Below, one piece after another: positions 1 to 64,000 of a stretch of DNA of 64,000 nucleotides; the stretch's first letter is position 1; every line of letters starts with the position of its first letter. The translations under genes and the position numbers were made by a program. Source of the stretch: Butyricicoccus pullicaecorum DSM 23266 (GTDB lineage Bacteria; Bacillota; Clostridia; Oscillospirales; Butyricicoccaceae); NCBI RefSeq assembly GCF_900167005.1, contig NZ_FUXW01000002.1:62001-126000 (forward strand), written 5' to 3'. The notes beneath the pieces are model-generated. The model ran no database searches and was not told where the DNA came from. It worked only from the letters and a program-made list of their open reading frames with translations.

Positions 1-2
1 GT

Positions 3-1112
3 AAGAAGTTCGAAGACCGCCTGCTCGGCAACATCAAGCGCCGCTTGAAGCATATCGGTGACTGCACGGTGACCATGCGCCAGTCGGTTATTTATGTTGA
101 GATTCCCGAGGGCGTAGACGGTGACGCTGTCATGGATGCCGTGCTCAAGATTTTCGGTATCGCGCTCATCTGCCGCGCAGCTGTGTGCGAGAAGACGCTG
201 GAATCCATGCAGGCGACCGCAGAGTCCTACCTGGCCGACCGTATTGCCGATGCCAAGTCGTTTAAGGTTGAGACCAAGCGCGGCGACAAGCGCTTCCCGA
301 TGACCTCGGTACAGGTTTCCCAGCATCTGGGCGGTGAGCTGGCCGAGAAGTACAAGCATATGAAGCCGGACATGCATCATCCGGAGCTGACCATCCACTT
401 TGAGATTCGCGACCAGTATGCGTTCGTTCATCCGGGGCCGGTACAGGGCGCAGGCGGTATGCCGGTCGGCACCAATGGCCGTGCAGCCCTGCTGCTGTCG
501 GGCGGTATCGACTCGCCGGTTGCCGGTTATATGATGACCAAGCGCGGTCTGGAACTGATCGGCATTCACTTTTTCAGCTATCCGTACACCTCGGACCGCG
601 CCAAGGAAAAGGTCTTTGAGCTCGGACGCAAGCTGACCGCATACTGTGGCCGCATGCCCATTCTGGTCGTACCGTTCACCAAGATTCAGGAAGAGATTCG
701 CGACAAGTGCCATGAGGAGCTGTTTACGCTCATTATGCGCCGCTTTATGATGCGCATTGCCGAAAAGCTGGCCATTCAGTACGAGTGCGGCGGCCTGATC
801 ACGGGCGAGAGCCTGGGACAGGTGGCAAGCCAGACCATGCCGGCGATGGCGGTCACCAATGCGGTCTGTGAGACGCTGCCGGTCTTCCGTCCGGTCATCG
901 GCATGGATAAGGAAGAAATCGTGCAGATTGCACGCAAGATCGATACCTTTGAGACCTCTATCCTGCCGTATGAGGATTGCTGCACGGTCTTCACGCCCAA
1001 GCATCCGAATACCAAGCCCAAGATGCCCAAGATTCTGGAAGCCGAGTCGCATCTGGATGTTGAGGCACTGGTAGATGAGGCAGTACAGAACACCGAGCGG
1101 GTGATCGTCTGA
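3..1112 (+). CDS. thiI: tRNA 4-thiouridine sulfurtransferase ThiI (5' truncated by window edge)
   Basis: Adenylates and thiolates U8 of tRNA and supplies sulfur for thiamine synthesis. The reading frame is open to the left edge, and residues before the first internal TTG (position 45) already look like ThiI (KKFEDRLLGNIKRRLK), so the true start lies outside the window. The visible part has the end of the ferredoxin-like domain, a THUMP domain, then the PP-loop ATP motif SGGIDSP (near base 500). YEDCC near the end matches the region of the catalytic cysteine (E. coli Cys344). The protein stops after the PP-loop domain: the C-terminal rhodanese domain of enteric ThiI is absent, as is usual in Gram-positives, where a cysteine desulfurase is thought to feed sulfur directly. 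Confidence 0.95.
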   Translation, partial: KKFEDRLLGNIKRRLKHIGDCTVTMRQSVIYVEIPEGVDGDAVMDAVLKIFGIALICRAAVCEKTLESMQATAESYLADRIADAKSFKVETKRGDKRFPMTSVQVSQHLGGELAEKYKHMKPDMHHPELTIHFEIRDQYAFVHPGPVQGAGGMPVGTNGRAALLLSGGIDSPVAGYMMTKRGLELIGIHFFSYPYTSDRAKEKVFELGRKLTAYCGRMPILVVPFTKIQEEIRDKCHEELFTLIMRRFMMRIAEKLAIQYECGGLITGESLGQVASQTMPAMAVTNAVCETLPVFRPVIGMDKEEIVQIARKIDTFETSILPYEDCCTVFTPKHPNTKPKMPKILEAESHLDVEALVDEAVQNTERVIV

Positions 1113-1226
1113 TCATTTCCAACCATTTCCAACAAAATTTTACGCAGATTTGATTGTAGCGCGCACTGTGCTGTAGTATCGTTACATTGTACCGCGCCGC
1201 AGGCGTGAGAAAGAAGGAACCCCACT

Positions 1227-2483
1227 ATGAAAGCAGAACTGATTGCAGTCGGTACCGAGATTCTGCTCGGCGACATTGTGAATACCGATGCCCAGGTCAT
1301 CTCGCAGGGCTTGTCCGAGCTGGGCATTGACGTTTATTATCAGACCGTGGTCGGTGATAATCCGCAGCGTCTGGAGCGTGTCATTCGAGAGGCTAAAGAG
1401 CGTGCGGATATTATCATCACGACCGGCGGTCTGGGGCCGACGCTGGACGACCTGACCAAGGAGACGTTGGCACGGGTATTTGGCAAGAAAATGGCGCTCG
1501 ATCAGGAGGCGCTTGCACGCATTCATGCTTTCTTTGATAACATTGGCCGTGAGATGACGCCGAACAATGAAAAGCAGGCATGGCTGCCAGAGGGCTGCGT
1601 ACCGCTGCAAAACGACTGGGGTACCGCACCAGGCTGTGCGTTTGAGGCTGACGGCACGCACGTCATCATGCTGCCCGGTCCGCCGCGCGAGTGTGAACCG
1701 ATGTTCAAGTATCGTGCGATGCCGTACCTGTACAAGCTGGCAGGCGGCTGCATTGTCTCGCGCAACGTGCGTGTATTCGGTCTGGGCGAGTCGGCCATGG
1801 AGACCATTCTGCACGACATGATGGCCTCGATGAAAAACCCAACCATCGCACCCTATGCCAAGACCAGCGAGTGCTTCGCACGTGTTACTGCTAAGGCAGA
1901 CACGCCCGAGCAGGCCGAGCAGATGCTGGAACCTGTGGTCGAGCAGGTGGTATCCATGCTGGGCGACAGCGTGTACGGCGTGGATGTGGATTCCCTGGAA
2001 CAGGTCGTGGGAGATGGCTTGCGCGAAAGAGGCATGACGCTGGCGGTTGCAGAGAGCTGCACGGGTGGTCTGCTGTCCAAGCGCATCACCGATCTGCCGG
2101 GTGCATCGGAATATTATAAGGGCGGCGTGTGCTCGTATGCCAACGAAGTCAAAGTCAAGGTGCTGGGCGTTTCTGAACAAACGCTGGCTGAAAAAGGTGC
2201 TGTTTCACCCGAAGTTGCCGAACAGATGGCGCGCGGGGTGATGGAACTGATGGGTACGGACTTTGGCGTTGGTATCACGGGGGTTGCAGGACCGGGCGGC
2301 GGAACCGAGGAAAAACCGGTGGGACTGGTTTATATCAGTGTATGCTTCCGGGGCGTATGTCACACCCGGGAAATGCGGTCGAGCCTTGGCCGTGACCGCG
2401 TTCGCAACCAGGCTGCTTCGACAGCACTCGACCTGGTGCGCCGTTTGATTCCGGAAGGTCAGTGTGACCAAAAGGGACGCTAA
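1227..2483 (+). CDS. cinA: CinA family protein (NMN deamidase / competence-damage protein)
   Basis: A 418-residue, full-length CinA. The N-terminal half is a MoaB/MogA-like fold with TTGGLGPTLDDLTKE and LPGPPRECEPMF. The C-terminal half is the nicotinamide-nucleotide amidohydrolase domain with AESCTGGLLSKRITDLPG and GVAGPGGGTEEKPVGLV. In characterised members the C-terminal domain deamidates NMN for pyridine nucleotide salvage, and the N-terminal domain can hydrolyse ADP-ribose. The start is supported by AGAAGGA about 8 bases upstream. It follows thiI after 114 bases, and a strong hairpin terminator follows it, so it is probably transcribed alone or with thiI. Confidence 0.95.
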   Translation: MKAELIAVGTEILLGDIVNTDAQVISQGLSELGIDVYYQTVVGDNPQRLERVIREAKERADIIITTGGLGPTLDDLTKETLARVFGKKMALDQEALARIHAFFDNIGREMTPNNEKQAWLPEGCVPLQNDWGTAPGCAFEADGTHVIMLPGPPRECEPMFKYRAMPYLYKLAGGCIVSRNVRVFGLGESAMETILHDMMASMKNPTIAPYAKTSECFARVTAKADTPEQAEQMLEPVVEQVVSMLGDSVYGVDVDSLEQVVGDGLRERGMTLAVAESCTGGLLSKRITDLPGASEYYKGGVCSYANEVKVKVLGVSEQTLAEKGAVSPEVAEQMARGVMELMGTDFGVGITGVAGPGGGTEEKPVGLVYISVCFRGVCHTREMRSSLGRDRVRNQAASTALDLVRRLIPEGQCDQKGR

Positions 2484-2498
2484 AAGTTCATAAAAATT

Positions 2499-2543
2499 GT
2501 CCAGTGTTTGCATAAAAAGCGAAATATCACTGGACTTTTTTTT
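2499..2543 (+). terminator. Rho-independent terminator after cinA
   Basis: GTCCAGTG (2499-2506) pairs perfectly with CACTGGAC (2528-2535) and is followed directly by eight T. It lies 16 bases after the cinA stop and separates cinA from the glycogen operon. A TATACT box at 2554-2559 just downstream could be the -10 of the glgB promoter; no convincing -35 was seen. Confidence 0.88.
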
Positions 2544-2680
2544 GCTACGGTTGTATACTATACCTAGTAAAACAGATTTTAGCCTGCCGGAAACTGTGTA
2601 AAAACGACAAAGATCGACGGGAAGTTCTGGAATACTGAGGAAATCGCGCATTTTCGCGCATTTTAGAGGGAGATGAATGC

Positions 2681-4771
2681 ATGACTTTGCAGACAAGGAT
2701 GACAACCAAAGAAGAGCATGCCGCCTTGTTTCAATCCGGTCGGGATTGCCGTGCGTTTGAATTCATGGGTGCACATCCGCAGACGCGTGATGGTCAGGAA
2801 GGTTACTATTTTTCTGTCTACGCGCCGAATGCAGTGGAAGTTGCAGTAATGGGTGAATTCAACGGCTGGAGTCGCGACGCGCACAAAATGGTGCGCGATG
2901 AAACAGGCATTTGGGAGTGCTTTATTCCTGGTGTCAAGCAATATGATTCGTACAAGTATTCCGTTCATACGCAGGACGGACAGTTCTTTGATAAGGCCGA
3001 CCCGTACGCCTTCCATTCGGAGACACGCCCGTCTAACGCTTCCAAGACCTTTGATCTTGCAGGCTATGAATGGCACGATAACAGCTGGATGGACTGGAGA
3101 GGCAAGCACCTGCCGTACACCGCACCGGTCAACATCTATGAGGTACATATGGGCTCGTGGAAGCGGCACGAGGATGGAAACTTCTATTCCTACCGCCAGC
3201 TGGCTGACGAGCTGATTCCTTACGTCAAGGAGATGGGCTACACCCACATCGAGTGCATGCCGCTCACCGAGCACCCGCTCGACGGTTCTTGGGGTTATCA
3301 GGTCACCGGCTATTTTGCCGCAACCTCGCGTTATGGCACGCCGCATGATCTCATGTATTTTGTGGACAAGTGCCATGAGGCTGGAATCGGTGTCATCATG
3401 GACTGGGTTCCGGCACACTTCCCCAAGGACGGACATGGCCTGGTTGAGTTTGACGGTTCGTACCTCTATGAGTACGCCGATCCGCTCAAGATGGAGCATA
3501 AGGAGTGGGGCACCCGCGTATTCGATTACGGTAAGGTGTCGGTACGTAACCTGCTGTTCTCCTCGGCAATGTTCTGGATTGAGCAGTTCCACATCGACGG
3601 CCTGCGCGTAGACGCGGTCGCATCCATGCTCTATTTGGATTACAACCGTCAGGGCGAGTGGAGACCCAATATCTACGGCGGACGTGAGAATCTGGAAGCG
3701 GTCGACTTCCTGCGTATGCTCAACCATATGGTACTCAGCGAGCATCCGGACGTCATGATGATCGCAGAGGAGTCCACGGCATGGCCGATGGTCACCAAGC
3801 CGGGTTCGGTCGGCGGACTGGGCTTTAACTTCAAATGGAACATGGGCTGGATGAACGATATGCTGTGCTACATGTCGGCAGACCCGTTCTTCCGCAAGGA
3901 CATGCATGATAAGATCACCTTCTCCTTCATGTATGCCTTCTCTGAAAACTACATCCTGCCGCTCTCGCACGACGAGGTCGTGCACGGCAAACGCTCGCTC
4001 ATCGACAAGATGCCCGAGCCGTATGAAAATAAATTTTCCTCGCTGCGTGCGCTCTATGGCTACATGATGGCGCACCCGGGCAAGAAGATGCTGTTCATGG
4101 GCGGCGAGTTTGCGCAGTTCTCCGAGTGGAACGAGGCACGCGGTCTGGATTGGATGCTGCTCGACTACGACGCACATCGCCAGATGCAGACCTACGTCAA
4201 GGCACTCAACGCAGCATACCTTGCCAATAAGCAGCTGTGGGAAAACGACATGGACTGGCAGGGCTTTGAGTGGATTTCGCACGACGATAATCGTAATAAT
4301 ATCATCGCCTTCCGCCGCGTCGCATCGGATGGCACCGACCTCATCTGCGTGGTCAACTTTGCACCCGTTTATCACCCGAGCTACCGCATCGGTGTCCCGT
4401 ATCCGGGCACTTACGAGGAGATTTTCACCTCGGACGATGTCAAGTTCGGCGGATCGGGCGTGAAGAACGGCAAGGTTCGCTCCAAGGCAGCAGCCTCTGT
4501 CGTGGATAAGGTGCTTGATGAGGAGACCGGTAAGATGGTACCGGGCAAGATGCACGGTTTTGACGATCTGATCGATCTGGAAATCGCACCGCTGTCTGTC
4601 ATGTACTTTAAGGGCAAGCCGCGCGTTGCGCGCCGCGCAAAGGCCACTCCGGCGACCAAGGTTGCCAAGGCCGAGAGCAAGACGGCAGACAAGAAGAACG
4701 AGAAGGCAAAAACCGAAAAGCCGCGTGCATCGGCACGCCGCACCAGAGCTTCCAAGACCGACGAGGCGTAA
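2681..4771 (+). CDS. glgB: 1,4-alpha-glucan branching enzyme with basic C-terminal tail
   Basis: Cuts alpha-1,4 glucan chains and re-attaches them as alpha-1,6 branches in glycogen synthesis. A CBM48-type N-terminal module (YYFSVYAPNAVEVAVMGEFNGW) precedes the GH13 barrel. The catalytic Asp is in GLRVDAVASM, the Glu in MIAEESTAW and the transition-state Asp in LSHDEVVHGK. At 696 residues it is longer than the usual 630-650: the last ~50 residues form a Lys/Ala/Arg-rich, low-complexity tail with no GH13 homology that I can see. AGGGAG precedes the ATG. First gene of glgB-glgC-glgD-glgA-GH13. Confidence 0.95.
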   Translation: MTLQTRMTTKEEHAALFQSGRDCRAFEFMGAHPQTRDGQEGYYFSVYAPNAVEVAVMGEFNGWSRDAHKMVRDETGIWECFIPGVKQYDSYKYSVHTQDGQFFDKADPYAFHSETRPSNASKTFDLAGYEWHDNSWMDWRGKHLPYTAPVNIYEVHMGSWKRHEDGNFYSYRQLADELIPYVKEMGYTHIECMPLTEHPLDGSWGYQVTGYFAATSRYGTPHDLMYFVDKCHEAGIGVIMDWVPAHFPKDGHGLVEFDGSYLYEYADPLKMEHKEWGTRVFDYGKVSVRNLLFSSAMFWIEQFHIDGLRVDAVASMLYLDYNRQGEWRPNIYGGRENLEAVDFLRMLNHMVLSEHPDVMMIAEESTAWPMVTKPGSVGGLGFNFKWNMGWMNDMLCYMSADPFFRKDMHDKITFSFMYAFSENYILPLSHDEVVHGKRSLIDKMPEPYENKFSSLRALYGYMMAHPGKKMLFMGGEFAQFSEWNEARGLDWMLLDYDAHRQMQTYVKALNAAYLANKQLWENDMDWQGFEWISHDDNRNNIIAFRRVASDGTDLICVVNFAPVYHPSYRIGVPYPGTYEEIFTSDDVKFGGSGVKNGKVRSKAAASVVDKVLDEETGKMVPGKMHGFDDLIDLEIAPLSVMYFKGKPRVARRAKATPATKVAKAESKTADKKNEKAKTEKPRASARRTRASKTDEA

Positions 4772-4873
4772 ATCGCCTCGTTCGGATCGCATTCCGCGAT
4801 GCCGCCGGACACAAGGCGACGGCACGATAGGGATATGGATATAAAAATAAGTGAGGAGAAACGGAGAGTAATC

Positions 4874-6085
4874 ATGTATCGAAAGAAAGAATGCGTTGCC
4901 ATGCTGCTGGCCGGCGGCCAGGGCAGCAGACTGTATGTCCTGACCACAAAGGTCGCAAAGCCGGCAGTTCCCTTCGGCGGCAAGTACAGAATCATTGACT
5001 TCCCGCTGTCTAACTGTATTAACTCCGGCATTGACACGGTCGGCGTACTGACCCAGTACGAGCCCCACGTGCTCAACGCGTACATCGGTTCCGGTCAGAC
5101 TTGGGATCTTGACCGTATGCGCGGCGGTGTATACACCCTGCCGCCGTACCAGCGCGGCAAGGGCGCAGACTGGTACAAGGGTACTGCAAACGCAATCTAC
5201 CAGAACATCGAGTTTGTGGACGAGTACGACCCGGATTACGTTCTGATCCTGTCGGGCGACCACATCTACAAGATGAACTACAACAAGATGCTCCAGCATC
5301 ATAAGAAGGCGGGCGCGGACGCAACCATCGCAGTTATGGACGTACCGCTCGACGAGGCTTCCCGCTTCGGTATCATGAACTGCCGTGAGGACGGTTCGAT
5401 CTACGAGTTCGAAGAGAAGCCCAAGCAGCCCAAGAGCACTCTGGCTTCCATGGGTATTTACATCTTCAGCTGGAAGAAGCTGCGCCAGTACCTCATCGAC
5501 GATGAGAACAACACCGCTTCGTCCAACGACTTCGGTAAGGACATCATCCCGGCTATGCTGAATGCAGGCGAGAAGATGGTTGCATACCGCTTCGAGGGTT
5601 ACTGGAAGGACGTCGGCACCATCGAGTCTCTGTGGGAGGCAAACATGGATCTGCTCTCGCCCAAGTCCGGCCTGAACCTGTCCGACGATACTTGGAAGAT
5701 CTACGGACGCAACAACGGTGCACCCCCGCACTTCACCAGCAAGCAGTCCAAGGTTGTACACTCGCTGGTATCCGAGGGCTGTGAGATTTATGGCGACGTT
5801 TCCGAATCCATCCTGTTCTCGGACGTTACGATCGAGAAGGGTGCGAAGGTTGAGTATTCTATCCTGATGCCCGGTGCAGTGGTTGAAAAGGGCGCATCGG
5901 TACGCTATGCGATCGTTGCAGAGAACGCACACATCTGCGCAGGCGCATCGGTTGGTGCAGCACCGAGCGATGTTGCAGCAGATGACTGGGGTGTCGCTGT
6001 TGTCGCATCCGGTATTCGCATCGGTAAGAACGCAAAGCTTGGCGCTAAGGAGATGGCAGGCGAGGATCTGCCCGATCAGGAATAA
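4874..6085 (+). CDS. glgC: Glucose-1-phosphate adenylyltransferase catalytic subunit
   Basis: Makes ADP-glucose from glucose-1-phosphate and ATP, the committed step of glycogen synthesis. It shows the nucleotide-binding loop [49 protein letters not shown] and a C-terminal left-handed beta-helix. The ATG at 4874 is chosen over the longer frame from 4799: GGAGAG sits 5 bases upstream, and the protein then starts [15 protein letters not shown] as in the family (403 residues). glgD follows 17 bases later, consistent with a GlgC/GlgD heteromer. Confidence 0.95.
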
Positions 6086-6102
6086 GAGAAGGGGACGCAA
6101 CC

Positions 6103-7230
6103 ATGAAAAATGTTTTAGGCCTTATTATTGCTTTTGATACCGATAACGACCTGCGCGAGCTGACCGACCACCGTACGGTGGCGGCAGTTCCGTTCGGCGG
6201 CCGTTATCGCATTGTGGACTTCATGCTGTCCAATATGGTCAATGCGGGCATCTACCGCATCGGCCTGCTGATGAAGGATAAGTACCAGTCGCTGATCGAC
6301 CATGTCGGTAACGGTAAGGACTGGGATCTGTCCCGTAAGAACGCAGGTATCACCCTGCTGCCGCCGTATTCTTACTCGAAGAAGGCATCTCCGCTGGTAA
6401 CCGGCGAGTACCGCGGCAAGATCGACGCACTGGCTGGTGCAATCGATTACCTGCAGAAGAATCGCGCAGACTATGTTGTCCTGGCTGACGGCGACCTGAT
6501 TGCAAATATCGATATCAGCGAAGTCGTACAGGCACACGAGAACGGCGGCAACGATATCACGATGGTTGTCACCAAGAAGTCTGCGGACAATCCGTTCACG
6601 ACTTACTGTGAGCTCAACCGCAAGCGTGAGATCGTTGACATTCGCGTTGGCGATAACAACGACGGCAAGTGCAAGTATTCGGCACTGGGCGTTTATGTCA
6701 TGTCCCGCCAGTACCTGATTCACCTGATTGCAGATTGTGTCACCCATAACTGCATCCACTTCGAGCGTGAGCTGCTGACCCGTGCACTCAACGACAGCAA
6801 CATCGGCGCTTACGTATTCAACGAGTACAATACCAAGGTCTTTGATGCCAAGGATTACTTCCAGGCAAACATGGACATTTTGGATAAGGACTGCCGCAAC
6901 GAGCTGTTCCTGCGTACCCGTCCGATCTTCACCCGCATTTACGATGAAGCACCGGCATACTATGGTGATCAGGCTGAGGTTTGCGACAGCCTGGTAGCAG
7001 ATGGCTGCCATATCGAGGGTAAGGTTACCAACTCGGTTCTGTTCCGCGACGTACTGGTTGAGAAGGATGCCGAGATCAAGAATTCGATCATCATGGAGAA
7101 TGGCCGCGTTCTGTCCGGTGCATCGCTGGCACACATCGTGCTGGACCGCGGTGTTACCATCCGTGAAGGCCGTACCATGATGGGTCACGAGAATTATCCG
7201 GTCGTTATCGCAAAGCGTTCGGTCGTATAA
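6103..7230 (+). CDS. glgD: GlgD, non-canonical ADP-glucose pyrophosphorylase subunit
   Basis: A 375-residue paralogue of GlgC. It keeps the fold (AAVPFGGRYRIVDFMLSNMVN; LADGDLIANID; beta-helix C-terminus), but the catalytic GGxGxRL loop is replaced by IIAFDTDNDLREL. This is typical of GlgD, which in Firmicutes complexes modulates or raises GlgC activity rather than acting alone. GGGGA precedes the ATG. Confidence 0.93.
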   Translation: MKNVLGLIIAFDTDNDLRELTDHRTVAAVPFGGRYRIVDFMLSNMVNAGIYRIGLLMKDKYQSLIDHVGNGKDWDLSRKNAGITLLPPYSYSKKASPLVTGEYRGKIDALAGAIDYLQKNRADYVVLADGDLIANIDISEVVQAHENGGNDITMVVTKKSADNPFTTYCELNRKREIVDIRVGDNNDGKCKYSALGVYVMSRQYLIHLIADCVTHNCIHFERELLTRALNDSNIGAYVFNEYNTKVFDAKDYFQANMDILDKDCRNELFLRTRPIFTRIYDEAPAYYGDQAEVCDSLVADGCHIEGKVTNSVLFRDVLVEKDAEIKNSIIMENGRVLSGASLAHIVLDRGVTIREGRTMMGHENYPVVIAKRSVV

Positions 7231-7310
7231 GCGTGACTTCAGGGTCGACAGCCCATATTTATCTTTCAGACTGTGTTCTGGATGTTCTATCTTAGATACC
7301 GTTTATATGA

Positions 7311-7343
7311 GCGGGAGCGTCCGATGTGGGAAGCTCCCGCTTT
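7311..7343 (+). promoter_or_regulatory. Intercistronic hairpin between glgD and glgA
   Basis: GCGGGAGC (7311-7318) pairs perfectly with GCTCCCGC (7333-7340) and is followed by only TTTCT. The T tract is weak, so this is more likely a partial terminator, or an RNA-processing or stability element tuning glgA relative to glgBCD, than a full stop. Confidence 0.6.
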
Positions 7344-7369
7344 CTACTCTCTGGAGAGGGGATACCATT

Positions 7370-8797
7370 ATGAAAATTATGTTTGTCAGCTCGGAGGTTG
7401 CGCCTTTTATCAAGACGGGCGGACTGGGAGATGTAGCCGGTGCATTGCCGGAGGCGCTTGCCGCCGCAGGCCATGACGTGCGCGTATTCTGCCCGCTGTA
7501 TAGTGCCATCGGCCAGAACTGGCGTGAGAAGATGACCCATCTGAAAAACGCATACGTCCAGCTGGGCTGGCGCAATCAGTATTGCGGCATTTTCTACTGT
7601 GAAAAGGGCGGCGTGACTTATTATTTCATTGACAACGAATATTATTTTGCACGTACCCAGCTGTATGGCGAGTATGATGATGCAGAAAGATTCGCATACT
7701 TTAGTAAGGCAGTGCTCGAGATCCTGCCCGACCTGGATTGGAAACCCGATGTCATCCACTGCAACGATTGGCAGACCGCGCTTGTGCCGGTTTATTATAA
7801 CCTGATGTTTGCCGGCCGTCCGGACTATGCCAATATCAAGACGGTCTTTACCATCCACAATATCGCATTCCAGGGCCGCTATGGCCGGGACGTGCTCGAG
7901 TATGTATTTGGCATTGACGATGCACATTTCCGCTCGGGCTTTATGGAGATGGACGGCGACGTCAACCTGATGAAGGCAGCGATTTTGGCTTCGGGCGCGG
8001 TGACAACGGTTTCCCCAAGCTACGCCGAGGAAATTCAGACGCCGTACTATGGTCATGGACTGGATTCCATCCTGCGCAATAACAGCTATAAGCTGCACGG
8101 TATTTTGAACGGTATCGATATGACGGCGTTCAATCCGGCGACCGACCCGGCACTTGCCAAGCACTATACCCCGAGCCGGATGGCAGGCAAGAAGGAAGAT
8201 AAGGCCGATTTGCTGTCGCTGTGCGGACTGGAAGGCGACGAGAATACGCCGGTTATCGGCATGATTGGCCGACTGACCGACCAGAAGGGTCTGGATCTGG
8301 TCGAAGCTGTGCTGGACGATATCCTACAGGACGATGTAAGGCTGATCGTGCTGGGCAAGGGTGACTGGCGGTACGAGCAGATGTTCCTCGAGGCCAAGCG
8401 CCGTCATCCCGATAAGATTTCGGTATCTATCCTGTTCTCGGGTGAGCTGGCCAATAAGATTTATGCCGGTTCCGATATGTTCCTGATGCCGTCCAAGACC
8501 GAGCCGTGTGGCTTGGCGCAGATGATCGCGCTGCGTTACGGTACCATTCCGATCGTCCGCGAGACCGGCGGCCTCAAGGATACGGTAACCGCATTCGTCG
8601 ATTATCTGGGCACGGGCAACGGCTTTACCTTCTTCAGCTATAACGCCCATGACATGCTCCATGTCGTGCGCGAGGCGTGTGAAGTGTATCGCTACAATCC
8701 GAAGGCTTGGAAGAAGCTCATGAAGGGCGGTATGGAAACCGATTTCAGTTGGACGAAATCTGCCGAAAAATATGTTGAGGTCTATCAAGCGATTTGA
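7370..8797 (+). CDS. glgA: Glycogen synthase (ADP-glucose specific, GT5)
   Basis: Transfers glucose from ADP-glucose to the non-reducing end of alpha-1,4 glucan. It starts MKIMFVSSEVAPFIKTGGLGDV with the KTGGL substrate loop. The C-terminal GT-B half has the EPCGLAQ motif with RETGGLKDTV. The ATG at 7370 is preferred to an upstream in-frame ATG because GGAGAGGGG lies 9 bases before it and the family begins here. 475 residues, full length. Fourth gene of the operon. Confidence 0.95.
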   Translation: MKIMFVSSEVAPFIKTGGLGDVAGALPEALAAAGHDVRVFCPLYSAIGQNWREKMTHLKNAYVQLGWRNQYCGIFYCEKGGVTYYFIDNEYYFARTQLYGEYDDAERFAYFSKAVLEILPDLDWKPDVIHCNDWQTALVPVYYNLMFAGRPDYANIKTVFTIHNIAFQGRYGRDVLEYVFGIDDAHFRSGFMEMDGDVNLMKAAILASGAVTTVSPSYAEEIQTPYYGHGLDSILRNNSYKLHGILNGIDMTAFNPATDPALAKHYTPSRMAGKKEDKADLLSLCGLEGDENTPVIGMIGRLTDQKGLDLVEAVLDDILQDDVRLIVLGKGDWRYEQMFLEAKRRHPDKISVSILFSGELANKIYAGSDMFLMPSKTEPCGLAQMIALRYGTIPIVRETGGLKDTVTAFVDYLGTGNGFTFFSYNAHDMLHVVREACEVYRYNPKAWKKLMKGGMETDFSWTKSAEKYVEVYQAI

Positions 8798-8815
8798 TAT
8801 GATAGAAGAGAGCCT

Positions 8816-8914
8816 GCGGGGCTGTGCCGGAAAACCGGGCAGCCCCTGCTTTCGCCAGAGCGTGTTTTTGCGAAGATCGATCCGCGAAGACCGTGGCGGT
8901 CTTGGCAAAAGCAC
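8816..8914 (+). promoter_or_regulatory. Structured leader between glgA and the GH13 gene
   Basis: Two hairpins fill this gap. The first pairs GGGGCTG (8818-8824) with CAGCCCC (8840-8846), with an inner CCGG/CCGG. The second pairs GTGTTTTTGC (8862-8871) with GCAAAAGCAC (8905-8914, one G-U) around an inner AAGACCG/CGGTCTT stem (8887-8903). No strong T run follows either. It could be a processing or stability element; no known riboswitch was recognised. Confidence 0.5.
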
Positions 8915-8934
8915 TTTCCCAAAGGAGTGTCAAC

Positions 8935-10821
8935 ATGTTTGAACAGAGTATTTATACTTCCCGCGACGCAGCCTGCAAGCAGCCTTATGGCGCTGTACCG
9001 GCTGGTCAGGCGGTGAGCTTTTCGGTTTATCCCACCCGCGAAGTTTTTCTGCGCGGCGTGACTTTATATATCAGCGAGGACGGCAAGGAGCCGACGGCAT
9101 ACCCGATGCATTGGGGTGGCCTGCGCGGCGACTGCGACCGTTATTGTACAACATTCACCCCGGAAACGCCCGGACTGTATTGGTATTATTTTGCAGTCGA
9201 AGACCGTCACGGGGTGAGAAAATATATCTGCCGCGGCGCGGCCGGTGTCGGATATGAGAGCGATACCGTGCAGGACCTGTACCAGTTGACCGTCTTTGAC
9301 GGTTCGTATGCGGTTGCCGATTGGTTTGGACGCGGTATCACCTATAATATTTTCCCCGATCGTTTCTGCCGCACCGAGGTGCCGCCCAAGGAGGGCTACC
9401 GCGCACATCGCGAGGTGCATGATAACTGGAACGATCTGCCGGTCTATCAGCCCGATGCACACGGCGAGATCTTGAACAATGACTTTTTTGGCGGCAGCCT
9501 CAAGGGTGTGCTGTCCAAACTGGACTATCTGGCATCGCTGCATGTGCAGACCATTTATTTCAACCCGATTTTTGAAGCTTATTCCAATCACCGGTATGAC
9601 ACCGGAAATTATAAGAACATCGATCCCATGATGGGCACCGAGGAGGACTTCAAGGAGCTGTGCGCTGAGGCTAAGAAGCGCGGTATGCGTGTCATTCTCG
9701 ATGGCGTGTTCAGTCATAACGGCTATGACAGCGTATATTTCAATGCGCGCGGCCATTATGACAGCGTGGGCGCATTCCAGTCGCAGGAGTCTCCGTACTA
9801 TGAGTGGTACGATTTCTCGCACTGGCCCGATCAGTACAGCTCGTGGTGGGGCATTTATACCCTGCCGCAGGTCAACGAACTCAACCCCAAGTATCTGGAC
9901 TATATCATTGAGGACGAGGACAGCGTCATTCGCCGCTGGCTGCGCCTGGGCGCATCCGGTTGGAGACTGGACGTTGCCGACGAGCTGCCTGATGAATTCA
10001 TCGCCAAGCTCAACGCCGCAGCGCGCCGCGAGAAGCCGGACGCACTGGTCGTCGGTGAGGTCTGGGAGGACGCATCCAATAAGATCAGCTACTCGGTGCG
10101 CCGCCGTTATTTCCAGGGCGGCGAGCTGGACAGCGTTATGAACTATCCGCTGCGTGACGGTGTTATGAGCTTTTTGGGCGGATCGCCTGCCGAGGATTTC
10201 GCAGAGAAAATGGAGTGCCTGCGCGAAAATTATCCGCGTGCGGTATTCTATAACCTGATGAACATTATCGGCACCCATGATACTCCGCGTGCCCTGACCG
10301 TTATGGGTGCAAAGCCTGAGGATTGGAGCGGTTCGCGCGACCATCGCGCACGTGCGCGCTTGATCGGAGAAGATTTGATTGCGGCACGCCGCAAGATGTA
10401 TCTGGCTGCTGTCATCCAGTTCACCATGCCGGGTTCGCCGACCATTTACTATGGTGACGAGGCTGGCCTTCAGGGCTTTGAAGATCCGTTCAACCGCCGC
10501 ACTTACCCGTGGGGCAATGAGGACGGCTCTCTGCTAGGCTTTTACCGCAAATTGTGCGCCGTGCGCACCCAGTCTTCGGCGCTGACCGGCGGCGAGATCG
10601 CGTTCCGAAAAGCCGAGGGTGGCCTGCTGATTTACGAGCGCTGGGATGCACAGGAGCATCTGTATATTGTAATCAATCGTGACGACGAAGCGGTTGTGCG
10701 CCTGCCCTGCCATGCGGCAGAGGACTTGCTGGACGATCAGACCCGCGTAGATACCGATACGGACGATCTGGTACTGCGTATTCCGGCCTGCTCGGCTCGC
10801 ATTTTGCGCGTAACCGAGTGA
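8935..10821 (+). CDS. GH13 alpha-amylase-family glycosidase (neopullulanase/glycogen-degrading type)
   Basis: A retaining alpha-glucosidase-clan enzyme of 628 residues. An N-terminal beta-sandwich of about 130 residues precedes the barrel. Region I is DGVFSHNG, region II GWRLDVADE (nucleophile Asp near residue 346), region III VGEVWED (acid/base Glu near 375) and region IV IIGTHDT. FNRRTYPWG, seen in cyclomaltodextrinase/neopullulanase types, is present. No signal peptide, so probably cytosolic and acting on glycogen or maltodextrin. The ATG at 8935 has AAAGGAG 7 bases upstream; the longer frame from 8824 runs through the hairpin leader. Exact specificity cannot be read from sequence. Confidence 0.88.
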   Translation: MFEQSIYTSRDAACKQPYGAVPAGQAVSFSVYPTREVFLRGVTLYISEDGKEPTAYPMHWGGLRGDCDRYCTTFTPETPGLYWYYFAVEDRHGVRKYICRGAAGVGYESDTVQDLYQLTVFDGSYAVADWFGRGITYNIFPDRFCRTEVPPKEGYRAHREVHDNWNDLPVYQPDAHGEILNNDFFGGSLKGVLSKLDYLASLHVQTIYFNPIFEAYSNHRYDTGNYKNIDPMMGTEEDFKELCAEAKKRGMRVILDGVFSHNGYDSVYFNARGHYDSVGAFQSQESPYYEWYDFSHWPDQYSSWWGIYTLPQVNELNPKYLDYIIEDEDSVIRRWLRLGASGWRLDVADELPDEFIAKLNAAARREKPDALVVGEVWEDASNKISYSVRRRYFQGGELDSVMNYPLRDGVMSFLGGSPAEDFAEKMECLRENYPRAVFYNLMNIIGTHDTPRALTVMGAKPEDWSGSRDHRARARLIGEDLIAARRKMYLAAVIQFTMPGSPTIYYGDEAGLQGFEDPFNRRTYPWGNEDGSLLGFYRKLCAVRTQSSALTGGEIAFRKAEGGLLIYERWDAQEHLYIVINRDDEAVVRLPCHAAEDLLDDQTRVDTDTDDLVLRIPACSARILRVTE

Positions 10822-10837
10822 CATCAAGGAGGAAACT

Positions 10838-11392
10838 ATGGATTTCACCGAGAAAAAACTGTCTGAGCGCTATTATTTTGAGGGTCGTATTATGAAGGCT
10901 CGTTTGGATGAAGCAGAATTGCCCAATGGCAAGCGCACCACCCGAGAGGTTTGTGAGCACGTGGGCGGCGTCGGCATTTTGCCGATCGACGACGAGGGTA
11001 ATGTTATTCTGGTACGCCAGTTCCGCTATCCGTTTGCCGAAATGATGCTGGAGATTCCGGCAGGTAAGCTGGATCACGGCCCGAATGAAGATCATCGGGA
11101 CTGCGGCGAGCGGGAACTCAAAGAAGAGACCGGCTGCACGGCAGATGAACTGACCTACCTGGGCTGCATCTATCCCTCGCCCGGATTTTTGACCGAGGTG
11201 ACCCATCTGTACGCGGCACGCGGCCTGCACCAGGGTGAGGTACAGCCGGATGAAGACGAATTTTTGGAGCTGGTACGCATTCCGGTGGAAGAACTCGAGC
11301 AGATGATTGTCAACAATGAGGTGCGCGACGCAAAGACGGTCGCCGCCATGTATCGCGCAAGACTTAAGGGGCTGCTGGACGGACGGAGGTGA
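10838..11392 (+). CDS. Nudix hydrolase, ADP-ribose pyrophosphatase type
   Basis: 184 residues. The Nudix signature ends with E-x7-RELKEETG, but the first glycine is two residues further from the first glutamate than in the canonical G-x5-E spacing (GKLDHGPNE), a small loop insertion. The upstream VGILPIDDEGNVILVRQFRYPF is typical of NudF/ADPRase. In this setting it may clear ADP-ribose or ADP-glucose; some such enzymes hydrolyse ADP-glucose, which would oppose GlgC, but this is inference. The gene begins 17 bases after the GH13 stop with AAGGAGG, and its stop codon lies inside the Shine-Dalgarno of walR. Confidence 0.88.
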   Translation: MDFTEKKLSERYYFEGRIMKARLDEAELPNGKRTTREVCEHVGGVGILPIDDEGNVILVRQFRYPFAEMMLEIPAGKLDHGPNEDHRDCGERELKEETGCTADELTYLGCIYPSPGFLTEVTHLYAARGLHQGEVQPDEDEFLELVRIPVEELEQMIVNNEVRDAKTVAAMYRARLKGLLDGRR

Positions 11393-11397
11393 TCCCT

Positions 11398-12084
11398 ATG
11401 GCAAAGACCATCCTCGTCGTAGAGGACGAACAGGACATCGCAACCATTATTGATTTTAACTTAAAGCGCAGCGGATTTGATACCCTGATGGCCTATGACG
11501 GCCCGACCGGTCTCAAGCTGGCGCTGGAGAACGCACCCGACTTGATTTTACTCGACGTCATGCTGCCAGGCATGGACGGCTTCGAGATTTGCCGCCGAGT
11601 GCGCGAGAAGTCGCAGGTACCGATTATCATGCTGACCGCACGAGAAGAGGAGTCGGACAAGATTCTGGGTCTGGAACTTGGCGCGGACGATTATGTTACC
11701 AAGCCCTTTTCTAATCGCGAGCTGATTGCACGCATCAAGGCCAATATGCGCAGATTTTCGGCTGCTGAGGTACCGCAGGAAAAGACCGATGCCGGCGTAG
11801 GGCTGTCCATCTCCGAGGAGGACACTGCGGTTTATAAGGACGGCAAACCCATCGATCTGTCGGTGCGTGAGTTTGACATTCTGTCATATCTCGCTGCCGA
11901 GCCCGGTCGGGTGATATCGCGTGAAGAATTGATGGAAAAGGTCTGGGGATTTGAGTATTACGGCGATCTGCGTGCGGTGGATGTCGCTATCCGCCGCCTG
12001 CGTGAAAAGATCGAGGACGAACCGGCACAGCCTAAATACATCATTACCAAGCGCGGATTGGGTTATTATTTCGCGAAAAACTAA
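11398..12084 (+). CDS. walR: OmpR-family response regulator, WalR/PhoP type
   Basis: 228 residues. The receiver domain has VEDEQD, phospho-acceptor Asp in LILLDVMLPGMDG and YVTKPF; the C-terminus is a winged helix (DLSVREFDILSYLAAEPGRVISREELMEKVWG). The ATG at 11398 is preceded by GGAGGTGAT, an almost perfect anti-16S match that overlaps the end of the Nudix gene, so translation is probably coupled. The identity as WalR rests on the following walK-walH-walI genes; it should control cell-wall hydrolase genes. PhoP is the alternative. Confidence 0.88.
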   Translation: MAKTILVVEDEQDIATIIDFNLKRSGFDTLMAYDGPTGLKLALENAPDLILLDVMLPGMDGFEICRRVREKSQVPIIMLTAREEESDKILGLELGADDYVTKPFSNRELIARIKANMRRFSAAEVPQEKTDAGVGLSISEEDTAVYKDGKPIDLSVREFDILSYLAAEPGRVISREELMEKVWGFEYYGDLRAVDVAIRRLREKIEDEPAQPKYIITKRGLGYYFAKN

Positions 12085-12096
12085 GGAGAACTGCTT

Positions 12097-13881
12097 ATGT
12101 TCCGCAGTCTGCACATGAAGCTGGTGATCATACTGATTCTGTTGATCGTGTCGGTTATGGCGATCATGGGAACCTTTTTGGTCAACAGCGTCGGCAGCTA
12201 TTACTTAAACGATTTTGAGACCCAGATCGAAAACGTAATGACCGAGAACAATTACGAGACCTACCGCTCACTTGAGCAGGCGGCACAGGAGAACGATGCG
12301 CCCGAGCGCATTATGGAGATCCTGTCGGCGTTTGTCGGTCGTCTGGGTATCGACTCTTACCGTACCTATGCGGTTTTGGATGGCAATGGCACCTTCCTGA
12401 CCGGAGATAACGGCGCATTGGCCAGTGAACTGACGCGCACACCCAATATTCTGACCGCAGTCGGGGGTGAGGTGGGCGCTGCCAATACGACCATCGACAG
12501 CTATATGGATTACGCCATCCCGCTGGGTAAGGACGACGACGGAGAACCCAAGTACATCGTATATTTCTTTGACGATAAGCGCGAGACGCGAGACCTGTCG
12601 TGGAATTTCTTTGGTATCGTCGTCAAGGCAATGACGTTCGGTCTGCTGGTCGCGGTCTTGCTGAGCTTTTTGCTATCCAAGACTATTACCACACCAATCG
12701 AAAATATCCGTACTCGTGCGCAGATGGTTGCGGCAGGTGATTTCAGTCATCGACTGGATATCCAGTCCAACGACGAGATCGGTGAACTGACCGCAACCTT
12801 TAACCACATGGCTGACCGCCTGCATGACACCCTAGAAGAAATTCAGGGCGAGCGCGATAAGCTGGGCACGATCTTTCTGCATATGACCGACGGTGTTACC
12901 GCATTTAACGCTGAGGGCAAACTCATTCACATGAACCCGACCGCGGAGAACCTGCTGGGTGCAACCTTCCAGGAGGATGCGCATTTTAATGATGTCTTTG
13001 AGGGCATCGACGCCCCGACACCGATCGCAGCAGGGGAACAGGGCTTTGTGCAGATGGAGCTCGAGCGCATGGGACGTACATTGTCGGTACTGTTCGCGCC
13101 TTACGGTGAGAATGAGCGCGGCATCATTGCGGTGATTCACGATATCACCGAACAGCGTAAACTGGATGAGGCACGCCGAGAGTTCATCGCAAACGTCTCG
13201 CATGAACTGCGCACGCCGCTGACAAACGTTAAGAGTTACACCGAAACCCTGATCGACGCGGCAGGCGAACTGCCGACCGATACCGAGGTCAAGTTCCTGT
13301 CGGTCATCGCAGGCGAGACCGACCGCATGACGCGCATTGTTAAGGACTTGCTCACGCTGTCCAAGCTCGATTGCGGCAAGATGGACTTGCATTTCCATCG
13401 CTTCTCCATGCAGCACATGGTCGAGAGCGTTTACAATGCCATGGTGCTCGAGGCTGGCAACAACGGTCTGGAGCTCACACTCAACATACAGGGCAAAATG
13501 CCTGACATGAACGGCGACCGCGAGCGACTGGAACAGGTTGTCATCAATATCCTGTCCAACGCGGTCAAGTATACGCCGTCCGGCGGACATATTGTGCTGT
13601 CTGCCGCACGACGGGACGAGGGTCATGTGATGATTCGGGTCAAGGACGACGGTATGGGCATTCCCAAGGATGATATTCCGCGCCTGTTCGAGCGTTTTTA
13701 TCGAGTCGATAAGGCTCGTTCGCGAGCCAAGGGCGGCAGCGGACTGGGACTTGCCATCGCCAAGGAGATGGTCGAGGCACACCGCGGCACGATCTATCTG
13801 GAATCGCAGCTGGATGAAGGCACGACCGTGACGGTTGTTCTGCCGACCAATCTGCCCGCCGATCAGGACGGTATGGTCTAA
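12097..13881 (+). CDS. walK: Sensor histidine kinase, WalK type
   Basis: 594 residues. TM1 is at about 8-30, followed by an extracellular sensor of about 150 residues, TM2 at about 175-197, HAMP, a PAS domain (about 250-350), HisKA with the phospho-acceptor His in FIANVSHELRTPLTN, and an ATPase domain with INILSNAVKYTPSGG, DDGMGIP, FERFYRVDKARSRAKGG and GLGLAI. The domain order matches WalK/VicK. It is 12 bases after walR with GGAGAA. Confidence 0.9.
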   Translation: MFRSLHMKLVIILILLIVSVMAIMGTFLVNSVGSYYLNDFETQIENVMTENNYETYRSLEQAAQENDAPERIMEILSAFVGRLGIDSYRTYAVLDGNGTFLTGDNGALASELTRTPNILTAVGGEVGAANTTIDSYMDYAIPLGKDDDGEPKYIVYFFDDKRETRDLSWNFFGIVVKAMTFGLLVAVLLSFLLSKTITTPIENIRTRAQMVAAGDFSHRLDIQSNDEIGELTATFNHMADRLHDTLEEIQGERDKLGTIFLHMTDGVTAFNAEGKLIHMNPTAENLLGATFQEDAHFNDVFEGIDAPTPIAAGEQGFVQMELERMGRTLSVLFAPYGENERGIIAVIHDITEQRKLDEARREFIANVSHELRTPLTNVKSYTETLIDAAGELPTDTEVKFLSVIAGETDRMTRIVKDLLTLSKLDCGKMDLHFHRFSMQHMVESVYNAMVLEAGNNGLELTLNIQGKMPDMNGDRERLEQVVINILSNAVKYTPSGGHIVLSAARRDEGHVMIRVKDDGMGIPKDDIPRLFERFYRVDKARSRAKGGSGLGLAIAKEMVEAHRGTIYLESQLDEGTTVTVVLPTNLPADQDGMV

Positions 13882-13887
13882 GTATCT

Positions 13888-15207
13888 ATGAAACATCTCA
13901 ATCCGAAACTGAAGAATCGGCTCAAAAACACAGCATTGTTTGTGCTGACGCTTTTGCTGGTCGTACTGACGGCGCTGAGCTGGCTGGGAGACCTCAACCT
14001 GGGCGACCTGCCGGCAGATTCCTGGCTGGGACGTCTGTACATTAGTCTCAGCTATGGCGAGGCAGGTGGTTTTACCTTGCGCTCGGGAGAATTTCCGGCG
14101 GCTCGTCCGGTGGAAATTGCCGTACAGACCGAAACCGGCATGAAGGGTGCCCAGTATAACGAAAATGCGGTCAGTGGATTTCTGTCGGTACTCGAGCAGC
14201 CGATCGGCGCAGCACTGAGCGCGGCGACCGATTTTGAGCTGGCAGAGGAAAACGAGCTGATCGAAGCACTGGGCAAGCCGGGCGTGTTTGTGCGGTATCA
14301 TTGCGCGCTGCCGCTCTCGCTCATCGCGAGCTGGATGGGCGGAAGCTATCATGCTTCCAGTGACCCGAATGCACAGTCTCTGTTTTTTGGCGCGGATGGC
14401 GTTCTGTGGGTGCGCACCGATCTGGGCAATCTGTACCGGTGTGACCTGCACGCAGCACCCGACCCGGAACTTGCAGCAGAAGTGAGCGGACAGGCCTGCA
14501 CCTTTGCGGCACAGACCATGCCCGAACAGACGGCGGTTAGGCCGGAGACTCTGCTGCTTTCGGACACGCTGACCCTGCCGACTGTGACCAGTACGCCGGT
14601 TGACATTGACATCGAGCACGCGGGAAATAGTCTGACGGTTATGCTGGAAGCGTTTGGCTATGACACCTATGTGCGTAACTATCCCGACCAGACGACCGGT
14701 ATGCGTGTCTTTGTCAACAACCAGAGCACGCTGCGCGTAGGACAGGAAGGCGAGATCGTGTTCCGTGCCAATACCGCGGAAGGCGGACTGGAAGCCTACC
14801 TCAAAAATGAGATCGGCGAGAATGGCCCGCTGACCTATCAGGTGGACTACGCACGCCGACTGCTCGAGAGCATCCTGCAATCGTTTTCGACCGATGCCTC
14901 GTTTGCGTTTGACGGCTGTACCGAGAGTGAGGACGGCAAGAGCGCACGTTTGATGTTCCGCTATTTCATCGGCAGTGTGCCGGTGGAAGGGGAAGAGGGC
15001 ATTTTGGCGGTGGTTGAATATCAGGATAACGTCCTGGTTTCGGCTGAAGTGCATTTGCGCACGTTTATCCAGTCGGGCATCAGCCATACCATTCTGCCGA
15101 CCAGACAGGCGGCAGCAGCGGCGACCGGCGGGCCGTATCGATTGGCTGCGGGATACTTTGTATCGGGAACCGATCTGGTACCGCGCCGCTATTATCTCAC
15201 AGATTGA
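13888..15207 (+). CDS. walH: WalH/YycH-like regulator of the WalK kinase
   Basis: A single N-terminal membrane helix (about residues 16-34, ALFVLTLLLVVLTALSWLG) is followed by about 400 extracytoplasmic residues. Sequence similarity to YycH is weak by eye; the call rests on topology, size (439 residues) and position directly after walK and before a clear YycI-like protein. In Bacillus YycH and YycI form a membrane complex that tunes WalK. The start is 6 bases after the walK stop, so translation is likely coupled. Confidence 0.7.
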   Translation: MKHLNPKLKNRLKNTALFVLTLLLVVLTALSWLGDLNLGDLPADSWLGRLYISLSYGEAGGFTLRSGEFPAARPVEIAVQTETGMKGAQYNENAVSGFLSVLEQPIGAALSAATDFELAEENELIEALGKPGVFVRYHCALPLSLIASWMGGSYHASSDPNAQSLFFGADGVLWVRTDLGNLYRCDLHAAPDPELAAEVSGQACTFAAQTMPEQTAVRPETLLLSDTLTLPTVTSTPVDIDIEHAGNSLTVMLEAFGYDTYVRNYPDQTTGMRVFVNNQSTLRVGQEGEIVFRANTAEGGLEAYLKNEIGENGPLTYQVDYARRLLESILQSFSTDASFAFDGCTESEDGKSARLMFRYFIGSVPVEGEEGILAVVEYQDNVLVSAEVHLRTFIQSGISHTILPTRQAAAAATGGPYRLAAGYFVSGTDLVPRRYYLTD

Positions 15208-15226
15208 GTGAAAGGGAAAACGACTT

Positions 15227-16045
15227 ATGCAGTGGAGTCGCACCAAAACCATCCTGATTGTGATTTTACTCTTGGTGGATGGATTCCTGTTTTTTAATAT
15301 TGCAGAAAAATATGTCTCGCGCTCTTATCGTGAGGCAGAAAATGCACATAATATCGTAGAGATTCTGACCGCGCGGGGCATCGGGATTGACCCGGGATTT
15401 GACCTGCCGGACACACAAGCGCTGCCCGTTTTGCAGGCTGATCGCAGCCGCGTCGAAGAAGACAAGTTTGCCTATGGCCTTTTGGGCGAGGATGCGATCA
15501 GTAGCGAGCAGGCGAGCGGGAGTACGGTGCGTTACACCTCCGACCGCGGCACGCTGGAGTGGCGGGACGGCGGAGCAGTTTCGGGTACGATCATGCCTGA
15601 AGCGTACACCCAGCCTGCGGATGAGGGGCAGGCGAAGGAGCAGGCAGAGCGTCTTCTGACGCAGGCAGGACTCACGACCGGCAGCCTGACGCTTGCAGCA
15701 AATGGGCAGACGGTTACAGCTTCGTTTCCGACGGCAGGCGTGCCGGTATTTAACCGTGTAATCACCTTGACGTTTGAAAAAGAACAGATTGTACTGTCAG
15801 GAGTCTGGACTTTTGGCATGCCGTATATTACAAAAAGCGGCAACTATGTGACCTTCGCAGCGGCAGATGCCCTGTTTATTTTGATTTCTGGTACGGAAAT
15901 TGAGCAAATTACCGGGATGGAGCAAGGTTTTCTGCTCAGTGAGAGCGGTGGAGGACGTGTGCAGCTGACGCCGGGATGGCGGATCAACACGAACACAGGT
16001 TCTTTTTTCGTCGATTCGCTCAAAAAATCTGTATCTGTTCTGTAA
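15227..16045 (+). CDS. walI: WalI/YycI-like two-component regulatory protein
   Basis: 272 residues beginning MQWSRTKTILIVILLLVDGF, the characteristic YycI opening (short cytoplasmic stretch, one membrane helix, extracytoplasmic domain). The C-terminal part has a PepSY/YycI-like pattern ending in TGSFFVDSLKK. AAAGGGAAA precedes the ATG. It completes a walRKHI operon; walJ follows only after murA. Confidence 0.82.
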   Translation: MQWSRTKTILIVILLLVDGFLFFNIAEKYVSRSYREAENAHNIVEILTARGIGIDPGFDLPDTQALPVLQADRSRVEEDKFAYGLLGEDAISSEQASGSTVRYTSDRGTLEWRDGGAVSGTIMPEAYTQPADEGQAKEQAERLLTQAGLTTGSLTLAANGQTVTASFPTAGVPVFNRVITLTFEKEQIVLSGVWTFGMPYITKSGNYVTFAAADALFILISGTEIEQITGMEQGFLLSESGGGRVQLTPGWRINTNTGSFFVDSLKKSVSVL

Positions 16046-16074
16046 AAATATGCAGGTAAAGCGGGGAAAATCTT

Positions 16075-16103
16075 TTGCAATCGGCCGCTAGTTATGGTAA
16101 AAT
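16075..16103 (+). promoter_or_regulatory. Sigma-A promoter of murA
   Basis: TTGCAA (16075-16080), a 17-base spacer and TAAAAT (16098-16103), with TGG before the -10 giving an extended -10. The expected start of RNA is near 16110, leaving a ~110-base leader before the murA start. It separates murA transcription from the wal genes. Confidence 0.75.
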
Positions 16104-16220
16104 GAATAATGCATGAATTTGCACATAGGAACGGTTTTACACCGCTTTCATATACTGGGGGAAAAGGGGCAGATTCCTTTTCCGATCAAGACTGGAATAG
16201 ACGTTAAGGAGACGGTTGAC

Positions 16221-17522
16221 TTGACGAAATATGTAATTAACGGCGGCAAGCCCTTGAACGGCGAAGTGACCATCAGCGGCGCAAAGAACGCAGCGGTCGC
16301 GATCGTGCCTGCGGCTCTGCTGGTTGACGGCCCGTGCCGTATTGAAAATGTACCCAAGATTATCGACGTAACCCTGCAGCTTGAGATTCTGCGCGAACTG
16401 GGCGTATCCATTCGCCTGCTCAATGCCTCCACGGTAGAGGTCAGCGGTGACTGCATGCCTGACGCAAAGATTCCGTACGATCTCATGCGCAAGATTCGCG
16501 CATCTTACTACCTCATCGGTGTCCTGCTCGGCAAGTACCACAAGGCTGAGGTTGCTATGCCGGGTGGCTGCAACTTTGGCGGCATTCGCCCCATTGACCA
16601 GCATATTAAGGGTTTTGAGGCCATGGGCGCAACGGTATCCATCCGCGAGGGCGGCTATATCCATGCTGAGGCGCCGAACGGCCTGCATGGTGCGCATATT
16701 TATTTTGACGTGGTTTCGGTTGGCGCAACCATCAATATCATGCTCGCAGCCGTTCTGGCAGAGGGTATGACTGTCATCGAGAACGCAGCCAAGGAGCCGC
16801 ACATTGTAGACCTTGCAAACTTCCTCAACGCCATGGGCGCGGATGTCAAGGGCGCAGGTACCGACGTCATTAAGATTCGCGGCGTCAAGAAGCTGCACGG
16901 CGGCACTCATTCGATCATTCCCGATCAGATTGAAGCTGGCACGTTTATGGCAGCTGTCGCTGCAACCGGCGGTCAGGTGCTGATTAAGAATGTCATTCCG
17001 AAGCATCTGGAGTGCATCACCGCAAAGCTCAACGAGATGGGCGTAGAGATCACCGAATTTGACGATTCTGTGCTGGTACGCCGTACGGGCAAGCTGCACA
17101 AGGCTAATATCAAGACTCTGCCGTATCCGGGCTTCCCGACCGATATGCAGCCGCAGATGACGACTGCACTGTGTCTGGCAGAGGGTACGAGCATTGTCAC
17201 CGAGGGCGTTTGGGACAATCGCTACCGCTACACCGAGGAACTGGTACGCATGGGTGCAAACATCCATGTTGACGGCAAGATCGCGGTTGTAGAGGGTGTG
17301 ACCGAGCTCAAGGCAGCACCGGTACGCGCATTTGACCTGCGTGCAGGCGCCGCAATGGTCATTGCAGGTCTGGCAGCCAAGGGCGTGACCGAGGTTGAGC
17401 AGGTTACCCTGATCGAGCGCGGTTACGAGAATCTGGTTGAGAAGCTGGTCGGTCTGGGTGCAGATATGTACCGTTCGGAGATTCCGGACACCGTCAGCAA
17501 CTCCATGGCAACTGCCAACTAA
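16221..17522 (+). CDS. murA: UDP-N-acetylglucosamine 1-carboxyvinyltransferase MurA
   Basis: First committed step of peptidoglycan synthesis. It shows SGAKNA (Lys-Asn of the active site), the reactive Cys in MPGGCNFGGIRP (target of fosfomycin) and DLRAGAAMVIAGLAA. The start is taken as TTG at 16221: AAGGAG lies 9 bases upstream and the protein then begins MTKYVINGGKPLNGEVTISG (433 residues), as in the family. The frame runs further upstream to 16113, but those 36 residues have no family match and lie just after the promoter. Confidence 0.93.
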   Translation: MTKYVINGGKPLNGEVTISGAKNAAVAIVPAALLVDGPCRIENVPKIIDVTLQLEILRELGVSIRLLNASTVEVSGDCMPDAKIPYDLMRKIRASYYLIGVLLGKYHKAEVAMPGGCNFGGIRPIDQHIKGFEAMGATVSIREGGYIHAEAPNGLHGAHIYFDVVSVGATINIMLAAVLAEGMTVIENAAKEPHIVDLANFLNAMGADVKGAGTDVIKIRGVKKLHGGTHSIIPDQIEAGTFMAAVAATGGQVLIKNVIPKHLECITAKLNEMGVEITEFDDSVLVRRTGKLHKANIKTLPYPGFPTDMQPQMTTALCLAEGTSIVTEGVWDNRYRYTEELVRMGANIHVDGKIAVVEGVTELKAAPVRAFDLRAGAAMVIAGLAAKGVTEVEQVTLIERGYENLVEKLVGLGADMYRSEIPDTVSNSMATAN

Positions 17523-17656
17523 AGAGAATGTTGCCTTGTGCCGACATTTTGGCACGAAGCTATGGAATCGGTTTAGGCGTGTGCCGCACAGAGAAAAATC
17601 TTTGCCTGCGGCAGCGCCTGTCGAATTTCTATCATAGCGCGACAGCGCATGGGACA

Positions 17657-17690
17657 GGGGAGTGGGATTTTTTTTCACTCCTTTTCATTT
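17657..17690 (+). terminator. Probable terminator after murA
   Basis: GGAGTG (17659-17664) pairs with CACTCC (17676-17681), with a T-rich loop and TTTTCATTTT after it. The stem is short, so read-through into walJ is possible. Confidence 0.5.
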
Positions 17691-17734
17691 TATGCGTGAT
17701 TGAGTGCTAACCATTACGCTTTCAGGAGGCACAC

Positions 17735-18550
17735 ATGGACAATTTTTATTATAGCTTGGCCAGCGGTTCTTCGGGAAACTGCGGATTGCTTGCGCTCGAC
17801 GGCACTTACATATTGATTGACCTCGGTGTGTCCGTGCGTCGCCTGACCGCATTGCTGGGAGGACTGGGCCTGACGATTGATGATCTGGATGCTGTATTGC
17901 TGACCCATGAGCACATCGACCATATCAAAGGTATGGCAACGTTCGTCAAGCGTCACAGCGTTCCCCTTTACACCGCAATTGGAACGGCTGAGGCACTTTC
18001 GCGTAAATTTCCGCAGGCAAATGACCATTTAAGACCCTTTTATAGCGGTGCAAACTTTACAGTCGGAAATGTAAAGGTTTACGCCTTTCCGACCCCGCAT
18101 GACGCGGCAGAGAGCACGGGATACCGCTTTGAGGCGGACGGCATGCGCGTCGGCTACGCGACCGACCTGGGTTTTGTCCCCACACCGGTACGCGAAGCGC
18201 TGTTGGGATGCAGTACGGTCGTACTGGAATCCAATCATGACCCTGAAATGCTGCGCACCGGTCCCTATCCGTATGCCCTCCAGCAGCGCGTCGCAGGGCC
18301 GCGTGGTCATCTGTCTAACCCGGATTGTGCCAAGCTGGCGGTTGAACTGGTACAGAACGGAACGAGCCAGTTGATTTTGGCGCACCTGAGCGATAAAAAT
18401 AACACGCCGGGTCATGCGCGTCTGGAAACCGAGGCTGCGCTGCGTGCTGCCGGTCTGTCCTGTACGATATTGGTTGCACCTAAGGATGAAATGGAGCAGC
18501 CGCTGCTTTTGACGCGAGAGGAGGCGTGCGTATGCTGTCCGTCCGCGTGA
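17735..18550 (+). CDS. walJ: MBL-fold hydrolase WalJ/YycJ
   Basis: 271 residues, metallo-beta-lactamase fold: SGSSGNCGLL, metal motif LTHEHIDHIKG, and distal metal ligands in TPHDAAES and LAHLSDKNN. YycJ/WalJ is a double-strand exonuclease linked to mismatch repair and to the wal operon. Here it is separated from walRKHI by murA. AGGAGG precedes the ATG, and the 3' end overlaps rlmH by 19 bases. Confidence 0.9.
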   Translation: MDNFYYSLASGSSGNCGLLALDGTYILIDLGVSVRRLTALLGGLGLTIDDLDAVLLTHEHIDHIKGMATFVKRHSVPLYTAIGTAEALSRKFPQANDHLRPFYSGANFTVGNVKVYAFPTPHDAAESTGYRFEADGMRVGYATDLGFVPTPVREALLGCSTVVLESNHDPEMLRTGPYPYALQQRVAGPRGHLSNPDCAKLAVELVQNGTSQLILAHLSDKNNTPGHARLETEAALRAAGLSCTILVAPKDEMEQPLLLTREEACVCCPSA

Positions 18551-19014
18551 TTTGTGTCGGGAAATTGGGGGAAAAGTTTTGGAAGCAGGCGTGTGACGAG
18601 TATATCAAGCGCCTGTCAGGCTATTGTAAACCCGAGGTCATCGAACTGCCCGAACAGAAACTGCCCGATACACCGAGTGCCGGGCAGATTCAGAATGCAC
18701 TGGAGAAAGAAGCCAAGCTCATCCGCGAAAAGATCCCCCAGGGTGCGGCAGTTATCGCTATGTGCGTCGAGGGAAAAACTATGTCCAGCGAGCAGCTGGC
18801 GCAGACCATCGGCAATCTGACCGTGTCGGGTACCAGCAAGCTGGCGGTGCTGATCGGTGGCTCGTGCGGTCTGGATGAGGGGCTCAAGCGTGAGGCTAAA
18901 ATTCGCCTGTCCATGTCGCCCATGACGTTCCCACATCATCTGGCACGTGTTATGGTGCTCGAGCAGATTTACCGTGCCCTGAACATTCAGGAGGGTGGAA
19001 AATACCATAAATAA
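18532..19014 (+). CDS. rlmH: 23S rRNA (pseudouridine1915-N3)-methyltransferase RlmH
   Basis: 160 residues, a small SPOUT methyltransferase. It has VLIGGSCGLDEGLKREA and SMSPMTFPHHLARVMVLEQIYRA, the knotted SAM site and the C-terminal tyrosine region. The ATG at 18532 is chosen over the GTG at 18526 because AGAGGAGG then has 7-base spacing. walJ-rlmH adjacency is common in Firmicutes. Confidence 0.95.
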   Translation: MLSVRVICVGKLGEKFWKQACDEYIKRLSGYCKPEVIELPEQKLPDTPSAGQIQNALEKEAKLIREKIPQGAAVIAMCVEGKTMSSEQLAQTIGNLTVSGTSKLAVLIGGSCGLDEGLKREAKIRLSMSPMTFPHHLARVMVLEQIYRALNIQEGGKYHK

Positions 19015-19095
19015 TCCCGATTTGAATGATTGGGACGGCAGCTGCGGATTCATTCACGTAAAGCATGAATGCGCAGAGAGATTCTGATGCAATAA

Positions 19096-19130
19096 AAAGA
19101 GGAGAAGATCGAAATGATCTTCTCCTCTTT
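19096..19130. terminator. Bidirectional terminator between rlmH and pfkB
   Basis: AAAGAGGAGAAGATC (19096-19110) pairs perfectly with GATCTTCTCCTCTTT (19116-19130) around GAAAT. It lies between two converging genes and is flanked by A and T runs on both strands, so it can stop both. Confidence 0.85.
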
Positions 19131-19181
19131 GCATATCCGTGATAATTCGAACTTTCCGACGTGTACCTTCCCCACCCAACG

Positions 19182-20123
19182 TTAGACGGTATAAACCAGC
19201 AGAGTCTCGTAAACTTCGTAAACCTTTTTGAGCGTAGCCATTTCGGTACCAGCCAAACGCGCACAAGCACGGCCGGTTGCAACCGTAAACTTTGCCATAT
19301 CTACAAAGCTGAGCTTCTTGTCGAGCGAGTTTGCAATTGCGCCGACCATCGCGTCGCCGGTACCGACAGCACCCTCATCGTAGATCTTGGGGTTACAGTT
19401 GACATACAGAACCTCAGGCTCGTTCTTGGAGGCAAACAGAGCGCCTTCTGCACCCATGGAAACACAGACAGCCTGTGCGCCCATGTCGAGCAGCTTGCGA
19501 GCGCTGTGTACCACCTGGTCGGGGTCTGCAGTGGGCTCATCACCGACCAGTTCAGCCAGCTCAAAGATATTGGGCTTGACAAAATCGGGTTCAAACTTGA
19601 GTGCTTCACGCATCAGATCACCGGCTTCGTCTACAATCAGACGGCATCCGGCTTTCTTGATGGTCTTGATCAGTTCAATAAAGTTTACAAGCGGGAATCC
19701 GGGCGGAACCGAGCCGGAGATTACAAAAATATTGTTGTTGTCCAGGTAGTGCTCAACGCGCTCGAGGAAGCGCAGGAAATCGCCATCGGAGATCTTGAAA
19801 CCAGGTTCGTTGATCTCGGTGTGATTGCCGTCGAGATCGATGATCTGTACGTTCACACGGGTATTGCCGGGAACATCGACGAAATCGTGGTGGATATCGA
19901 CCGAAGTCAGCGCGTCCTTCATGGCGCGGCCGTTGGAACCGGCGCTGAAGCCGAGGGCGACGCTTTCGCCGCCGAGTGCCTTGACAGCACGGGAGACGTT
20001 GATGCCCTTACCGCCGGGTTCGACCGAGGTGCTGGCTGCACGGTTGAGCTTATTGGGCTGCAATGGATGTTCGATGCGCAGGGTACGGTCCATTGCGGGA
20101 TTGAGCGTGATAGTAATGATCAT
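19182..20123 (-). CDS. PfkB-family kinase, 1-phosphofructokinase type
   Basis: 313 residues. It begins MIITITLNPAMDRTLRI, as in FruK/LacC. The PfkB N-terminal signature is GGKGINVSRAVKALGG; the catalytic base Asp is in GTGDAMVGA (the more usual sequence is GAGDS). Likely phosphorylates fructose-1-P or tagatose-6-P; no PTS or fru regulator is adjacent, so the substrate is open. The ATG at 20123 has AGGAGG 8 bases upstream. It has its own promoter. Confidence 0.85.
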   Translation of the reverse strand: MIITITLNPAMDRTLRIEHPLQPNKLNRAASTSVEPGGKGINVSRAVKALGGESVALGFSAGSNGRAMKDALTSVDIHHDFVDVPGNTRVNVQIIDLDGNHTEINEPGFKISDGDFLRFLERVEHYLDNNNIFVISGSVPPGFPLVNFIELIKTIKKAGCRLIVDEAGDLMREALKFEPDFVKPNIFELAELVGDEPTADPDQVVHSARKLLDMGAQAVCVSMGAEGALFASKNEPEVLYVNCNPKIYDEGAVGTGDAMVGAIANSLDKKLSFVDMAKFTVATGRACARLAGTEMATLKKVYEVYETLLVYTV

Positions 20124-20161
20124 GAGGGTTTCCTCCTGCGGACACAATCTTAGATAAGAAT

Positions 20162-20190
20162 ATTATACCGAATGCAAAAGCGAATGTAAA
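20162..20190 (-). promoter_or_regulatory. Sigma-A promoter of the PfkB kinase gene
   Basis: On the minus strand TTTACA (complement of 20185-20190), a 17-base spacer and TATAAT (complement of 20162-20167). RNA would start about 35 bases before the start codon. Confidence 0.75.
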
Positions 20191-20224
20191 CAGGATTTTG
20201 TGAGCGCGTCCGAAGGGAGGGGGA

Positions 20225-20965
20225 TTAGTCTTCCTGCTCTTCTGCCAGAATTTCGGCTAAGATTTTTTTATCCTGTTTGTCCTGCGGAGCCCACTGCGCG
20301 AAGAGATCGGGACGATCGCGGCGCGTGCGCTTGAGCGACATTTTGTGTCGCCAGCGGGCAATGTTAGCGTGATGGCCGGAGAGCAGGACGGGAGGAACCT
20401 CAAGACCGCGCCACTGGGCGGGGTGGGTGTACTGCGGATACTCCAAAAGACCGTTCCAGTGGCTCTCCTCCTGAAACGCAGTCTCATCGGGCAGGACACC
20501 GGGAACCATGCGGCAGACCGCGTCTGCGACCGCCATTGCAGGGATTTCGCCGCCGGTCAGGACAAAGTCACCGATGGAAATTTCTTCGTCTACACAGGTG
20601 TCAATGAAGCGCTGGTCAATGCCCTCGTAGTGACCGCAGACGATAATGAAGCGTTCGCGTGCGAGCAGCTCACGTGCTTTGGCCTGATTGAACGGTGCAC
20701 CCTGTGCGCTCATCATAACCGTGTGCACATGCTCACCACCGGTCAGTGCCTCGTGGCAGAGGTAAAGCGGCTCGGGCAGCATGACCATGCCGCGGCCGCC
20801 GCCATACGGTGCATCATCTGCCTTGTGGTGCTTGTCCAGCGCATAGTCGCGAATGTTGGTCGCACGAATTTCGATCAGACCCTTGGCCTGCGCACGGCCA
20901 ATGATGCTCTCCTGCATAACCCCTTCGATGAGCGAGGGAAATAAGGTCATGATGTCAATTCTCAT
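20225..20965 (-). CDS. trmD: tRNA (guanine37-N1)-methyltransferase TrmD
   Basis: 246 residues. MRIDIMTLFPSLIEG start, trefoil-knot SAM site with YGGGRGMVM, VCGHYEGIDQRFI, ISIGDFVLTGGEIPAMA. Methylates G37 of tRNAs such as tRNA-Pro, preventing frameshifting. Its start overlaps the rimM stop by 4 bases (ATGA type), so the two are translationally coupled. Confidence 0.96.
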   Translation of the reverse strand: MRIDIMTLFPSLIEGVMQESIIGRAQAKGLIEIRATNIRDYALDKHHKADDAPYGGGRGMVMLPEPLYLCHEALTGGEHVHTVMMSAQGAPFNQAKARELLARERFIIVCGHYEGIDQRFIDTCVDEEISIGDFVLTGGEIPAMAVADAVCRMVPGVLPDETAFQEESHWNGLLEYPQYTHPAQWRGLEVPPVLLSGHHANIARWRHKMSLKRTRRDRPDLFAQWAPQDKQDKKILAEILAEEQED

Positions 20966-21468
20966 TCGATCAGGCCCTCGATGGTGCGGACGGTCAGACG
21001 GCCAGCTTCCAGATCGACCGAGACCAGGAAGGGGTCGCAGGCCGGGATGAGGGCATCGGATGCACCCTCGCGGCGGATGACATACATGTCGTGCGCGGGA
21101 TTGGTGGTCAGCACTTCCTTGAGCGTACCGATCACGCTTTCGGTGCGCTCGTCGTAGACGGTCAGACCGATCATGTCCTGAATGAAGACCAGATCTTCGG
21201 GCAGATCGATGTCCTCGCGGTTGAGGTAGAGGATACGGTTTCTGAGCGCCTCAGCCGCCTCGCAGGTGTCAACACCGTCAAGGTGCATGATGACGCAGCC
21301 CTTGTGGACATAGGCTTTCTTGACCTGAACGGGCTCGGACGGGGACAGATAGAGCGTGTCAAAGTCGGTCAGTACTTCGGGGGAGTCGCACCAAGACTGT
21401 ACCTTGATGTCACCGGTCACGCCGTGGGTGTTCACGATCTTACCGGCCTCGAGAAATTGTTTCTGCAT
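20962..21468 (-). CDS. rimM: 16S rRNA processing protein RimM
   Basis: 168 residues. N-terminal RimM barrel (KIVNTHGVTGDIKVQSWCDSPE) and C-terminal PRC-barrel (DMIGLTVYDE, ALIPACDPFLVSVDLEAGRLTV). Assists maturation of the 30S head with S19. Part of rpsP-khpA-rimM-trmD. Confidence 0.95.
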   Translation of the reverse strand: MQKQFLEAGKIVNTHGVTGDIKVQSWCDSPEVLTDFDTLYLSPSEPVQVKKAYVHKGCVIMHLDGVDTCEAAEALRNRILYLNREDIDLPEDLVFIQDMIGLTVYDERTESVIGTLKEVLTTNPAHDMYVIRREGASDALIPACDPFLVSVDLEAGRLTVRTIEGLIE

Positions 21469-21476
21469 ACAAAAAA

Positions 21477-21540
21477 CCTCCGGGGATACAAAAGACCTGT
21501 CAAAAAGACAGGTCTGATTTGCCGGAGAGAATTCCCCGGC
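21477..21540 (-). promoter_or_regulatory. Nested hairpin between khpA and rimM
   Basis: AGACCTGTC/GACAGGTCT (21493-21515) is a perfect 9-bp stem with a 5-base loop. It is enclosed by outer complementary stretches rich in CCGG (around 21477-21485 and 21531-21540). On the transcribed strand TTTTGTATC follows the inner stem. It may be an attenuator or partial terminator lowering rimM-trmD relative to rpsP-khpA. Confidence 0.5.
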
Positions 21541-21548
21541 GATGGTTC

Positions 21549-21779
21549 TCAGTCACAGATATCGACCGTGACCTTTTTGTTCTCGCGATTACCAGCCGCT
21601 TTCATGAGCGTGCGGATTTCCTTGGCGATTCGGCCATGACGGCCGATGACGCGACCCATATCTTCCGGCGCAACGCGCAGGGAGTAGGTGACCTCATCGC
21701 CCTGGACAGACTCCTCGATGGAGATTGCTTCGGGGTCAGATACCAGATTCGCCACGATGTAGGTTAAAAGTTCTTTCAT
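21549..21779 (-). CDS. khpA: KH-domain RNA-binding protein KhpA
   Basis: 76 residues, a single KH domain with the GxxG loop in VIGRHGRIAKEIR. KhpA pairs with KhpB/EloR and affects cell elongation and RNA metabolism in Gram-positives. The start is taken at 21779 (MKELLTYIVANLV), the usual opening. An ATG at 21800 is also in frame, but its only purine-rich stretch directly abuts the codon. Confidence 0.9.
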   Translation of the reverse strand: MKELLTYIVANLVSDPEAISIEESVQGDEVTYSLRVAPEDMGRVIGRHGRIAKEIRTLMKAAGNRENKKVTVDICD

Positions 21780-21802
21780 ATCTATGATAACCTCACTCAT
21801 CC

Positions 21803-22042
21803 TTAGAGCACGCCTGCCTTCTTCAGAAGACCGCGGACGGTATCGGTCGGCTGAGCACCGTTCTTGATCCAAGCCTGTGCACGCTCAGCATCGATCTTGA
21901 CAGCGTCCTCAGAGGTCATCGGATTGTAGGTACCGAGCTCCTCGATGAAGCGGCCATCACGCGGGTAGCGGGAATCAGCGACAACGACACGGTAGAACGG
22001 GTTCTTCTTAGCGCCCATTCTGCGAAGTCTAATCTTTACCAT
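21803..22042 (-). CDS. rpsP: 30S ribosomal protein S16
   Basis: 79 residues, [20 protein letters not shown] opening, full length. AAGGAGGTGA lies 7 bases before the ATG. Sits between ffh and khpA in the classic order. Confidence 0.97.
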
Positions 22043-22106
22043 GGATTTTCACCTCCTTGAAATAGTTCGGTTCTATTTGTAAAGTTCATTTACAACAAAG
22101 GGGAAT

Positions 22107-23465
22107 TTAGAAGGGGAACTTGAAACCGCCGAAACCGGGGAAGCCGCCCTTTCTCTTTTTTGCACGCTTCTGCATGCTTGCGAGCTGCTTGGTCATCTTC
22201 TGCATGGCATCGAACTGCTTGAGCAGCTTGTTGACCTCCTCAATCTTGAGGCCGCAGCCGTTTGCGATACGCTTTTTACGGCTGTAGTTGATGATCGAGG
22301 GATTTTCGCGCTCCTTGGGGGTCATGGACAGGATGATGGCTTCGGTGTGACCCATTGCCTTGTTATCAACCTGTGCACCGGCGAGTGCCTTGGCGTCGAC
22401 ACCGGGAATCATGCCCAACATGTCTTCCAGCGGACCCATGTTCTTGATCTGCTGAAGCTGATCGTAGAAATCGGTCAGCGTGAATTTGCCGGCGGACATT
22501 TTCTTTGCGGTCTGAATGGCCTGCTTCTCGTCGAAGTTCTGCTGTGCTTTCTCAATGAGAGTCAGCACATCACCCATACCCAGGATACGGGAAGCCATAC
22601 GGTCGGGGTGGAAGGGCTCGATGTTGTCGAGCTTCTCACCGGTACCGATGTACATGATCGGCTTGCCGGTAACGGCCTTAACCGACAGGGCAGCACCGCC
22701 GCGGGCGTCGCCGTCCATCTTACTCATCAGCACACCGCTGATGTCCAGTGCTTCATCGAATACCTTTGCGACATTGACCGCATCCTGACCGGTCATCGCG
22801 TCGACAACCAGAAGGATTTCGTGCGGCTTGACTTCGGCCTTGATGTTCTTGAGTTCGTCCATCAGGGCTTCGTCGATATGCAGTCGGCCCGCGGTGTCTA
22901 GAAACACCATGTCGTAGCCGTTCTTGCGTGCGTGAGCAATACCCTGCTTTGCAATCTCAACCGGATCGCCCTGACCCATCTCAAAGACCGGGATGTCGAG
23001 CTGACGGCCGACGACCTTGAGCTGATCGATTGCCGCCGGACGGTAAACGTCGCAGGCAACGAGCAGGGGACGGCGCTGCTGCTGCTTTTTGAACAGACCA
23101 GCGAGCTTTGCCGCGTTGGTGGTCTTACCGGAACCCTGAAGACCGGCCATCATAACGATCGTCGGGGGATTGGGCGCGATGGTAATGCGGGCACCCTTGC
23201 CGCCGAGCAGCTTGATGAGCTCATCGTTTACGATCTTGATGACCTGCTGTGCAGGGGACAGGCTTTCCAGAATCTCAGCATCGGTTGCCTGTTCGGTAAC
23301 CGCCTTGATGAAATCCTTGGTGACCTTGAAGTTTACGTCGGCTTCCAGAAGAGCCAGACGAATTTCGCGCATTGCGTCCTTGACATCGGCCTCGGTCAGA
23401 CGGGTCTGTCCACGCAGCTTTTTAAAGGCAGATGAAATTTTTTCAGTTAAGCCCTCAAAGGCCAT
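22107..23465 (-). CDS. ffh: Signal recognition particle protein Ffh
   Basis: 452 residues. N domain; GTPase G domain with GLQGSGKTTNAAKLA, DTAGRLHIDEALM and SKMDGDARGGAALS; C-terminal M domain rich in Met and basic residues (MQKMTKQLASMQKRAKKRK). Delivers nascent membrane proteins to FtsY. Downstream of ylxM, 24 bases apart. Confidence 0.97.
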   Translation of the reverse strand: MAFEGLTEKISSAFKKLRGQTRLTEADVKDAMREIRLALLEADVNFKVTKDFIKAVTEQATDAEILESLSPAQQVIKIVNDELIKLLGGKGARITIAPNPPTIVMMAGLQGSGKTTNAAKLAGLFKKQQQRRPLLVACDVYRPAAIDQLKVVGRQLDIPVFEMGQGDPVEIAKQGIAHARKNGYDMVFLDTAGRLHIDEALMDELKNIKAEVKPHEILLVVDAMTGQDAVNVAKVFDEALDISGVLMSKMDGDARGGAALSVKAVTGKPIMYIGTGEKLDNIEPFHPDRMASRILGMGDVLTLIEKAQQNFDEKQAIQTAKKMSAGKFTLTDFYDQLQQIKNMGPLEDMLGMIPGVDAKALAGAQVDNKAMGHTEAIILSMTPKERENPSIINYSRKKRIANGCGLKIEEVNKLLKQFDAMQKMTKQLASMQKRAKKRKGGFPGFGGFKFPF

Positions 23466-23489
23466 GGGAAAACCCTCCTTCCGTCAGCG

Positions 23490-23855
23490 TCAGCCGGTAA
23501 TGGCGCGGATATGTTCCTGCATGTGCGTTAAGATCTTACCGATCTCCGCATTTTGCATATAGTTGGCATTGATGTGCGAGAGCATCTTGATTTCCTGACC
23601 GAGCGCCTCGACGTGCTGATCGATCTTGCCATAGCGGGAAACCAGATGCAGTTTGTCTTCGAGCGCGGTGAGCGTGTGCTCGGCGCGGACGACAGCATCG
23701 CGAACGCCCTGCCGGGTGATACCGGCGTGCTCGGCGATCTCAGAGAGCGACAGATCCTCATTGTAGTAGAGGTCGAACAGCTCGCGCTGTTTGTCGGTCA
23801 GCATCTCGCCGTAGAAGTCGAACAGGAGGCAAAGTTCCAGGTGATCGTGTTTCAT
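23490..23855 (-). CDS. ylxM: YlxM/p13-like helix-turn-helix protein
   Basis: 121 residues. Sigma-70 region-4-like HTH (LTDKQRELFDLYYNEDLSLSEIAEHAGITRQGVRDA) followed by a helical tail. YlxM proteins precede ffh and in streptococci act on the SRP. The ATG at 23855 is chosen over the longer frame to 24083 because AAGGAGG lies 5 bases upstream and the extension crosses the promoter. Confidence 0.9.
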   Translation of the reverse strand: MKHDHLELCLLFDFYGEMLTDKQRELFDLYYNEDLSLSEIAEHAGITRQGVRDAVVRAEHTLTALEDKLHLVSRYGKIDQHVEALGQEIKMLSHINANYMQNAEIGKILTHMQEHIRAITG

Positions 23856-24205
23856 GGGAACCTCCTTTTCTGTAAAGGATAAGTGCTTTACAACTGCGAC
23901 GATAAATATATTACACGACGGGCTGGAATCTGTCAAGAGGGCGGGAGAAAGTTTTTTGAATTTTTTGTGAAAATCGCGAGGCTTCTGGACTTTGGGGGCG
24001 GCAGGCGATATACTGAAATGGTAGGGGAAGCGCAGCGCGCCAACAAGGATGCGCAGCGTTCGACCCGCATTGTGATCATACATCCCATTTTCCGCGCTTT
24101 TCCGCCGGCAAATTTTGCTATTTTATAATAAGGTAAGAAGTACAGAAAACGGTATCAAATCCTGTCGCCTGTCGGGCGGCACGAGATCGAAAGAAAGGAT
24201 GTTAT
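23856..24205. other. Divergent intergenic region ylxM / yfmF
   Basis: It holds the ylxM promoter on the minus strand (23908-23936). On the plus strand it has a TATAAT box at 24124-24129 about 80 bases before yfmF, with no clear -35. An 81-codon open frame here (23883-24128) has no ribosome-binding site and crosses the promoter, so it was not called. Confidence 0.6.
23908..23936 (-). promoter_or_regulatory. Sigma-A promoter of the ylxM-ffh operon
   Basis: Minus strand TTGACA (complement of 23931-23936), 17-base spacer, TAATAT (complement of 23908-23913). Consensus -35 and near-consensus -10. Confidence 0.85.
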
Positions 24206-25495
24206 ATGGATAAAAAACACGAGAACCAGAGACTCAGCCGACATGAACTGGCGGAAGGGGTCAGACTGACCTGTGTGAGCACCGATGCGTTCAAGACTGC
24301 AGCGTTTTCGGCAGCGTTTGTCCTGCCGCTGGGTGCGGAGAATGCACCGTTCGCACTGCTTCCGTATCTGCTGTACCGCGGCACCGAGTATTGTCCCAAT
24401 CTGACCGTGCTGGGTGAAACGCTGGACGGCCTGTACGGCGCACGGGTGGAACCGTTCGTGCGCAAGGTAGGCGAGAGCCTGTCCATCGGTTTTGTCGCAG
24501 CTGGTGTGGACGCAGGCTCGGTTCCTGCGGAGGAAGACCCGACTGGACAGATCGCGCACCTGCTGTGCGACCTCATGTGCAGACCGTGTCTGGAAAATGG
24601 ACGCTTCCGCGCAGCCGAGACCGAGAGCGAGCGTCAGAACCTGATCGATCGCATCCGAGCGCTGAAAAACAACCCGCGCACCTACGCTGTGCGCCGTACA
24701 CAGGAGATTATGTGCAAGGACGAACCTTTTGGCGCATGCGAGTACGGTTCGGTCGAAGGTGTACAGGCACTCACGCCCGACCTCATCTGGGCAGCCTATC
24801 AGGAAGTCTTGCAGCATGCACGCGTTGAGTTGTTTTACTGCGGATCGGCTGACCCGGCAGCAGTCGCAGCTGCATTTGCTGACGGTTTGACCCTCCCGGC
24901 ATCGTCCGGCCGTTACCAGACCGAAGTAGACGTGTGCCGCATCAACTGCAAGCCGCGCACGATCGTAGAGGATTACCCGGCAAACCAGGGCAAGCTGACA
25001 CTGGGACTGCGCACCGGTCTGACCGGCATGGACGAGGCCTATCCGGCACTGATGCTGTACGCGGCTGTGCTGGGCGGCTATACCGGCTCACGCTTGTTTG
25101 TCAACGTCCGCGAAAAGCTGTCTCTGTGCTATTACGCGAGCGCAACACTGGATAAGGTCAAGGGTCTGATGATGATTGCATCGGGCATCGAGAACGATAA
25201 ATACGATCAGGCACTGGGCGAAATTCTGCGCCAGATGGAAGACCTGCACGCAGGCGGTCTGACCCGGGATGAACTCGAGCAGGCACGCCGCACCCTGATT
25301 AGCCAGATTCGCTCGCTGGGCGACAGTCCGCTTTCGCTGGAAAATTACTGGCACCGTCAGGCTGTGGCAGGCTTTATCATGACACCCGAGGAATTGATCG
25401 AGCGGCTGGAGCGCGTTGAGCGCGGACAGGTCATGGCGGTCGGCCGTCAGGTCGCACTTGATCTTATCTGCTTTATGAAAGGGGTGGGCGTATAA
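24206..25495 (+). CDS. yfmF: M16-family peptidase-like protein YfmF (no HxxEH)
   Basis: 429 residues, M16 fold, but the zinc motif HxxEH is missing: the corresponding stretch reads FALLPYLLYRGTE. The glycine/Arg-Tyr region GYTGSRLFVNVREKLSLCYYA is kept. This is the usual inactive partner of YfmH; the pair has been linked to EF-P 5-aminopentanol modification in Bacillus. AAAGGAT precedes the ATG. The stop overlaps the yfmH start (TAATG). Confidence 0.88.
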   Translation: MDKKHENQRLSRHELAEGVRLTCVSTDAFKTAAFSAAFVLPLGAENAPFALLPYLLYRGTEYCPNLTVLGETLDGLYGARVEPFVRKVGESLSIGFVAAGVDAGSVPAEEDPTGQIAHLLCDLMCRPCLENGRFRAAETESERQNLIDRIRALKNNPRTYAVRRTQEIMCKDEPFGACEYGSVEGVQALTPDLIWAAYQEVLQHARVELFYCGSADPAAVAAAFADGLTLPASSGRYQTEVDVCRINCKPRTIVEDYPANQGKLTLGLRTGLTGMDEAYPALMLYAAVLGGYTGSRLFVNVREKLSLCYYASATLDKVKGLMMIASGIENDKYDQALGEILRQMEDLHAGGLTRDELEQARRTLISQIRSLGDSPLSLENYWHRQAVAGFIMTPEELIERLERVERGQVMAVGRQVALDLICFMKGVGV

Positions 25496-26778
25496 TGCAG
25501 CAGTATCATAAGGAGCGCCTGCACATGGACATGCAGCAGACTGTGCTTGACAACGGCCTGAAGATTTATTACATTCCCAAGCCGGGATTTTCCAAGACCT
25601 TCGCCATGTTGGCAACCAATTTTGGCTCGGTGGACGCATCGTTTACACTGGACGGTGTGCGCTATGACACCCCGGCAGGCGTGGCACATTTTTTGGAACA
25701 TAAGATGTTTGAGGACGAGGACGGCAACGCCCTGCAAAAGTTCGGCAAGACCGGCGCGTCTCCCAATGCATTCACCAGCCATAGCATGACGGCCTATCAT
25801 TTTTCGTGCACCGATGGATTTGCGGAAAATCTGGAAATCCTGCTCAAGTTTGTGTTCACACCGTACTTCACCGAACAGAACGTGGAGAAGGAGAAGGGAA
25901 TCATCGGTCAGGAAATCGGTATGATCGAGGATACCCCGGACTGGGCAGCTTTTGTCGGCATGTACGCCGGGCTGTACCACGAGCACCCGGTGCGCGTGTC
26001 CATCGCGGGCAGCGTGGACAGCATCGCAGGCATCACACCCGATGTACTGTTTACCTGTCACCGTGCGTTTTACAGCCCCGCCAATATGAGCCTGACCGTG
26101 TGCGGCACGGCAGACTTTGACGAGATTGTGCGTATGGCCGAGCAGCTGAGCCCGCGCGAGGCCGCACGCGTCGCGGCACGCCATTACGGCACCCGTCAGG
26201 AGACCGTCGCGTCGCCCGTGGTAGAGCGCCGTATGGCAGTCTCACAGCCGACCTTCCTGCTCGGCTTCAAGGACGCGCCGCTTGCAGCGGGCGAGAGCCG
26301 CCAGCGCCGTCAGCTGATTGGCGACCTGGCCGCCCGTATTCTGTGCGGTACGACCTCGCCGCTGTTCGGTGAGCTGTATGAGGAACGTCTGGTCAATCGC
26401 CGCTTTGAAAACAGCTATACCATCCTGCCCGAGGCAGCTGCGGCAGCCTTTGGTGGTGAGAGCCGCGACCCGGAGGCTGTGCGCGATCGCCTGATCGCCG
26501 CTGTCCGCGCGTATGCCGCATCGGGCGTGCCCGAGGAACTGTTCTCTCGCATGAAGAAGGCATGCTATGGTCTGAACGTGCGTGCCCTCGACCAGCTCGA
26601 CGAGCTGTGCCGCATGCAGGCCGAACTCGGCTTTGCAGACGAGTGCTGTCTGGACTTTGCCGACGTGTACGATACCATCACAGCGGAAGACGTGCGCGAG
26701 ATGTTTGCACGCTGGGCACAGCCCGACCGCACCAGCCTGTCGGTCATTCGGCCGATTCAGACCGAGGAGACTGTGTAA
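25495..26778 (+). CDS. yfmH: M16-family zinc peptidase YfmH (active partner)
   Basis: 427 residues. Inverted zinc motif HFLEHKMFE near residue 64, with the third ligand Glu downstream (EKEKGIIGQEIGM). Pairs with the motif-less YfmF encoded just before it, as in mitochondrial MPP-like heterodimers. The ATG overlaps the yfmF stop by one base; an alternative in-frame ATG at 25525 (MDMQQTVLDNG) is closer to the family start. Confidence 0.9.
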   Translation: MQQYHKERLHMDMQQTVLDNGLKIYYIPKPGFSKTFAMLATNFGSVDASFTLDGVRYDTPAGVAHFLEHKMFEDEDGNALQKFGKTGASPNAFTSHSMTAYHFSCTDGFAENLEILLKFVFTPYFTEQNVEKEKGIIGQEIGMIEDTPDWAAFVGMYAGLYHEHPVRVSIAGSVDSIAGITPDVLFTCHRAFYSPANMSLTVCGTADFDEIVRMAEQLSPREAARVAARHYGTRQETVASPVVERRMAVSQPTFLLGFKDAPLAAGESRQRRQLIGDLAARILCGTTSPLFGELYEERLVNRRFENSYTILPEAAAAAFGGESRDPEAVRDRLIAAVRAYAASGVPEELFSRMKKACYGLNVRALDQLDELCRMQAELGFADECCLDFADVYDTITAEDVREMFARWAQPDRTSLSVIRPIQTEETV

Positions 26779-27645
26779 ATGGAAAACGTGATTGCATTTC
26801 CAAACCTGGGATTGGAGGTCACGGTCAACCGCGTGGCGTTCAACATTCTGGGCAAGGATATTTATTGGTACGGTATCATTATTGCCATTGGCTTTGTGCT
26901 GGCGATTGCCTATTGCAGCCGCCGCATCGATCAGTTTGGCTTTAATAATGATATGCTGTTTGACGCACTGATCGTCGCACTTCCGTCGGCGATCGTGTGC
27001 GCAAGACTTTATTATGTGATCTGGGAATGGAGTTATTATAGTAAGCACCCGAGCGAGATCATCGCGGTATGGGAGGGCGGACTGGCCATTTACGGCGGCG
27101 TGATCGGCGCATTGCTGGCGGTTGCCGCTTATGGACGCATCAAGCGTCTGAGCATTCCGGGCATGTTCGACGTCGCCGCATTGGGGCTGCTCATCGGTCA
27201 GTGTATTGGCCGATGGGGCAATTTCATCAACGGCGAAGCGCATGGTACCGAGACGGCGAGCCTGTTTGGCATGACGGTCAACGGGGAAGGGCCGTTCCAT
27301 CCGACTTTTCTCTATGAGTCGGTGTGGAACCTGATCGGCTTTTTCATCCTGCACCTGATTTCCAAGAAGTGCTATCGCTTCCGCGGACAGATTTTCCTGT
27401 GCTATCTCATCTGGTACGGCGCAGGCCGTGCTGTGATCGAGGGCATGCGCACCGACAGCCTGTATGTAGGTCAGACCGATATCCGCATCTCGCAGGTGGT
27501 TGCAATTGTTTCGTGCATCGTGGGCATCGTCCTTCTGGTGATGTGCCTGCGGCAGAACGTGAAGACCCTGACCCAGTTAGCAAAACCGCATGCGGACACG
27601 CGTGCGGTGAGAACCCAAGAGCAAAAGGAGACACAGAACACATGA
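26779..27645 (+). CDS. lgt: Prolipoprotein diacylglyceryl transferase Lgt
   Basis: 288 residues, seven membrane helices, family signature [13 protein letters not shown] and HPTFLYES. Transfers diacylglycerol from phosphatidylglycerol to the lipobox cysteine. Its ATG comes directly after the yfmH stop and its TGA overlaps the folD ATG (ATGA). Confidence 0.96.
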
Positions 27646-28478
27646 GTGCAATTTTGATGGACGGTAAGGCGCTGTCTGCCAAGGTAAGAGGAAAGATTCT
27701 GGAGGAAACCCACCGTTTGGAGCAGACCGGCGTACGTCCGGGACTGGCGGTTATTCTGGTCGGTGAAGACCCGGCCAGCCAGGTCTATGTACGCAATAAG
27801 GAAAAGGCGTGCGTAGAGTGCGGTTTTTACAGCGAGAAGTACGTGCTGCCCGCTGAGACCACACAGGACGAGCTGCTCGGACTGGTAGACGAGCTCAATC
27901 ACAATGAGCGCATCCACGGCATCCTGTGCCAGCTGCCGCTGCCCAAGCAGATCAGTGAGGAAGCTGTCATCGCAGCGATCGACCCCAAGAAGGACGTAGA
28001 CGCATTCCATCCGTCCAATGTCGGACGTATCATGATCGGCGATTACGATTTCCTGCCCTGCACCCCGGCAGGTGTTATGGAGCTGCTCGACGAGTACGGC
28101 ATTGACCCCAAGGGCAAGCGCTGCGTCGTGATCGGACGATCGAATATTGTCGGCAAGCCCATGAGCATGCTGCTGCTGCACCGTCACGGCACGGTCACCA
28201 TCTGCCACAGCCGCACCGAGAATCTGGCCGAGATCTGCCGCGAGGCGGACATTCTGGTCGCAGCGGTCGGCCGTGCAAACTTCGTCACCCCGGATATGGT
28301 AAAGCCGGGCGCGGCCGTGATCGATGTTGGTATGAACCGTGTGGACGGTAAGCTGTGCGGCGACGTTGACCCGGCAGTCGCAGAGGTTGCAGGCTATATG
28401 ACTCCGGTACCCGGCGGCGTAGGTCCCATGACCATCACTATGCTGATGAAGAACACCCTGAAGGCAGCGCAGAAGTAA
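27642..28478 (+). CDS. folD: Bifunctional methylene-THF dehydrogenase/cyclohydrolase FolD
   Basis: 278 residues. Catalytic Lys in [16 protein letters not shown], nucleotide site [16 protein letters not shown] and [14 protein letters not shown]. Interconverts methylene-, methenyl- and formyl-tetrahydrofolate. The ATG at 27642 has AAAAGGAG 11 bases upstream. The open frame extends back to 27324 through lgt, but that is shadow. Confidence 0.96.
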
Positions 28479-28559
28479 GCCCGGCCAGACGGAAAATCAC
28501 AGCACAGCACAGCCCAAAAGATTTCTGTCAAATTTTGAAGGGAAAAATGCAAAATCCCC

Positions 28560-28588
28560 TTGACAGAATGAGGGTTGTCTGATAATAT
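28560..28588 (+). promoter_or_regulatory. Strong sigma-A promoter of rplU-prp-rpmA
   Basis: TTGACA (28560-28565), 17-base spacer, TAATAT (28583-28588), with TGA directly before the -10 (extended -10). RNA start expected near 28595. Confidence 0.85.
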
Positions 28589-28594
28589 AACAGA

Positions 28595-28685
28595 AGCCGC
28601 ATCAAATCGGGCAAATGAAGTGTGTCCAAATGTGACACCGCCCGCAAGAGCGTGACTCTAAGAACGAAAGAGAGGTGCTACCGCA
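28595..28685 (+). promoter_or_regulatory. Putative L21 leader
   Basis: About 90 bases of untranslated leader before rplU, GC-rich with several possible short stems (CCGCCCGCAAGAGCGTG region). Firmicute rplU operons often carry an autoregulatory L21 leader at this position. The call is positional; I could not confirm the consensus fold. Confidence 0.4.
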
Positions 28686-28997
28686 ATGTATGCAATTTTA
28701 GTAACTGGTGGCAAGCAGTACAAGGTATCTGAGGGCGATGTAATCTACGTTGAGAAGCTCGGCGTAGAGGACGGCGCTTCCGTAACTTTTGACAAGGTGC
28801 TTGCAGTAGGCGAGGGTGCTGACCTGAAGGTTGGTGCACCGTACGTCGAGGGCGCTACCGTAACCGGTACCGCTGACAAGACCGGCAAGCAGAAGAAGAT
28901 CAACATCTTCAAGATGAAGCCGAAGAAGGGTTACAGAAAGCGTCAGGGTCACAGACAGCCCTACACCAAGGTAACCATCGGCGCGATCAACGCCTAA
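28686..28997 (+). CDS. rplU: 50S ribosomal protein L21
   Basis: 103 residues, [19 protein letters not shown] opening and [14 protein letters not shown] end. AGAGAGGTG precedes the ATG. Confidence 0.97.
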
Positions 28998-29000
28998 GGC

Positions 29001-29342
29001 ATGACCCGCGTCACATTTTACCGCTCCCGCAAAGATAACCTGCTGACTACTGTCGATCTGATTGGTCATGCCGGTTATGCGGAAGAAGGCGAAGACATTG
29101 TCTGCGCCGCGGTATCCAGTTCGGTACAGCTCATCCACGCATTGCTCTATGACGTGCAGCGGATCGCTGTTGATACTCTGATCGAGGACGAAGGCGCACA
29201 CATCCGCCTGACGCTTCCTGAAGATCAGCTCGCAGAAGGCCAGGATGCCATGCGTGCATTCCTGCTCCATCTGTCCGAACTGGCACAAGACTATCAAGAG
29301 TTTATACAAGTTACGGAGGTGTACAACGATGCTGCAGATTAG
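29001..29342 (+). CDS. prp: Ribosomal-processing cysteine protease Prp
   Basis: 113 residues. Catalytic His and Cys are in [18 protein letters not shown], the Prp hallmark. Prp removes the N-terminal extension of L27. The gene lies between rplU and rpmA; it overlaps rpmA by 14 bases, and it starts 3 bases after rplU. Confidence 0.93.
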
Positions 29343-29610
29343 CTTACAGTTTTTTGCTCATAAGAAGGGCGTAGGTTCGACTAAGAACGGCCGTGACTCC
29401 GAGGCTAAGCGCCTGGGTGTCAAGCGTGCAGACGGTCAGGTAGTTCCGGCTGGCAACATTCTGGTTCGTCAGCGCGGCACCAAGATCCATCCGGGCGTAG
29501 GTGTTGGCAGAGGTTCTGACGATACCCTGTTCGCCAAGGTTACCGGCGTAGTTCGTTTCGAGCGCGTTGGTAAGGACCGCAAGCGTGTTTCGGTTTACGA
29601 AGTACAGTAA
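29329..29610 (+). CDS. rpmA: 50S ribosomal protein L27 with cleavable N-terminal extension
   Basis: 93 residues. Begins [21 protein letters not shown]. The LQFFA stretch is the Prp recognition sequence; cleavage after Ala10 would expose the flexible L27 N-terminus that reaches the peptidyl-transferase centre. ACGGAGGTG lies 9 bases upstream of the ATG at 29329. Confidence 0.96.
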
Positions 29611-29630
29611 TCGAATAGCAACTGACATCA

Positions 29631-29660
29631 TCCCGGACATTTCTCCGGGATTTTGTTTTT
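29631..29660 (+). terminator. Terminator after rpmA
   Basis: TCCCGG (29631-29636) pairs with CCGGGA (29645-29650), followed by TTTTGTTTTT. It separates the L21/L27 operon from obg, which may be reached by read-through or its own unseen promoter. Confidence 0.8.
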
Positions 29661-29709
29661 CTATACGAAAGTCTATGAGCCTCTTTTGTCTTTTCCATGG
29701 AGGAAATAT

Positions 29710-30981
29710 ATGTTTATTGACGTAGCAAAAATTAAAATCGCATCCGGTAAGGGCGGCGACGGCAAGGTCAGCTTCCACCGTGAGAAGTATGTAGCTTCGG
29801 GCGGTCCGGACGGCGGTGACGGCGGACGCGGCGGCTCGGTGGTATTCCAGGTGGATGATAACCTGTCCACGCTGCTGGACTTCCGGTATAAGAAAAAGTA
29901 TGTCGCACCCAACGGTGAGAACGGTATGGGCAAGCGCATGAAGGGTAAGGACGGTGCCGATCTGGTTATCCGCGTACCGCGCGGCACCATCATCCGCGAC
30001 CGTGCGACCGGTCGTATTATGAAGGATCTGTCGGACGACGAGCCGTTTGTTGCTGCCAAGGGCGGTAACGGCGGCTGGGGCAATACTCATTTTGCAACCC
30101 CGACCCGTCAGGCACCGCGCTTTGCAAAGCCCGGTCTGCCCGGCGTTGAAATGGAAATTACGCTGGAACTGAAACTGCTGGCAGACGTTGGTCTGGTCGG
30201 CTTCCCGAATGTCGGCAAGTCCACGCTGCTTTCCATGGTCTCGGCTGCCCGTCCCAAGATCGCAAACTATCACTTTACCACCCTGATTCCCAATCTGGGC
30301 GTTGTCCGCGTGGCAGAGGAGCAGTCCTTTGTTATGGCAGATATCCCGGGTATCATCGAGGGCGCATCCGAGGGCGCTGGTTTGGGACATGACTTCCTGC
30401 GTCATATTGACCGCTGCCGCCTGCTGCTGCATCTGGTTGACGCATCGGGCAGCGAAGGCCGCGATCCGCTCGAGGACGTGCAGACCATCAACGCAGAGCT
30501 TGCCGGATACAGTGAATTTCTGGCATCCCGTCCGCAGATCATCGTTGCAAATAAGACCGACCTGCTGGGCGATGACCGCGAGATTCTGGACAAGCTCAAG
30601 GCATACGCAGACGAGCACGACTTCGGCTTTCTGGAGCTGTCGGCTGCAACCAATCAGGGCGTGCGCGAGCTGATCCATAAGACCTGGGAAATGCTTCAGG
30701 ATCTGCCGCCAGTATTCACTTACGAACCCGAATTCGTTCCTGTTGAAGAAGTCGTTACCGAGCGTGATATCACCATCGAGAAGGTCGAGGATTATTACGT
30801 CGTTGGTGGTGCTTGGATTGATAAGATCATGGGCAGCGTCAATACCGACGATTATGAATCTCGTCTGTATATGGATCGTATGCTCAAGAATGCAGGCGTT
30901 TATGATCGTCTGGAACAGATGGGCGTCGAAGAGGGCAGCATTGTCGTCATCGGTGAAATGGAATTCGAGTATATTCACTAA
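29710..30981 (+). CDS. obg: GTPase Obg/CgtA
   Basis: 423 residues. Glycine-rich Obg fold (SGGPDGGDGGRGG), G1 GFPNVGKST, G3 DIPGIIEGASEGAGLG, G4 NKTD, and a C-terminal OCT domain as in Gram-positive Obg. Acts in 50S assembly and stress control. The ATG at 29710 has GGAGG 6 bases upstream; the longer frame from 29653 overlaps the terminator. Confidence 0.96.
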   Translation: MFIDVAKIKIASGKGGDGKVSFHREKYVASGGPDGGDGGRGGSVVFQVDDNLSTLLDFRYKKKYVAPNGENGMGKRMKGKDGADLVIRVPRGTIIRDRATGRIMKDLSDDEPFVAAKGGNGGWGNTHFATPTRQAPRFAKPGLPGVEMEITLELKLLADVGLVGFPNVGKSTLLSMVSAARPKIANYHFTTLIPNLGVVRVAEEQSFVMADIPGIIEGASEGAGLGHDFLRHIDRCRLLLHLVDASGSEGRDPLEDVQTINAELAGYSEFLASRPQIIVANKTDLLGDDREILDKLKAYADEHDFGFLELSAATNQGVRELIHKTWEMLQDLPPVFTYEPEFVPVEEVVTERDITIEKVEDYYVVGGAWIDKIMGSVNTDDYESRLYMDRMLKNAGVYDRLEQMGVEEGSIVVIGEMEFEYIH

Positions 30982-31013
30982 ATCGGAGACCCGCCCGCAG
31001 GCGAAATCGGGAT

Positions 31014-31150
31014 CCAGGGAACGCGTTCCCTGGCGCCTCCAGGCGCGTAGCCTGGTCGGACTCCGCAGAGTCCGAAATTCCCTTTTTAAAACCCGGTGTC
31101 CGCCCCGGGTTTCAACCAAAAATAATTTCAAAGCGCGTCCGCAGACGCGC
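31014..31150. repeat. Cluster of five consecutive hairpins
   Basis: Behind obg lie a perfect 20-bp palindrome (31014-31033), GCGCC-TCCA-GGCGC (31033-31046), TCGGACTC-CGCA-GAGTCCGA (31056-31075), AAACCCGG/CCGGGTTT (31089-31112) and GCGCGTC-CGCA-GACGCGC (31133-31150). A sixth hairpin, the terminator at 31157, follows. Two loops share CGCA. Only the last has a T run, so the others are not simple terminators. No open frame crosses the block convincingly. Confidence 0.75.
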
Positions 31151-31156
31151 AATACC

Positions 31157-31190
31157 CAAAAGACCGCTCTATGCCAGAGCGGTCTTTTTT
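31157..31190 (+). terminator. Terminator, copy 1 of a duplicated hairpin
   Basis: AGACCGCTCT (31161-31170), loop ATGCC, AGAGCGGTCT (31176-31185), then T. It differs by one loop base from the copy at 31802-31834. Confidence 0.85.
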
Positions 31191-31217
31191 GATTCCGACC
31201 ACACAATCTTTATGTGC

Positions 31218-31246
31218 TTGCCTTCCCGAAAGAATCCGGGTACAAT
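31218..31246 (+). promoter_or_regulatory. Sigma-A promoter of the 31296 gene
   Basis: TTGCCT (31218-31223), 17-base spacer, TACAAT (31241-31246); RNA would start about 45 bases before the GTG start. Confidence 0.7.
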
Positions 31247-31295
31247 GATAGCAAAAGAAGATGCCGGACTTTTTCTCAGAGGGGAGGAAACCAGA

Positions 31296-31796
31296 GTGCA
31301 TGGTTCACGAAAAATTTTTGTTGGAAGTATGCTCGCTGCCACTGTACTGGTAGCCGGATTGACAGAACTTTATATTTCCAGCCCTCCGATTGCAGACACA
31401 GAACAACCTGTGATACAATCAAACGCGTATTCTGCCGAATGGTATCTGTCCGAAATTGCACAAAAGTATCCGGAATTCACGGTTTTAGATTATGCCACTC
31501 CGCCAGATGAACAACAGGGTATCGTACAATTTGCGGCAATTGCACAGGGAGAAGACGATAGCCAAACCGATGTGTTTGTGGCAGATGCACACGCAATACA
31601 GCATATGAGATTGGATCTGATGTATCTTTCGGAAGAAGGGTTCACGGTTTTACCACAGGATCGTATTTGTTTTGCCGTTCAGGATACAACTACAAAACAA
31701 ATTTTTGATTATGAAGTCATATATCAAAGTGATGGAAAGAATATTTCCTATCGCGTCAACAGTCAGCCGCGAGAGAAAACAGAGAATGCATCATAA
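31296..31796 (+). CDS. Membrane-anchored or secreted protein of unknown function
   Basis: 166 residues, not recognised. A basic N-terminus is followed by one hydrophobic segment (VGSMLAATVLVAGLTELYI), so it is exported or anchored with the remainder outside. It has no lipobox cysteine and no cysteine pattern. GTG at 31296 is taken as start because GGGGAGG lies 8 bases upstream; an ATG at 31245 is in frame but falls inside the -10 box. The gene is visibly more AT-rich than its neighbours and sits alone between two near-identical terminators with its own promoter, like a self-contained inserted unit. Confidence 0.7.
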   Translation: MHGSRKIFVGSMLAATVLVAGLTELYISSPPIADTEQPVIQSNAYSAEWYLSEIAQKYPEFTVLDYATPPDEQQGIVQFAAIAQGEDDSQTDVFVADAHAIQHMRLDLMYLSEEGFTVLPQDRICFAVQDTTTKQIFDYEVIYQSDGKNISYRVNSQPREKTENAS

Positions 31797-31801
31797 ATCA
31801 G

Positions 31802-31834
31802 AAAAGACCGCTCTATGTCAGAGCGGTCTTTTTT
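31802..31834. terminator. Terminator, copy 2 of the duplicated hairpin
   Basis: AGACCGCTCT (31805-31814), loop ATGTC, AGAGCGGTCT (31820-31829), T run to 31834 and A run on the other side. Lies between two converging genes and can serve both. Confidence 0.88.
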
Positions 31835-31838
31835 CTTG

Positions 31839-32783
31839 TTACAGATCTAAATGTGCAATGACTTCGCGCAGACGATCGGCCGATGCATGCAGTGCGGCGT
31901 ACTCGCTCTCGTCGAGCGGAATCTCGAGCACCTTGTGCACACCATCCTTACCGACGATGGACGGAATGCTCAGGCACAGACCATCCAGTCCATACTCGCC
32001 ATCGAGCACGACCGAAATCGGAAGTACTGCGTGCTCGTCGCGCACGATGCCTTCGGCAATACGGCCGACTGCCATCGCGATACCGTAGTAGGTCGCACCC
32101 TTGCGCGCAATGATCTCATACGCACTGTCACGTACACCCTCATACAGACGCTGCATCGAACCCTCGTGATCAAAATGACCGCGCAGCTCGCAGAAGTGAT
32201 GCAGCGGGATGCCGGAAACATTGGCACCGCTCCAGACGGCAAGCTCGCTGTCACCGTGCTCACCGATAATGACGGCATGCACATTGCGGCTGTCTACGTC
32301 CAGATGCTCGCCAAGCAGGTTTTTCAGACGCGCAGTGTCGAGCACCGTACCCGAACCGATGACGCGATGGGCGGGGAATCCGGAAATCTTGTACGCAGCA
32401 TAGGTCAGAACATCGACCGGGTTGGATACGATCATCAGAATACCCTCGTAGTTGCGCTTGGCAATCTCGGGTACGATGTGCTTGAGGATGGCGACGTTCT
32501 TGTCGATCAGATCGATGCGGGTCTCGCCCGGCTTCTGGTTTGCGCCGGCGGTGACGATGACAAGGGCGCAGTCGGCGATATCATCATAGTTGCCGACATG
32601 AATGTCCATGGTTGCCGTGTAGGGCAGACCGTGGCTCAAATCCATCGCCTCGCCTTCGGCCTTGTCCTGATTGGCGTCAATGAGCACCATTTCAGAGAAC
32701 AGACCACGCTGAATCAGGCTGAACGCAATCGAAGAGCCAACAAAACCACAGCCAATGACGGCTACTTTTCTGGGATTAAGCAT
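31839..32783 (-). CDS. ldh: L-lactate dehydrogenase
   Basis: 314 residues. NAD site VIGCGFVGSSIAFSL, LIDANQDKAEGEAMDL, GSGTVLDTARLK and catalytic His in IGEHGDSELAVWSG. Reduces pyruvate to lactate and regenerates NAD. The ATG at 32783 has AAGGAG 11 bases upstream. TAGAAT (complement of 32843-32848) could be its -10. Confidence 0.95.
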   Translation of the reverse strand: MLNPRKVAVIGCGFVGSSIAFSLIQRGLFSEMVLIDANQDKAEGEAMDLSHGLPYTATMDIHVGNYDDIADCALVIVTAGANQKPGETRIDLIDKNVAILKHIVPEIAKRNYEGILMIVSNPVDVLTYAAYKISGFPAHRVIGSGTVLDTARLKNLLGEHLDVDSRNVHAVIIGEHGDSELAVWSGANVSGIPLHHFCELRGHFDHEGSMQRLYEGVRDSAYEIIARKGATYYGIAMAVGRIAEGIVRDEHAVLPISVVLDGEYGLDGLCLSIPSIVGKDGVHKVLEIPLDESEYAALHASADRLREVIAHLDL

Positions 32784-33116
32784 AATATAAAACTCCTTTC
32801 GGTAGGAAAACAACGGGTAAGCAGTTCTTTTGAACTGTCTTTATTCTACCAAAGCAGGAGAGAAAAGTCTGTTGTAAAAACAACGGAAAACCAACTTGTA
32901 GCATGTTCCGGTAATATATTTTAAAGAATCTAAGACTAATTTGCATAAAATATAACCAAACATCCGTGAAGCTTTTGAGGAGCAAGTTCACACGATCTAC
33001 ACATAAGCTACGTGGTTCGGTCACATTTTGGTCACAAAACTCTGTTACCCTAAAAGTAACAATTTGGTTACAAAGTTACAATACAAGCAAAATCTCCGAG
33101 AAAAGAGGCGCAATAT
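32784..33116. other. Divergent region ldh / acidic stalk protein
   Basis: AT-rich. It has a CAGTTC-TTTT-GAACTG hairpin (32822-32837) in the likely ldh leader and a GTTGTAAAAACAAC dyad (32871-32884). On the other side GGTCACA occurs at 33019 and 33030, one helical turn apart, and GTTAC/GTAAC elements lie at 33044-33080. A TACAAT box at 33077-33082 lacks a good -35, which fits an activator-dependent promoter. Confidence 0.5.
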
Positions 33117-34631
33117 ATGAAGAAAAAACAAGTAATTACTGGACTGACCGCTGCCGCACTGATTGCCGGAACTGCGGTTCCGGGCGCGTTTGCAGCGCAG
33201 GTTACATCGAGCGGAGCCATGACTTTGACGGTCGGAAGCCCGTATTTGATGAACAATGGCACGTCTTCGCTCATTGATGCACAGGGCACAACGCCGGTCG
33301 TGGAGAGCCCTGGTTATACGCTGCTGCCGCTGCGCGGTGTCGTGGAGGCGATGGGAGGTACATTGACCTGGAACGCAACCACCCAGCAGATTGCAATTAC
33401 CCTGAACAATGAGACTTGGACATTGACCATCGGTTCGACGCTTGCAGTCAACCAATATGGACAGACCAAGACACTTTCTGTCGCACCTAGACTGACCGAA
33501 GATGGCCGGACACTGGTGCATATCCGTGCGCTGGAATTATTTTCCGGTGTAACCTGTACCTGGAATAATACGACCCAGCAGGTTTATATCGCATATACGG
33601 TCACCAATGAAGTGCCCGATCCGGAGGAAGGCCCGGAAGGCGAGACGCTGCTGATTCTGACCAATGAGACCGGTGAGGATATCGACTCGGTCAAGTGGAG
33701 CGCAGCGGATTCCACCAGCTATTCGAGCAATGTCATGCAGGCTGAACTGCTGGGTGATGACGAGACCGAATACCTGTGGCTGGATCTGGACGGTGACGCA
33801 TCGATCAATTTGAAGGTCACCTACGCTGACGGTGGCAGCGAAACCTATGAGGATGTAGACCTCACCGACGTAGGCGATGCATTTTCTATGGCCATTCAGG
33901 ACGACGGCGACTATGACGAACCCGAGGACGAGGATGTCCCGGATATGGAAGACGGCCTGAAGGTCTACCTGTATAACGAGTCCGGCATGGACGATATCGC
34001 AGAAGCTTACCTGTATCCGTCGGGCGAGGATTACGACGACTACGATGATCTGGTCGATGAGGAACACGACGAAAGCACACTGGCTGCGGGTGATTACCTG
34101 AGCTTTACGCTGGACGCATCGGACGATGATCACTTGTGGGAACTGTATCTGGTCTATGACGACGAGGACGAGACCGAGGCATGGGTTGAGGATATCAGCC
34201 TGACCGGTGCGTCGGACGAGGTCACGATCGTGGTGACCGATGAGGACGAGGCGTATCGTGTGCTCGATGACAATACCATCGAGCTGGACGAAGATGCGTC
34301 TTATGATGAGATCACCGCACGCATCTATAATGATTTGGGTTCGGACTATACGATCACCACCATCGAGGCAAGCCCGGCGGATGAAGAAGATTGGTATACT
34401 GTGTCGTCGGATGAGCTGGAATACGAAGATTACATCGAAGAGGACTTCGACCTGTACAGCGATGGTACCGAATGGGACTTCTACGTCGAGGTATATAATG
34501 AGGATGCCGACGATTATGAAGACTACTATCTGTATGGTGTAGACTTCGATGAAGCATCCGATGATTATCCGTACCTGTATATTGAGTGGTACGACAGCGA
34601 CGAAGACGACCTGGATTACAGCATTTTGTAA
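33117..34631 (+). CDS. Secreted, strongly acidic protein with copper-amine-oxidase-N-like (stalk) domain
   Basis: 504 residues. Signal peptide at 1-26 (MKKKQVITGLTAAALIAG, then AFA-A). Two stalk-type repeats follow (LPLRGVVEAMGGTLTWNATTQQIAIT; LVHIRALELFSGVTCTWNNTTQQVYIA). From about residue 165 to the end there are several beta-rich segments extremely rich in Asp, Glu and Tyr (for example YDDYDDLVDEE). No LPXTG, SLH or choline-binding motif was seen, so it is probably released or held by charge or Ca2+. Function not known. AAGAGG lies about 9 bases before the ATG. Confidence 0.85.
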   Translation: MKKKQVITGLTAAALIAGTAVPGAFAAQVTSSGAMTLTVGSPYLMNNGTSSLIDAQGTTPVVESPGYTLLPLRGVVEAMGGTLTWNATTQQIAITLNNETWTLTIGSTLAVNQYGQTKTLSVAPRLTEDGRTLVHIRALELFSGVTCTWNNTTQQVYIAYTVTNEVPDPEEGPEGETLLILTNETGEDIDSVKWSAADSTSYSSNVMQAELLGDDETEYLWLDLDGDASINLKVTYADGGSETYEDVDLTDVGDAFSMAIQDDGDYDEPEDEDVPDMEDGLKVYLYNESGMDDIAEAYLYPSGEDYDDYDDLVDEEHDESTLAAGDYLSFTLDASDDDHLWELYLVYDDEDETEAWVEDISLTGASDEVTIVVTDEDEAYRVLDDNTIELDEDASYDEITARIYNDLGSDYTITTIEASPADEEDWYTVSSDELEYEDYIEEDFDLYSDGTEWDFYVEVYNEDADDYEDYYLYGVDFDEASDDYPYLYIEWYDSDEDDLDYSIL

Positions 34632-35831
34632 TCAGACCGAACGGTTTTCTTTGTTTGCCACATAAGGTGACTGCCGGAAGTGGCTGCCGCCTGTCCAAAA
34701 CGCACGGTTTGGCTGAGCCAGTGCATAGAGATCGTCTGCCAGCGCATCCCGACGCAAGTCGGCTGTGTCTGGCAGGCGTTTTTCGTTTACCGGCTTGATG
34801 ACGACCGGAACCTGCGCGGTTTTGCCCATTTGCCGCAGCACCTCTCGTCCTCTGGGGCCGATGGCAAGCACGCGCAGATAGCGCGGTTCAACCGAAGTGT
34901 CAAACGGGAGATCAAGATAAGCGCGAAGCAGCGCACGGCGAATGCGGGCGAGCGGGTAGCGGCGAGTTTGAGCAGCAGCGCAGATGTCTGGAATGCTCGT
35001 GTGATCGCGAATGGACTCAAATAACCGGTTTTGCAGACCGTCTTTGCCACCTGTAAAACGCAGCAAATCGTCTGGAGACAGACGGCGCAGATAGGACAGC
35101 ATGGCAGCGTCGCACACACCGACATGCGCGGGTGCTGCACCGCAGTCGAGCGCTTGCGTCAGCCGTGTAAACGCCTTGGACGGCATACCCTCCCGGCAAG
35201 CATCCACCTTGCCGTCCAGAATCAGACGGCGCAGGGCGGAGGCCGACGGACGGACGTGCAGCTGCTCGCTGTCGTGCGCAGCACCGTCACGCTGGACGGT
35301 GATCGGCTGAATGTCACAGCCCAGTGCATCGATGGCCGCACAGTATTCGATCCCCAGCGTGTTGTTGGGCGAGGAGAGCAGTGCACCGGCATCGGGATCG
35401 ATGGCTTCGACCGCAGACTGCAAGGCTGCGGCGTAGGACTGCCCAGAGGCCAGATGATTGCGAATGGCAGAGCGGTCGCAGGCAGCGGCGCGTCGAATAC
35501 GGGTGATGTCACCGCATTCCGAGCCGAAGGACAGATGGGTGACGCAGCCCATAGCAACCAGAGACGCGACCGCACCGCGTGCAAAGCCCTCGGCTGAGGA
35601 CAGCGCAGCCGGCAGAGGCAGCTCGATCACCAGATCGACCCCGGCGCATACCGCCATCGCCGCCCGGCGGTATTTGTCCACGATGGCGAAGTCGCCGCGC
35701 TGCACGAAATTGCCCGACATAACTGCGACAATTGCCGTCTCATCTCCGATTTGACCCCGTGTTTTGGCGCAGTGATAGGCATGACCGTTGTGGAAAGGGT
35801 TGTATTCGGCCACGATGCCGCAAATTTTCAT
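34632..35831 (-). CDS. tmcAL: tRNA(Met) cytidine acetate ligase TmcAL (YlbM)
   Basis: 399 residues. Opens MKICGIVAEYNPFHNGH, the nucleotidyltransferase HxGH-type motif, then MSGNFVQRGD and SPNNTLGIEY. Makes N4-acetylcytidine at the wobble position of elongator tRNA-Met using acetate and ATP. The ATG at 35831 has GGAGG 7 bases upstream. It is divergent from acetate kinase. Confidence 0.93.
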   Translation of the reverse strand: MKICGIVAEYNPFHNGHAYHCAKTRGQIGDETAIVAVMSGNFVQRGDFAIVDKYRRAAMAVCAGVDLVIELPLPAALSSAEGFARGAVASLVAMGCVTHLSFGSECGDITRIRRAAACDRSAIRNHLASGQSYAAALQSAVEAIDPDAGALLSSPNNTLGIEYCAAIDALGCDIQPITVQRDGAAHDSEQLHVRPSASALRRLILDGKVDACREGMPSKAFTRLTQALDCGAAPAHVGVCDAAMLSYLRRLSPDDLLRFTGGKDGLQNRLFESIRDHTSIPDICAAAQTRRYPLARIRRALLRAYLDLPFDTSVEPRYLRVLAIGPRGREVLRQMGKTAQVPVVIKPVNEKRLPDTADLRRDALADDLYALAQPNRAFWTGGSHFRQSPYVANKENRSV

Positions 35832-35861
35832 AAGAGTCCTCCAAAAAAATCCGCGATAGAT

Positions 35862-35891
35862 GTTGTACATTTGCGCGGGGTGGTGTACAAT
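35862..35891. promoter_or_regulatory. Symmetric bidirectional promoter tmcAL / ackA
   Basis: Plus strand: TTGTAC (35863-35868), 17 bases, TACAAT (35886-35891). Minus strand: TTGTAC (complement of 35885-35890), 17 bases, TACAAC (complement of 35862-35867). The -35 of each strand lies on the -10 of the other. A further TTGTACA lies at 35908-35914. Confidence 0.65.
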
Positions 35892-35899
35892 AATATTAT
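35871..35899 (+). promoter_or_regulatory. Second possible ackA promoter
   Basis: TTGCGC (35871-35876), 17-base spacer, TATTAT (35894-35899), shifted 8 bases from the symmetric pair. It could give a second ackA start. Confidence 0.45.
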
Positions 35900-36018
35900 A
35901 TGAAGTATTGTACACGTATTTGTTGTTTCTTGCAAATTTCTTTTGTATCTTTGCATCACGAAACAGTATGCGGTATGTGACACATTGCAACCAAAAACAC
36001 AGCAAGGAGTTATGAAGG

Positions 36019-37227
36019 ATGAAAGTACTGGTTATTAACGCAGGCAGTTCTTCCCTGAAGTATCAGCTGTTCGACATGGATGCCCAGACCGTTCTGGCAA
36101 AGGGTCTCTGTGAGCGAATCGGCATCGACGGCAAGCTGACCCATCAGGGCGGCTCGGACGAGAAGTATAAGGCAGACGTGCCGATGAGCACCCATGCCGA
36201 CGCAATCAAGGCAGTTATTGATATCCTGCTCGACGAGAAGTGGGGCGTTATCAAGGACATGTCCGAGATCAACGCAGTTGGTCACCGTGTCGTACACGGC
36301 GGCGAGTACTTCGCAGATTCGGTTCTGATCACCGACGAAGTTATCAAGGCAATCGAGGCGTGCATCCCGCTGGCACCGCTGCACAACACCCCCAACCTCA
36401 TCGGTATCCATGCATGTGAGGAAGTTATGGGTAAGGATGTGCCGCAGGTCGCAGTATTCGACACCGCATTCCATCAGACCATGCCGCCCAAGAACTACAT
36501 GTACGCAATTCCGTACGAGTACTATGAGAAGTACAAGATCCGTCGTTACGGCTTCCACGGTACCTCCCATAAGTACGTATCCCAGCAGGCAGCTGAGATG
36601 CTGGGCCGTCCGATCGAGGATCTGAAGATCATCACCTGCCACCTGGGCAACGGTTCTTCGATCTCTGCAATCGACGGTGGTAAGTCGGTCGACACCTCCA
36701 TGGGCTTTACTCCTCTGGACGGTCTGCCGATGGGTACCCGTTCGGGTAACATTGACCCGGCAATCATCGATTTCCTGGCAGAGCATGAGGGCATCGACGC
36801 ACACGAAGTCATCAACATCCTGAACAAGAAGTCCGGTATGCTGGGTATCTCCGGTGTATCCTCTGACTTCCGTGATCTGGATTCTGCAATCGCAGAGGGC
36901 AACGTCCGCGCAGCACTGGCAAAGGACATGTTCAACCTGTCGGTTAAGAAGATCATCGGTTCGTTCATCGCAGCAATGGGCGGCGTTGACGCAATCGTAT
37001 TCACCGCAGGCGTTGGTGAGAATGACCGTTCGGTTCGCTGGGACGTTTGCGAGCACATGGAATACCTGGGCATCAAGATCGATCCCGAGAAGAACAAGTT
37101 CCGTGGCCGTCAGATGGATATCTCCATCGACTACGCACGCGTTCGCGTTCTGGTTATCCCGACCAACGAGGAGCTGGTTATCGCGCAGGATACTCAGCGT
37201 CTGGTAAGCGAGGCAGCTGCAAAGTAA
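36019..37227 (+). CDS. ackA: Acetate kinase
   Basis: 402 residues, ASKHA fold. [13 protein letters not shown] at the N-terminus, [26 protein letters not shown], and FTAGVGEND near the C-terminus. Interconverts acetate plus ATP and acetyl phosphate. AAGGAG precedes the ATG. No pta next to it; it sits alone with a strong terminator. Confidence 0.96.
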
Positions 37228-37241
37228 ACACTGTGTTTTCG

Positions 37242-37270
37242 GTCCCCGGTTTTTACCGGGGACTTTTTTT
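37242..37270 (+). terminator. Terminator after ackA
   Basis: GTCCCCGG (37242-37249) pairs with CCGGGGAC (37256-37263) and is followed by seven T. Confidence 0.92.
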
Positions 37271-37284
37271 ATCTGAATACTACC

Positions 37285-37860
37285 TCACAGCCCACGCAGC
37301 CATGCCCGCGCCTGACCGATGAGGTCGGCGGTCTTGAACCGGAACGTCGTCTGTTCGCAGAGTTTGTCCTGCGGCGCCTGCGCGGCATCGGTACATAGAG
37401 GCGGGAAGACCACACACCACCAGTTGTGACCGCTGGCCGCACCCAACCGAATTTTGAGTCCGGTGTACTGACCGGCAGGCAGCGAAAACGTGTCGTATTT
37501 GCGGGTGGGGTAGTATTCGGTCGCCATCTGTGCGGAGAGCTGATAGGGCATACCCTGGTCGGTAAGTACCTGCTGGGCAGCGTCGGTGATCTGCTGTAAA
37601 TGCTCGCTGAGAATGCGCCGCACTTCGTCTTGATCGTCAGCCTCTGCAAGCAGCGGTTCAGTGACTTCCAGTACCCGGTCACGTACCAGCAGCTTGACTT
37701 GCTGGTCTTGTACACTGTCCGAGTTCGCAATGACATGCAGACGGAGCAAACCGTCCGCAAGTGTCTGCTGACGGAGCGATACCCAAGCCGCATAGGCAAA
37801 GAGAAAGGCCATACAGAGAGCCAAAGCAAGTTCAATCGATCTGCATTTTACGCGCATCAT
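37285..37860 (-). CDS. spoIIR: Stage II sporulation protein R
   Basis: 191 residues. One N-terminal export or anchor helix (LALALCMAFLFAYAAWVSL), then LRLHVIANSDSVQDQQVKLLVRDRVL, the SpoIIR signature, and a conserved NWWCVVFPPLC. Made in the forespore, it crosses to signal SpoIIGA to process pro-sigma-E. The open frame runs back to 38208 inside ispE; the paired ATG codons at 37855-37860, preceded by AGAGGACGGA, mark the true start. Evidence that the host can sporulate. Confidence 0.93.
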   Translation of the reverse strand: MMRVKCRSIELALALCMAFLFAYAAWVSLRQQTLADGLLRLHVIANSDSVQDQQVKLLVRDRVLEVTEPLLAEADDQDEVRRILSEHLQQITDAAQQVLTDQGMPYQLSAQMATEYYPTRKYDTFSLPAGQYTGLKIRLGAASGHNWWCVVFPPLCTDAAQAPQDKLCEQTTFRFKTADLIGQARAWLRGL

Positions 37861-37902
37861 AAATTCCGTCCTCTCATCATCGTGTCTGAGGGGAGTATGG
37901 AC

Positions 37903-37929
37903 GAAAAAAGCCCGGGTTAAACCCGGGCT
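37903..37929 (-). terminator. Terminator after ispE
   Basis: AGCCCGGGTT/AACCCGGGCT (37909-37929) is a perfect 10-bp inverted repeat around one base, followed on the minus strand by six T. It lies between ispE and spoIIR. Confidence 0.85.
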
Positions 37930-37949
37930 GTAAAATTTTGTATGGAATT

Positions 37950-38807
37950 TTAGAGGATCTCGGTCAGATGGGTGTCGGGGAAGATGGCTTTGAGACGATT
38001 GAACGCCATTTGCGCCTTGTTGGGATCGTGGAACAAGCCGAAGGTGGTCGGACCGCTGCCGCTCATCGCCGCACCGTCTGCACCACAGGAGAGCAGAATG
38101 TCCTTGATCTGTCCGATCTCGGCGTGCCGCACAGCGGTGACCGCTTCCATGACATTGTATAGACGATGGCAAACGCCGTTGTAGTCGCCTTGCGCGAGTG
38201 CCTGACACATACCAGCCGTGTCCGGACGAACATCGGGCATGTGGTCATCGATCTGGGCATAGACTGCCGCGGTCGAGACGGCAAAGGCGGGTTTGCACAG
38301 AACAACCAGACAGTGCGGCGCAGCCGGCAGGGGAGAGAGCACTTCGCCAATGCCCTCGGCCAGCATCGTGCCGCCGCGCAGACAGTAGGGAACGTCCGCG
38401 CCCAGCGTCAGACCAATTTCACACAGCGTATCCAGTCCAAGATTGGTCTCGAATAACGTGTCGAGCGCACGCAGAACAGCAGCCGCATCGGTGCTGCCGC
38501 CTGCAAGACCTGCGGCAACCGGGATGCGCTTACAGATGTCGATGCGCAGACCAGGACAGACGAGACCTGTGTGCGCGAAAAATGCATTTGCCGCACGCAC
38601 GGCCAGATTGCGGCCATCGGTCGGGACATAGGGACGGTCACAGGTCAGCGTGATCTGACCGTCGTCGGTCTTCTCGACCGTCACATTATCATGCAGACCG
38701 ACCGACTGCATCACCATGCGCACGGTGTGATATCCGTTATCCAGTTTGCCGGTCACGTCCAGCGTCAGATTGATTTTTGCGTGAGCATCCAGTTTGATGG
38801 AATTCAT
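37950..38807 (-). CDS. ispE: 4-diphosphocytidyl-2-C-methyl-D-erythritol kinase IspE
   Basis: 285 residues, GHMP kinase. N-terminal AHAKINLTLDVTGK, ATP motif PVAAGLAGGSTDAAAVLRAL, C-terminal SGSGPTTFGLF. MEP route to isoprenoids. AGGAGG precedes the ATG. Confidence 0.96.
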   Translation of the reverse strand: MNSIKLDAHAKINLTLDVTGKLDNGYHTVRMVMQSVGLHDNVTVEKTDDGQITLTCDRPYVPTDGRNLAVRAANAFFAHTGLVCPGLRIDICKRIPVAAGLAGGSTDAAAVLRALDTLFETNLGLDTLCEIGLTLGADVPYCLRGGTMLAEGIGEVLSPLPAAPHCLVVLCKPAFAVSTAAVYAQIDDHMPDVRPDTAGMCQALAQGDYNGVCHRLYNVMEAVTAVRHAEIGQIKDILLSCGADGAAMSGSGPTTFGLFHDPNKAQMAFNRLKAIFPDTHLTEIL

Positions 38808-38824
38808 GTTGTGCCTCCTCGCGG

Positions 38825-39622
38825 TCAGATCGGATAGGCCTGTGCCTGTCGGTTGCGGAATACGGTCAGATGGTCAAAGCCCAGCGAGCGGATGTAGTCC
38901 GCGTAGACATCGAATCCGCGTCCAATGTCACGCGCACGGTGCGCGTCGCTGCCCAGACTGATGCGCTCACCGCCCAGACGGCGGTATTCTTCCAGAATCC
39001 AACGGTCAGGGCCGGGACGCTGCATCCAGCTGAACAGCGTAGCCGCGTTGCACTCGATGGCGTAGCCGCGGTTGACCGCTTCGCGCAGAACGGGCAGGAT
39101 ATGCTCCATGAAGTTGTCGAAAGACGGGTTGGTGTGCGGGCGCTTCATCACGCGCAGCGGATAGTCCAGATGGGCGAGAATATCGAACCCGCCGTGCTGT
39201 TCCATGCGTACCATTTCGGCGAAGTAGTCGCGCAGCAGGGCATCGCAGTCGATGTGGTCGTAGTCGTGGTCGTAGAGATCGACGTCGTTGGGCATGACGT
39301 GCAGCGAGCCGATGACCACGTCGAACGAGAAGTTGGACAACACTTCCTCAGCCAGTGCAGGATTTCGCTGGGGCTGACCCAGTTCAATGCCGCGCAGCAG
39401 TTCTACCTGTCCGTCAAACTGCGGACGGGCGGCGGCAATGTCGGCCTGAATGGCGGCAACGTCGCAGAAGATGGACGGTGCCTCGCGAAACAGATCATAG
39501 TGGTCGGTGACGGCCAGTACATTGACACCGGCGCGAATGGCGGCTTGCGCCATGTCGGTGATTTCAGCCGGTTCGGCTTCGGTGTCGAAGGAATATTTCG
39601 AGTGGGTGTGCAGATCGATCAT
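38825..39622 (-). CDS. PHP-domain phosphatase (histidinol-phosphatase HisJ-like)
   Basis: 265 residues. Metal motif DLHTHSKYSFD, LAVTDHYD, IGSLHVMP, DILAHLDYP and SLGSDAHRARDIG. Fits the HisJ/HisK histidinol-phosphatase family, but no other his gene is near, so another phosphoester is possible. AAGGAG precedes the ATG. Between ispE and the antiporter gene on the same strand. Confidence 0.82.
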   Translation of the reverse strand: MIDLHTHSKYSFDTEAEPAEITDMAQAAIRAGVNVLAVTDHYDLFREAPSIFCDVAAIQADIAAARPQFDGQVELLRGIELGQPQRNPALAEEVLSNFSFDVVIGSLHVMPNDVDLYDHDYDHIDCDALLRDYFAEMVRMEQHGGFDILAHLDYPLRVMKRPHTNPSFDNFMEHILPVLREAVNRGYAIECNAATLFSWMQRPGPDRWILEEYRRLGGERISLGSDAHRARDIGRGFDVYADYIRSLGFDHLTVFRNRQAQAYPI

Positions 39623-39646
39623 AAAAAACTCCTTTCGGATGATGGC

Positions 39647-41242
39647 TCAGGTACCGGGTTGTGCCAGAACCAGAATGTCGCCGGTTTGAATGCGCGTGCC
39701 GCCGTCGGGGATCATCGTGCGAGTGCCGCGCTGAATGAGAATAATGAGCGTGTGCTGTGGGGTCGTGATTTCGCGTAAAGTTCGATTGTTCCACTTGTGA
39801 CTGCGGTCGATGGGGATTTCGCGCAGGGACAGGTTTTCACGATCCTCGAATGCGCGCGCAGCGAAGACCAGTAAATCGCCGTCCTGCAAGACAGTCTGAC
39901 CGTCGGGCACCAGATTGTCGCTATCTCGTGTGATCATAACCGCGAGCAGGTTGTGGGGCAGCTGGAGCTCGGCCAGACTGCGGCCAATCCAGGGATGACC
40001 GGACTCAATATGTACCTTGACAAAGTCCACGTCATTTTCTTCCTGATAATCGTTGAAGGTTTTGGAGACGTCCTCTGCCGGGTCGATCATGTCCAGTTTG
40101 CGCGAGACCCAAGGCAGCAGCGTGCCTTGCAGGGCGATAGACAGCAGAACGATGCAGAAGACCAGATTGAACAGATTGTAGCTCGTGCGCGCGCCGCCAA
40201 GCACGGCAAAGATTGCGAATACAATGGAAGCCGCACCGCGCAGACCGGCCCAGGATACGATGCCGATTTGGCGCAGGGGAGAGCGGAAGGGCAGGAGCAG
40301 GGCAAAGACCGCCGCAGGACGGGCGATCAGGGTCAGGAAGACCATGATGCACAGCGCGGGGACAAAGACCGCTGGCAGTTCGGCTGGCGTGACCAGCAAG
40401 CCAAGCAGGAAAAAGATGATGACCTGGGAAATATCGGTCACGACATCAAAAAAGTGGATGAGCTGACGCTTGTGTGCGATGCTGGAATTGCCCATCAGGA
40501 TGCCGCACAGGTAGGCGCTCAGATAGCCATTGCCGCCCAGACAATCGGGGAGGGCGTAGGAGACCAGTGCCACAGCGAATACCAGAATGGTCTTGCCGTG
40601 CTCATCGGAAAAGGTCAGGCGCGAGAGCAGCAGGACGGCGATCTTGCCGATGACTACGCCGCACAGAATACCGATGGCGACCTGTGAGAGCAGCATGAGC
40701 GGTACGGATACCGATTCCCCAGCGAGCAGTGAGACCAGAATAACGGTCAGCATGTAGGATACCGGATCGTTGGAACCGGATTCGATCTCGAGCAGGGAAG
40801 CCGAGCCGTACTTGAGGGACAGCCGGTTGGTGCGCAGGATGTTAAAGACCGACGCGGCATCGGTAGACGAGATGACCGCACCGATGAGCAGGCTTTCATA
40901 GAGCGACAGCCCGAGCACCAAATGGACGAACAGTCCGCACAGTCCGGCGGTCAGCGCAACGCCGACGGTGGATAATAGGATGGACTTGGCGAGGACTGGA
41001 CGGGCGGCGGATAGGTTTGTACCGAATCCACCGTAGAACATGATAAAGATCAGGCTGATCGAGCAAATGATGCTGGAAACCTGATAATCGTCAAAGGGAA
41101 TGCGGAACAAACCATTCTCACCGAACAGCATACCGAGTGCGATGAAGATGAGCAGCGACGGCACGGCCAGACGTTGAATGAAGCGATTCATGACAATACA
41201 GATTAGAATAACGACACCCATAAGTAATAGGGGTTGGCTCAT
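39647..41242 (-). CDS. Potassium/proton antiporter (CPA family) with two RCK_C domains
   Basis: 531 residues. About 12 membrane helices (1-390) with ISSTDAASVFNIL and ESGSNDPVSYMLTV, typical of NhaP2/YcgO-type antiporters, followed by a cytosolic part with two TrkA-C-like modules (about 395-470 and 475-531, each ending GDLLVFA/GDILVLA). RCK_C modules commonly bind cyclic di-AMP or nucleotides, giving osmotic control. The ATG at 41242 has AAGGAGG 7 bases upstream; the longer frame to 41608 is unrelated sequence. Confidence 0.88.
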   Translation of the reverse strand: MSQPLLLMGVVILICIVMNRFIQRLAVPSLLIFIALGMLFGENGLFRIPFDDYQVSSIICSISLIFIMFYGGFGTNLSAARPVLAKSILLSTVGVALTAGLCGLFVHLVLGLSLYESLLIGAVISSTDAASVFNILRTNRLSLKYGSASLLEIESGSNDPVSYMLTVILVSLLAGESVSVPLMLLSQVAIGILCGVVIGKIAVLLLSRLTFSDEHGKTILVFAVALVSYALPDCLGGNGYLSAYLCGILMGNSSIAHKRQLIHFFDVVTDISQVIIFFLLGLLVTPAELPAVFVPALCIMVFLTLIARPAAVFALLLPFRSPLRQIGIVSWAGLRGAASIVFAIFAVLGGARTSYNLFNLVFCIVLLSIALQGTLLPWVSRKLDMIDPAEDVSKTFNDYQEENDVDFVKVHIESGHPWIGRSLAELQLPHNLLAVMITRDSDNLVPDGQTVLQDGDLLVFAARAFEDRENLSLREIPIDRSHKWNNRTLREITTPQHTLIILIQRGTRTMIPDGGTRIQTGDILVLAQPGT

Positions 41243-41519
41243 AAACGACCTCCTTTGGCGAAAAAAGATGCAAAACCCAGATAAATCATACCATATAAAC
41301 GCAAAAATATCCAGTGCTTTCGCGGAAAGCACTGTGTCGAGAAGGGAAAGACAGCGGACAGGCTGATAGAAATGCAAGAGACGGAACAAAGATTTGACGA
41401 GTTTGTAAAATTTGTAGATTTGGTGAACAAATGGAGCGATTGTCCGACATGTGACTTGTAAAAACGACATAAATGTGGTAACATGGTACGGAAAACAAAA
41501 GAATAAAGGAAGTGAAAGG

Positions 41520-42866
41520 ATGCAGAAATCCTTAAGGGGCCTTGAGAAGTTCTTCTGGCTGTACCTGTTGTTCAATCCGATTCTGGATATTGTCAACGGC
41601 TTGTACATCTGGATGCTGACGCGCGGCTACGGCATGGAGGCGCTCAACTACCGCGAGCTGACCAACGGCGGCGGTATGACGACCACGCCTGCACTGGTTG
41701 TGCGTATGGTCGTGCTGCTGATCATGGTCATCTATGTACTGATGCTGCGTGACAAACAGGCCATCCTGACGGCACTGCCGATGGGCGCAGCCTGGGCAAT
41801 GTCGGTGCTGTCGGAGTTTTTGTGGACGGGAACGGCGAACATTTCGCTTGATGTGACCTTCTTCGCACGTTTTGCTTATAATGTTGCGGTTGCGATGGTT
41901 TACCTCAATGTGTTCCGAAATTCCGAGCTGTCTAAGGATCGACTGATCGAAAAAATACACGCCTATGTCAACGGTATGACCATCGTATTTTCGCTGGGCA
42001 TTCTGATTCCGTACGTGCTGGGTACCGGATATAGTACCTATTACGACCGATTCGGCGCACGCGGTGTGCGTGGATTCTACTATTCGGGCAATGACATCAC
42101 GGGTGCACTGATGATTCTGCTGCCGCTGGCGATTGCCTATTTCCTGTTTATCCCGCACCGCAATTTCACCAAGGGACGTATGCTGTTTTACAGCCTGGGC
42201 CCGTCGATGAGCATTATTTGTCTGATGCTGATCGGTACCAAGACCGCGCTGCTGGCGATGGTCGGTGAAGCTGCTATCATGGTTGTTTTTGCACTGGTGA
42301 TGGCCGTTCGTGGTGAACGCGAAATGCTGCGCCGCGTGGTGATGCTGGCAATCATCACTGTCATTGTAGGTTTCATTTTCAACGGTCTGTCGGCGCTGCT
42401 CAATGGTGCAGGCAACAGCTTGTTTGATAAACTGGGACAGTCGCTTGACGGTATCCGCGATGCAGCGGAGGAAGAGGGCGGAAGCCTGATTTCCGGTCGC
42501 TGGAATAAGCTGGCAGCTACCTTTGCTGACTTTAAGGCAGCAGGTCCGATTGCATGGCTGTTCGGTGTCGGCCGCGGCTCGCAGGGTCATATCATCGAGA
42601 TGGACCTGTTTGACATCGGCCTGATGTACGGTCTGTTTGGTTTCGTTACCATGACCCAGATGTACATTCGCTATGGCGTACAGTTCCTGATGAATATGGT
42701 ACGCAACTTTAATGTTCTGGTCTTCGGTGCATTTATCTCTCTGGGTATCACTGTTGGCTACCTGATCGTTGCAGGACATATCCTGTTTACGGTCACTTCG
42801 GGCTTCTTCTTTGCCTTCGTTCTGGTCTATGCACGTCTGCTGACCACGGACAAGAACCGCTTGTAA
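41520..42866 (+). CDS. O-antigen-ligase-like polytopic membrane protein
   Basis: 448 residues with about ten predicted membrane helices and a large loop near 325-370 containing SGRWNKLAATFADF and FGVGRG, the pattern of the Wzy_C/O-antigen ligase family. Family members polymerise or ligate exopolysaccharide chains; no glycosyltransferases are nearby, so the substrate is unknown. The ATG at 41520 has AGGAAGTGAAAGG upstream. It stands alone with its own terminator. Confidence 0.75.
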   Translation: MQKSLRGLEKFFWLYLLFNPILDIVNGLYIWMLTRGYGMEALNYRELTNGGGMTTTPALVVRMVVLLIMVIYVLMLRDKQAILTALPMGAAWAMSVLSEFLWTGTANISLDVTFFARFAYNVAVAMVYLNVFRNSELSKDRLIEKIHAYVNGMTIVFSLGILIPYVLGTGYSTYYDRFGARGVRGFYYSGNDITGALMILLPLAIAYFLFIPHRNFTKGRMLFYSLGPSMSIICLMLIGTKTALLAMVGEAAIMVVFALVMAVRGEREMLRRVVMLAIITVIVGFIFNGLSALLNGAGNSLFDKLGQSLDGIRDAAEEEGGSLISGRWNKLAATFADFKAAGPIAWLFGVGRGSQGHIIEMDLFDIGLMYGLFGFVTMTQMYIRYGVQFLMNMVRNFNVLVFGAFISLGITVGYLIVAGHILFTVTSGFFFAFVLVYARLLTTDKNRL

Positions 42867-43167
42867 TGCCGATCGGCACGAGCGGGACATGATGAAAATG
42901 TAAATATGAAGCACGCAAGGGCGGTCTGTATAGACCGCCCTTGTTTTATGTTTATATGCAAAGAAAATGGACTAAAATTCGATAAAATAGGAGATTAGAC
43001 AACTTTTGTCAATGATTTGTAAAAAAGCAGCCTTGTGGTTGCAAAAGATTTTACCTGTGCTAATGAAAAATAAATTACATTTTACTAATAATTGATCGGT
43101 ATATTTACATTTTCTTGGTAGACTATGGTTGTGTCAGTGAGAAACACAAAAGAGGAGGAACACAATC
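42867..43167. other. Intergenic region before the ECF operon
   Basis: After the terminator at 42917-42942 the sequence is very AT-rich. A small hairpin GCAGCC-TTGT-GGTTGC lies near 43029. An extended -10 (TGG then TAGACT, 43116-43124) could drive the transporter operon from about 43131. I searched by eye for thiamine, cobalamin, folate, riboflavin and preQ1 riboswitch landmarks and saw none. Confidence 0.5.
42917..42942 (+). terminator. Terminator after the O-antigen-ligase-like gene
   Basis: AAGGGCGGTCT (42917-42927) pairs with AGACCGCCCTT (42932-42942) around GTAT, then GTTTTATGTTT. Confidence 0.85.
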
Positions 43168-44010
43168 ATGAGCACAATGCAAAAGCAGTCCGCGGCACAA
43201 TCTCAAAAACTGATGGTCTTTGTTCTGACCATGTCGCTGTACGGACTGGCAACCCTGTTTACCGAACTGATTCCCAAGTTTCAGGTTGGTATCGTAGAAT
43301 TTTCGGTTGAGTATTTTCTGTTTATTCCCTTGACGCTGGCGATGCTGTTCGACCCGCTGTCTGCCGCACTGGGCGCTGCGACTGGTGAACTGGTATTCAG
43401 CGAGATCATGCTGGGACAGTTTGGCGGCCTTGGCGAGCTGGAAAAGTTTCTGACGGTCACCATCGGCGTGTACATTGCCGGCCGTCTGGTTCGAGACCCG
43501 CGCAATCGCGGCATGGTTGGTGCCGCAGCGATCATCGGCACGGCTGCACAGCTGGCTATGGGCACGGTTGTCGATATCCTGAAGGTGCAGTTTGCCGTAG
43601 AAGATTTTGAAGCAGTTGCCGGCCTGCCGGAGAGCGTTTTTGCGACCGAAGGCTTTGCTTTCCTGAACGACCTGCTGTTCTCGGGCATCCTGTTCTGTAT
43701 GCTGCCCTGTGTGTATCTGGTACCCAAGCTTTATGGCAAGATTGAGCCGCTGCTGGGTATGCAGCCGCGTACGGAAAACAGCGCAGTCAGCGGAATCAAT
43801 CCCAAGACGATTGCAGTTTGTGTGCTTGGCTTTGTGTGCGCGATCGTTGCTGAACTGGCCGCAACGGCTGGCCTGTCTCTGATCGACTGGGAAGCTGAGT
43901 GGGCAGAGAGCGGCACGGCGGTTGCAGTTGGCATGGTTGTCGCAGCTGTTATTGCCATTGCTGTACTGGTTGTCATGAAGAAGAACAGCGAACGGAAGGC
44001 GGCACACTGA
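43168..44010 (+). CDS. ECF transporter substrate-binding (S) component, substrate unknown
   Basis: 280 residues, about seven membrane helices. The segment with FSVEYFLFIPLTLAMLFDPLSAALGAATGELV resembles S components, which scan for substrate before docking onto EcfT. It is longer than the usual 170-200 residues: a C-terminal pair of helices follows a polar stretch near 200. Related proteins are often mislabelled as cell division protein FtsQ. AGGAGGA precedes the ATG. The ATPase gene starts one base after the stop. Confidence 0.75.
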   Translation: MSTMQKQSAAQSQKLMVFVLTMSLYGLATLFTELIPKFQVGIVEFSVEYFLFIPLTLAMLFDPLSAALGAATGELVFSEIMLGQFGGLGELEKFLTVTIGVYIAGRLVRDPRNRGMVGAAAIIGTAAQLAMGTVVDILKVQFAVEDFEAVAGLPESVFATEGFAFLNDLLFSGILFCMLPCVYLVPKLYGKIEPLLGMQPRTENSAVSGINPKTIAVCVLGFVCAIVAELAATAGLSLIDWEAEWAESGTAVAVGMVVAAVIAIAVLVVMKKNSERKAAH

Positions 44011-44011
44011 G

Positions 44012-45709
44012 ATGAACGTGGTACAGATCAACGACCTGATGTATACATACCCAGGCGCTGCACAACCCACGCTCCGTCATCTTTCCCTCGAAGTAGAACA
44101 AGGGGACTTTCTCGCGATCGTTGGCAACAACGGCTGCGGAAAGTCCACCTTGTGTAAAGCGCTCAACGGATTGATCCCCCACTTTATTGCGGGGGACTTT
44201 TCCGGTCAGGTACTGATTGACGGTGTGGATACAAGAGAGAGCGACGTGGGCGAACTGGCGCGCAAGGTTGGATATGTCTATCAGGATTTTGAGAATCAGA
44301 TCGTTCGCCCGACGGTGTTGGACGATGCCTCGTATTCCTGCCTCAATTATGCCTATCCGGATTATCTGGAACGCGGCCGGACAGCGCTTGCACAGTGTGG
44401 TCTTGAGGGACGGGAAGAGGAATACATCTGGCAGCTGTCCGGCGGACAGACCCACTTGCTTGCACTGGCAGGTGCGGTGTCGCTGGGGCCTGATGTGCTC
44501 ATTCTGGATGAACCGATTGCCCAGCTGGACCCGATGCATGCCGATCGTATCTATGAGGTGCTGCGCGAACTGAATGCGCGTCATGGTAAGACCATCATTG
44601 TCATTGAGCACCATACAGAGTATATCGCCGATTACTGCAAACATGTGCTGCTGCTCAAAGACGGACAGGTCAAGTGGAAGAAACCGACCGATCAGGCACT
44701 GCAGTGCGTGGAAGAGTTGCAGGCATGTAATATTTTTCCGCCGCAGGTCACACAGGCAGCCTATCAGATGAAGCGGTTGGGCTGTATCTGCACAGCCGAG
44801 CGCCTGCCGACAACGGTTGAGCAGGGCAAGAAGATGTTCTCGCAGCTGCGCTTTCATGCACCGGCAGTATTGCCTTGCGAACAGAACGCACAGCCGGAAA
44901 CGGTAGTGTCGTTTCGTGACGTATCCATGTCATACCGTTCGGTCAAGGGCGATCCGAGAACGGTGTTTGACCGCCTGAATCTGGATATCCGCAAAGGAGA
45001 AAAGATTGCACTGATCGGCTCAAACGGTGCGGGAAAATCCACTTTGATGAAGATGATGGTTGGACTGCTGCGTCCGGCACAGGGAACGGTGTCGCTGTTT
45101 GGCGAGAGTATTGCCGATAAGAAGGCTGAAGATCTGTCCAGACAGATTTCGCTGGTGTACCAGAATCCCGAGGAAATGTTCATTCAGGATTCCATTTACG
45201 CCGATATTGCCTATGCCATGAAGGTGCGCGGCATACCGGATTGGGACAAGCGAACCGAGGCGCTGCTGGCACGGTTCCGCCTGAGTGAGCTTGCAGACCG
45301 GGACGGACGGCTGATGTCGGGCGGACAGATGCGCCGTGCCAGCCTGGCGATCGGTGTTGCACTGAATCCCGGCGTATTGCTGCTCGACGAGCCGACGGCC
45401 AATTTGGACATTGCAACCAGACGGGAGATCATGACAGTGCTGGAGGATATGAAGGATATCATCCAGACCGCGGTCATCGCGACCCATGACATGCAGCTTG
45501 TGTGCCAGTGGGCCGATCGCATCATCGTGCTGTGCGGCGGAACGGTTGTCGCGGACGGTACGCGGGACGAAGTGTTCTCGCGTGCGGACTTGGCTGAACG
45601 AGTCGGCATTCGTCCGCCGGAAATTTTTACTATGGCTAAAGCACTCGAACCGCAGGCGCTTTGCTATACGATTGATGAATTTACAGACTGTTTTAGAGAG
45701 GAGCGCTGA
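44012..45709 (+). CDS. ECF transporter ATPase, two ABC cassettes in one chain
   Basis: 565 residues. Cassette 1 (about 1-235): Walker A GNNGCGKST, signature LSGGQ, Walker B VLILDEPIAQLDP. Cassette 2 (about 295-540): GSNGAGKST, MSGGQMRRASLA, VLLLDEPTANLD. This is the fused EcfA/EcfA' form. Cassette 1 has LSGGQTHLLALA in place of the usual LSGGQ-QR context. Energises vitamin- or metal-type uptake with the T and S subunits encoded beside it. Confidence 0.9.
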   Translation: MNVVQINDLMYTYPGAAQPTLRHLSLEVEQGDFLAIVGNNGCGKSTLCKALNGLIPHFIAGDFSGQVLIDGVDTRESDVGELARKVGYVYQDFENQIVRPTVLDDASYSCLNYAYPDYLERGRTALAQCGLEGREEEYIWQLSGGQTHLLALAGAVSLGPDVLILDEPIAQLDPMHADRIYEVLRELNARHGKTIIVIEHHTEYIADYCKHVLLLKDGQVKWKKPTDQALQCVEELQACNIFPPQVTQAAYQMKRLGCICTAERLPTTVEQGKKMFSQLRFHAPAVLPCEQNAQPETVVSFRDVSMSYRSVKGDPRTVFDRLNLDIRKGEKIALIGSNGAGKSTLMKMMVGLLRPAQGTVSLFGESIADKKAEDLSRQISLVYQNPEEMFIQDSIYADIAYAMKVRGIPDWDKRTEALLARFRLSELADRDGRLMSGGQMRRASLAIGVALNPGVLLLDEPTANLDIATRREIMTVLEDMKDIIQTAVIATHDMQLVCQWADRIIVLCGGTVVADGTRDEVFSRADLAERVGIRPPEIFTMAKALEPQALCYTIDEFTDCFREER

Positions 45710-45712
45710 CAG

Positions 45713-46549
45713 ATGGAACGGCTGTCCGATAAATTATCAGAAAATATTCTGAGCAAGTTTTCCATGGATTTTCTGCGCAATCAGGTGCTCAAAAACGCAT
45801 ACGGAAATGATGATACCGTCATTGCAGCGCTCGATCCGCGTATTTTGCTGGCGTGGTATCTGTTTTTCGGACTGGTACCTTGGTTTGTCAATGAGCTGCC
45901 TTTTTTGCTCGGCTGTTTCTTGCTGGTCATGGTCACGACCATTCTGGCGCGTGTTGCCGGATTGGTGCTCTTTCTCTTTGCGCTTGGCGTGTTTTCTCAG
46001 ACCGGTTATCTGTTTTTGGTTACATTGTTATTTGGCGGTGACGCTTCGGCAGTCATGCCGCTGCTCATTCTGACGCTCAAGGTTGCAACCATTTCGCTGG
46101 CCTCGGTCACGGTATTTTCCGGACTGGACCCTGACCGCCTGTCCAATGGACTCATGTGGTATGGCTGCCCGGAACGGCTGAGCTTTTCCATCTCTTACGC
46201 ATATCGTATGCTGCCCATGCTCATGGAGGAATTTCAAAACGTACTGCTGTCCTACCGCCTGCGTGGCAACCCGCCGGCACATGAGACGCTGCGCGGCAAG
46301 GTGCGGTATCTGATCTATCAGGTCAAGATTATCATGCAGTCCTTTTATCCGCTCATGCTCAACACAGCCAAGCGCTCGCGCACAACGGTCGAAGCGCTTG
46401 AACTGCGCGGATACCGTTACGCAGCGGTCAATCAGACCGTCAAGCGTATGAAGCTTGCAGCGCTCAAGGTAAGCTATAACGACTTTTTATTCCTTGCGAT
46501 ATCATTTCTTTGTGTTGCACTGTCTGTGCTCTGTTGTACATTATTTTGA
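45713..46549 (+). CDS. ECF transporter transmembrane (T) component
   Basis: 278 residues, about five to six helices. The coupling-helix signatures of EcfT are recognisable (SYRLRGNPPAHETL; ALELRGYRYAA, the A-R-G motifs that contact the ATPases). Starts 3 bases after the ATPase stop. Completes an S-AA-T operon. Confidence 0.88.
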   Translation: MERLSDKLSENILSKFSMDFLRNQVLKNAYGNDDTVIAALDPRILLAWYLFFGLVPWFVNELPFLLGCFLLVMVTTILARVAGLVLFLFALGVFSQTGYLFLVTLLFGGDASAVMPLLILTLKVATISLASVTVFSGLDPDRLSNGLMWYGCPERLSFSISYAYRMLPMLMEEFQNVLLSYRLRGNPPAHETLRGKVRYLIYQVKIIMQSFYPLMLNTAKRSRTTVEALELRGYRYAAVNQTVKRMKLAALKVSYNDFLFLAISFLCVALSVLCCTLF

Positions 46550-46568
46550 TTGAAAGAAGGTTTTTCTC

Positions 46569-47366
46569 TTGCGTCTTGATTTTCATACCCATGGCAAGCT
46601 GGCCAAAAAACTGCCTTTTTCTACGGTTTATACCGATTGGCTGTTTGAGGAAGCCAAGCGAGCGGGACTGGATGCGCTGTGCCTGACCGAACATTTTAAT
46701 ACATTACAGTTTTCCGAACTGTATGGTTATCTGGCATCGACAAGCCGACGAACAGGGGATGTACTGGTATTGGAGAACGGCCTGCATGTCTTTCCGGGTA
46801 TGGAGACCGATGTCGCTGAGGGCGGACATATCCTGTGCATCGGTACGCTGGAGGCAGTGCTGGAGCTCAACCAACGACTTGAACCTTATAAAGAGAAAGG
46901 ACATTTTCTGCCGTTTACAGCACTGATGGATCTGTTTGAGCAGTATCCGGTGCTGGTGGGCTGTGCGCATCCGTATCGTGCACCCGGACATGTCCCGGAA
47001 TTGCCGGTGGAGCAGCTGAACCGCTTGGATTTCCTAGACCTGAATGGCAAGGATATGGCGCTGAACCGTACCCGCACCGAGCAGCTGACTTATGATCTGG
47101 GCAATCGACTGGAAATCCCGGTGGTATCGGGCAGCGACACTCACCAGGCAGCGCAGTATGGTTGTATCGCGACGGTGTTTGAGCAGGATTTTGTCACGAT
47201 GGAGCGCATGATCGAGGAAATGCAGGCCAGACGATACCATATTGAACTGTCGGACAGCGCAGCGCTGCAGGTGCGCACTGCCGGACTGCTCAAAAAGTCG
47301 CTCAAAGCCATTCATGCACTGGGCGGTGATTATGTTTCCATCCTGACAAAAGGGGACATTGCGTAA
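46569..47366 (+). CDS. PHP-domain metal-dependent phosphoesterase
   Basis: 265 residues. DFHTHGKLAKK, CLTEHFN, FPGMETDVAEGGH, VGCAHPYR and VSGSDTHQA are PHP metal motifs. The start is TTG at 46569, with GAAGG 8 bases upstream; no ATG fits better. It directly follows the T component, so it may act on the imported compound or its phosphorylated form. That is inference. Confidence 0.8.
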   Translation: MRLDFHTHGKLAKKLPFSTVYTDWLFEEAKRAGLDALCLTEHFNTLQFSELYGYLASTSRRTGDVLVLENGLHVFPGMETDVAEGGHILCIGTLEAVLELNQRLEPYKEKGHFLPFTALMDLFEQYPVLVGCAHPYRAPGHVPELPVEQLNRLDFLDLNGKDMALNRTRTEQLTYDLGNRLEIPVVSGSDTHQAAQYGCIATVFEQDFVTMERMIEEMQARRYHIELSDSAALQVRTAGLLKKSLKAIHALGGDYVSILTKGDIA

Positions 47367-47379
47367 ATAGATGGCAGAC

Positions 47380-47425
47380 TGGACAAAGCCTGTCAAACAT
47401 GCGTATAATAGTGACAGCGGTGTCA
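47380..47425 (+). promoter_or_regulatory. Promoter and dyad before the RpiR-family regulator
   Basis: TGGACA (47380-47385), 18-base spacer, TATAAT (47404-47409). TGACA-GCGG-TGTCA (47412-47425) lies at the RNA start, and GACAAAGCCTGTC lies in the -35 to spacer region. The placement suits autorepression. Confidence 0.6.
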
Positions 47426-47468
47426 TCTGCCTGACAGCCGTAATCTAGACGAGAACGAGGTACCTGCA

Positions 47469-48293
47469 ATGGAGCTGCAATTGCCGATTTCTGCGAGTGA
47501 ACTGACCCGCGCAGAGCAGAAAATTTTGGATTTTATCAATACGAATACCGATACTTTTCTGTTTTTGTCGATCGGTCAGCTGGCCAAGCGACTGGAGATA
47601 TCCGACGCGACCCTGTCGCGCTTTGCCAGACACGCAGGATGCCGGGATTTTAAGGCACTCAAGACATTGGTCATGGAACAGGCCTCCGGTCCTGCGGTCA
47701 AGATTGCCGGAACGCTGCACCGGGAGGAGCATTTTTCTCCGGTAGGATTTTTGCAGCAGCAACAGCTTTATCTGCAAAAGACGGCAGAGCAGCTCGACGA
47801 AGCAACCTTTGACCGTGCAGCGCAGACCATTGCACAAGCCAAGCGAATTTTGATTTATGGAAAGAAAGCGTCTTCGAGCTTGGCGCAGCTGATCTATTTT
47901 CGATTGCGCAGATTGGGGCTGCAGGTGTCGCTGCTGCCGCCCGGTGGCTCGGAATTATTAGAAGGCTTGGGACAGATTGGTGAAGGTGATCTGGTAATCC
48001 TGTTCAGTTTTTCCAAACTGTCACGAGAAGGCAAGATCTTGCTGGAGCAGGGAAGGCGAGCGGGATATCAGACACTGGCATTTGTCAGCCGCACCTGTTT
48101 GCCGCCGGAAGAGTCTGCGGATATGAATTTGTTTGTTTATCGTGGGACAGAAAAAGAGTATCATTCCATGGCGGCACCGACTGCGCTGCTGGATGCTTTG
48201 GTGGTAGCCGTGACCAAACAAATGGGAGCAGACGGCGTGGCAGCGCTCAAGACATTGCACGAGCTGAAAAAGACGTATTTTTTAGATTCATAA
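47469..48293 (+). CDS. RpiR/MurR-family transcriptional regulator
   Basis: 274 residues. N-terminal HTH_6 (LAKRLEISDATLSRFARHAGCRDFKALK), C-terminal SIS sugar-phosphate domain (RILIYGKKASSSLAQLIYFRLRRLG; DLVILFSFSKLSREGKILLEQ). Senses a phosphosugar. Has its own promoter with dyads; may control itself and the neighbouring transporter/PHP genes. Confidence 0.85.
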   Translation: MELQLPISASELTRAEQKILDFINTNTDTFLFLSIGQLAKRLEISDATLSRFARHAGCRDFKALKTLVMEQASGPAVKIAGTLHREEHFSPVGFLQQQQLYLQKTAEQLDEATFDRAAQTIAQAKRILIYGKKASSSLAQLIYFRLRRLGLQVSLLPPGGSELLEGLGQIGEGDLVILFSFSKLSREGKILLEQGRRAGYQTLAFVSRTCLPPEESADMNLFVYRGTEKEYHSMAAPTALLDALVVAVTKQMGADGVAALKTLHELKKTYFLDS

Positions 48294-48477
48294 AGATTGC
48301 TTTCCTCGTGTATGATGAAATGGATACTATCATAACCATGTTTTTGTGTCTGGCGATGTAGTTTGATTTTGGATATCTCCAAGGTAGAAGAATCTAGCGA
48401 CTTCATATTTATAAAATGCAACAGCTGCATTATAACGTGACATAAAATATTTGACCGGATAGTCGTCAACGATTTCC

Positions 48478-48510
48478 AATGAAGCAAGTTTCTGCTTGCT
48501 TCATTTTTTT
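48478..48510. terminator. Bidirectional terminator between RpiR and HxlR genes
   Basis: AATGAAGCAAG (48478-48488) pairs perfectly with CTTGCTTCATT (48495-48505), then T on the plus strand. It touches the HxlR stop codon. Confidence 0.8.
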
Positions 48511-48856
48511 ATGATTGGCTTTCAATCTGTGCCGCTTCATATTCCAAAGCCCATGTTTCAAGTGCTTCTAAAACCGGGATAAACTTTGTGCCGATGGCGG
48601 TTAAAGAATACTCTACCCTAGGAGGAACCTCGCGATAGACTTCCCGATGAATTAATCCATAGGCTTCCAGCGTGCGCAATTCCTTTGTGAGATTGGCTTC
48701 TGTAATCTGAGGCATTTTGCGTTTCAATTCACTGAATCTCAGAACATGACTTTCGCTCAAGTGATAGATAATCACCATAGGCCATTTACCTCGAATTACT
48801 TTTTGCACTTTTGCAATAGGACAAGATTCAATATTATCTGTATAATCGTTTTTCAT
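48509..48856 (-). CDS. HxlR-family transcriptional regulator (first copy)
   Basis: 115 residues. Starts MKNDYTDNIESCPIAKVQKVIRGKWPMV; winged helix with LRFSELKRKMPQITEANLTKELRTLEAYGLIHREVYREVPPRVEYSLTA. The Cys in SCPIAK matches the redox-sensing Cys of some HxlR/YodB/QorR members. Divergent from an NAD(P)H-binding protein, the usual HxlR target type. Confidence 0.88.
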   Translation of the reverse strand: MKNDYTDNIESCPIAKVQKVIRGKWPMVIIYHLSESHVLRFSELKRKMPQITEANLTKELRTLEAYGLIHREVYREVPPRVEYSLTAIGTKFIPVLEALETWALEYEAAQIESQS

Positions 48857-48867
48857 AAAATCTCCAA

Positions 48868-48887
48868 TACTATTATTTTTGATAGTA
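48868..48887. promoter_or_regulatory. Dyad between HxlR and NAD(P)H-binding genes
   Basis: TACTAT (48868-48873), 8 bases, ATAGTA (48882-48887): a perfect inverted repeat in the divergent gap. Likely operator for the adjacent HxlR protein. Confidence 0.5.
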
Positions 48888-48968
48888 CATCTATTTTAAT
48901 ATGGTACTTGTAATTTTTAATTATAAAACCTAAGATTTAAATTGTAAACTGTGGAGAGAGGTATGTTT

Positions 48969-49604
48969 ATGAATGTGATTATATTTGGAGCAACCGGAGG
49001 CATAGGGAAGTGGGCGGTTCGTTATGCATTGCAAAGTGGCCATCGCGTCACGGCCTATGTGCGCAATGCCCGGAAGATAACGGAAGCGAATGAAAATTTG
49101 ACGATCATTCAAGGAGATATTTGCGATGAGCAGAAAATGATAAAAGCACTCGCTGGACAGGATGCTGTAGTTTGGTGTGTTGGAATCCCTATGAAGAAAA
49201 GCTATCAGAAGATGGAGTCATTAGAGGGGCATAAAACTCTGATCAAAGCTATGGAAGCAAATAGAGTAAAACGATTGGTTGATTGGGGAACGCCAAGTGT
49301 GCATTTTTCAAAGGATAAAAAATCATTGATTACAGTCGTGCCGGGAATCATAGCCGGTATCGTTTTTACCCAAGCTAAAAAAGAGATGGTGGCAATTGCT
49401 AAAGTCCTTCAGGAATCCAACTTGGACTGGACACTGGTACGGTTTATGGCACCGCAAGACACATGCTACACCGGAAATGTGAAAGTCGGATTTGGTGATA
49501 CAAAAATGAAATTTTCTATTTCACGTGAAGACATTGGTGCATTTATGATTAAAATGCTTGAGTCAGATACTTATATTCATTCCATGCCCATCATAGGGAG
49601 TTAA
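48969..49604 (+). CDS. NAD(P)H-binding (NmrA/atypical SDR) protein
   Basis: 211 residues. Rossmann opening MNVIIFGATGGIGKWAVRYAL, VRNARKI, QGDICDEQKMIKAL, ending in a typical atypical-SDR pattern. The start is taken at 48969, 7 bases after GGAGAGAGG; the ATG at 48963 is too close to it. AT-rich codon use unlike the core genes. Probably a quinone/NADPH reductase-like or sensor protein induced through the divergent HxlR. Confidence 0.82.
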   Translation: MNVIIFGATGGIGKWAVRYALQSGHRVTAYVRNARKITEANENLTIIQGDICDEQKMIKALAGQDAVVWCVGIPMKKSYQKMESLEGHKTLIKAMEANRVKRLVDWGTPSVHFSKDKKSLITVVPGIIAGIVFTQAKKEMVAIAKVLQESNLDWTLVRFMAPQDTCYTGNVKVGFGDTKMKFSISREDIGAFMIKMLESDTYIHSMPIIGS

Positions 49605-49721
49605 TTATCATTTGATATAGCAGGGAAATACAGTATTTGCATGCTTTTGTTTGCGGGACATGCCCATGTGTGATAAAATGACGTGCAAGAATTTGACGGA
49701 CAACAGCCCGAGAGTTAAGAA

Positions 49722-49750
49722 AACGGAGCAGATTTTAAGTCTGCTCCGTT
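49722..49750. terminator. Bidirectional terminator
   Basis: AACGGAGCAGA (49722-49732) pairs with TCTGCTCCGTT (49740-49750), T on one side, A on the other. Overlaps the end of the second HxlR gene. Confidence 0.82.
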
Positions 49751-50082
49751 TTTCTTTCGCTATTTTGTACTTTGTATCCTTCGCCCCATGTCCACATGGC
49801 GTCCAGGATAGGCTTCAGGCTTTTTCCAAGCTCGGTTAAACTATACTCGACTCGTGGAGGAACTTCGGCATATACCTTTCGGTTGACCAGTCCTTTTTCT
49901 TCCATATCCCGTAGTTGAGCGGTCAATACTTTCTGCGATACACTGCCAATGGATTTTTTTAGTTCTCCAAATCGTTTTGTTCCAGGCATAAGGTCGCGGA
50001 GAATCAGGACTTTCCACTTATCACCGATCAGCATAAGCGTTGTTTCCACCGGGCAGGCAGGTAACTCTTTCGTTTGTTGCAT
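49735..50082 (-). CDS. HxlR-family transcriptional regulator (second copy)
   Basis: 115 residues. CPVETTLMLIGDKWKVLILRDL with the N-terminal Cys, then RFGELKKSIGSVSQKVLTAQLRDMEEKGLVNRKVYAEVPPRVEYSLTELG. A paralogue, not a duplicate, of the 48509 protein. Divergent from a split-barrel flavin/pyridoxamine-oxidase-like gene 148 bases away. Confidence 0.9.
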   Translation of the reverse strand: MQQTKELPACPVETTLMLIGDKWKVLILRDLMPGTKRFGELKKSIGSVSQKVLTAQLRDMEEKGLVNRKVYAEVPPRVEYSLTELGKSLKPILDAMWTWGEGYKVQNSERKTEQT

Positions 50083-50230
50083 GGTATCACTTCTTTCTGT
50101 TAGTTTCTTTTAGATAACTATAGCACAATAAAGTGCTTACTTTACAATTGATACTTATGGAATTATTATAATCTTGCAAGATAGAGATTGCAATTCCAAA
50201 ATGCATATTTGAAATCAGGAGGTATTCATC

Positions 50231-50632
50231 ATGAATGAAGTTGTAAAGTTTTTGCAGGAAAATCCCGTACAGTATCTGGCTACGGTTGGTTGCGATGGAA
50301 AAGCAAAGTGCCACCCCTTTATGTTTGCCGGTGAGCTGGGTGGAAAATTGTGGTTCTGCACCAATAACCAGAAGGATGTCTACAAGGATATGCAGAGCAA
50401 TCCCAATATTGAGGTATCTGTTTCCAGTCCGGCTTATGCATGGATTCGTCTAAGCGGTGAAGCTGTTTTCGAGAACAACATGGATGCCAAAAAGATGTGC
50501 ATTCAAAACCCCATTGTTAAGGGTCAGTACGGTGATGCCACAAACCCGATCTTTGAGGTTTTCTATCTGAAGAACGCGCATGCGGTAATCGCCGACTTCT
50601 CTGGCAATCCGCCTAAGGAGTATAACCTGTAA
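50231..50632 (+). CDS. Pyridoxamine 5'-phosphate oxidase-like split-barrel protein
   Basis: 133 residues, FMN/F420/heme-type split barrel: YLATVGCDGKAKCHPFMFAGELGGKLWFCTNNQKDVYKDM and IRLSGEAVF. Typical of small flavin reductase-like proteins of anaerobes. AGGAGG precedes the ATG. Likely under the divergent HxlR regulator. Confidence 0.85.
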   Translation: MNEVVKFLQENPVQYLATVGCDGKAKCHPFMFAGELGGKLWFCTNNQKDVYKDMQSNPNIEVSVSSPAYAWIRLSGEAVFENNMDAKKMCIQNPIVKGQYGDATNPIFEVFYLKNAHAVIADFSGNPPKEYNL

Positions 50633-50691
50633 GCAAAATATCTTGAAAAAAGTGAAAAACCTGGCCGACAAGACAGTCTGCGGACTGTAAA

Positions 50692-50730
50692 AGCAGCCTC
50701 GCAGGCAATCAGTCTCTGCGGGGCTTGTTT
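50692..50730 (+). terminator. Probable terminator
   Basis: AGCCTCGCAG (from 50694) pairs with CTGCGGGGCT (to about 50724) with one mismatch, followed by TGTTTT. Confidence 0.65.
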
Positions 50731-50810
50731 TATCTCATAGAAGGATTATTTTTCTATTGTTACCTGAATTTACTTTATTTTACTTCTGATTTTGGAAACA
50801 TTTATACGCA

Positions 50811-50826
50811 TCGACCAATTGGTTGA
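50811..50826. promoter_or_regulatory. Palindrome before the ferredoxin-fusion gene
   Basis: TCGACCAATTGGTTGA is a near-perfect dyad about 55 bases before the start codon, with a T run behind it. It could be an operator. The regulator is unknown. Confidence 0.4.
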
Positions 50827-50880
50827 TTTTTTTGATAGATTTACCCGGATTAAAGGAAAATCGGAAATAGGAGGTTTATC

Positions 50881-51504
50881 ATGCGGGCAAGAAATTATTT
50901 GAAATATATTGCAGATGAAATCCACTCTACTGTTTTTGCCACGATAGACAGAGAGGGAAGGCCTGTCACCTGTGCCATCGACATTATGGATTATGATGAA
51001 AACAGCCTTTACTTTCTGACGGCAAAAGGCAAAAACTTTTATGATCGACTGAAAGCCAATGAAAATATTGCGTTTACCGCCATAAAGGGAAAAGACACCC
51101 TTTCTTGTGTAGCGGTATCAGTACAGGGGAAGGTGAAGGAGATCGGTTCGGATAGATTGCCTGAGCTATTTCGTAAAAATCCATATATGGAGAAAATTTA
51201 TCCCGATGTACGCTCACGCAGCATTCTTACAGTGTTTCAAATTTATGAAGGAACCGGAGAATGGTTCGACCTTTCCAAACTTCCAATTGAGCGGGACGGT
51301 TTTTCTTTCGGTGATGCACAGACGAAAGAAAACGGATATTTTGTAACAGATAAGTGCATTGGCTGCAAATTGTGCTATTCTAAATGTCCGCAGAAATGTA
51401 TTGATATCACGCAGAAACCTGTCGTAATCGAGCAGAGGCACTGTCTGCACTGTGGAAATTGCTTTGAAGTTTGTCCTGTAAGGGCCATTGAACGGAGATA
51501 CTAA
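50881..51504 (+). CDS. Split-barrel flavoprotein fused to a 2[4Fe-4S] ferredoxin
   Basis: 207 residues. Residues 1-130 form a pyridoxamine-oxidase-like barrel (TVFATIDREGRPVTCAIDIMDYD). Residues about 150-205 carry two iron-sulfur motifs, CIGCKLCYSKCPQKC and CLHCGNCFEVCP. The fusion suggests electron transfer from ferredoxin clusters to a bound flavin. GGAGG lies 7 bases before the ATG. Not adjacent to an obvious partner. Confidence 0.85.
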   Translation: MRARNYLKYIADEIHSTVFATIDREGRPVTCAIDIMDYDENSLYFLTAKGKNFYDRLKANENIAFTAIKGKDTLSCVAVSVQGKVKEIGSDRLPELFRKNPYMEKIYPDVRSRSILTVFQIYEGTGEWFDLSKLPIERDGFSFGDAQTKENGYFVTDKCIGCKLCYSKCPQKCIDITQKPVVIEQRHCLHCGNCFEVCPVRAIERRY

Positions 51505-51523
51505 ATATCACAAAAGCCGATTT

Positions 51524-51928
51524 TTATTCTTCGTCTGTGTGAATTAAATTGCTGGTATATTGGATTTTTCCAGACAATACATCATCATAATAATTTTGCT
51601 TCCCATCAATGTATGCAATATCTTCTTGCAGATTTTCCATCTTCTTCACAAGAAAATCGCGCTGCTTTGTTAAGATTTCTTTTCTTTGAGGGATGCTGGA
51701 TTTCCCCTTTAAACAAAGTGCAAGATAGTGCTTCATGTCTGCAAGGCTCATTCCGCAGCGCTTTAAGCAGATCAGTCCCTTGATCCATTCGATATCATGT
51801 TCGTCAAAGACTCTGTAATTGTTTTTGTCACGTTTTACATTTGGAACTAACCCTTGGTTGCAGTAAAATTTTAATGCTTCATAAGTCATTCCGACTTTTT
51901 GACAAGTCTGCTTCATACTGTATAGCAT
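51524..51928 (-). CDS. MerR-family transcriptional regulator
   Basis: 134 residues. Winged HTH MLYSMKQTCQKVGMTYEALKFYCNQGLVPNVKRDKNNYRVF, then a dimerisation coiled coil (LTKQRDFLVKKMENLQEDIAYIDGK). The ATG at 51928 has GAGGCG 6 bases upstream and gives the normal MerR start. The C-terminal part lacks a metal Cys cluster, so it more likely senses an organic or electrophilic ligand. Divergent from the aldo/keto reductase. Confidence 0.88.
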   Translation of the reverse strand: MLYSMKQTCQKVGMTYEALKFYCNQGLVPNVKRDKNNYRVFDEHDIEWIKGLICLKRCGMSLADMKHYLALCLKGKSSIPQRKEILTKQRDFLVKKMENLQEDIAYIDGKQNYYDDVLSGKIQYTSNLIHTDEE

Positions 51929-51968
51929 ATTATTCGCCTCGAAAAAGTTTATAAATTTCAAAAAACTA

Positions 51969-51999
51969 TTGACCGGTAGTTACAACCGGGTGCTACACT
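51969..51999 (+). promoter_or_regulatory. MerR-type promoter with 19-bp spacer
   Basis: TTGACC (51969-51974), exactly 19 bases, TACACT (51994-51999). The spacer carries an imperfect dyad (ACCGGT and ACCGGGT arms). The over-long spacer is the hallmark of promoters twisted open by MerR proteins. It faces the aldo/keto reductase. Confidence 0.7.
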
Positions 52000-52068
52000 T
52001 TATATGGTAACACAAAACACACGAAATGACAATTTTTCGTGAATTGAATGAAAGTGGAGGCAGCAAAG

Positions 52069-52926
52069 ATGGAACAGATCACTTTATATAATGGAGTGAA
52101 AATGCCAATTGTAGGGTATGGCGTCTATCAAGTGTCAAAAGAAGAGTGTGAGCGCTGTGTCATGGATGCACTTGACGTAGGTTATCGATCAATCGACACG
52201 GCACAAAGCTATTTCAATGAAGAACAGGTTGGAACTGCCATTGTCAAATCAGGTATTCCCAGAGAAGATATTTTCCTTACAACGAAGGTTTGGGTTGAGC
52301 ATTATGGATACGAGGAAACTAAAAAATCTGTTCTGGAATCCATGCGAAAACTGCAAACAAATTATCTTGACCTCGTTCTTCTGCATCAACCATTTTCGGA
52401 TTGCCATGGGGCATATCGGGCATTGGAAGATCTCTATGACGAGGGAAAATTGCGTGCAATCGGCGTTTCAAATTTTTATCCAGACAGACTTGTGGATATC
52501 GCGTCTTTCAGCCGCGTAAAGCCTATGGTCAATCAGGTGGAAACCCATCCGTTTAATCAGCAGATAGAAGCAAAAAGATGGATGGATAAGTATGGAGTTC
52601 AAATGGAAGCCTGGGCACCTTTTGGAGAGGGGCGAGGGGGCTTGTTTGAGAATCCTGTACTTGTTCAGATTGCTGAGAAGTACAAGAAAACAACAGCACA
52701 GATTATCTTACGCTGGCATATTCAACGTGGAGTGGTGGTCATCCCAAAATCTACACATAAAGCACGTATGGAAGAAAATTTGAATGTTTTTGACTTTGTA
52801 CTGGAACAAACAGACCTAAATCGAATTTCCAAATTAGATAAAAAACAAAGCTCTTTCTTTTCACACAGTGATCCGTCCATGGTTGAATGGTTTGTTCGGA
52901 TGGTAGAGGAAAGAAAGGGAAAATAA
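52069..52926 (+). CDS. Aldo/keto reductase
   Basis: 285 residues, AKR barrel. Catalytic tetrad: Asp/Tyr in RSIDTAQSYFNEEQVG, Lys in TTKVW, His in LVLLHQPFSD; cofactor loop VVIPKSTHKARMEEN. Reduces aldehydes with NADPH. The ATG at 52069 has GGAGG 9 bases upstream; an in-frame ATG at 52048 lacks one. Likely target of the divergent MerR. Confidence 0.9.
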   Translation: MEQITLYNGVKMPIVGYGVYQVSKEECERCVMDALDVGYRSIDTAQSYFNEEQVGTAIVKSGIPREDIFLTTKVWVEHYGYEETKKSVLESMRKLQTNYLDLVLLHQPFSDCHGAYRALEDLYDEGKLRAIGVSNFYPDRLVDIASFSRVKPMVNQVETHPFNQQIEAKRWMDKYGVQMEAWAPFGEGRGGLFENPVLVQIAEKYKKTTAQIILRWHIQRGVVVIPKSTHKARMEENLNVFDFVLEQTDLNRISKLDKKQSSFFSHSDPSMVEWFVRMVEERKGK

Positions 52927-53049
52927 TAACTGATAAACTAGCTGTAGAATCAGTTAACAGTTAAGATAAACGATTTGTACCTGCCACCGACATCTGCATG
53001 TGAAATCGGCCGCTGCTTAATGAAACTGGTGCTGCCCCAATTTGGCCGA

Positions 53050-53087
53050 CAAAAAATGAGGAGTATCCTTTCTAGGATACTCCTCAT
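53050..53087 (-). terminator. Minus-strand terminator
   Basis: ATGAGGAGTATCC (53056-53068) pairs perfectly with GGATACTCCTCAT (53075-53087); on the minus strand T follows. Confidence 0.75.
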
Positions 53088-53321
53088 GGTGCGAGCAATA
53101 TGATTTGATATAACCCATATCTACCTGTAATATAACAAGAAATGAGTTTATTACATTCTCAGCATTACTAAAGTATTGAACACTGACATTAAATGGACAC
53201 CACGCAATCAGGACAGCTGGTTCTGAAAGAATTGTAAGTAGATCATGCTAGAGATCTTCGTAAAGAAGAAATAAAGAACAAGATGTAGATACGCATTTTC
53301 AACTTTGAACTTTATATGCAA

Positions 53322-53355
53322 AAAACCGCCGATTTCTTACGAAAAAGGCGGTTTT
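53322..53355 (-). terminator. Terminator of the tRNA-Pro gene
   Basis: AAAACCGCC (53322-53330) pairs with GGCGGTTTT (53347-53355); on the minus strand a T run follows. It begins two bases past the tRNA CCA end. Confidence 0.8.
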
Positions 53356-53357
53356 CT

Positions 53358-53402
53358 TGGTCCGAGTGACAGGACTTGAACCTGCGGCCTCTTGACCCCC
53401 AG
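53358..53402 (-). tRNA. 3' fragment of tRNA-Pro(GGG): integrase attachment site
   Basis: Read on the minus strand, the 45 bases are positions 32-76 of a tRNA: loop C-T-GGG-G-G, anticodon-stem strand TCAAG, variable AGGCC, T arm GCAGG-TTCAAGT-CCTGT, acceptor strand CACTCGG, A73, CCA. U33, anticodon GGG and G37 fit tRNA-Pro. To the right the sequence no longer pairs with the stem (CTTGA would be expected). The break exactly at the anticodon loop is where tyrosine integrases cross over. Confidence 0.85.
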
Positions 53403-53443
53403 GCGCATTAAATCGCATGAATTTCGTGAGAAATTAGGCTGTC

Positions 53444-53461
53444 TGACATTTAGTTGACATT
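53444..53461. repeat. Direct repeats TGACATT beside int
   Basis: TGACATT at 53444-53450 and 53455-53461, 11 bases apart; a third at 53184-53190. Position between the tRNA core and int fits arm-type integrase or excisionase sites. Confidence 0.5.
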
Positions 53462-54583
53462 TTATAGGTTGCTATGGCGCAGAAAATCATTTAATTTCTG
53501 AGCGGTCTGCGTTTTGCGGCGCTCGCGGATATGCGTATAGGTATCGCGGGTGACTTCTTCTTTGCTGTGTCCGAGAAGCTGCTGCGCGTCTTTCACATCA
53601 ATGTCAGCTTCAAATAAAAGAGTTGCGTAAGCGTGGCGCAGCTGGTGCGAGGTGACCCGGTGTCGTATATAGGTCTTGATGTATTCTTCGGTTTTGCCAC
53701 GGCGGTGACGAGTGCGCAAAACTTGTTCTGTATACGCAAGACCGGCAGCGAGTGCGTACCGATCAAAGGCCTTGTTGAATGCTTTGAGCGTCATGAGCTT
53801 GGCGCCACCGAACAGATAACCACGCTGATGACGATAGGGGAGCAGCTTATCATACAGATTGTCCAGCATGACGACATCGCGCATGCCGGCCAGTGTCTTG
53901 GTATCTTTCAAGTACGGCCGATCTCCGACAAAATAGACTGAGTGCCGGACGTGGATCAATCGTGCCTCGAAATCGAGATCCTTTTGAATATCGATGGCCA
54001 AGGCTTCCCCGCGGCGCAGGCCGGTGTATAGCAGGAAATAGAGATACAGACCGAAGTTATCGTCTACATGCTCGATGATCGTCTGGATCAGCGCATCATC
54101 TGGCGGTAGCCTTCGTGTCTTGGGCAAGCCGCGGGGGAGTCGGATTGCTTCACAGGGATTGATGTTAATATCTCCATGCAGTACGGCATAGTCACAGATC
54201 TGGCGCATGGCCGACAGATAGATTTTGCACGACTGATGTGAATAACCCTGTTTTGCCATCAGGCGCACGGTGCGTTCGATTTCCAGCGGAGTCATATCCT
54301 TGACCGGGCGTGTATCGAAGTTTTGCGCAGCACGTTTGAGGGCCGGGGAGTAACTCACCCAAGTATTGTGTGCCAGATCCCGGAAGTGTTCTTCTTCCCA
54401 GGCTTCGCGCACTTCTTGGAACAGCCTGCCACGCTTGCGATCAGCGCGAAACTGCCGCACTTTTAATTCGAGCTGCTTGCGGTTGCGGTCATAGAAATAG
54501 ACTGGTTTTGGCAACGGATTGCCATATTCGTCATCTCGGATGACAGCCTGATACCGGCCGTCTTTTCGCTGTGTAATTGTCAT
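53462..54583 (-). CDS. int: Tyrosine recombinase (phage/ICE integrase)
   Basis: 373 residues. N-terminal AP2-like arm-binding segment (MTITQRKDGRYQAVIRDDEYG), SAM-like core-binding domain, catalytic domain with Arg in TGLRRGEAL, HQLRHAYATLL (His-x-x-Arg), LLGHSKEEVTRDTYTHI (second His and nucleophile Tyr). The start is ATG 54583, about 13 bases after AAAGGA; the frame extends to 54634. Lies 60 bases from the tRNA fragment, so it is the enzyme that placed the element. Confidence 0.92.
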   Translation of the reverse strand: MTITQRKDGRYQAVIRDDEYGNPLPKPVYFYDRNRKQLELKVRQFRADRKRGRLFQEVREAWEEEHFRDLAHNTWVSYSPALKRAAQNFDTRPVKDMTPLEIERTVRLMAKQGYSHQSCKIYLSAMRQICDYAVLHGDININPCEAIRLPRGLPKTRRLPPDDALIQTIIEHVDDNFGLYLYFLLYTGLRRGEALAIDIQKDLDFEARLIHVRHSVYFVGDRPYLKDTKTLAGMRDVVMLDNLYDKLLPYRHQRGYLFGGAKLMTLKAFNKAFDRYALAAGLAYTEQVLRTRHRRGKTEEYIKTYIRHRVTSHQLRHAYATLLFEADIDVKDAQQLLGHSKEEVTRDTYTHIRERRKTQTAQKLNDFLRHSNL

Positions 54584-54641
54584 TTGATACACTTGTCCTT
54601 TCGTGATTTTCGCAAAATGGGTATGCAAAACCAAGGACAGG

Positions 54642-54732
54642 TGGTATAATCATAGTTGCAATCCTGATAATTGGGCCTGTCCCGGTTATCATTGGTCCCG
54701 TCTGGTGTTGGCGCACTGGGCGGGGCTTTTTT
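54642..54732 (+). ncRNA. Candidate small RNA divergent from int
   Basis: An extended -10 (TGG then TATAAT, 54642-54650) would start RNA near 54657. TGATAA (54665-54670) pairs with TTATCA (54686-54691), with inner GGG/CCC. A terminator pairs GTCCCGTC (54695-54702) with GGCGGGGC (54719-54726, with G-U pairs) and is followed by six T. No -35 and no open frame are visible. The product would be about 75 bases. Confidence 0.5.
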
Positions 54733-54734
54733 AT

Positions 54735-55436
54735 TTAGTCAAATTGATCGAGTAACCCATTGCACATGATTAGTGCCATGGATGCGGCATATCCACCGTC
54801 AATATCATAGGTATTCATGCGATCTAAGAAAGTTTGCGTAAATATACCGTTCTGGAAGACCTCATACGTCTTATCGTAATTATATTTCACGGTATCAAGA
54901 TAGGATACAATTTCATTGATTTCTTTGTAGAAATCATCCGTTGGAGAGACATCCAGCGCAGCAATACAGGCGCTTTCATAGCGGCTCAGATTGGTTTGAT
55001 AATTTCGTTCACAGATCGATGGATCAATGTTTGACGCATTGCCCCTCAGGCAGATGGAGAACAGGCTGCTGCTGTCTTTGTACATCTCGTTTGTGGCACG
55101 ATACAGTTGATTGAGAGCCTCATAAGACGGATTGATCCCTGTAGATGCGGGACTGTTGACACTCGCTGTGCGGGTTTCTGCATCATAAGAAATATCGGCT
55201 CCCATAGATTGTGCTACGCCGCGCAGGGGGACATAGGTCGTACCGTTATACTCAAAGACCTCAACTGAATGACCGTTGGAATCGGTCATCTGAGTAAGCT
55301 GACCGTCCACGCGAATGTTGATTCCGGTATGTACGGTAATCTGCTTGACATTGGATTGTGCAGCTGCGGCGACTGGAATGGTAGTGGCAGCCAATAGAAT
55401 CAGGGAAATTGCGCGTTTCGTGATACTCGAATGCAT
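54735..55436 (-). CDS. Secreted protein with stalk (copper-amine-oxidase-N-like) repeat
   Basis: 233 residues. Signal peptide MHSSITKRAISLILLAATTI...AAA-Q. One stalk repeat (TYVPLRGVAQSMGADISYDAETRTASV) is followed by about 130 residues, mostly helical, with three cysteines and no recognised domain. AAGGAGG lies 8 bases before the ATG. First of three adjacent stalk-domain genes on this element; function unknown. Confidence 0.8.
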   Translation of the reverse strand: MHSSITKRAISLILLAATTIPVAAAAQSNVKQITVHTGINIRVDGQLTQMTDSNGHSVEVFEYNGTTYVPLRGVAQSMGADISYDAETRTASVNSPASTGINPSYEALNQLYRATNEMYKDSSSLFSICLRGNASNIDPSICERNYQTNLSRYESACIAALDVSPTDDFYKEINEIVSYLDTVKYNYDKTYEVFQNGIFTQTFLDRMNTYDIDGGYAASMALIMCNGLLDQFD

Positions 55437-55500
55437 GACAGTTCCTCCTTCAAAATTGATTTTTGATGGTTTTTACAAACTTAATTGCAGCATAGTGTGC

Positions 55501-56922
55501 TCATTTGACACACTTATTGCACGGAGTCAGTCCACGCGCCAGCGCGTCAGAGAGTGTACTGAGATAATAAGTACCGCCGTTGCAGTTATTGTCATAGTGA
55601 TACCGTTTACCGGTTTTGGTCACATAGACATTGGCGTGGGCCTCAGTGACTGCCGGATTTGAGGGTACAGTTTCCGGTTGGGACGGTGTGGAAACTGACG
55701 GGGTAGAGGGAGCAGCTTGCGACGAAGAGGGCTGCTTGGTCGAAGTAGTCGAAGCGCTCTTGTTTGCAGTGATCCGGCAGGTCTCACCGTCAGTCATGGC
55801 ATAGATGGTACCATTGAGATCGGTGCGCCAGGTCGGGATGCCCGCGAGCTTGTTCAGCGTCGCCTGGGACGGATGGCCATAGCTGTTGCCGGCACCGCAG
55901 CAGATCACCGCCGCATCCGGGGAAACCGCCGAAAGGAAACTGCTGGTCGTTGAAGTATCCGAACCGTGATGACCGACCTTGAGCACATTGCTTTGAATAT
56001 CGGTACCAGATTGTAGGATAGCTGCCTCAACCTCGGCTTCCGCGTCGCCCATGAACAGGAAAGAGGCGTTCTGGTAGGTCGCCCGCAGGACGATAGACGC
56101 ATTATTTAGATCATCGGCAGGCTGCGCAGCAAGCACAGTGACATTGGCATCGCCGAGCTGGAACGTCGTGCCCACCTCGGGAACAGTTGCGGTCAGGCTC
56201 TTGTTTTCCAGTGCGGTCAGCACAGCGGAATAGGTCTGCGTATTGGAGGTCGCATCAGCCAGCAGAACATTCTGCACATCAAAGGCGTTGATGACATCAT
56301 CCATACCGCCGATATGATCTTCGTGGGGATGGGTGCCGACGACATACTTGAGCGTGCTCACACCGGCATTCTTTAAGTATTCGACAACATCGTCGCCGTC
56401 CTCGTTGCTGCCAGCATCAATGAGCATATATTCGCCATTGCTGGACAGCAGCATACTGTCGGCCTGTCCAACGTCCAGGTATTCGACGACCAGAGACTTG
56501 TGCTCAGGGGTAATGATGTACGCAGATTGCGTATTGTTGTCCCAAAGTACCCGTGCGTCAAGCGATTCTGCAGCAAAGCGAGCGGGCACCATTGTGCGGC
56601 CCTCGATGGTCTGTGCGGGGACATCCAATACCTGAGCAGCGCCGTTTACGGAAGCAGCCGTGCTGCCGATCCGCATCGAGATCACGGTATCTTCCTTGGT
56701 GGCCGTCACGGTTTGGGTTGTCTCGTCCCAGTCTACGGTCGCACCCAGAGACTCGAAGAGCGCACGCACGGGAACCAGTGTGCGGCCATCGACCACAACA
56801 GGGGCCACATCAGACGGTACGGCTGCGCCATCTACGACGAGGGATGCCGCACCAGCTGACCCAATGGATAAGGCTGCGGTCAGAGACAGAAGCGCCAGCA
56901 ATTTTTTGTTCATGCGTTTCAT
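55501..56922 (-). CDS. Secreted stalk-domain / ComEC-like metallo-beta-lactamase protein
   Basis: 473 residues. Signal peptide (1-26). Two stalk repeats (VVVDGRTLVPVRALFESLGATVDW; IEGRTMVPARFAAESLDARVLW) to about 135. MBL domain of the ComEC/Rec2 soluble type: VEYLDVGQADSMLL, THPHEDHIGGMDDVI, FMGDAEAEVE, LKVGHHGSDTSTTS (about 145-385). A Ser/Thr/Pro-rich linker leads to a 42-residue C-terminal module with H-x4-C, ending PCNKC. The MBL domain is probably an extracellular nuclease or phosphodiesterase. The terminal module recurs in the next gene. Confidence 0.88.
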   Translation of the reverse strand: MKRMNKKLLALLSLTAALSIGSAGAASLVVDGAAVPSDVAPVVVDGRTLVPVRALFESLGATVDWDETTQTVTATKEDTVISMRIGSTAASVNGAAQVLDVPAQTIEGRTMVPARFAAESLDARVLWDNNTQSAYIITPEHKSLVVEYLDVGQADSMLLSSNGEYMLIDAGSNEDGDDVVEYLKNAGVSTLKYVVGTHPHEDHIGGMDDVINAFDVQNVLLADATSNTQTYSAVLTALENKSLTATVPEVGTTFQLGDANVTVLAAQPADDLNNASIVLRATYQNASFLFMGDAEAEVEAAILQSGTDIQSNVLKVGHHGSDTSTTSSFLSAVSPDAAVICCGAGNSYGHPSQATLNKLAGIPTWRTDLNGTIYAMTDGETCRITANKSASTTSTKQPSSSQAAPSTPSVSTPSQPETVPSNPAVTEAHANVYVTKTGKRYHYDNNCNGGTYYLSTLSDALARGLTPCNKCVK

Positions 56923-56937
56923 AGCCGGTTTGCCTCT

Positions 56938-57558
56938 TTAGTTTACGCACTTATTGCACGGGGTCAGACCGCGGGACTGCGCTTCGGACAGCGTGCTGGG
57001 GTAATAAGTACCTCCATTGCAGTTGTTGTCGTAGTGATAGCGCTTACCGGTCTTGGTGACATAAACGGTCTTGTTCGTGCTCGACTGCGTCGAGGTTGTG
57101 GTGGAAGTCGAAGTCTGCGTGTTGGACGGTGTAGTCTGGGTAGAAGTAGAGCCGGAGGTCGAAATCTTGACCGTGCCCGAAGCACTGTCCCAGTTGACCG
57201 TTGCATTCAGTGACTCGGCAACAAAGCGAGCGGGTGCCATGGTACGGCCTTCGATGGTCTGAGCAGGTACGTCAAGCGTCTTGGCAACGCCGTTGACATA
57301 GGCAATGGTATTGCCGATCTGCATGGAAATGACGGTACTGCCCTTGGTTGCGGTGGCAGTCTGGGTCGATTCCTCCCAGCCAACGGTCGCACCAAGCGAT
57401 TCAAACAGCGCACGCACCGGTACCAGCGTACGGCCATCTACGATGACCGGAGGCACATCAGTCTGCACGCTCGCACCGTCCACAACGAGAGAAGTTGCAC
57501 CGGCAGCGCTTACGGACAGAGCTGCAGCCATTGCAAAAGCAAAAATCTTCTTTTTCAT
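56938..57558 (-). CDS. Secreted stalk-domain protein with His/Cys C-terminal module
   Basis: 206 residues. Signal peptide (1-21, AGA-T), two stalk repeats very close to those of the 55501 protein, a Thr/Ser-rich linker, and the same C-terminal module (VTKTGKRYHYDNNCNGG then PCNKC), nearly identical in both. It looks like the MBL protein with the MBL domain deleted, or its ancestor. His plus three Cys could bind zinc. AAGGAGG precedes the ATG. Lies 15 bases upstream of the MBL gene: likely one operon. Confidence 0.85.
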   Translation of the reverse strand: MKKKIFAFAMAAALSVSAAGATSLVVDGASVQTDVPPVIVDGRTLVPVRALFESLGATVGWEESTQTATATKGSTVISMQIGNTIAYVNGVAKTLDVPAQTIEGRTMAPARFVAESLNATVNWDSASGTVKISTSGSTSTQTTPSNTQTSTSTTTSTQSSTNKTVYVTKTGKRYHYDNNCNGGTYYPSTLSEAQSRGLTPCNKCVN

Positions 57559-57588
57559 CCGTTGAATCCTCCTTAATCTAAACCCTTC

Positions 57589-58950
57589 TTATTGCATTTG
57601 CTCTTCCAAGCGTAGAGTTTCTCGATATTCCGTTGCGGTGGGAATATCGGTGAACTGAACGGTGGCACCAAATTGATCCAGAACCAGCTGCTTGATTTCA
57701 TTCAGGTCAACGCGGAAGAACTCTTTGCGGGAATTGACTTTATTGACTTTACGCGATTCAAAATGCCGATGTAGCATTGCTTCCAATTCCGGTGCATTTT
57801 CGGAAAAGATCATTGCGTGCACATCAAATGGGAAGGGGACTGAGGCGCTGCTCAGTTCCGCGATACGATCCATAGGTTCCAGACGACGTGTCATGCCGAT
57901 TTTGAATACCTGATCGCCAAACGAACCGATATTGGAAATAATGTATACAAAGCCGGCTTTTGCATTGTTTTCACGTTCCAGAACTTCTTTTTCCGTGGCT
58001 TCCAAGGCGTGCAGCCGGTCTTCCAGCTCTCGGATTTTATCAATATAGAGCTGCTTCTCGACATCGCTTTCGGTTTTCTGCATATATTTCATGAGACGCT
58101 GGATTTCTTGGTTGAATTGCTGCCGATCGCGTTCGATTTTCTTTTTCTCACGTTCGATTTCGCGGCGCACCTTTTCTTCTTCCAGCATTTGCTCACGGAT
58201 GGCACGTTTTTCTTCTTTTTCCTCCTCGACTTTCACAAGGTAAGTATAAATTGCACTGAGTTCTTCCAGCTTAGCTGCTAGGTAATCATGTGTCAGCTGT
58301 ACACCATCAATGGAAAAAATGCGATTGTTGGCATCGAACGCACGCTGGATCTTGCTGCGGGAAGAATCAACATTTTTCACAGAGAGATGATCCAGAATGT
58401 TGGTACACTCTGCGTTGAAGCAGCGCAGGATCTGTTTGACCTGGCTATTCACAACTTGACGAGCCCCTGTGTTGGTGATCGAAAGGGCTGCACCGGTACG
58501 TACCATATCATCCTGCTGTCCGCGCAAAATTACCAATCGGTTTTTGATCTCTTCCGATGTGAACGCGTCATAATCGGCCGCCGGATGTGACATGGGAATG
58601 ACGGACTCGCACTCGAGGGTTTGCAATTCTGCGTTCAATGCGTCACGCTGGGCAGTTAGATCTTGGATTTCACGCATGAGCCGATCACGTTGCTCAGCGG
58701 CTTGACGAGAGAGCTCCTGCATCTGCAAGGTCGATTGCTGAAGTTCTGGACTGGCAGGAGCATCCGACTTGCATTTTAGGTGGATTTTGTAAGTCGCCCA
58801 GAGAAGCAGCACACCGATGGCTGCAAAGATAAGTGTGCCCAGTAACCAATCGTCTGTACGCTGTATAAGTAAGGCTATACCTGCCAATACGCAGCTGACG
58901 CCCATTAGACCAACATAAAATTCAAGTAAGCGAAGTAATATCTTTTTCAT
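57589..58950 (-). CDS. Membrane coiled-coil protein with DUF4041-like and GIY-YIG (T5orf172/MUG113-like) domains
   Basis: 453 residues. Two N-terminal membrane helices (about 7-30 and 37-55), coiled coil (70-115), a conserved middle (LRGQQDDMVRTGAAL; FDANNRIFSIDGVQL) like DUF4041, a long charged coiled coil (235-330), then a GIY-YIG-type end: GFVYIISN, VFKIGMTRR, LHRHFESRKVN, EFFRV. The ATG at 58950 has GGGGGA 10 bases upstream. Such proteins occur on phages and mobile elements; a nuclease role is likely, a defence role only possible. Confidence 0.75.
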   Translation of the reverse strand: MKKILLRLLEFYVGLMGVSCVLAGIALLIQRTDDWLLGTLIFAAIGVLLLWATYKIHLKCKSDAPASPELQQSTLQMQELSRQAAEQRDRLMREIQDLTAQRDALNAELQTLECESVIPMSHPAADYDAFTSEEIKNRLVILRGQQDDMVRTGAALSITNTGARQVVNSQVKQILRCFNAECTNILDHLSVKNVDSSRSKIQRAFDANNRIFSIDGVQLTHDYLAAKLEELSAIYTYLVKVEEEKEEKRAIREQMLEEEKVRREIEREKKKIERDRQQFNQEIQRLMKYMQKTESDVEKQLYIDKIRELEDRLHALEATEKEVLERENNAKAGFVYIISNIGSFGDQVFKIGMTRRLEPMDRIAELSSASVPFPFDVHAMIFSENAPELEAMLHRHFESRKVNKVNSRKEFFRVDLNEIKQLVLDQFGATVQFTDIPTATEYRETLRLEEQMQ

Positions 58951-58991
58951 AGATATATCGTCCCCCATTTTAGATAGGTGATTTTGTAGGG

Positions 58992-59318
58992 TTATCCTAC
59001 AAAACTTTTAGATAATCCAAAGATTTTTTCTTCAAGATAGGGCATAAATTTTTCGAGCAGTTTTTTATCACGATCCGCATATGACCAACACCCTCTACGA
59101 TTAAGAGTTTCGATCCTTTTGTATGCAGATGTATAGGAGACATGGAAATAGTCAGCTATCTCTAAAGCTGATATAGAGCCTTTGCGACGTTCGATCTCAC
59201 GCAGGACTATTTCGGGCATGAGCAACTGTGCAGCAAAAAAATGTGCCTCTATTTCCTCAGGATCTTCATCTTTTTGATGTCCTAAATATAGATGTCCAAG
59301 ATGGTCTGCTGAATTTGC
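58992..59318 (-). pseudogene. 5'-truncated ImmA/IrrE-like metallopeptidase remnant
   Basis: The frame opens right after a TAG (complement of 59319-59321) with no start codon. It reads ANSADHLGHLYLGHQ, then EEIEAHFFAAQLLMPEIV: the back part of an ImmA/IrrE zinc peptidase followed by a helix-turn-helix-like tail (ALEIADYFHVSYTSAYKRIE). The expected HExxH is lost (DHLGH). Immediately beyond 59320 a GC-rich, unrelated gene begins, so the 5' half was replaced by recombination. Translation from TTG 59225 is conceivable. Confidence 0.7.
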
Positions 59319-59325
59319 CTATATT

Positions 59326-59484
59326 TTAGTCCGCCATTTCAAAGCACTCGCACGGCTCGTTATTCTTCTCACCGTAGAAGCGGATGTCATCGTCCTGCGA
59401 CACCTCAATGTTCTTCGCGGTGCATTCGTGGTCGCCGTTGCAGATGTCGTTCGGTAGGCAGTGTTTGCATTTTCCGCAGGTCAT
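59326..59484 (-). CDS. Small Cys-rich protein (52 residues)
   Basis: MTCGKCKHCLPNDICNGD opening, seven cysteines in all (CxxCxxC at 3-9, then 15, 21 and CxC at 45-47), acidic end FEMAD. AAAGGAGGACAAAAG gives an excellent ribosome site, and a near-consensus promoter with a dyad lies upstream. Unrecognised; the Cys spacing suggests zinc or iron-sulfur binding. Confidence 0.75.
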   Translation of the reverse strand: MTCGKCKHCLPNDICNGDHECTAKNIEVSQDDDIRFYGEKNNEPCECFEMAD

Positions 59485-59531
59485 CTTTTGTCCTCCTTTC
59501 CTCAACGGGGTTCCTCTTTCTTTACATTCTC

Positions 59532-59560
59532 ATTATAGCACTTTTAGTCGTAAAAGTCAA
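59532..59560 (-). promoter_or_regulatory. Promoter with operator dyad for the Cys-rich protein
   Basis: Minus strand TTGACT (complement of 59555-59560), 17 bases, TATAAT (complement of 59532-59537). ACTTTTA-GTCG-TAAAAGT (59540-59557) fills the spacer, a perfect 7-bp-arm dyad. A degenerate copy, ACTTTAAGTCGCAAAA, is at 59591-59606. Looks like a repressor-controlled promoter. Confidence 0.8.
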
Positions 59561-59602
59561 GTTTTTTCCGAAAAAATTTTGCCAAAAGGAACTTTAAGTC
59601 GC

Positions 59603-59635
59603 AAAACGGCGAGGGTTGTCAGCCCTCGCCGTTTT
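59603..59635 (-). terminator. Terminator of the minus-strand operon
   Basis: AAAACGGCGAGGG (59603-59615) pairs perfectly with CCCTCGCCGTTTT (59623-59635). It lies just past the restored mazF stop (59642). Confidence 0.88.
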
Positions 59636-59661
59636 ATATTTTCACCGGTCGAGCATCTTGC

Positions 59662-60099
59662 TCAACAGGCTATCATACATCTGCCGCAGTTCCGCACACC
59701 GGGCTTCGGATTCAGCAAGGCGGGTTTCCAGCATGGGGGGGTCTCATCCCTCGGCTCGGCAGCCGCATGGGGCGCAAGTCCGAGGGAAATCATCATCGCC
59801 TCCTCGATGTCCTCCATCTCCTCGGCGGTGACAGCCCCACGGTAGGAACCGAACCGCTCGGTAGACACAGAAGTGATCTGCTCGCACAGAGCCGTGCTTT
59901 CACGGCTCAGACTGCTGATGGTGACGTGGGTGGGCAGGTCCCGCTTGGGCTGCGTGGTGAGGTACACAACCTCCACCGTGCCGCTGTACTGATTGTTGCG
60001 GTTGTTGGACACCACGATGGCGGGACGCCCCGCCCGCTGCTCACTGCCCACGCTGTACCCGCTCTCGATGTACCAGATGTCTCCGCGCTTAATATCCAT
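59662..60099 (-). CDS. MazF/PemK-like toxin with C-terminal frameshift
   Basis: 145 residues as read. MDIKRGDIWYIESGYSVGSEQRAGRPAIVVSNN is the MazF/PemK fold (endoribonuclease toxin), with VVYLTTQPKRDLPTHVTI. After the core, at a run of seven G (59735-59741, C on the coding strand), the frame leaves a plausible tail. Dropping one base restores MLETRLAESEARCAELRQMY and a coiled-coil end with stop at 59642. No antitoxin gene is adjacent. GAGGAGG precedes the ATG. Confidence 0.82.
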   Translation of the reverse strand: MDIKRGDIWYIESGYSVGSEQRAGRPAIVVSNNRNNQYSGTVEVVYLTTQPKRDLPTHVTISSLSRESTALCEQITSVSTERFGSYRGAVTAEEMEDIEEAMMISLGLAPHAAAEPRDETPPCWKPALLNPKPGVRNCGRCMIAC

Positions 60100-60112
60100 T
60101 GTGCATTCCTCC

Positions 60113-60847
60113 TCACAAATTGAAGTCCACGTCCGCGTCATCATACTCGGTCCCGTGGGCGTGATTGTAGCTCTTGATGCTTTCGCCGGGGATATAGCTC
60201 TCACCGTCAGGCTCAAAACGACCGGCGCGAAGCACACCACGAAGCGTGAGCGTAGAATTGTGCTTGTCCTCTCCCAAGATGGCGTCTGCCTCGTCATCCG
60301 TAACGCGCAGTGTCACGCCGAGGCGCATCCACAGCTTATGGCTGGCTGCCGCAGGGACGGGAGGGTTGCGCCGGCAGCTATCGGTTTCCCTGCTGTAATC
60401 GCAGTTGCCGGTTCCGCTGTGATGACACTCATCACAGAGCATCAGACGCTCGCCGCAGTAAGGGCAGAAAGCCTTGAACCCGTCCGTATCGGTGTTCCAG
60501 AACATTTCGACCTCGCTCTCACAGTGCGGGCAATACTCGGTGACGATGTTCGTCCGAGGGCCATCCTCGTCCAGATACGCCTTGCGCAACAGCTCTGCCG
60601 CTTGAAATACCGTGTCATCGCAGGCGGGGCAGTTGTCGCAGGTATCACCCTTTGCCCACCGTTCCAGCCGCTCGATGACACTCATCGGGTCACTCGACAC
60701 GACCTTTTCAGCGGTCATGTCGGTAATCTCCGAATCGAAGAAGTTGAATCCTGCGCGGGTGGCCTTGTTCTTTGCCTCCCGCTCGGACGCAGCTTCTACC
60801 TCGACTTCGCCGTAGCGAAGTTCGCTCACTCTGACTTTGTACTTCAT
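60113..60847 (-). CDS. DpnD/PcfM-like protein with zinc-ribbon cysteines
   Basis: 244 residues. N-terminal MKYKVRVSELRYGEVEVEAASEREAKNKA resembles the DpnD/PcfM family found on conjugative plasmids. The middle has CDNCPACDD, YCPHCESEVEMF, FCPYCGERLMLCDEC: several zinc-binding pairs. The C-terminal region is of unknown type. Start overlaps the next upstream gene by 4 bases; part of one operon. Confidence 0.65.
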   Translation of the reverse strand: MKYKVRVSELRYGEVEVEAASEREAKNKATRAGFNFFDSEITDMTAEKVVSSDPMSVIERLERWAKGDTCDNCPACDDTVFQAAELLRKAYLDEDGPRTNIVTEYCPHCESEVEMFWNTDTDGFKAFCPYCGERLMLCDECHHSGTGNCDYSRETDSCRRNPPVPAAASHKLWMRLGVTLRVTDDEADAILGEDKHNSTLTLRGVLRAGRFEPDGESYIPGESIKSYNHAHGTEYDDADVDFNL

Positions 60848-61233
60848 CCGAATACTACCTCCCCAAACAAAGCATACTGGATAATCATGTCGGCTCCGTC
60901 AGCATCTACTTCGGACGGGTCGATTGAGCCGCTTCCGGCGTCAATAGCCACAGGCACTCCGTCCTCTACCGCTTGGGCCAATCCTCGTAAGAACTTGTCC
61001 AGCGTCAGCTCCCACTTGTCGCTGCTCTCGGCATCGTAGAGCATAAGAGAGCCGTCACGCGCAATCTGCTCGTGGGCGTACTCCCCAAGCCTCTTTCCAA
61101 CGGGCTTTGCGGCTCCGCACCAGCCAGTGATGCCGCCATCCAGTGCGGTACACATGATGTCGTCGATGTCCTGCATTGTGACACGGGCCTTGAGTTTCAG
61201 TTCCACCTCGAACTCACGGGATTCGTTTTTCAT
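60844..61233 (-). CDS. Hypothetical element protein
   Basis: 129 residues, not recognised. Acidic, mixed alpha/beta pattern with DIDDIMCTALDGGITGWCG, a segment seen in hypothetical proteins of gut Clostridia mobile elements (memory, not checked). No signal or membrane segment. AAGGAGG before the ATG; stop overlaps the PcfM-like gene start. Confidence 0.65.
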   Translation of the reverse strand: MKNESREFEVELKLKARVTMQDIDDIMCTALDGGITGWCGAAKPVGKRLGEYAHEQIARDGSLMLYDAESSDKWELTLDKFLRGLAQAVEDGVPVAIDAGSGSIDPSEVDADGADMIIQYALFGEVVFG

Positions 61234-61248
61234 ACCTTGCGCACCTCC

Positions 61249-61656
61249 TTACCACGTGCGCAGCAGCCCTGCCGCGATGGAGCGGCGGGTTCCGATACAG
61301 CCAAACTCAGAGCAGTCAGGCATATCGTGGTTGTAGACATAAGCCATAGGCTCGCTGTTCGCCAGATCCTCGCGGTCCTGCGCCCACTCCTCCGGGTAAT
61401 CGCTGACGTAAAGGTAGCAATCCATCTTGCCGAAATCCGTGTAGCTGCGGATGACGAGGTAGACGAGCGCGTTGTGCTTCTCCTCGAAGTCCCTGATGCG
61501 CTGCAAGTCCTCGCCCTCGGCCCAGAAGAACGCCCCCACCGGCGGCTCGCTGATGCTCACATAGCCGTCCTCCTCGAACTGCTTGATGGTCTGCGGGAAA
61601 ATATCGGCCAGCTTCATGCGCTTGATGGCCTCGGCTTTCTTTTCGTCTCTTGTCAT
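61249..61656 (-). CDS. Hypothetical element protein
   Basis: 135 residues, no recognised domain. Basic N-terminus (MTRDEKKAEAIKRMKLADIF), then a soluble alpha/beta pattern with AYVYNHDMPDCSEFGCIG. Shares its MTRDE opening with the 43-residue gene at 61832. GGAGAT precedes the ATG. Confidence 0.65.
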   Translation of the reverse strand: MTRDEKKAEAIKRMKLADIFPQTIKQFEEDGYVSISEPPVGAFFWAEGEDLQRIRDFEEKHNALVYLVIRSYTDFGKMDCYLYVSDYPEEWAQDREDLANSEPMAYVYNHDMPDCSEFGCIGTRRSIAAGLLRTW

Positions 61657-61671
61657 TTCAGGTATCTCCTT

Positions 61672-61839
61672 TCAGTCATCGTAATCATCGGCGCCGCCCA
61701 GCAGGTTCTCTTTCCAATCACGGTATCTGGGAACTCTGCTGAGGGCTTTATCAAGGAGCCAGAGGACAAAGCCTCCGGCTCCGAAGTAGGCACCGAGCAA
61801 GCAAAGGATGAACAGCCCGGTAAACAGGTCTTCACTCAT
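61672..61839 (-). CDS. Small single-pass membrane protein (55 residues)
   Basis: MSEDLFTGLFILCLLGAYFG with one membrane helix (about 7-29), then a basic and acidic tail ending DDYDD. The ATG overlaps the stop of the preceding 43-residue gene (ATGAGTGA), typical of coupled translation in this operon. Function unknown. Confidence 0.6.
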   Translation of the reverse strand: MSEDLFTGLFILCLLGAYFGAGGFVLWLLDKALSRVPRYRDWKENLLGGADDYDD

Positions 61840-61963
61840 CACAGTCCACCTGCTTTCTCAGCATACGGGCGTACTCGTTGTACGCATGGACGCTCTCACG
61901 GTCATTCCAGTCGGTCTGCTTGTGCTTCTCTGCGAGGAGCGCATAGTATTCGTCTCTCGTCAT
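61832..61963 (-). CDS. Small element protein (43 residues)
   Basis: MTRDEYYALLAEKHKQTDWN, helical and charged. Start ATGA overlaps the peptidase stop; its own stop overlaps the membrane-protein start. Unrecognised, supported mainly by the chain of overlaps. Confidence 0.6.
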   Translation of the reverse strand: MTRDEYYALLAEKHKQTDWNDRESVHAYNEYARMLRKQVDCDE

Positions 61964-62925
61964 TTCAGTTCCTCCTCGTCGTACATATCGCCGTAATAAT
62001 CGCCCAGCTCGCTTTCAAACAGCATGTGAATCACGTTGTCACCGTGCTCTTTGCGCAGGGCCTCAAGCTCGCCCTCGGTGTAGAAGTCAAGCAGGGCGGC
62101 GTATTCGTCCCGAATATCCTCCGGGACTTTCTTTAGGCTCGGAGCGTCCTCCAACACGAGCGGGTAAGTGCCTCGGCCCCAATCGCCCCAGCCGCCGTAA
62201 CCGTATCGGCTGAAACGGTAGCTCTCGATGTACTCGTACTGCGGGAAGTCGGGCTTGGCCGCGTCCGCGACAATTTCCACCACTTTCTTCACCGTAGCGT
62301 TTAGATGCTTGCGGTCGATGTACTCGTGCTGGGTGTGGGCGTTGTAGTAACCGGACGAGAGGTTCACCGCCGCTACGCCGAGCGCGGGAGCGAGGAGAGA
62401 GATGTCGCTGAACGAACCCCATTCCGTTTCAAACCCCTTGCTCGTGATGTACTCCTCAAACTCCGGGTTATCGCAGTCGTAGTAAACGGCGTCGTTCCTG
62501 CCCTTGCGGTCAATCTCGACCAGCATTTTCAGGCTTTCCAGCTCTTTCTTTGGGAGTTTCCCTTTCTGGAAACGGGTGCAGAACGCGCTCGCACCAACGC
62601 CCCCAACTTCCTCATCACAGGTGAACAGCAGCCACGGCTTTACCGCAGACTGCTCGTAGACCGTCACGAGGGCGTAAACGCCGCAGCGGTCATCGCCGCC
62701 GATTCCCTGCGGGGACATCAGGATGCCGCCGTTCTGCGTCTTGCAGATGTGCTTCACAGGGGTCTTGTGAACCGTGTCGAGGTGAGCCACCAGCATAATC
62801 GGGGCCTCTCCGCGAACAAGGATATAACTGTTCTTGCAAACCGTCGTGCGGCCTTTGAACCGGTCGCACAACTTGGAAAACAGTTCTTTCTGGGTGGGCA
62901 TCAGGAAATCTTCTAACTTTTTCAT
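61960..62925 (-). CDS. M20/M28/M42-like zinc aminopeptidase
   Basis: 321 residues. Metal-binding pattern of di-zinc peptidases: VAHLDTVH, GIGGDDRCGVYAL, TCDEEVGGVGA, VEIDRKG, NAHTQHEYI. An acidic, Gly/Tyr-rich tail (GYGGWGDWGRG) of about 90 residues follows the catalytic part. GGAGG lies 10-14 bases before the ATG at 62925, and the start overlaps the upstream gene by 4 bases. An intracellular peptidase on a mobile element is unusual; the substrate is unknown. Confidence 0.8.
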   Translation of the reverse strand: MKKLEDFLMPTQKELFSKLCDRFKGRTTVCKNSYILVRGEAPIMLVAHLDTVHKTPVKHICKTQNGGILMSPQGIGGDDRCGVYALVTVYEQSAVKPWLLFTCDEEVGGVGASAFCTRFQKGKLPKKELESLKMLVEIDRKGRNDAVYYDCDNPEFEEYITSKGFETEWGSFSDISLLAPALGVAAVNLSSGYYNAHTQHEYIDRKHLNATVKKVVEIVADAAKPDFPQYEYIESYRFSRYGYGGWGDWGRGTYPLVLEDAPSLKKVPEDIRDEYAALLDFYTEGELEALRKEHGDNVIHMLFESELGDYYGDMYDEEELK

Positions 62926-64000
62926 ACCGCTTCGTCCTCCTCTTTCTCGTCGATGACGGCTCCGCACTCAGGGCAGGTCCCGTCTTCACATCTCTCAATC
63001 ATCGTGTCGCAGTGCGGGCAGATTTCGTAAGAATCCATGCAATCCTCACAGACGTAGGCGTGGTCGCCGTCACGCAAGGTAACGAACGTCATTTCCTCTC
63101 GGATGTGGTACTCACCGCAGCCCTCGCACTGCTCGTAATATCTGTCGCGGCAGTCCTCGCAGACAAGAACCTCATCGCCACGGGCGTTCACAACCTCCGT
63201 CATATTGTCCGTGTGGTGATAATCCTCACATTCGTAGCACTCACTGCAATACTCATCGCGGCAGCTGTCGCAGTAATATCGGTCGTCAATTTCTGTGATG
63301 CAGTCGTTCGGCCAATACTCCCCGCAGCACTCGCAGTAGGCAAAGTTCTCATCGCGGCAGTCCTCGCAGACCTCGATCCAATTACCGCGTCTGTCTCTGA
63401 CGGAATACAATTCCTCGTCAACATATCCCTCACAGCACTCGCAGTAATTACCGCCGCGACCGTCCTTGCAGTCCTCGCAATAAACTCCGTAGCTTGTCTC
63501 GCAGCCGCAGGAAACGCAAAGGCCGTAGCTCCCGACAACGAGGCTTCTGAAATCCTCCTCGTGGTCGGCGCGGATGCTCACCTTGCCGTCGAAGTTCTCG
63601 TATTCCCAATCGGGATAGCCGCCGAACCCGTCTCCGCGCTCAACGCAGAAACTCTTTTCTCCAACCGTCGGATAGGTCTTCCACAGGTTCGGAACATTTT
63701 CCAGCATCGAAATCTCGCGCTGAATGAGGTCGCGGTACAGCTTGGAATCCTCGCTGGCCCCGTAAACGCCCCCGGAGGTGTTATACATCCGGCTCTGCAA
63801 AAGCAGCCCGTTCCCCGGTTTGTATGCGAAAACCTGCCGTGTGGTCTTGCGGTTGTTCAGGGTTTCCTTGTCGGCGGGGTCTGCCACGGTGAACGCGATG
63901 AACGAAACCTTATCCCGCGCATAGCCCGTGCAGCCGTTGTTGTACTCGTACTCGGTCGAGTTGAACGAATGGCAGCTCGTCAGGGTCGTACCGCGATGGT
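62922..64000 (-). CDS. Protein with many CxxC zinc-binding pairs (5' end outside window)
   Basis: At least 358 residues; the frame is open to the right edge, so the start is not visible. The first ~140 visible residues lack Cys pairs. The rest is a chain of CxxC/CECC/CEDC units (YCECCEGYVDEELYS, VCEDCRDENFAYCECCGEYW, YYCDSCRDEYCSECYECEDYH, ICPHCDTMIERC, CPECG), i.e. six or more zinc-ribbon-like modules in a very acidic context. Could be a scaffold or nucleic-acid-related protein of the element; not identified. Confidence 0.75.
   Translation of the reverse strand, partial: HRGTTLTSCHSFNSTEYEYNNGCTGYARDKVSFIAFTVADPADKETLNNRKTTRQVFAYKPGNGLLLQSRMYNTSGGVYGASEDSKLYRDLIQREISMLENVPNLWKTYPTVGEKSFCVERGDGFGGYPDWEYENFDGKVSIRADHEEDFRSLVVGSYGLCVSCGCETSYGVYCEDCKDGRGGNYCECCEGYVDEELYSVRDRRGNWIEVCEDCRDENFAYCECCGEYWPNDCITEIDDRYYCDSCRDEYCSECYECEDYHHTDNMTEVVNARGDEVLVCEDCRDRYYEQCEGCGEYHIREEMTFVTLRDGDHAYVCEDCMDSYEICPHCDTMIERCEDGTCPECGAVIDEKEEDEAV

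Follow-up and report, generated by a model that had tools for sequence, protein, structure and literature searches.

The locus raises the question of what has left only the 3' part of a tRNA-Pro(GGG) gene in place, and whether one element or more than one is responsible. The window, that is, the whole 64-kb stretch that was analysed, covers positions 62001-126000 of contig C33 in genome G000. Positions above 64000 continue the window numbering rightwards (C33 = window + 62000), and gene numbers are those of our own simple gene caller, with no annotation behind them.

Insertion into tRNA-Pro(GGG)

The minus strand from 53402 to 53357, CTGGGGGTCAAG...GGACCAA, corresponds to positions 32-76 of tRNA-Pro(GGG) plus one base, and ARAGORN found no whole tRNA in the 64-kb window. 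The first-pass annotation had read this piece as the left end of an integrative element with the crossover in the anticodon loop, and had predicted a complete tRNA-Pro(GGG) at the unseen right end. A 32-base pattern from the tRNA piece (up to 3 mismatches) matches the genome at two places, exactly at C33:115372-115403 (minus strand) and with 1 mismatch at C33:214019-214050 (minus strand). The second match is contained in a complete tRNA-Pro(GGG) at C33:214005-214080 (minus strand), so that both the element, with the polarity claimed for it, and the predicted intact gene with the same 46 bases are present.

The two tRNA copies are identical over 46 bp, diverge on either side and lie 98,647 bp apart, start to start. 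A second 3' copy is thus found within about 100 kb; the match to tRNA positions 32-76 holds, and the shared length is 46 bases instead of the 45 first given. Within 162 kb, 17 exact 30-mers occur as direct repeats, and every one of them belongs to this pair, which excludes a chance origin; no copy of the 46-bp repeat beyond these two occurs there, even with 14 mismatches permitted. The remaining three matches to the tRNA query in G000 are tRNA-Pro(TGG), tRNA-Pro(CGG) and tRNA-Met. Judged from these matches, the tRNA-Pro(GGG) gene appears to be single-copy and would therefore have to stay whole. We infer a crossover in the anticodon loop; as the identity extends from position 32 through the CCA end and one base beyond it, the exchange point could lie anywhere in the 46 bp.

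The left boundary and the genes next to it, which belong to an element that we call prophage B, are the following.

53320-53356, minus strand: original host terminator of tRNA-Pro(GGG), a hairpin and then a T run (MFE -19.7 kcal/mol, z -5.3), also present in G001
53357-53402, minus strand: left attachment repeat of prophage B, 46 bp, with its exact partner at C33:214004-214049 in the complete tRNA-Pro(GGG)
53444-53459, plus strand: putative arm-type integrase site TGACATTTAGTTGACA on the element side, its role suggested by its sequence
53462-54583, minus strand: tyrosine integrase of B, 373 aa (PF00589, E = 2.2e-17; phrog_1, E = 2e-55)
54735-57558, minus strand: three cargo-like genes at the integrase end of B, one matching metal-dependent hydrolase profiles
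57589-58968, minus strand: gene of B with DUF4041 and T5orf172 domains (Pfam)

The stop codon of the integrase gene is 60 bp from the repeat, exactly the spacing noted at first pass, and TGACATCAAATTGACA, which resembles TGACATTTAGTTGACA, lies near the right end of the element. The ends of two adjacent cargo genes of B carry a 125-bp direct repeat (81%; 55505-55629 and 56942-57066).

Six genomes of the genus, G000 included, were searched for the uninterrupted site. Three others, G001, G002 and G004, hold a full-length-like match to the tRNA-Pro(GGG) region, and ARAGORN calls a tRNA-Pro(GGG) in each. In G001, the intact tRNA is followed by the very terminator that here adjoins the fragment (132 of 143 bases), in agreement with the earlier view that the terminator stayed on the chromosome side. 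The match to G002 spans the tRNA and downstream sequence (121 of 147 bases) and is less similar beyond the tRNA; that to G004 is confined to the tRNA, behind which stands a different terminator. The right flank is colinear with all three genomes, and the left flank rejoins G001 approximately 10.5 kb further left. Names of flanking genes, such as spoIVA, are those that we presume. The empty sites of the congeners, together with the synteny of the flanks, indicate that the insertion is real and that the fragment side is the original downstream side; the comparison of strains proposed at first pass thus yielded a congener with the same flanks and no insertion at this position. The restored tRNA gets a new predicted terminator from the element, a hairpin behind the gene with an MFE of -24.0 kcal/mol (z -6.1).

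To the left of the tRNA fragment, the DNA at approximately 42.9-53.3 kb is without counterpart in G001, which has other DNA of similar length, and its GC content is partly low (approximately 0.40-0.43 from 48 kb). At 53184-53199, outside the element on the chromosome side, lies TGACATTAAATGGACA, with 1 mismatch to the arm-type site pattern, possibly left behind by a previous insertion. Two near-identical 33-bp hairpin-like stretches (31158-31190 and 31802-31834), 644 bp apart, are probably terminators.

An insertion of this type is of a known and common kind. Among the islands of the Islander collection, 2083 of 3919 are reported as anticodon-centred (PMC4383910). As described there, such islands, like our element, carry a tyrosine integrase and are bounded by an intact tRNA on one side and by a 3' fragment in direct repeat on the opposite side, and in the anticodon-centred ones the identity likewise begins in the anticodon loop (PMC4383910). 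Against the parts of that description cited here nothing essential differs; in our case the integrase is found beside the fragment, and a new terminator follows the restored tRNA.

Two phage gene sets between the repeats

The interval between the repeats holds two phage gene sets. The set of prophage A, at approximately 59.3-116.9 kb, consists of an integrase, two repressors, an exonuclease, DNA polymerase, helicases, holin, endolysin, tape measure, sheath, major head, terminase and ParB-like genes. The set of B lies around A, with the tyrosine integrase on the left and, from approximately 116.9 kb, regulators, an SbcC-like gene, terminase, portal, major head, sheath, tape measure and endolysin. 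A single conjugative or phage element is ruled out by the two terminases, sheaths, tape measures and endolysins in opposite orientation. The element was thus correctly recognised at first pass as such, although not as a composite: two prophages are present, one within the other, and the second went unseen as its boundary pair and structural genes were outside the window or unrecognised. As far as the sequence can tell, the 98.6-kb composite is very probably a nested pair, in which prophage B (approximately 41 kb) is interrupted by prophage A (57.6 kb).

The two gene sets have separate relatives. A is colinear with the IMG/VR contig G088 over 58 of 78 called genes, with 1 order break (7.2 kb of G088 left out), and with contig G087 over 54 of 78, with 3 order breaks (approximately 8.3 kb of G087 left out); of the 38 genes of B, none is matched in G088 and 1 in G087. 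The serine integrase of A (79075-80478) has the resolvase, recombinase and zinc ribbon domains (PF00239, PF07508, PF13408), and no DUF4368 was detected in it with Pfam. At E ≤ 1e-140, this protein was found in 2 of 394 genomes of the order, G000 itself and G142 (60% over 352 of 467 residues), and at E ≤ 1e-170 in 1 of 398 genomes of the phylum, again G000; the terminase of A was found at E ≤ 1e-180 in 1 of 391 genomes of the class, also G000. A is thus rare, and the sample of insertion sites is correspondingly small.

As for B, its integrase is absent at E ≤ 1e-60 from the other 86 of the 87 genomes of the family, a pattern search of viral contigs (6 matches) gave no confirmed relative, and only 3 phage records are related to it, at 29-34% identity. 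The repressor of B has an unusual layout with two HTH motifs.

Three related genes of A, each encoding approximately 145-156 aa, lie in both orientations at 64585-65043, 78644-79078 and 112412-112882 (window numbering) and cross-match one another in relatives; the one of the three that was scanned received no PHROG or Pfam label. Between the endolysin of B and the intact tRNA, at C33:211-214 kb (window 149.2-152.0 kb), approximately 3 kb have a GC content of 0.35 and are left blank by the gene caller although reading frames are visible; cargo is likely there.

The junction between A and B

Inside the window, the left junction of A and the genes behind it comprise the following features.

58992-59297, minus strand: C-terminal half of the immA-like gene of B; the N-terminal half is at C33:178875-179180 (minus strand), outside the window
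59298-59299, no strand assigned: crossover dinucleotide, AA on the plus and TT on the minus strand, deduced from the two junctions together with the reading frame that joining them restores
59300-59324, plus strand: left attP arm of A, palindromic at 21 of 25 bases with its partner at C33:178850-178874; G088 has the same arms
59326-64000, minus strand: first genes of A within the window (A runs on to C33:178874), ordered as in G087 and G088
59662-60099, minus strand: MazF-like gene near the left end of A (phrog_1936, E = 6.4e-37), also in relatives
61960-62925, minus strand: peptidase-like gene of A

Joined at the shared dinucleotide, the flanks of A encode a 203-aa protein with the stretch HEIGHLYLGH. 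The halves meet at codon 102-103, within the metal motif HEIGH (residues 100-104), and PF06114 (ImmA/IrrE-type peptidase) matches across the joint (E = 1e-13). An unbroken homologue (42% over 196 residues) lies directly behind a repressor in the family member G049, and the last 52 residues of that repressor match the repressor of B at 29 positions. The order of repressor and protease is the same in G049 and in B, which, once the flanks of A are joined, has the ImmA-type metallopeptidase beside an HTH repressor that defines an ImmA/ImmR module. A pattern search of viral contigs with the joined protein confirmed only 2 relatives, which are weaker (38%, residues 90-171).

None of 100,000 random pairs drawn from the element reached the 21 of 25 matches of the two arms, the best having 17. 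On this evidence, the ends of A are taken to be the halves of a palindromic attP, with the same dinucleotide at both junctions. This structure bears on a tandem origin, in which both prophages would have integrated at the same tRNA and the attachment site between them would later have been lost. Such an origin would agree with the report that neighbouring prophages are usually due to tandem arrays (PMC8112680), and with the gene list, which has no second integrase near the inner edge of B. We nevertheless consider it extremely improbable: A is bounded by palindromic serine-integrase arms, the two halves of the single gene that it interrupts read through in one frame when joined, the same arms mark the ends of other A-type phages, and the 46-bp repeat occurs just twice in 162 kb with 14 mismatches permitted.

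The integrase gene is a further point. In phages, it usually lies next to attP, an arrangement that is not found in A, where 19.8 kb and 36.4 kb separate the serine integrase gene from the two ends. Because so remote a position is unusual for a phage, another recombinase might conceivably have been the agent of A; none was recognised among the scanned subset of A's 78 proteins. The distance of approximately 20 kb to the nearer end would also suit an entry of A into B through homologous recombination, or an assembly chimera, with the serine integrase uninvolved. This is very unlikely in view of the exact switch at a common dinucleotide and palindromic arms, of the related phages that carry the same arms at their ends in other genes, and of the flanks of A, in which no repeat of at least 30 bases was found. 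The distance itself recurs in G088, where a serine integrase 79% identical to that of A lies approximately 20 kb from the left end, as in A.

Possible consequences for the induction of B

The nested pair can be accounted for by two successive insertions. B, a temperate phage of the myophage type, would have entered the single-copy tRNA-Pro(GGG) via its tyrosine integrase and rebuilt the tRNA, supplying from its own DNA the 46 bp of the 3' part as well as a terminator. A, from another lineage, would then have entered the immA-like gene of B via its serine integrase, at the TT within the HEIGH codons. As A lies within B, either B or its immA should have come first. Both insertions, both reconstructed empty sites and both phage gene sets can be read from the assembled sequence; both integrases are presumably active.

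In ImmA-type systems, the protease relieves repression. Seated in immA, A would block the ImmA-dependent derepression of B, and its precise excision would rebuild immA and give B back its switch. In a pneumococcal prophage, disruption of immA is reported to have abrogated excision in recA-mutant experiments and to have weakened the response to mitomycin (PMC12637031). By analogy, A would silence the ImmA-dependent induction of B until it excises. Since an activation route independent of ImmA is also described for the pneumococcal prophage (PMC12637031), induction of B may still be possible. Causes other than the split immA could also have made B inert. If the presence of A does decide whether B can be induced, one prophage would hold the switch of another through physical interruption, and the composite of approximately 98.6 kb at one tRNA site could move or stay as a unit under the integrase of B.

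Several known systems resemble this arrangement in part. Nested prophages reported from E. coli (PMC8112680) and pneumococcus (PMC8637289) likewise have a complete prophage inside another through site-specific recombination. The E. coli sites, as described, are situated close to effector-gene loci and go back to chromosomal attB (PMC8112680), whereas here the site is a motif encoded in the gene of a regulatory protease, and the integrase of the incoming phage is of the serine type. Helper-embedded PICIs (PMC10111431) also sit in a prophage gene that excision restores, form a nested island pair, and have related integrases that repeatedly favour prophage genes. They are described as small satellites with AlpA in the late genes of the helper (PMC10111431), unlike A, a phage of 57.6 kb that itself carries terminase, head, sheath, tape measure and lysis genes and whose target is immA-like. 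In active lysogeny, as reported for the prophages in comK and sigK, a prophage also interrupts a gene that excision would restore; there it is a gene of the host, here a gene of another prophage. Literature searches on nested prophages and immA insertion found no report of a phage inside immA, which is not proof of absence.

Insertion sites of A-type phages

Other phages with the same ends were sought with patterns of the two arms. A 20-base pattern of the right arm matched 7 viral contigs and 4 genome contigs, a left-arm pattern 24 stretches and a 16-base right-arm pattern 39 stretches; matches whose locus had no A-type genes were set aside as due to chance, except that L174 and L175 were counted on shared end sequence. 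Six viral contigs share one site in a portal gene and, with L203 as a variant of it, were counted once. This gave eight distinct sites: ours, G088, the portal gene, L217, L181, L173, L174 and L175. L176 was dropped as a probable chance match, its arm lying in unrelated sequence with one weak repressor hit.

In a count that viral contigs bias, five of the eight sites are clearly in other mobile elements and one probably is, the remaining two being G088 and L173. Besides ours, the clear cases are a lambda-type portal gene with a terminase (six contigs and the variant), a tail gene beside a tape-measure gene (L217), a site beside a CI-like repressor, an endonuclease and a tyrosine integrase, with 118 bases on the phage side (L174), and a VirB4/TrbE-type gene in a locus without A-type genes (L175). 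L174 is evidently a near-identical phage end in a different target, its 118 bases being identical to the right end of A (118 of 118) and departing from it right after the AA dinucleotide. In L181 the site is in hsdS, with phage primase and helicase genes further along, and it is this one that is probably mobile. The arms of G088 are at 3100 and 63199, inside a gene other than immA, a short gene beside a Y-family polymerase; no Pfam family matched the joined 141-aa protein, which we take to be YolD-like. A DUF1653 gene lies near the L173 site. Because a viral contig tends to bring viral flanks with it, this bias spares only the four sites that come from genome records (ours, L173, L174 and L175), and three of these four are clearly mobile.

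The A-type sites agree in little beyond the AA/TT dinucleotide. This also fits a neutral accident, in which a promiscuous integrase hit a dispensable gene of a possibly dead prophage and A has no effect on B, a reading to which we give slightly less than an even chance. Serine integrases that have multiple targets and a TT core have been described (PMC10083194), and an insertion into mobile DNA costs the host nothing. B, however, retains what looks like a complete set of structural genes, and its integrase is intact; the cut lies in the repressor-adjacent gene that would matter most for induction, a single case that cannot show selection. The multi-targeting large serine recombinases have resolvase, recombinase and zinc-ribbon domains, varied target genes and the TT core in common with A's enzyme; DUF4368, described as frequent among them (PMC10083194), was not found in it. 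In that work multi-targeting is defined within one 90% cluster (PMC10083194), whereas the A-type integrases with known ends are 68-79% identical to that of A, several of the site records having no integrase.

Prophages inside prophages and promiscuous serine integrases are therefore known; new are immA as a target and an apparent taste for mobile elements. It is conceivable, although on balance we consider it unlikely, that the A-type phages form a hyperparasitic temperate lineage with a relaxed serine integrase, found mostly inside mobile elements, and that A is a removable lock on the antirepressor protease of B. The A-type ends make it testable whether loose serine integrases come to lie in mobile elements by chance, by selection at the level of the host or by a real preference.

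Two further observations concern the arms. In L203:391-470, an A-type right arm is followed by a seemingly unbroken stretch of the portal gene, unlike in the six other contigs; L203 is either an assembly mixture or has a shifted junction. In three contigs that belong to a single A-like group (L028, L029/L187 and L035/L186), the arm TATAGGCAAATTCAGC occurs once, beside repressor and integrase genes. It lies between homologues of A genes 71 and 73, without a partner arm, and in this sister group the attachment site perhaps adjoins the integrase.
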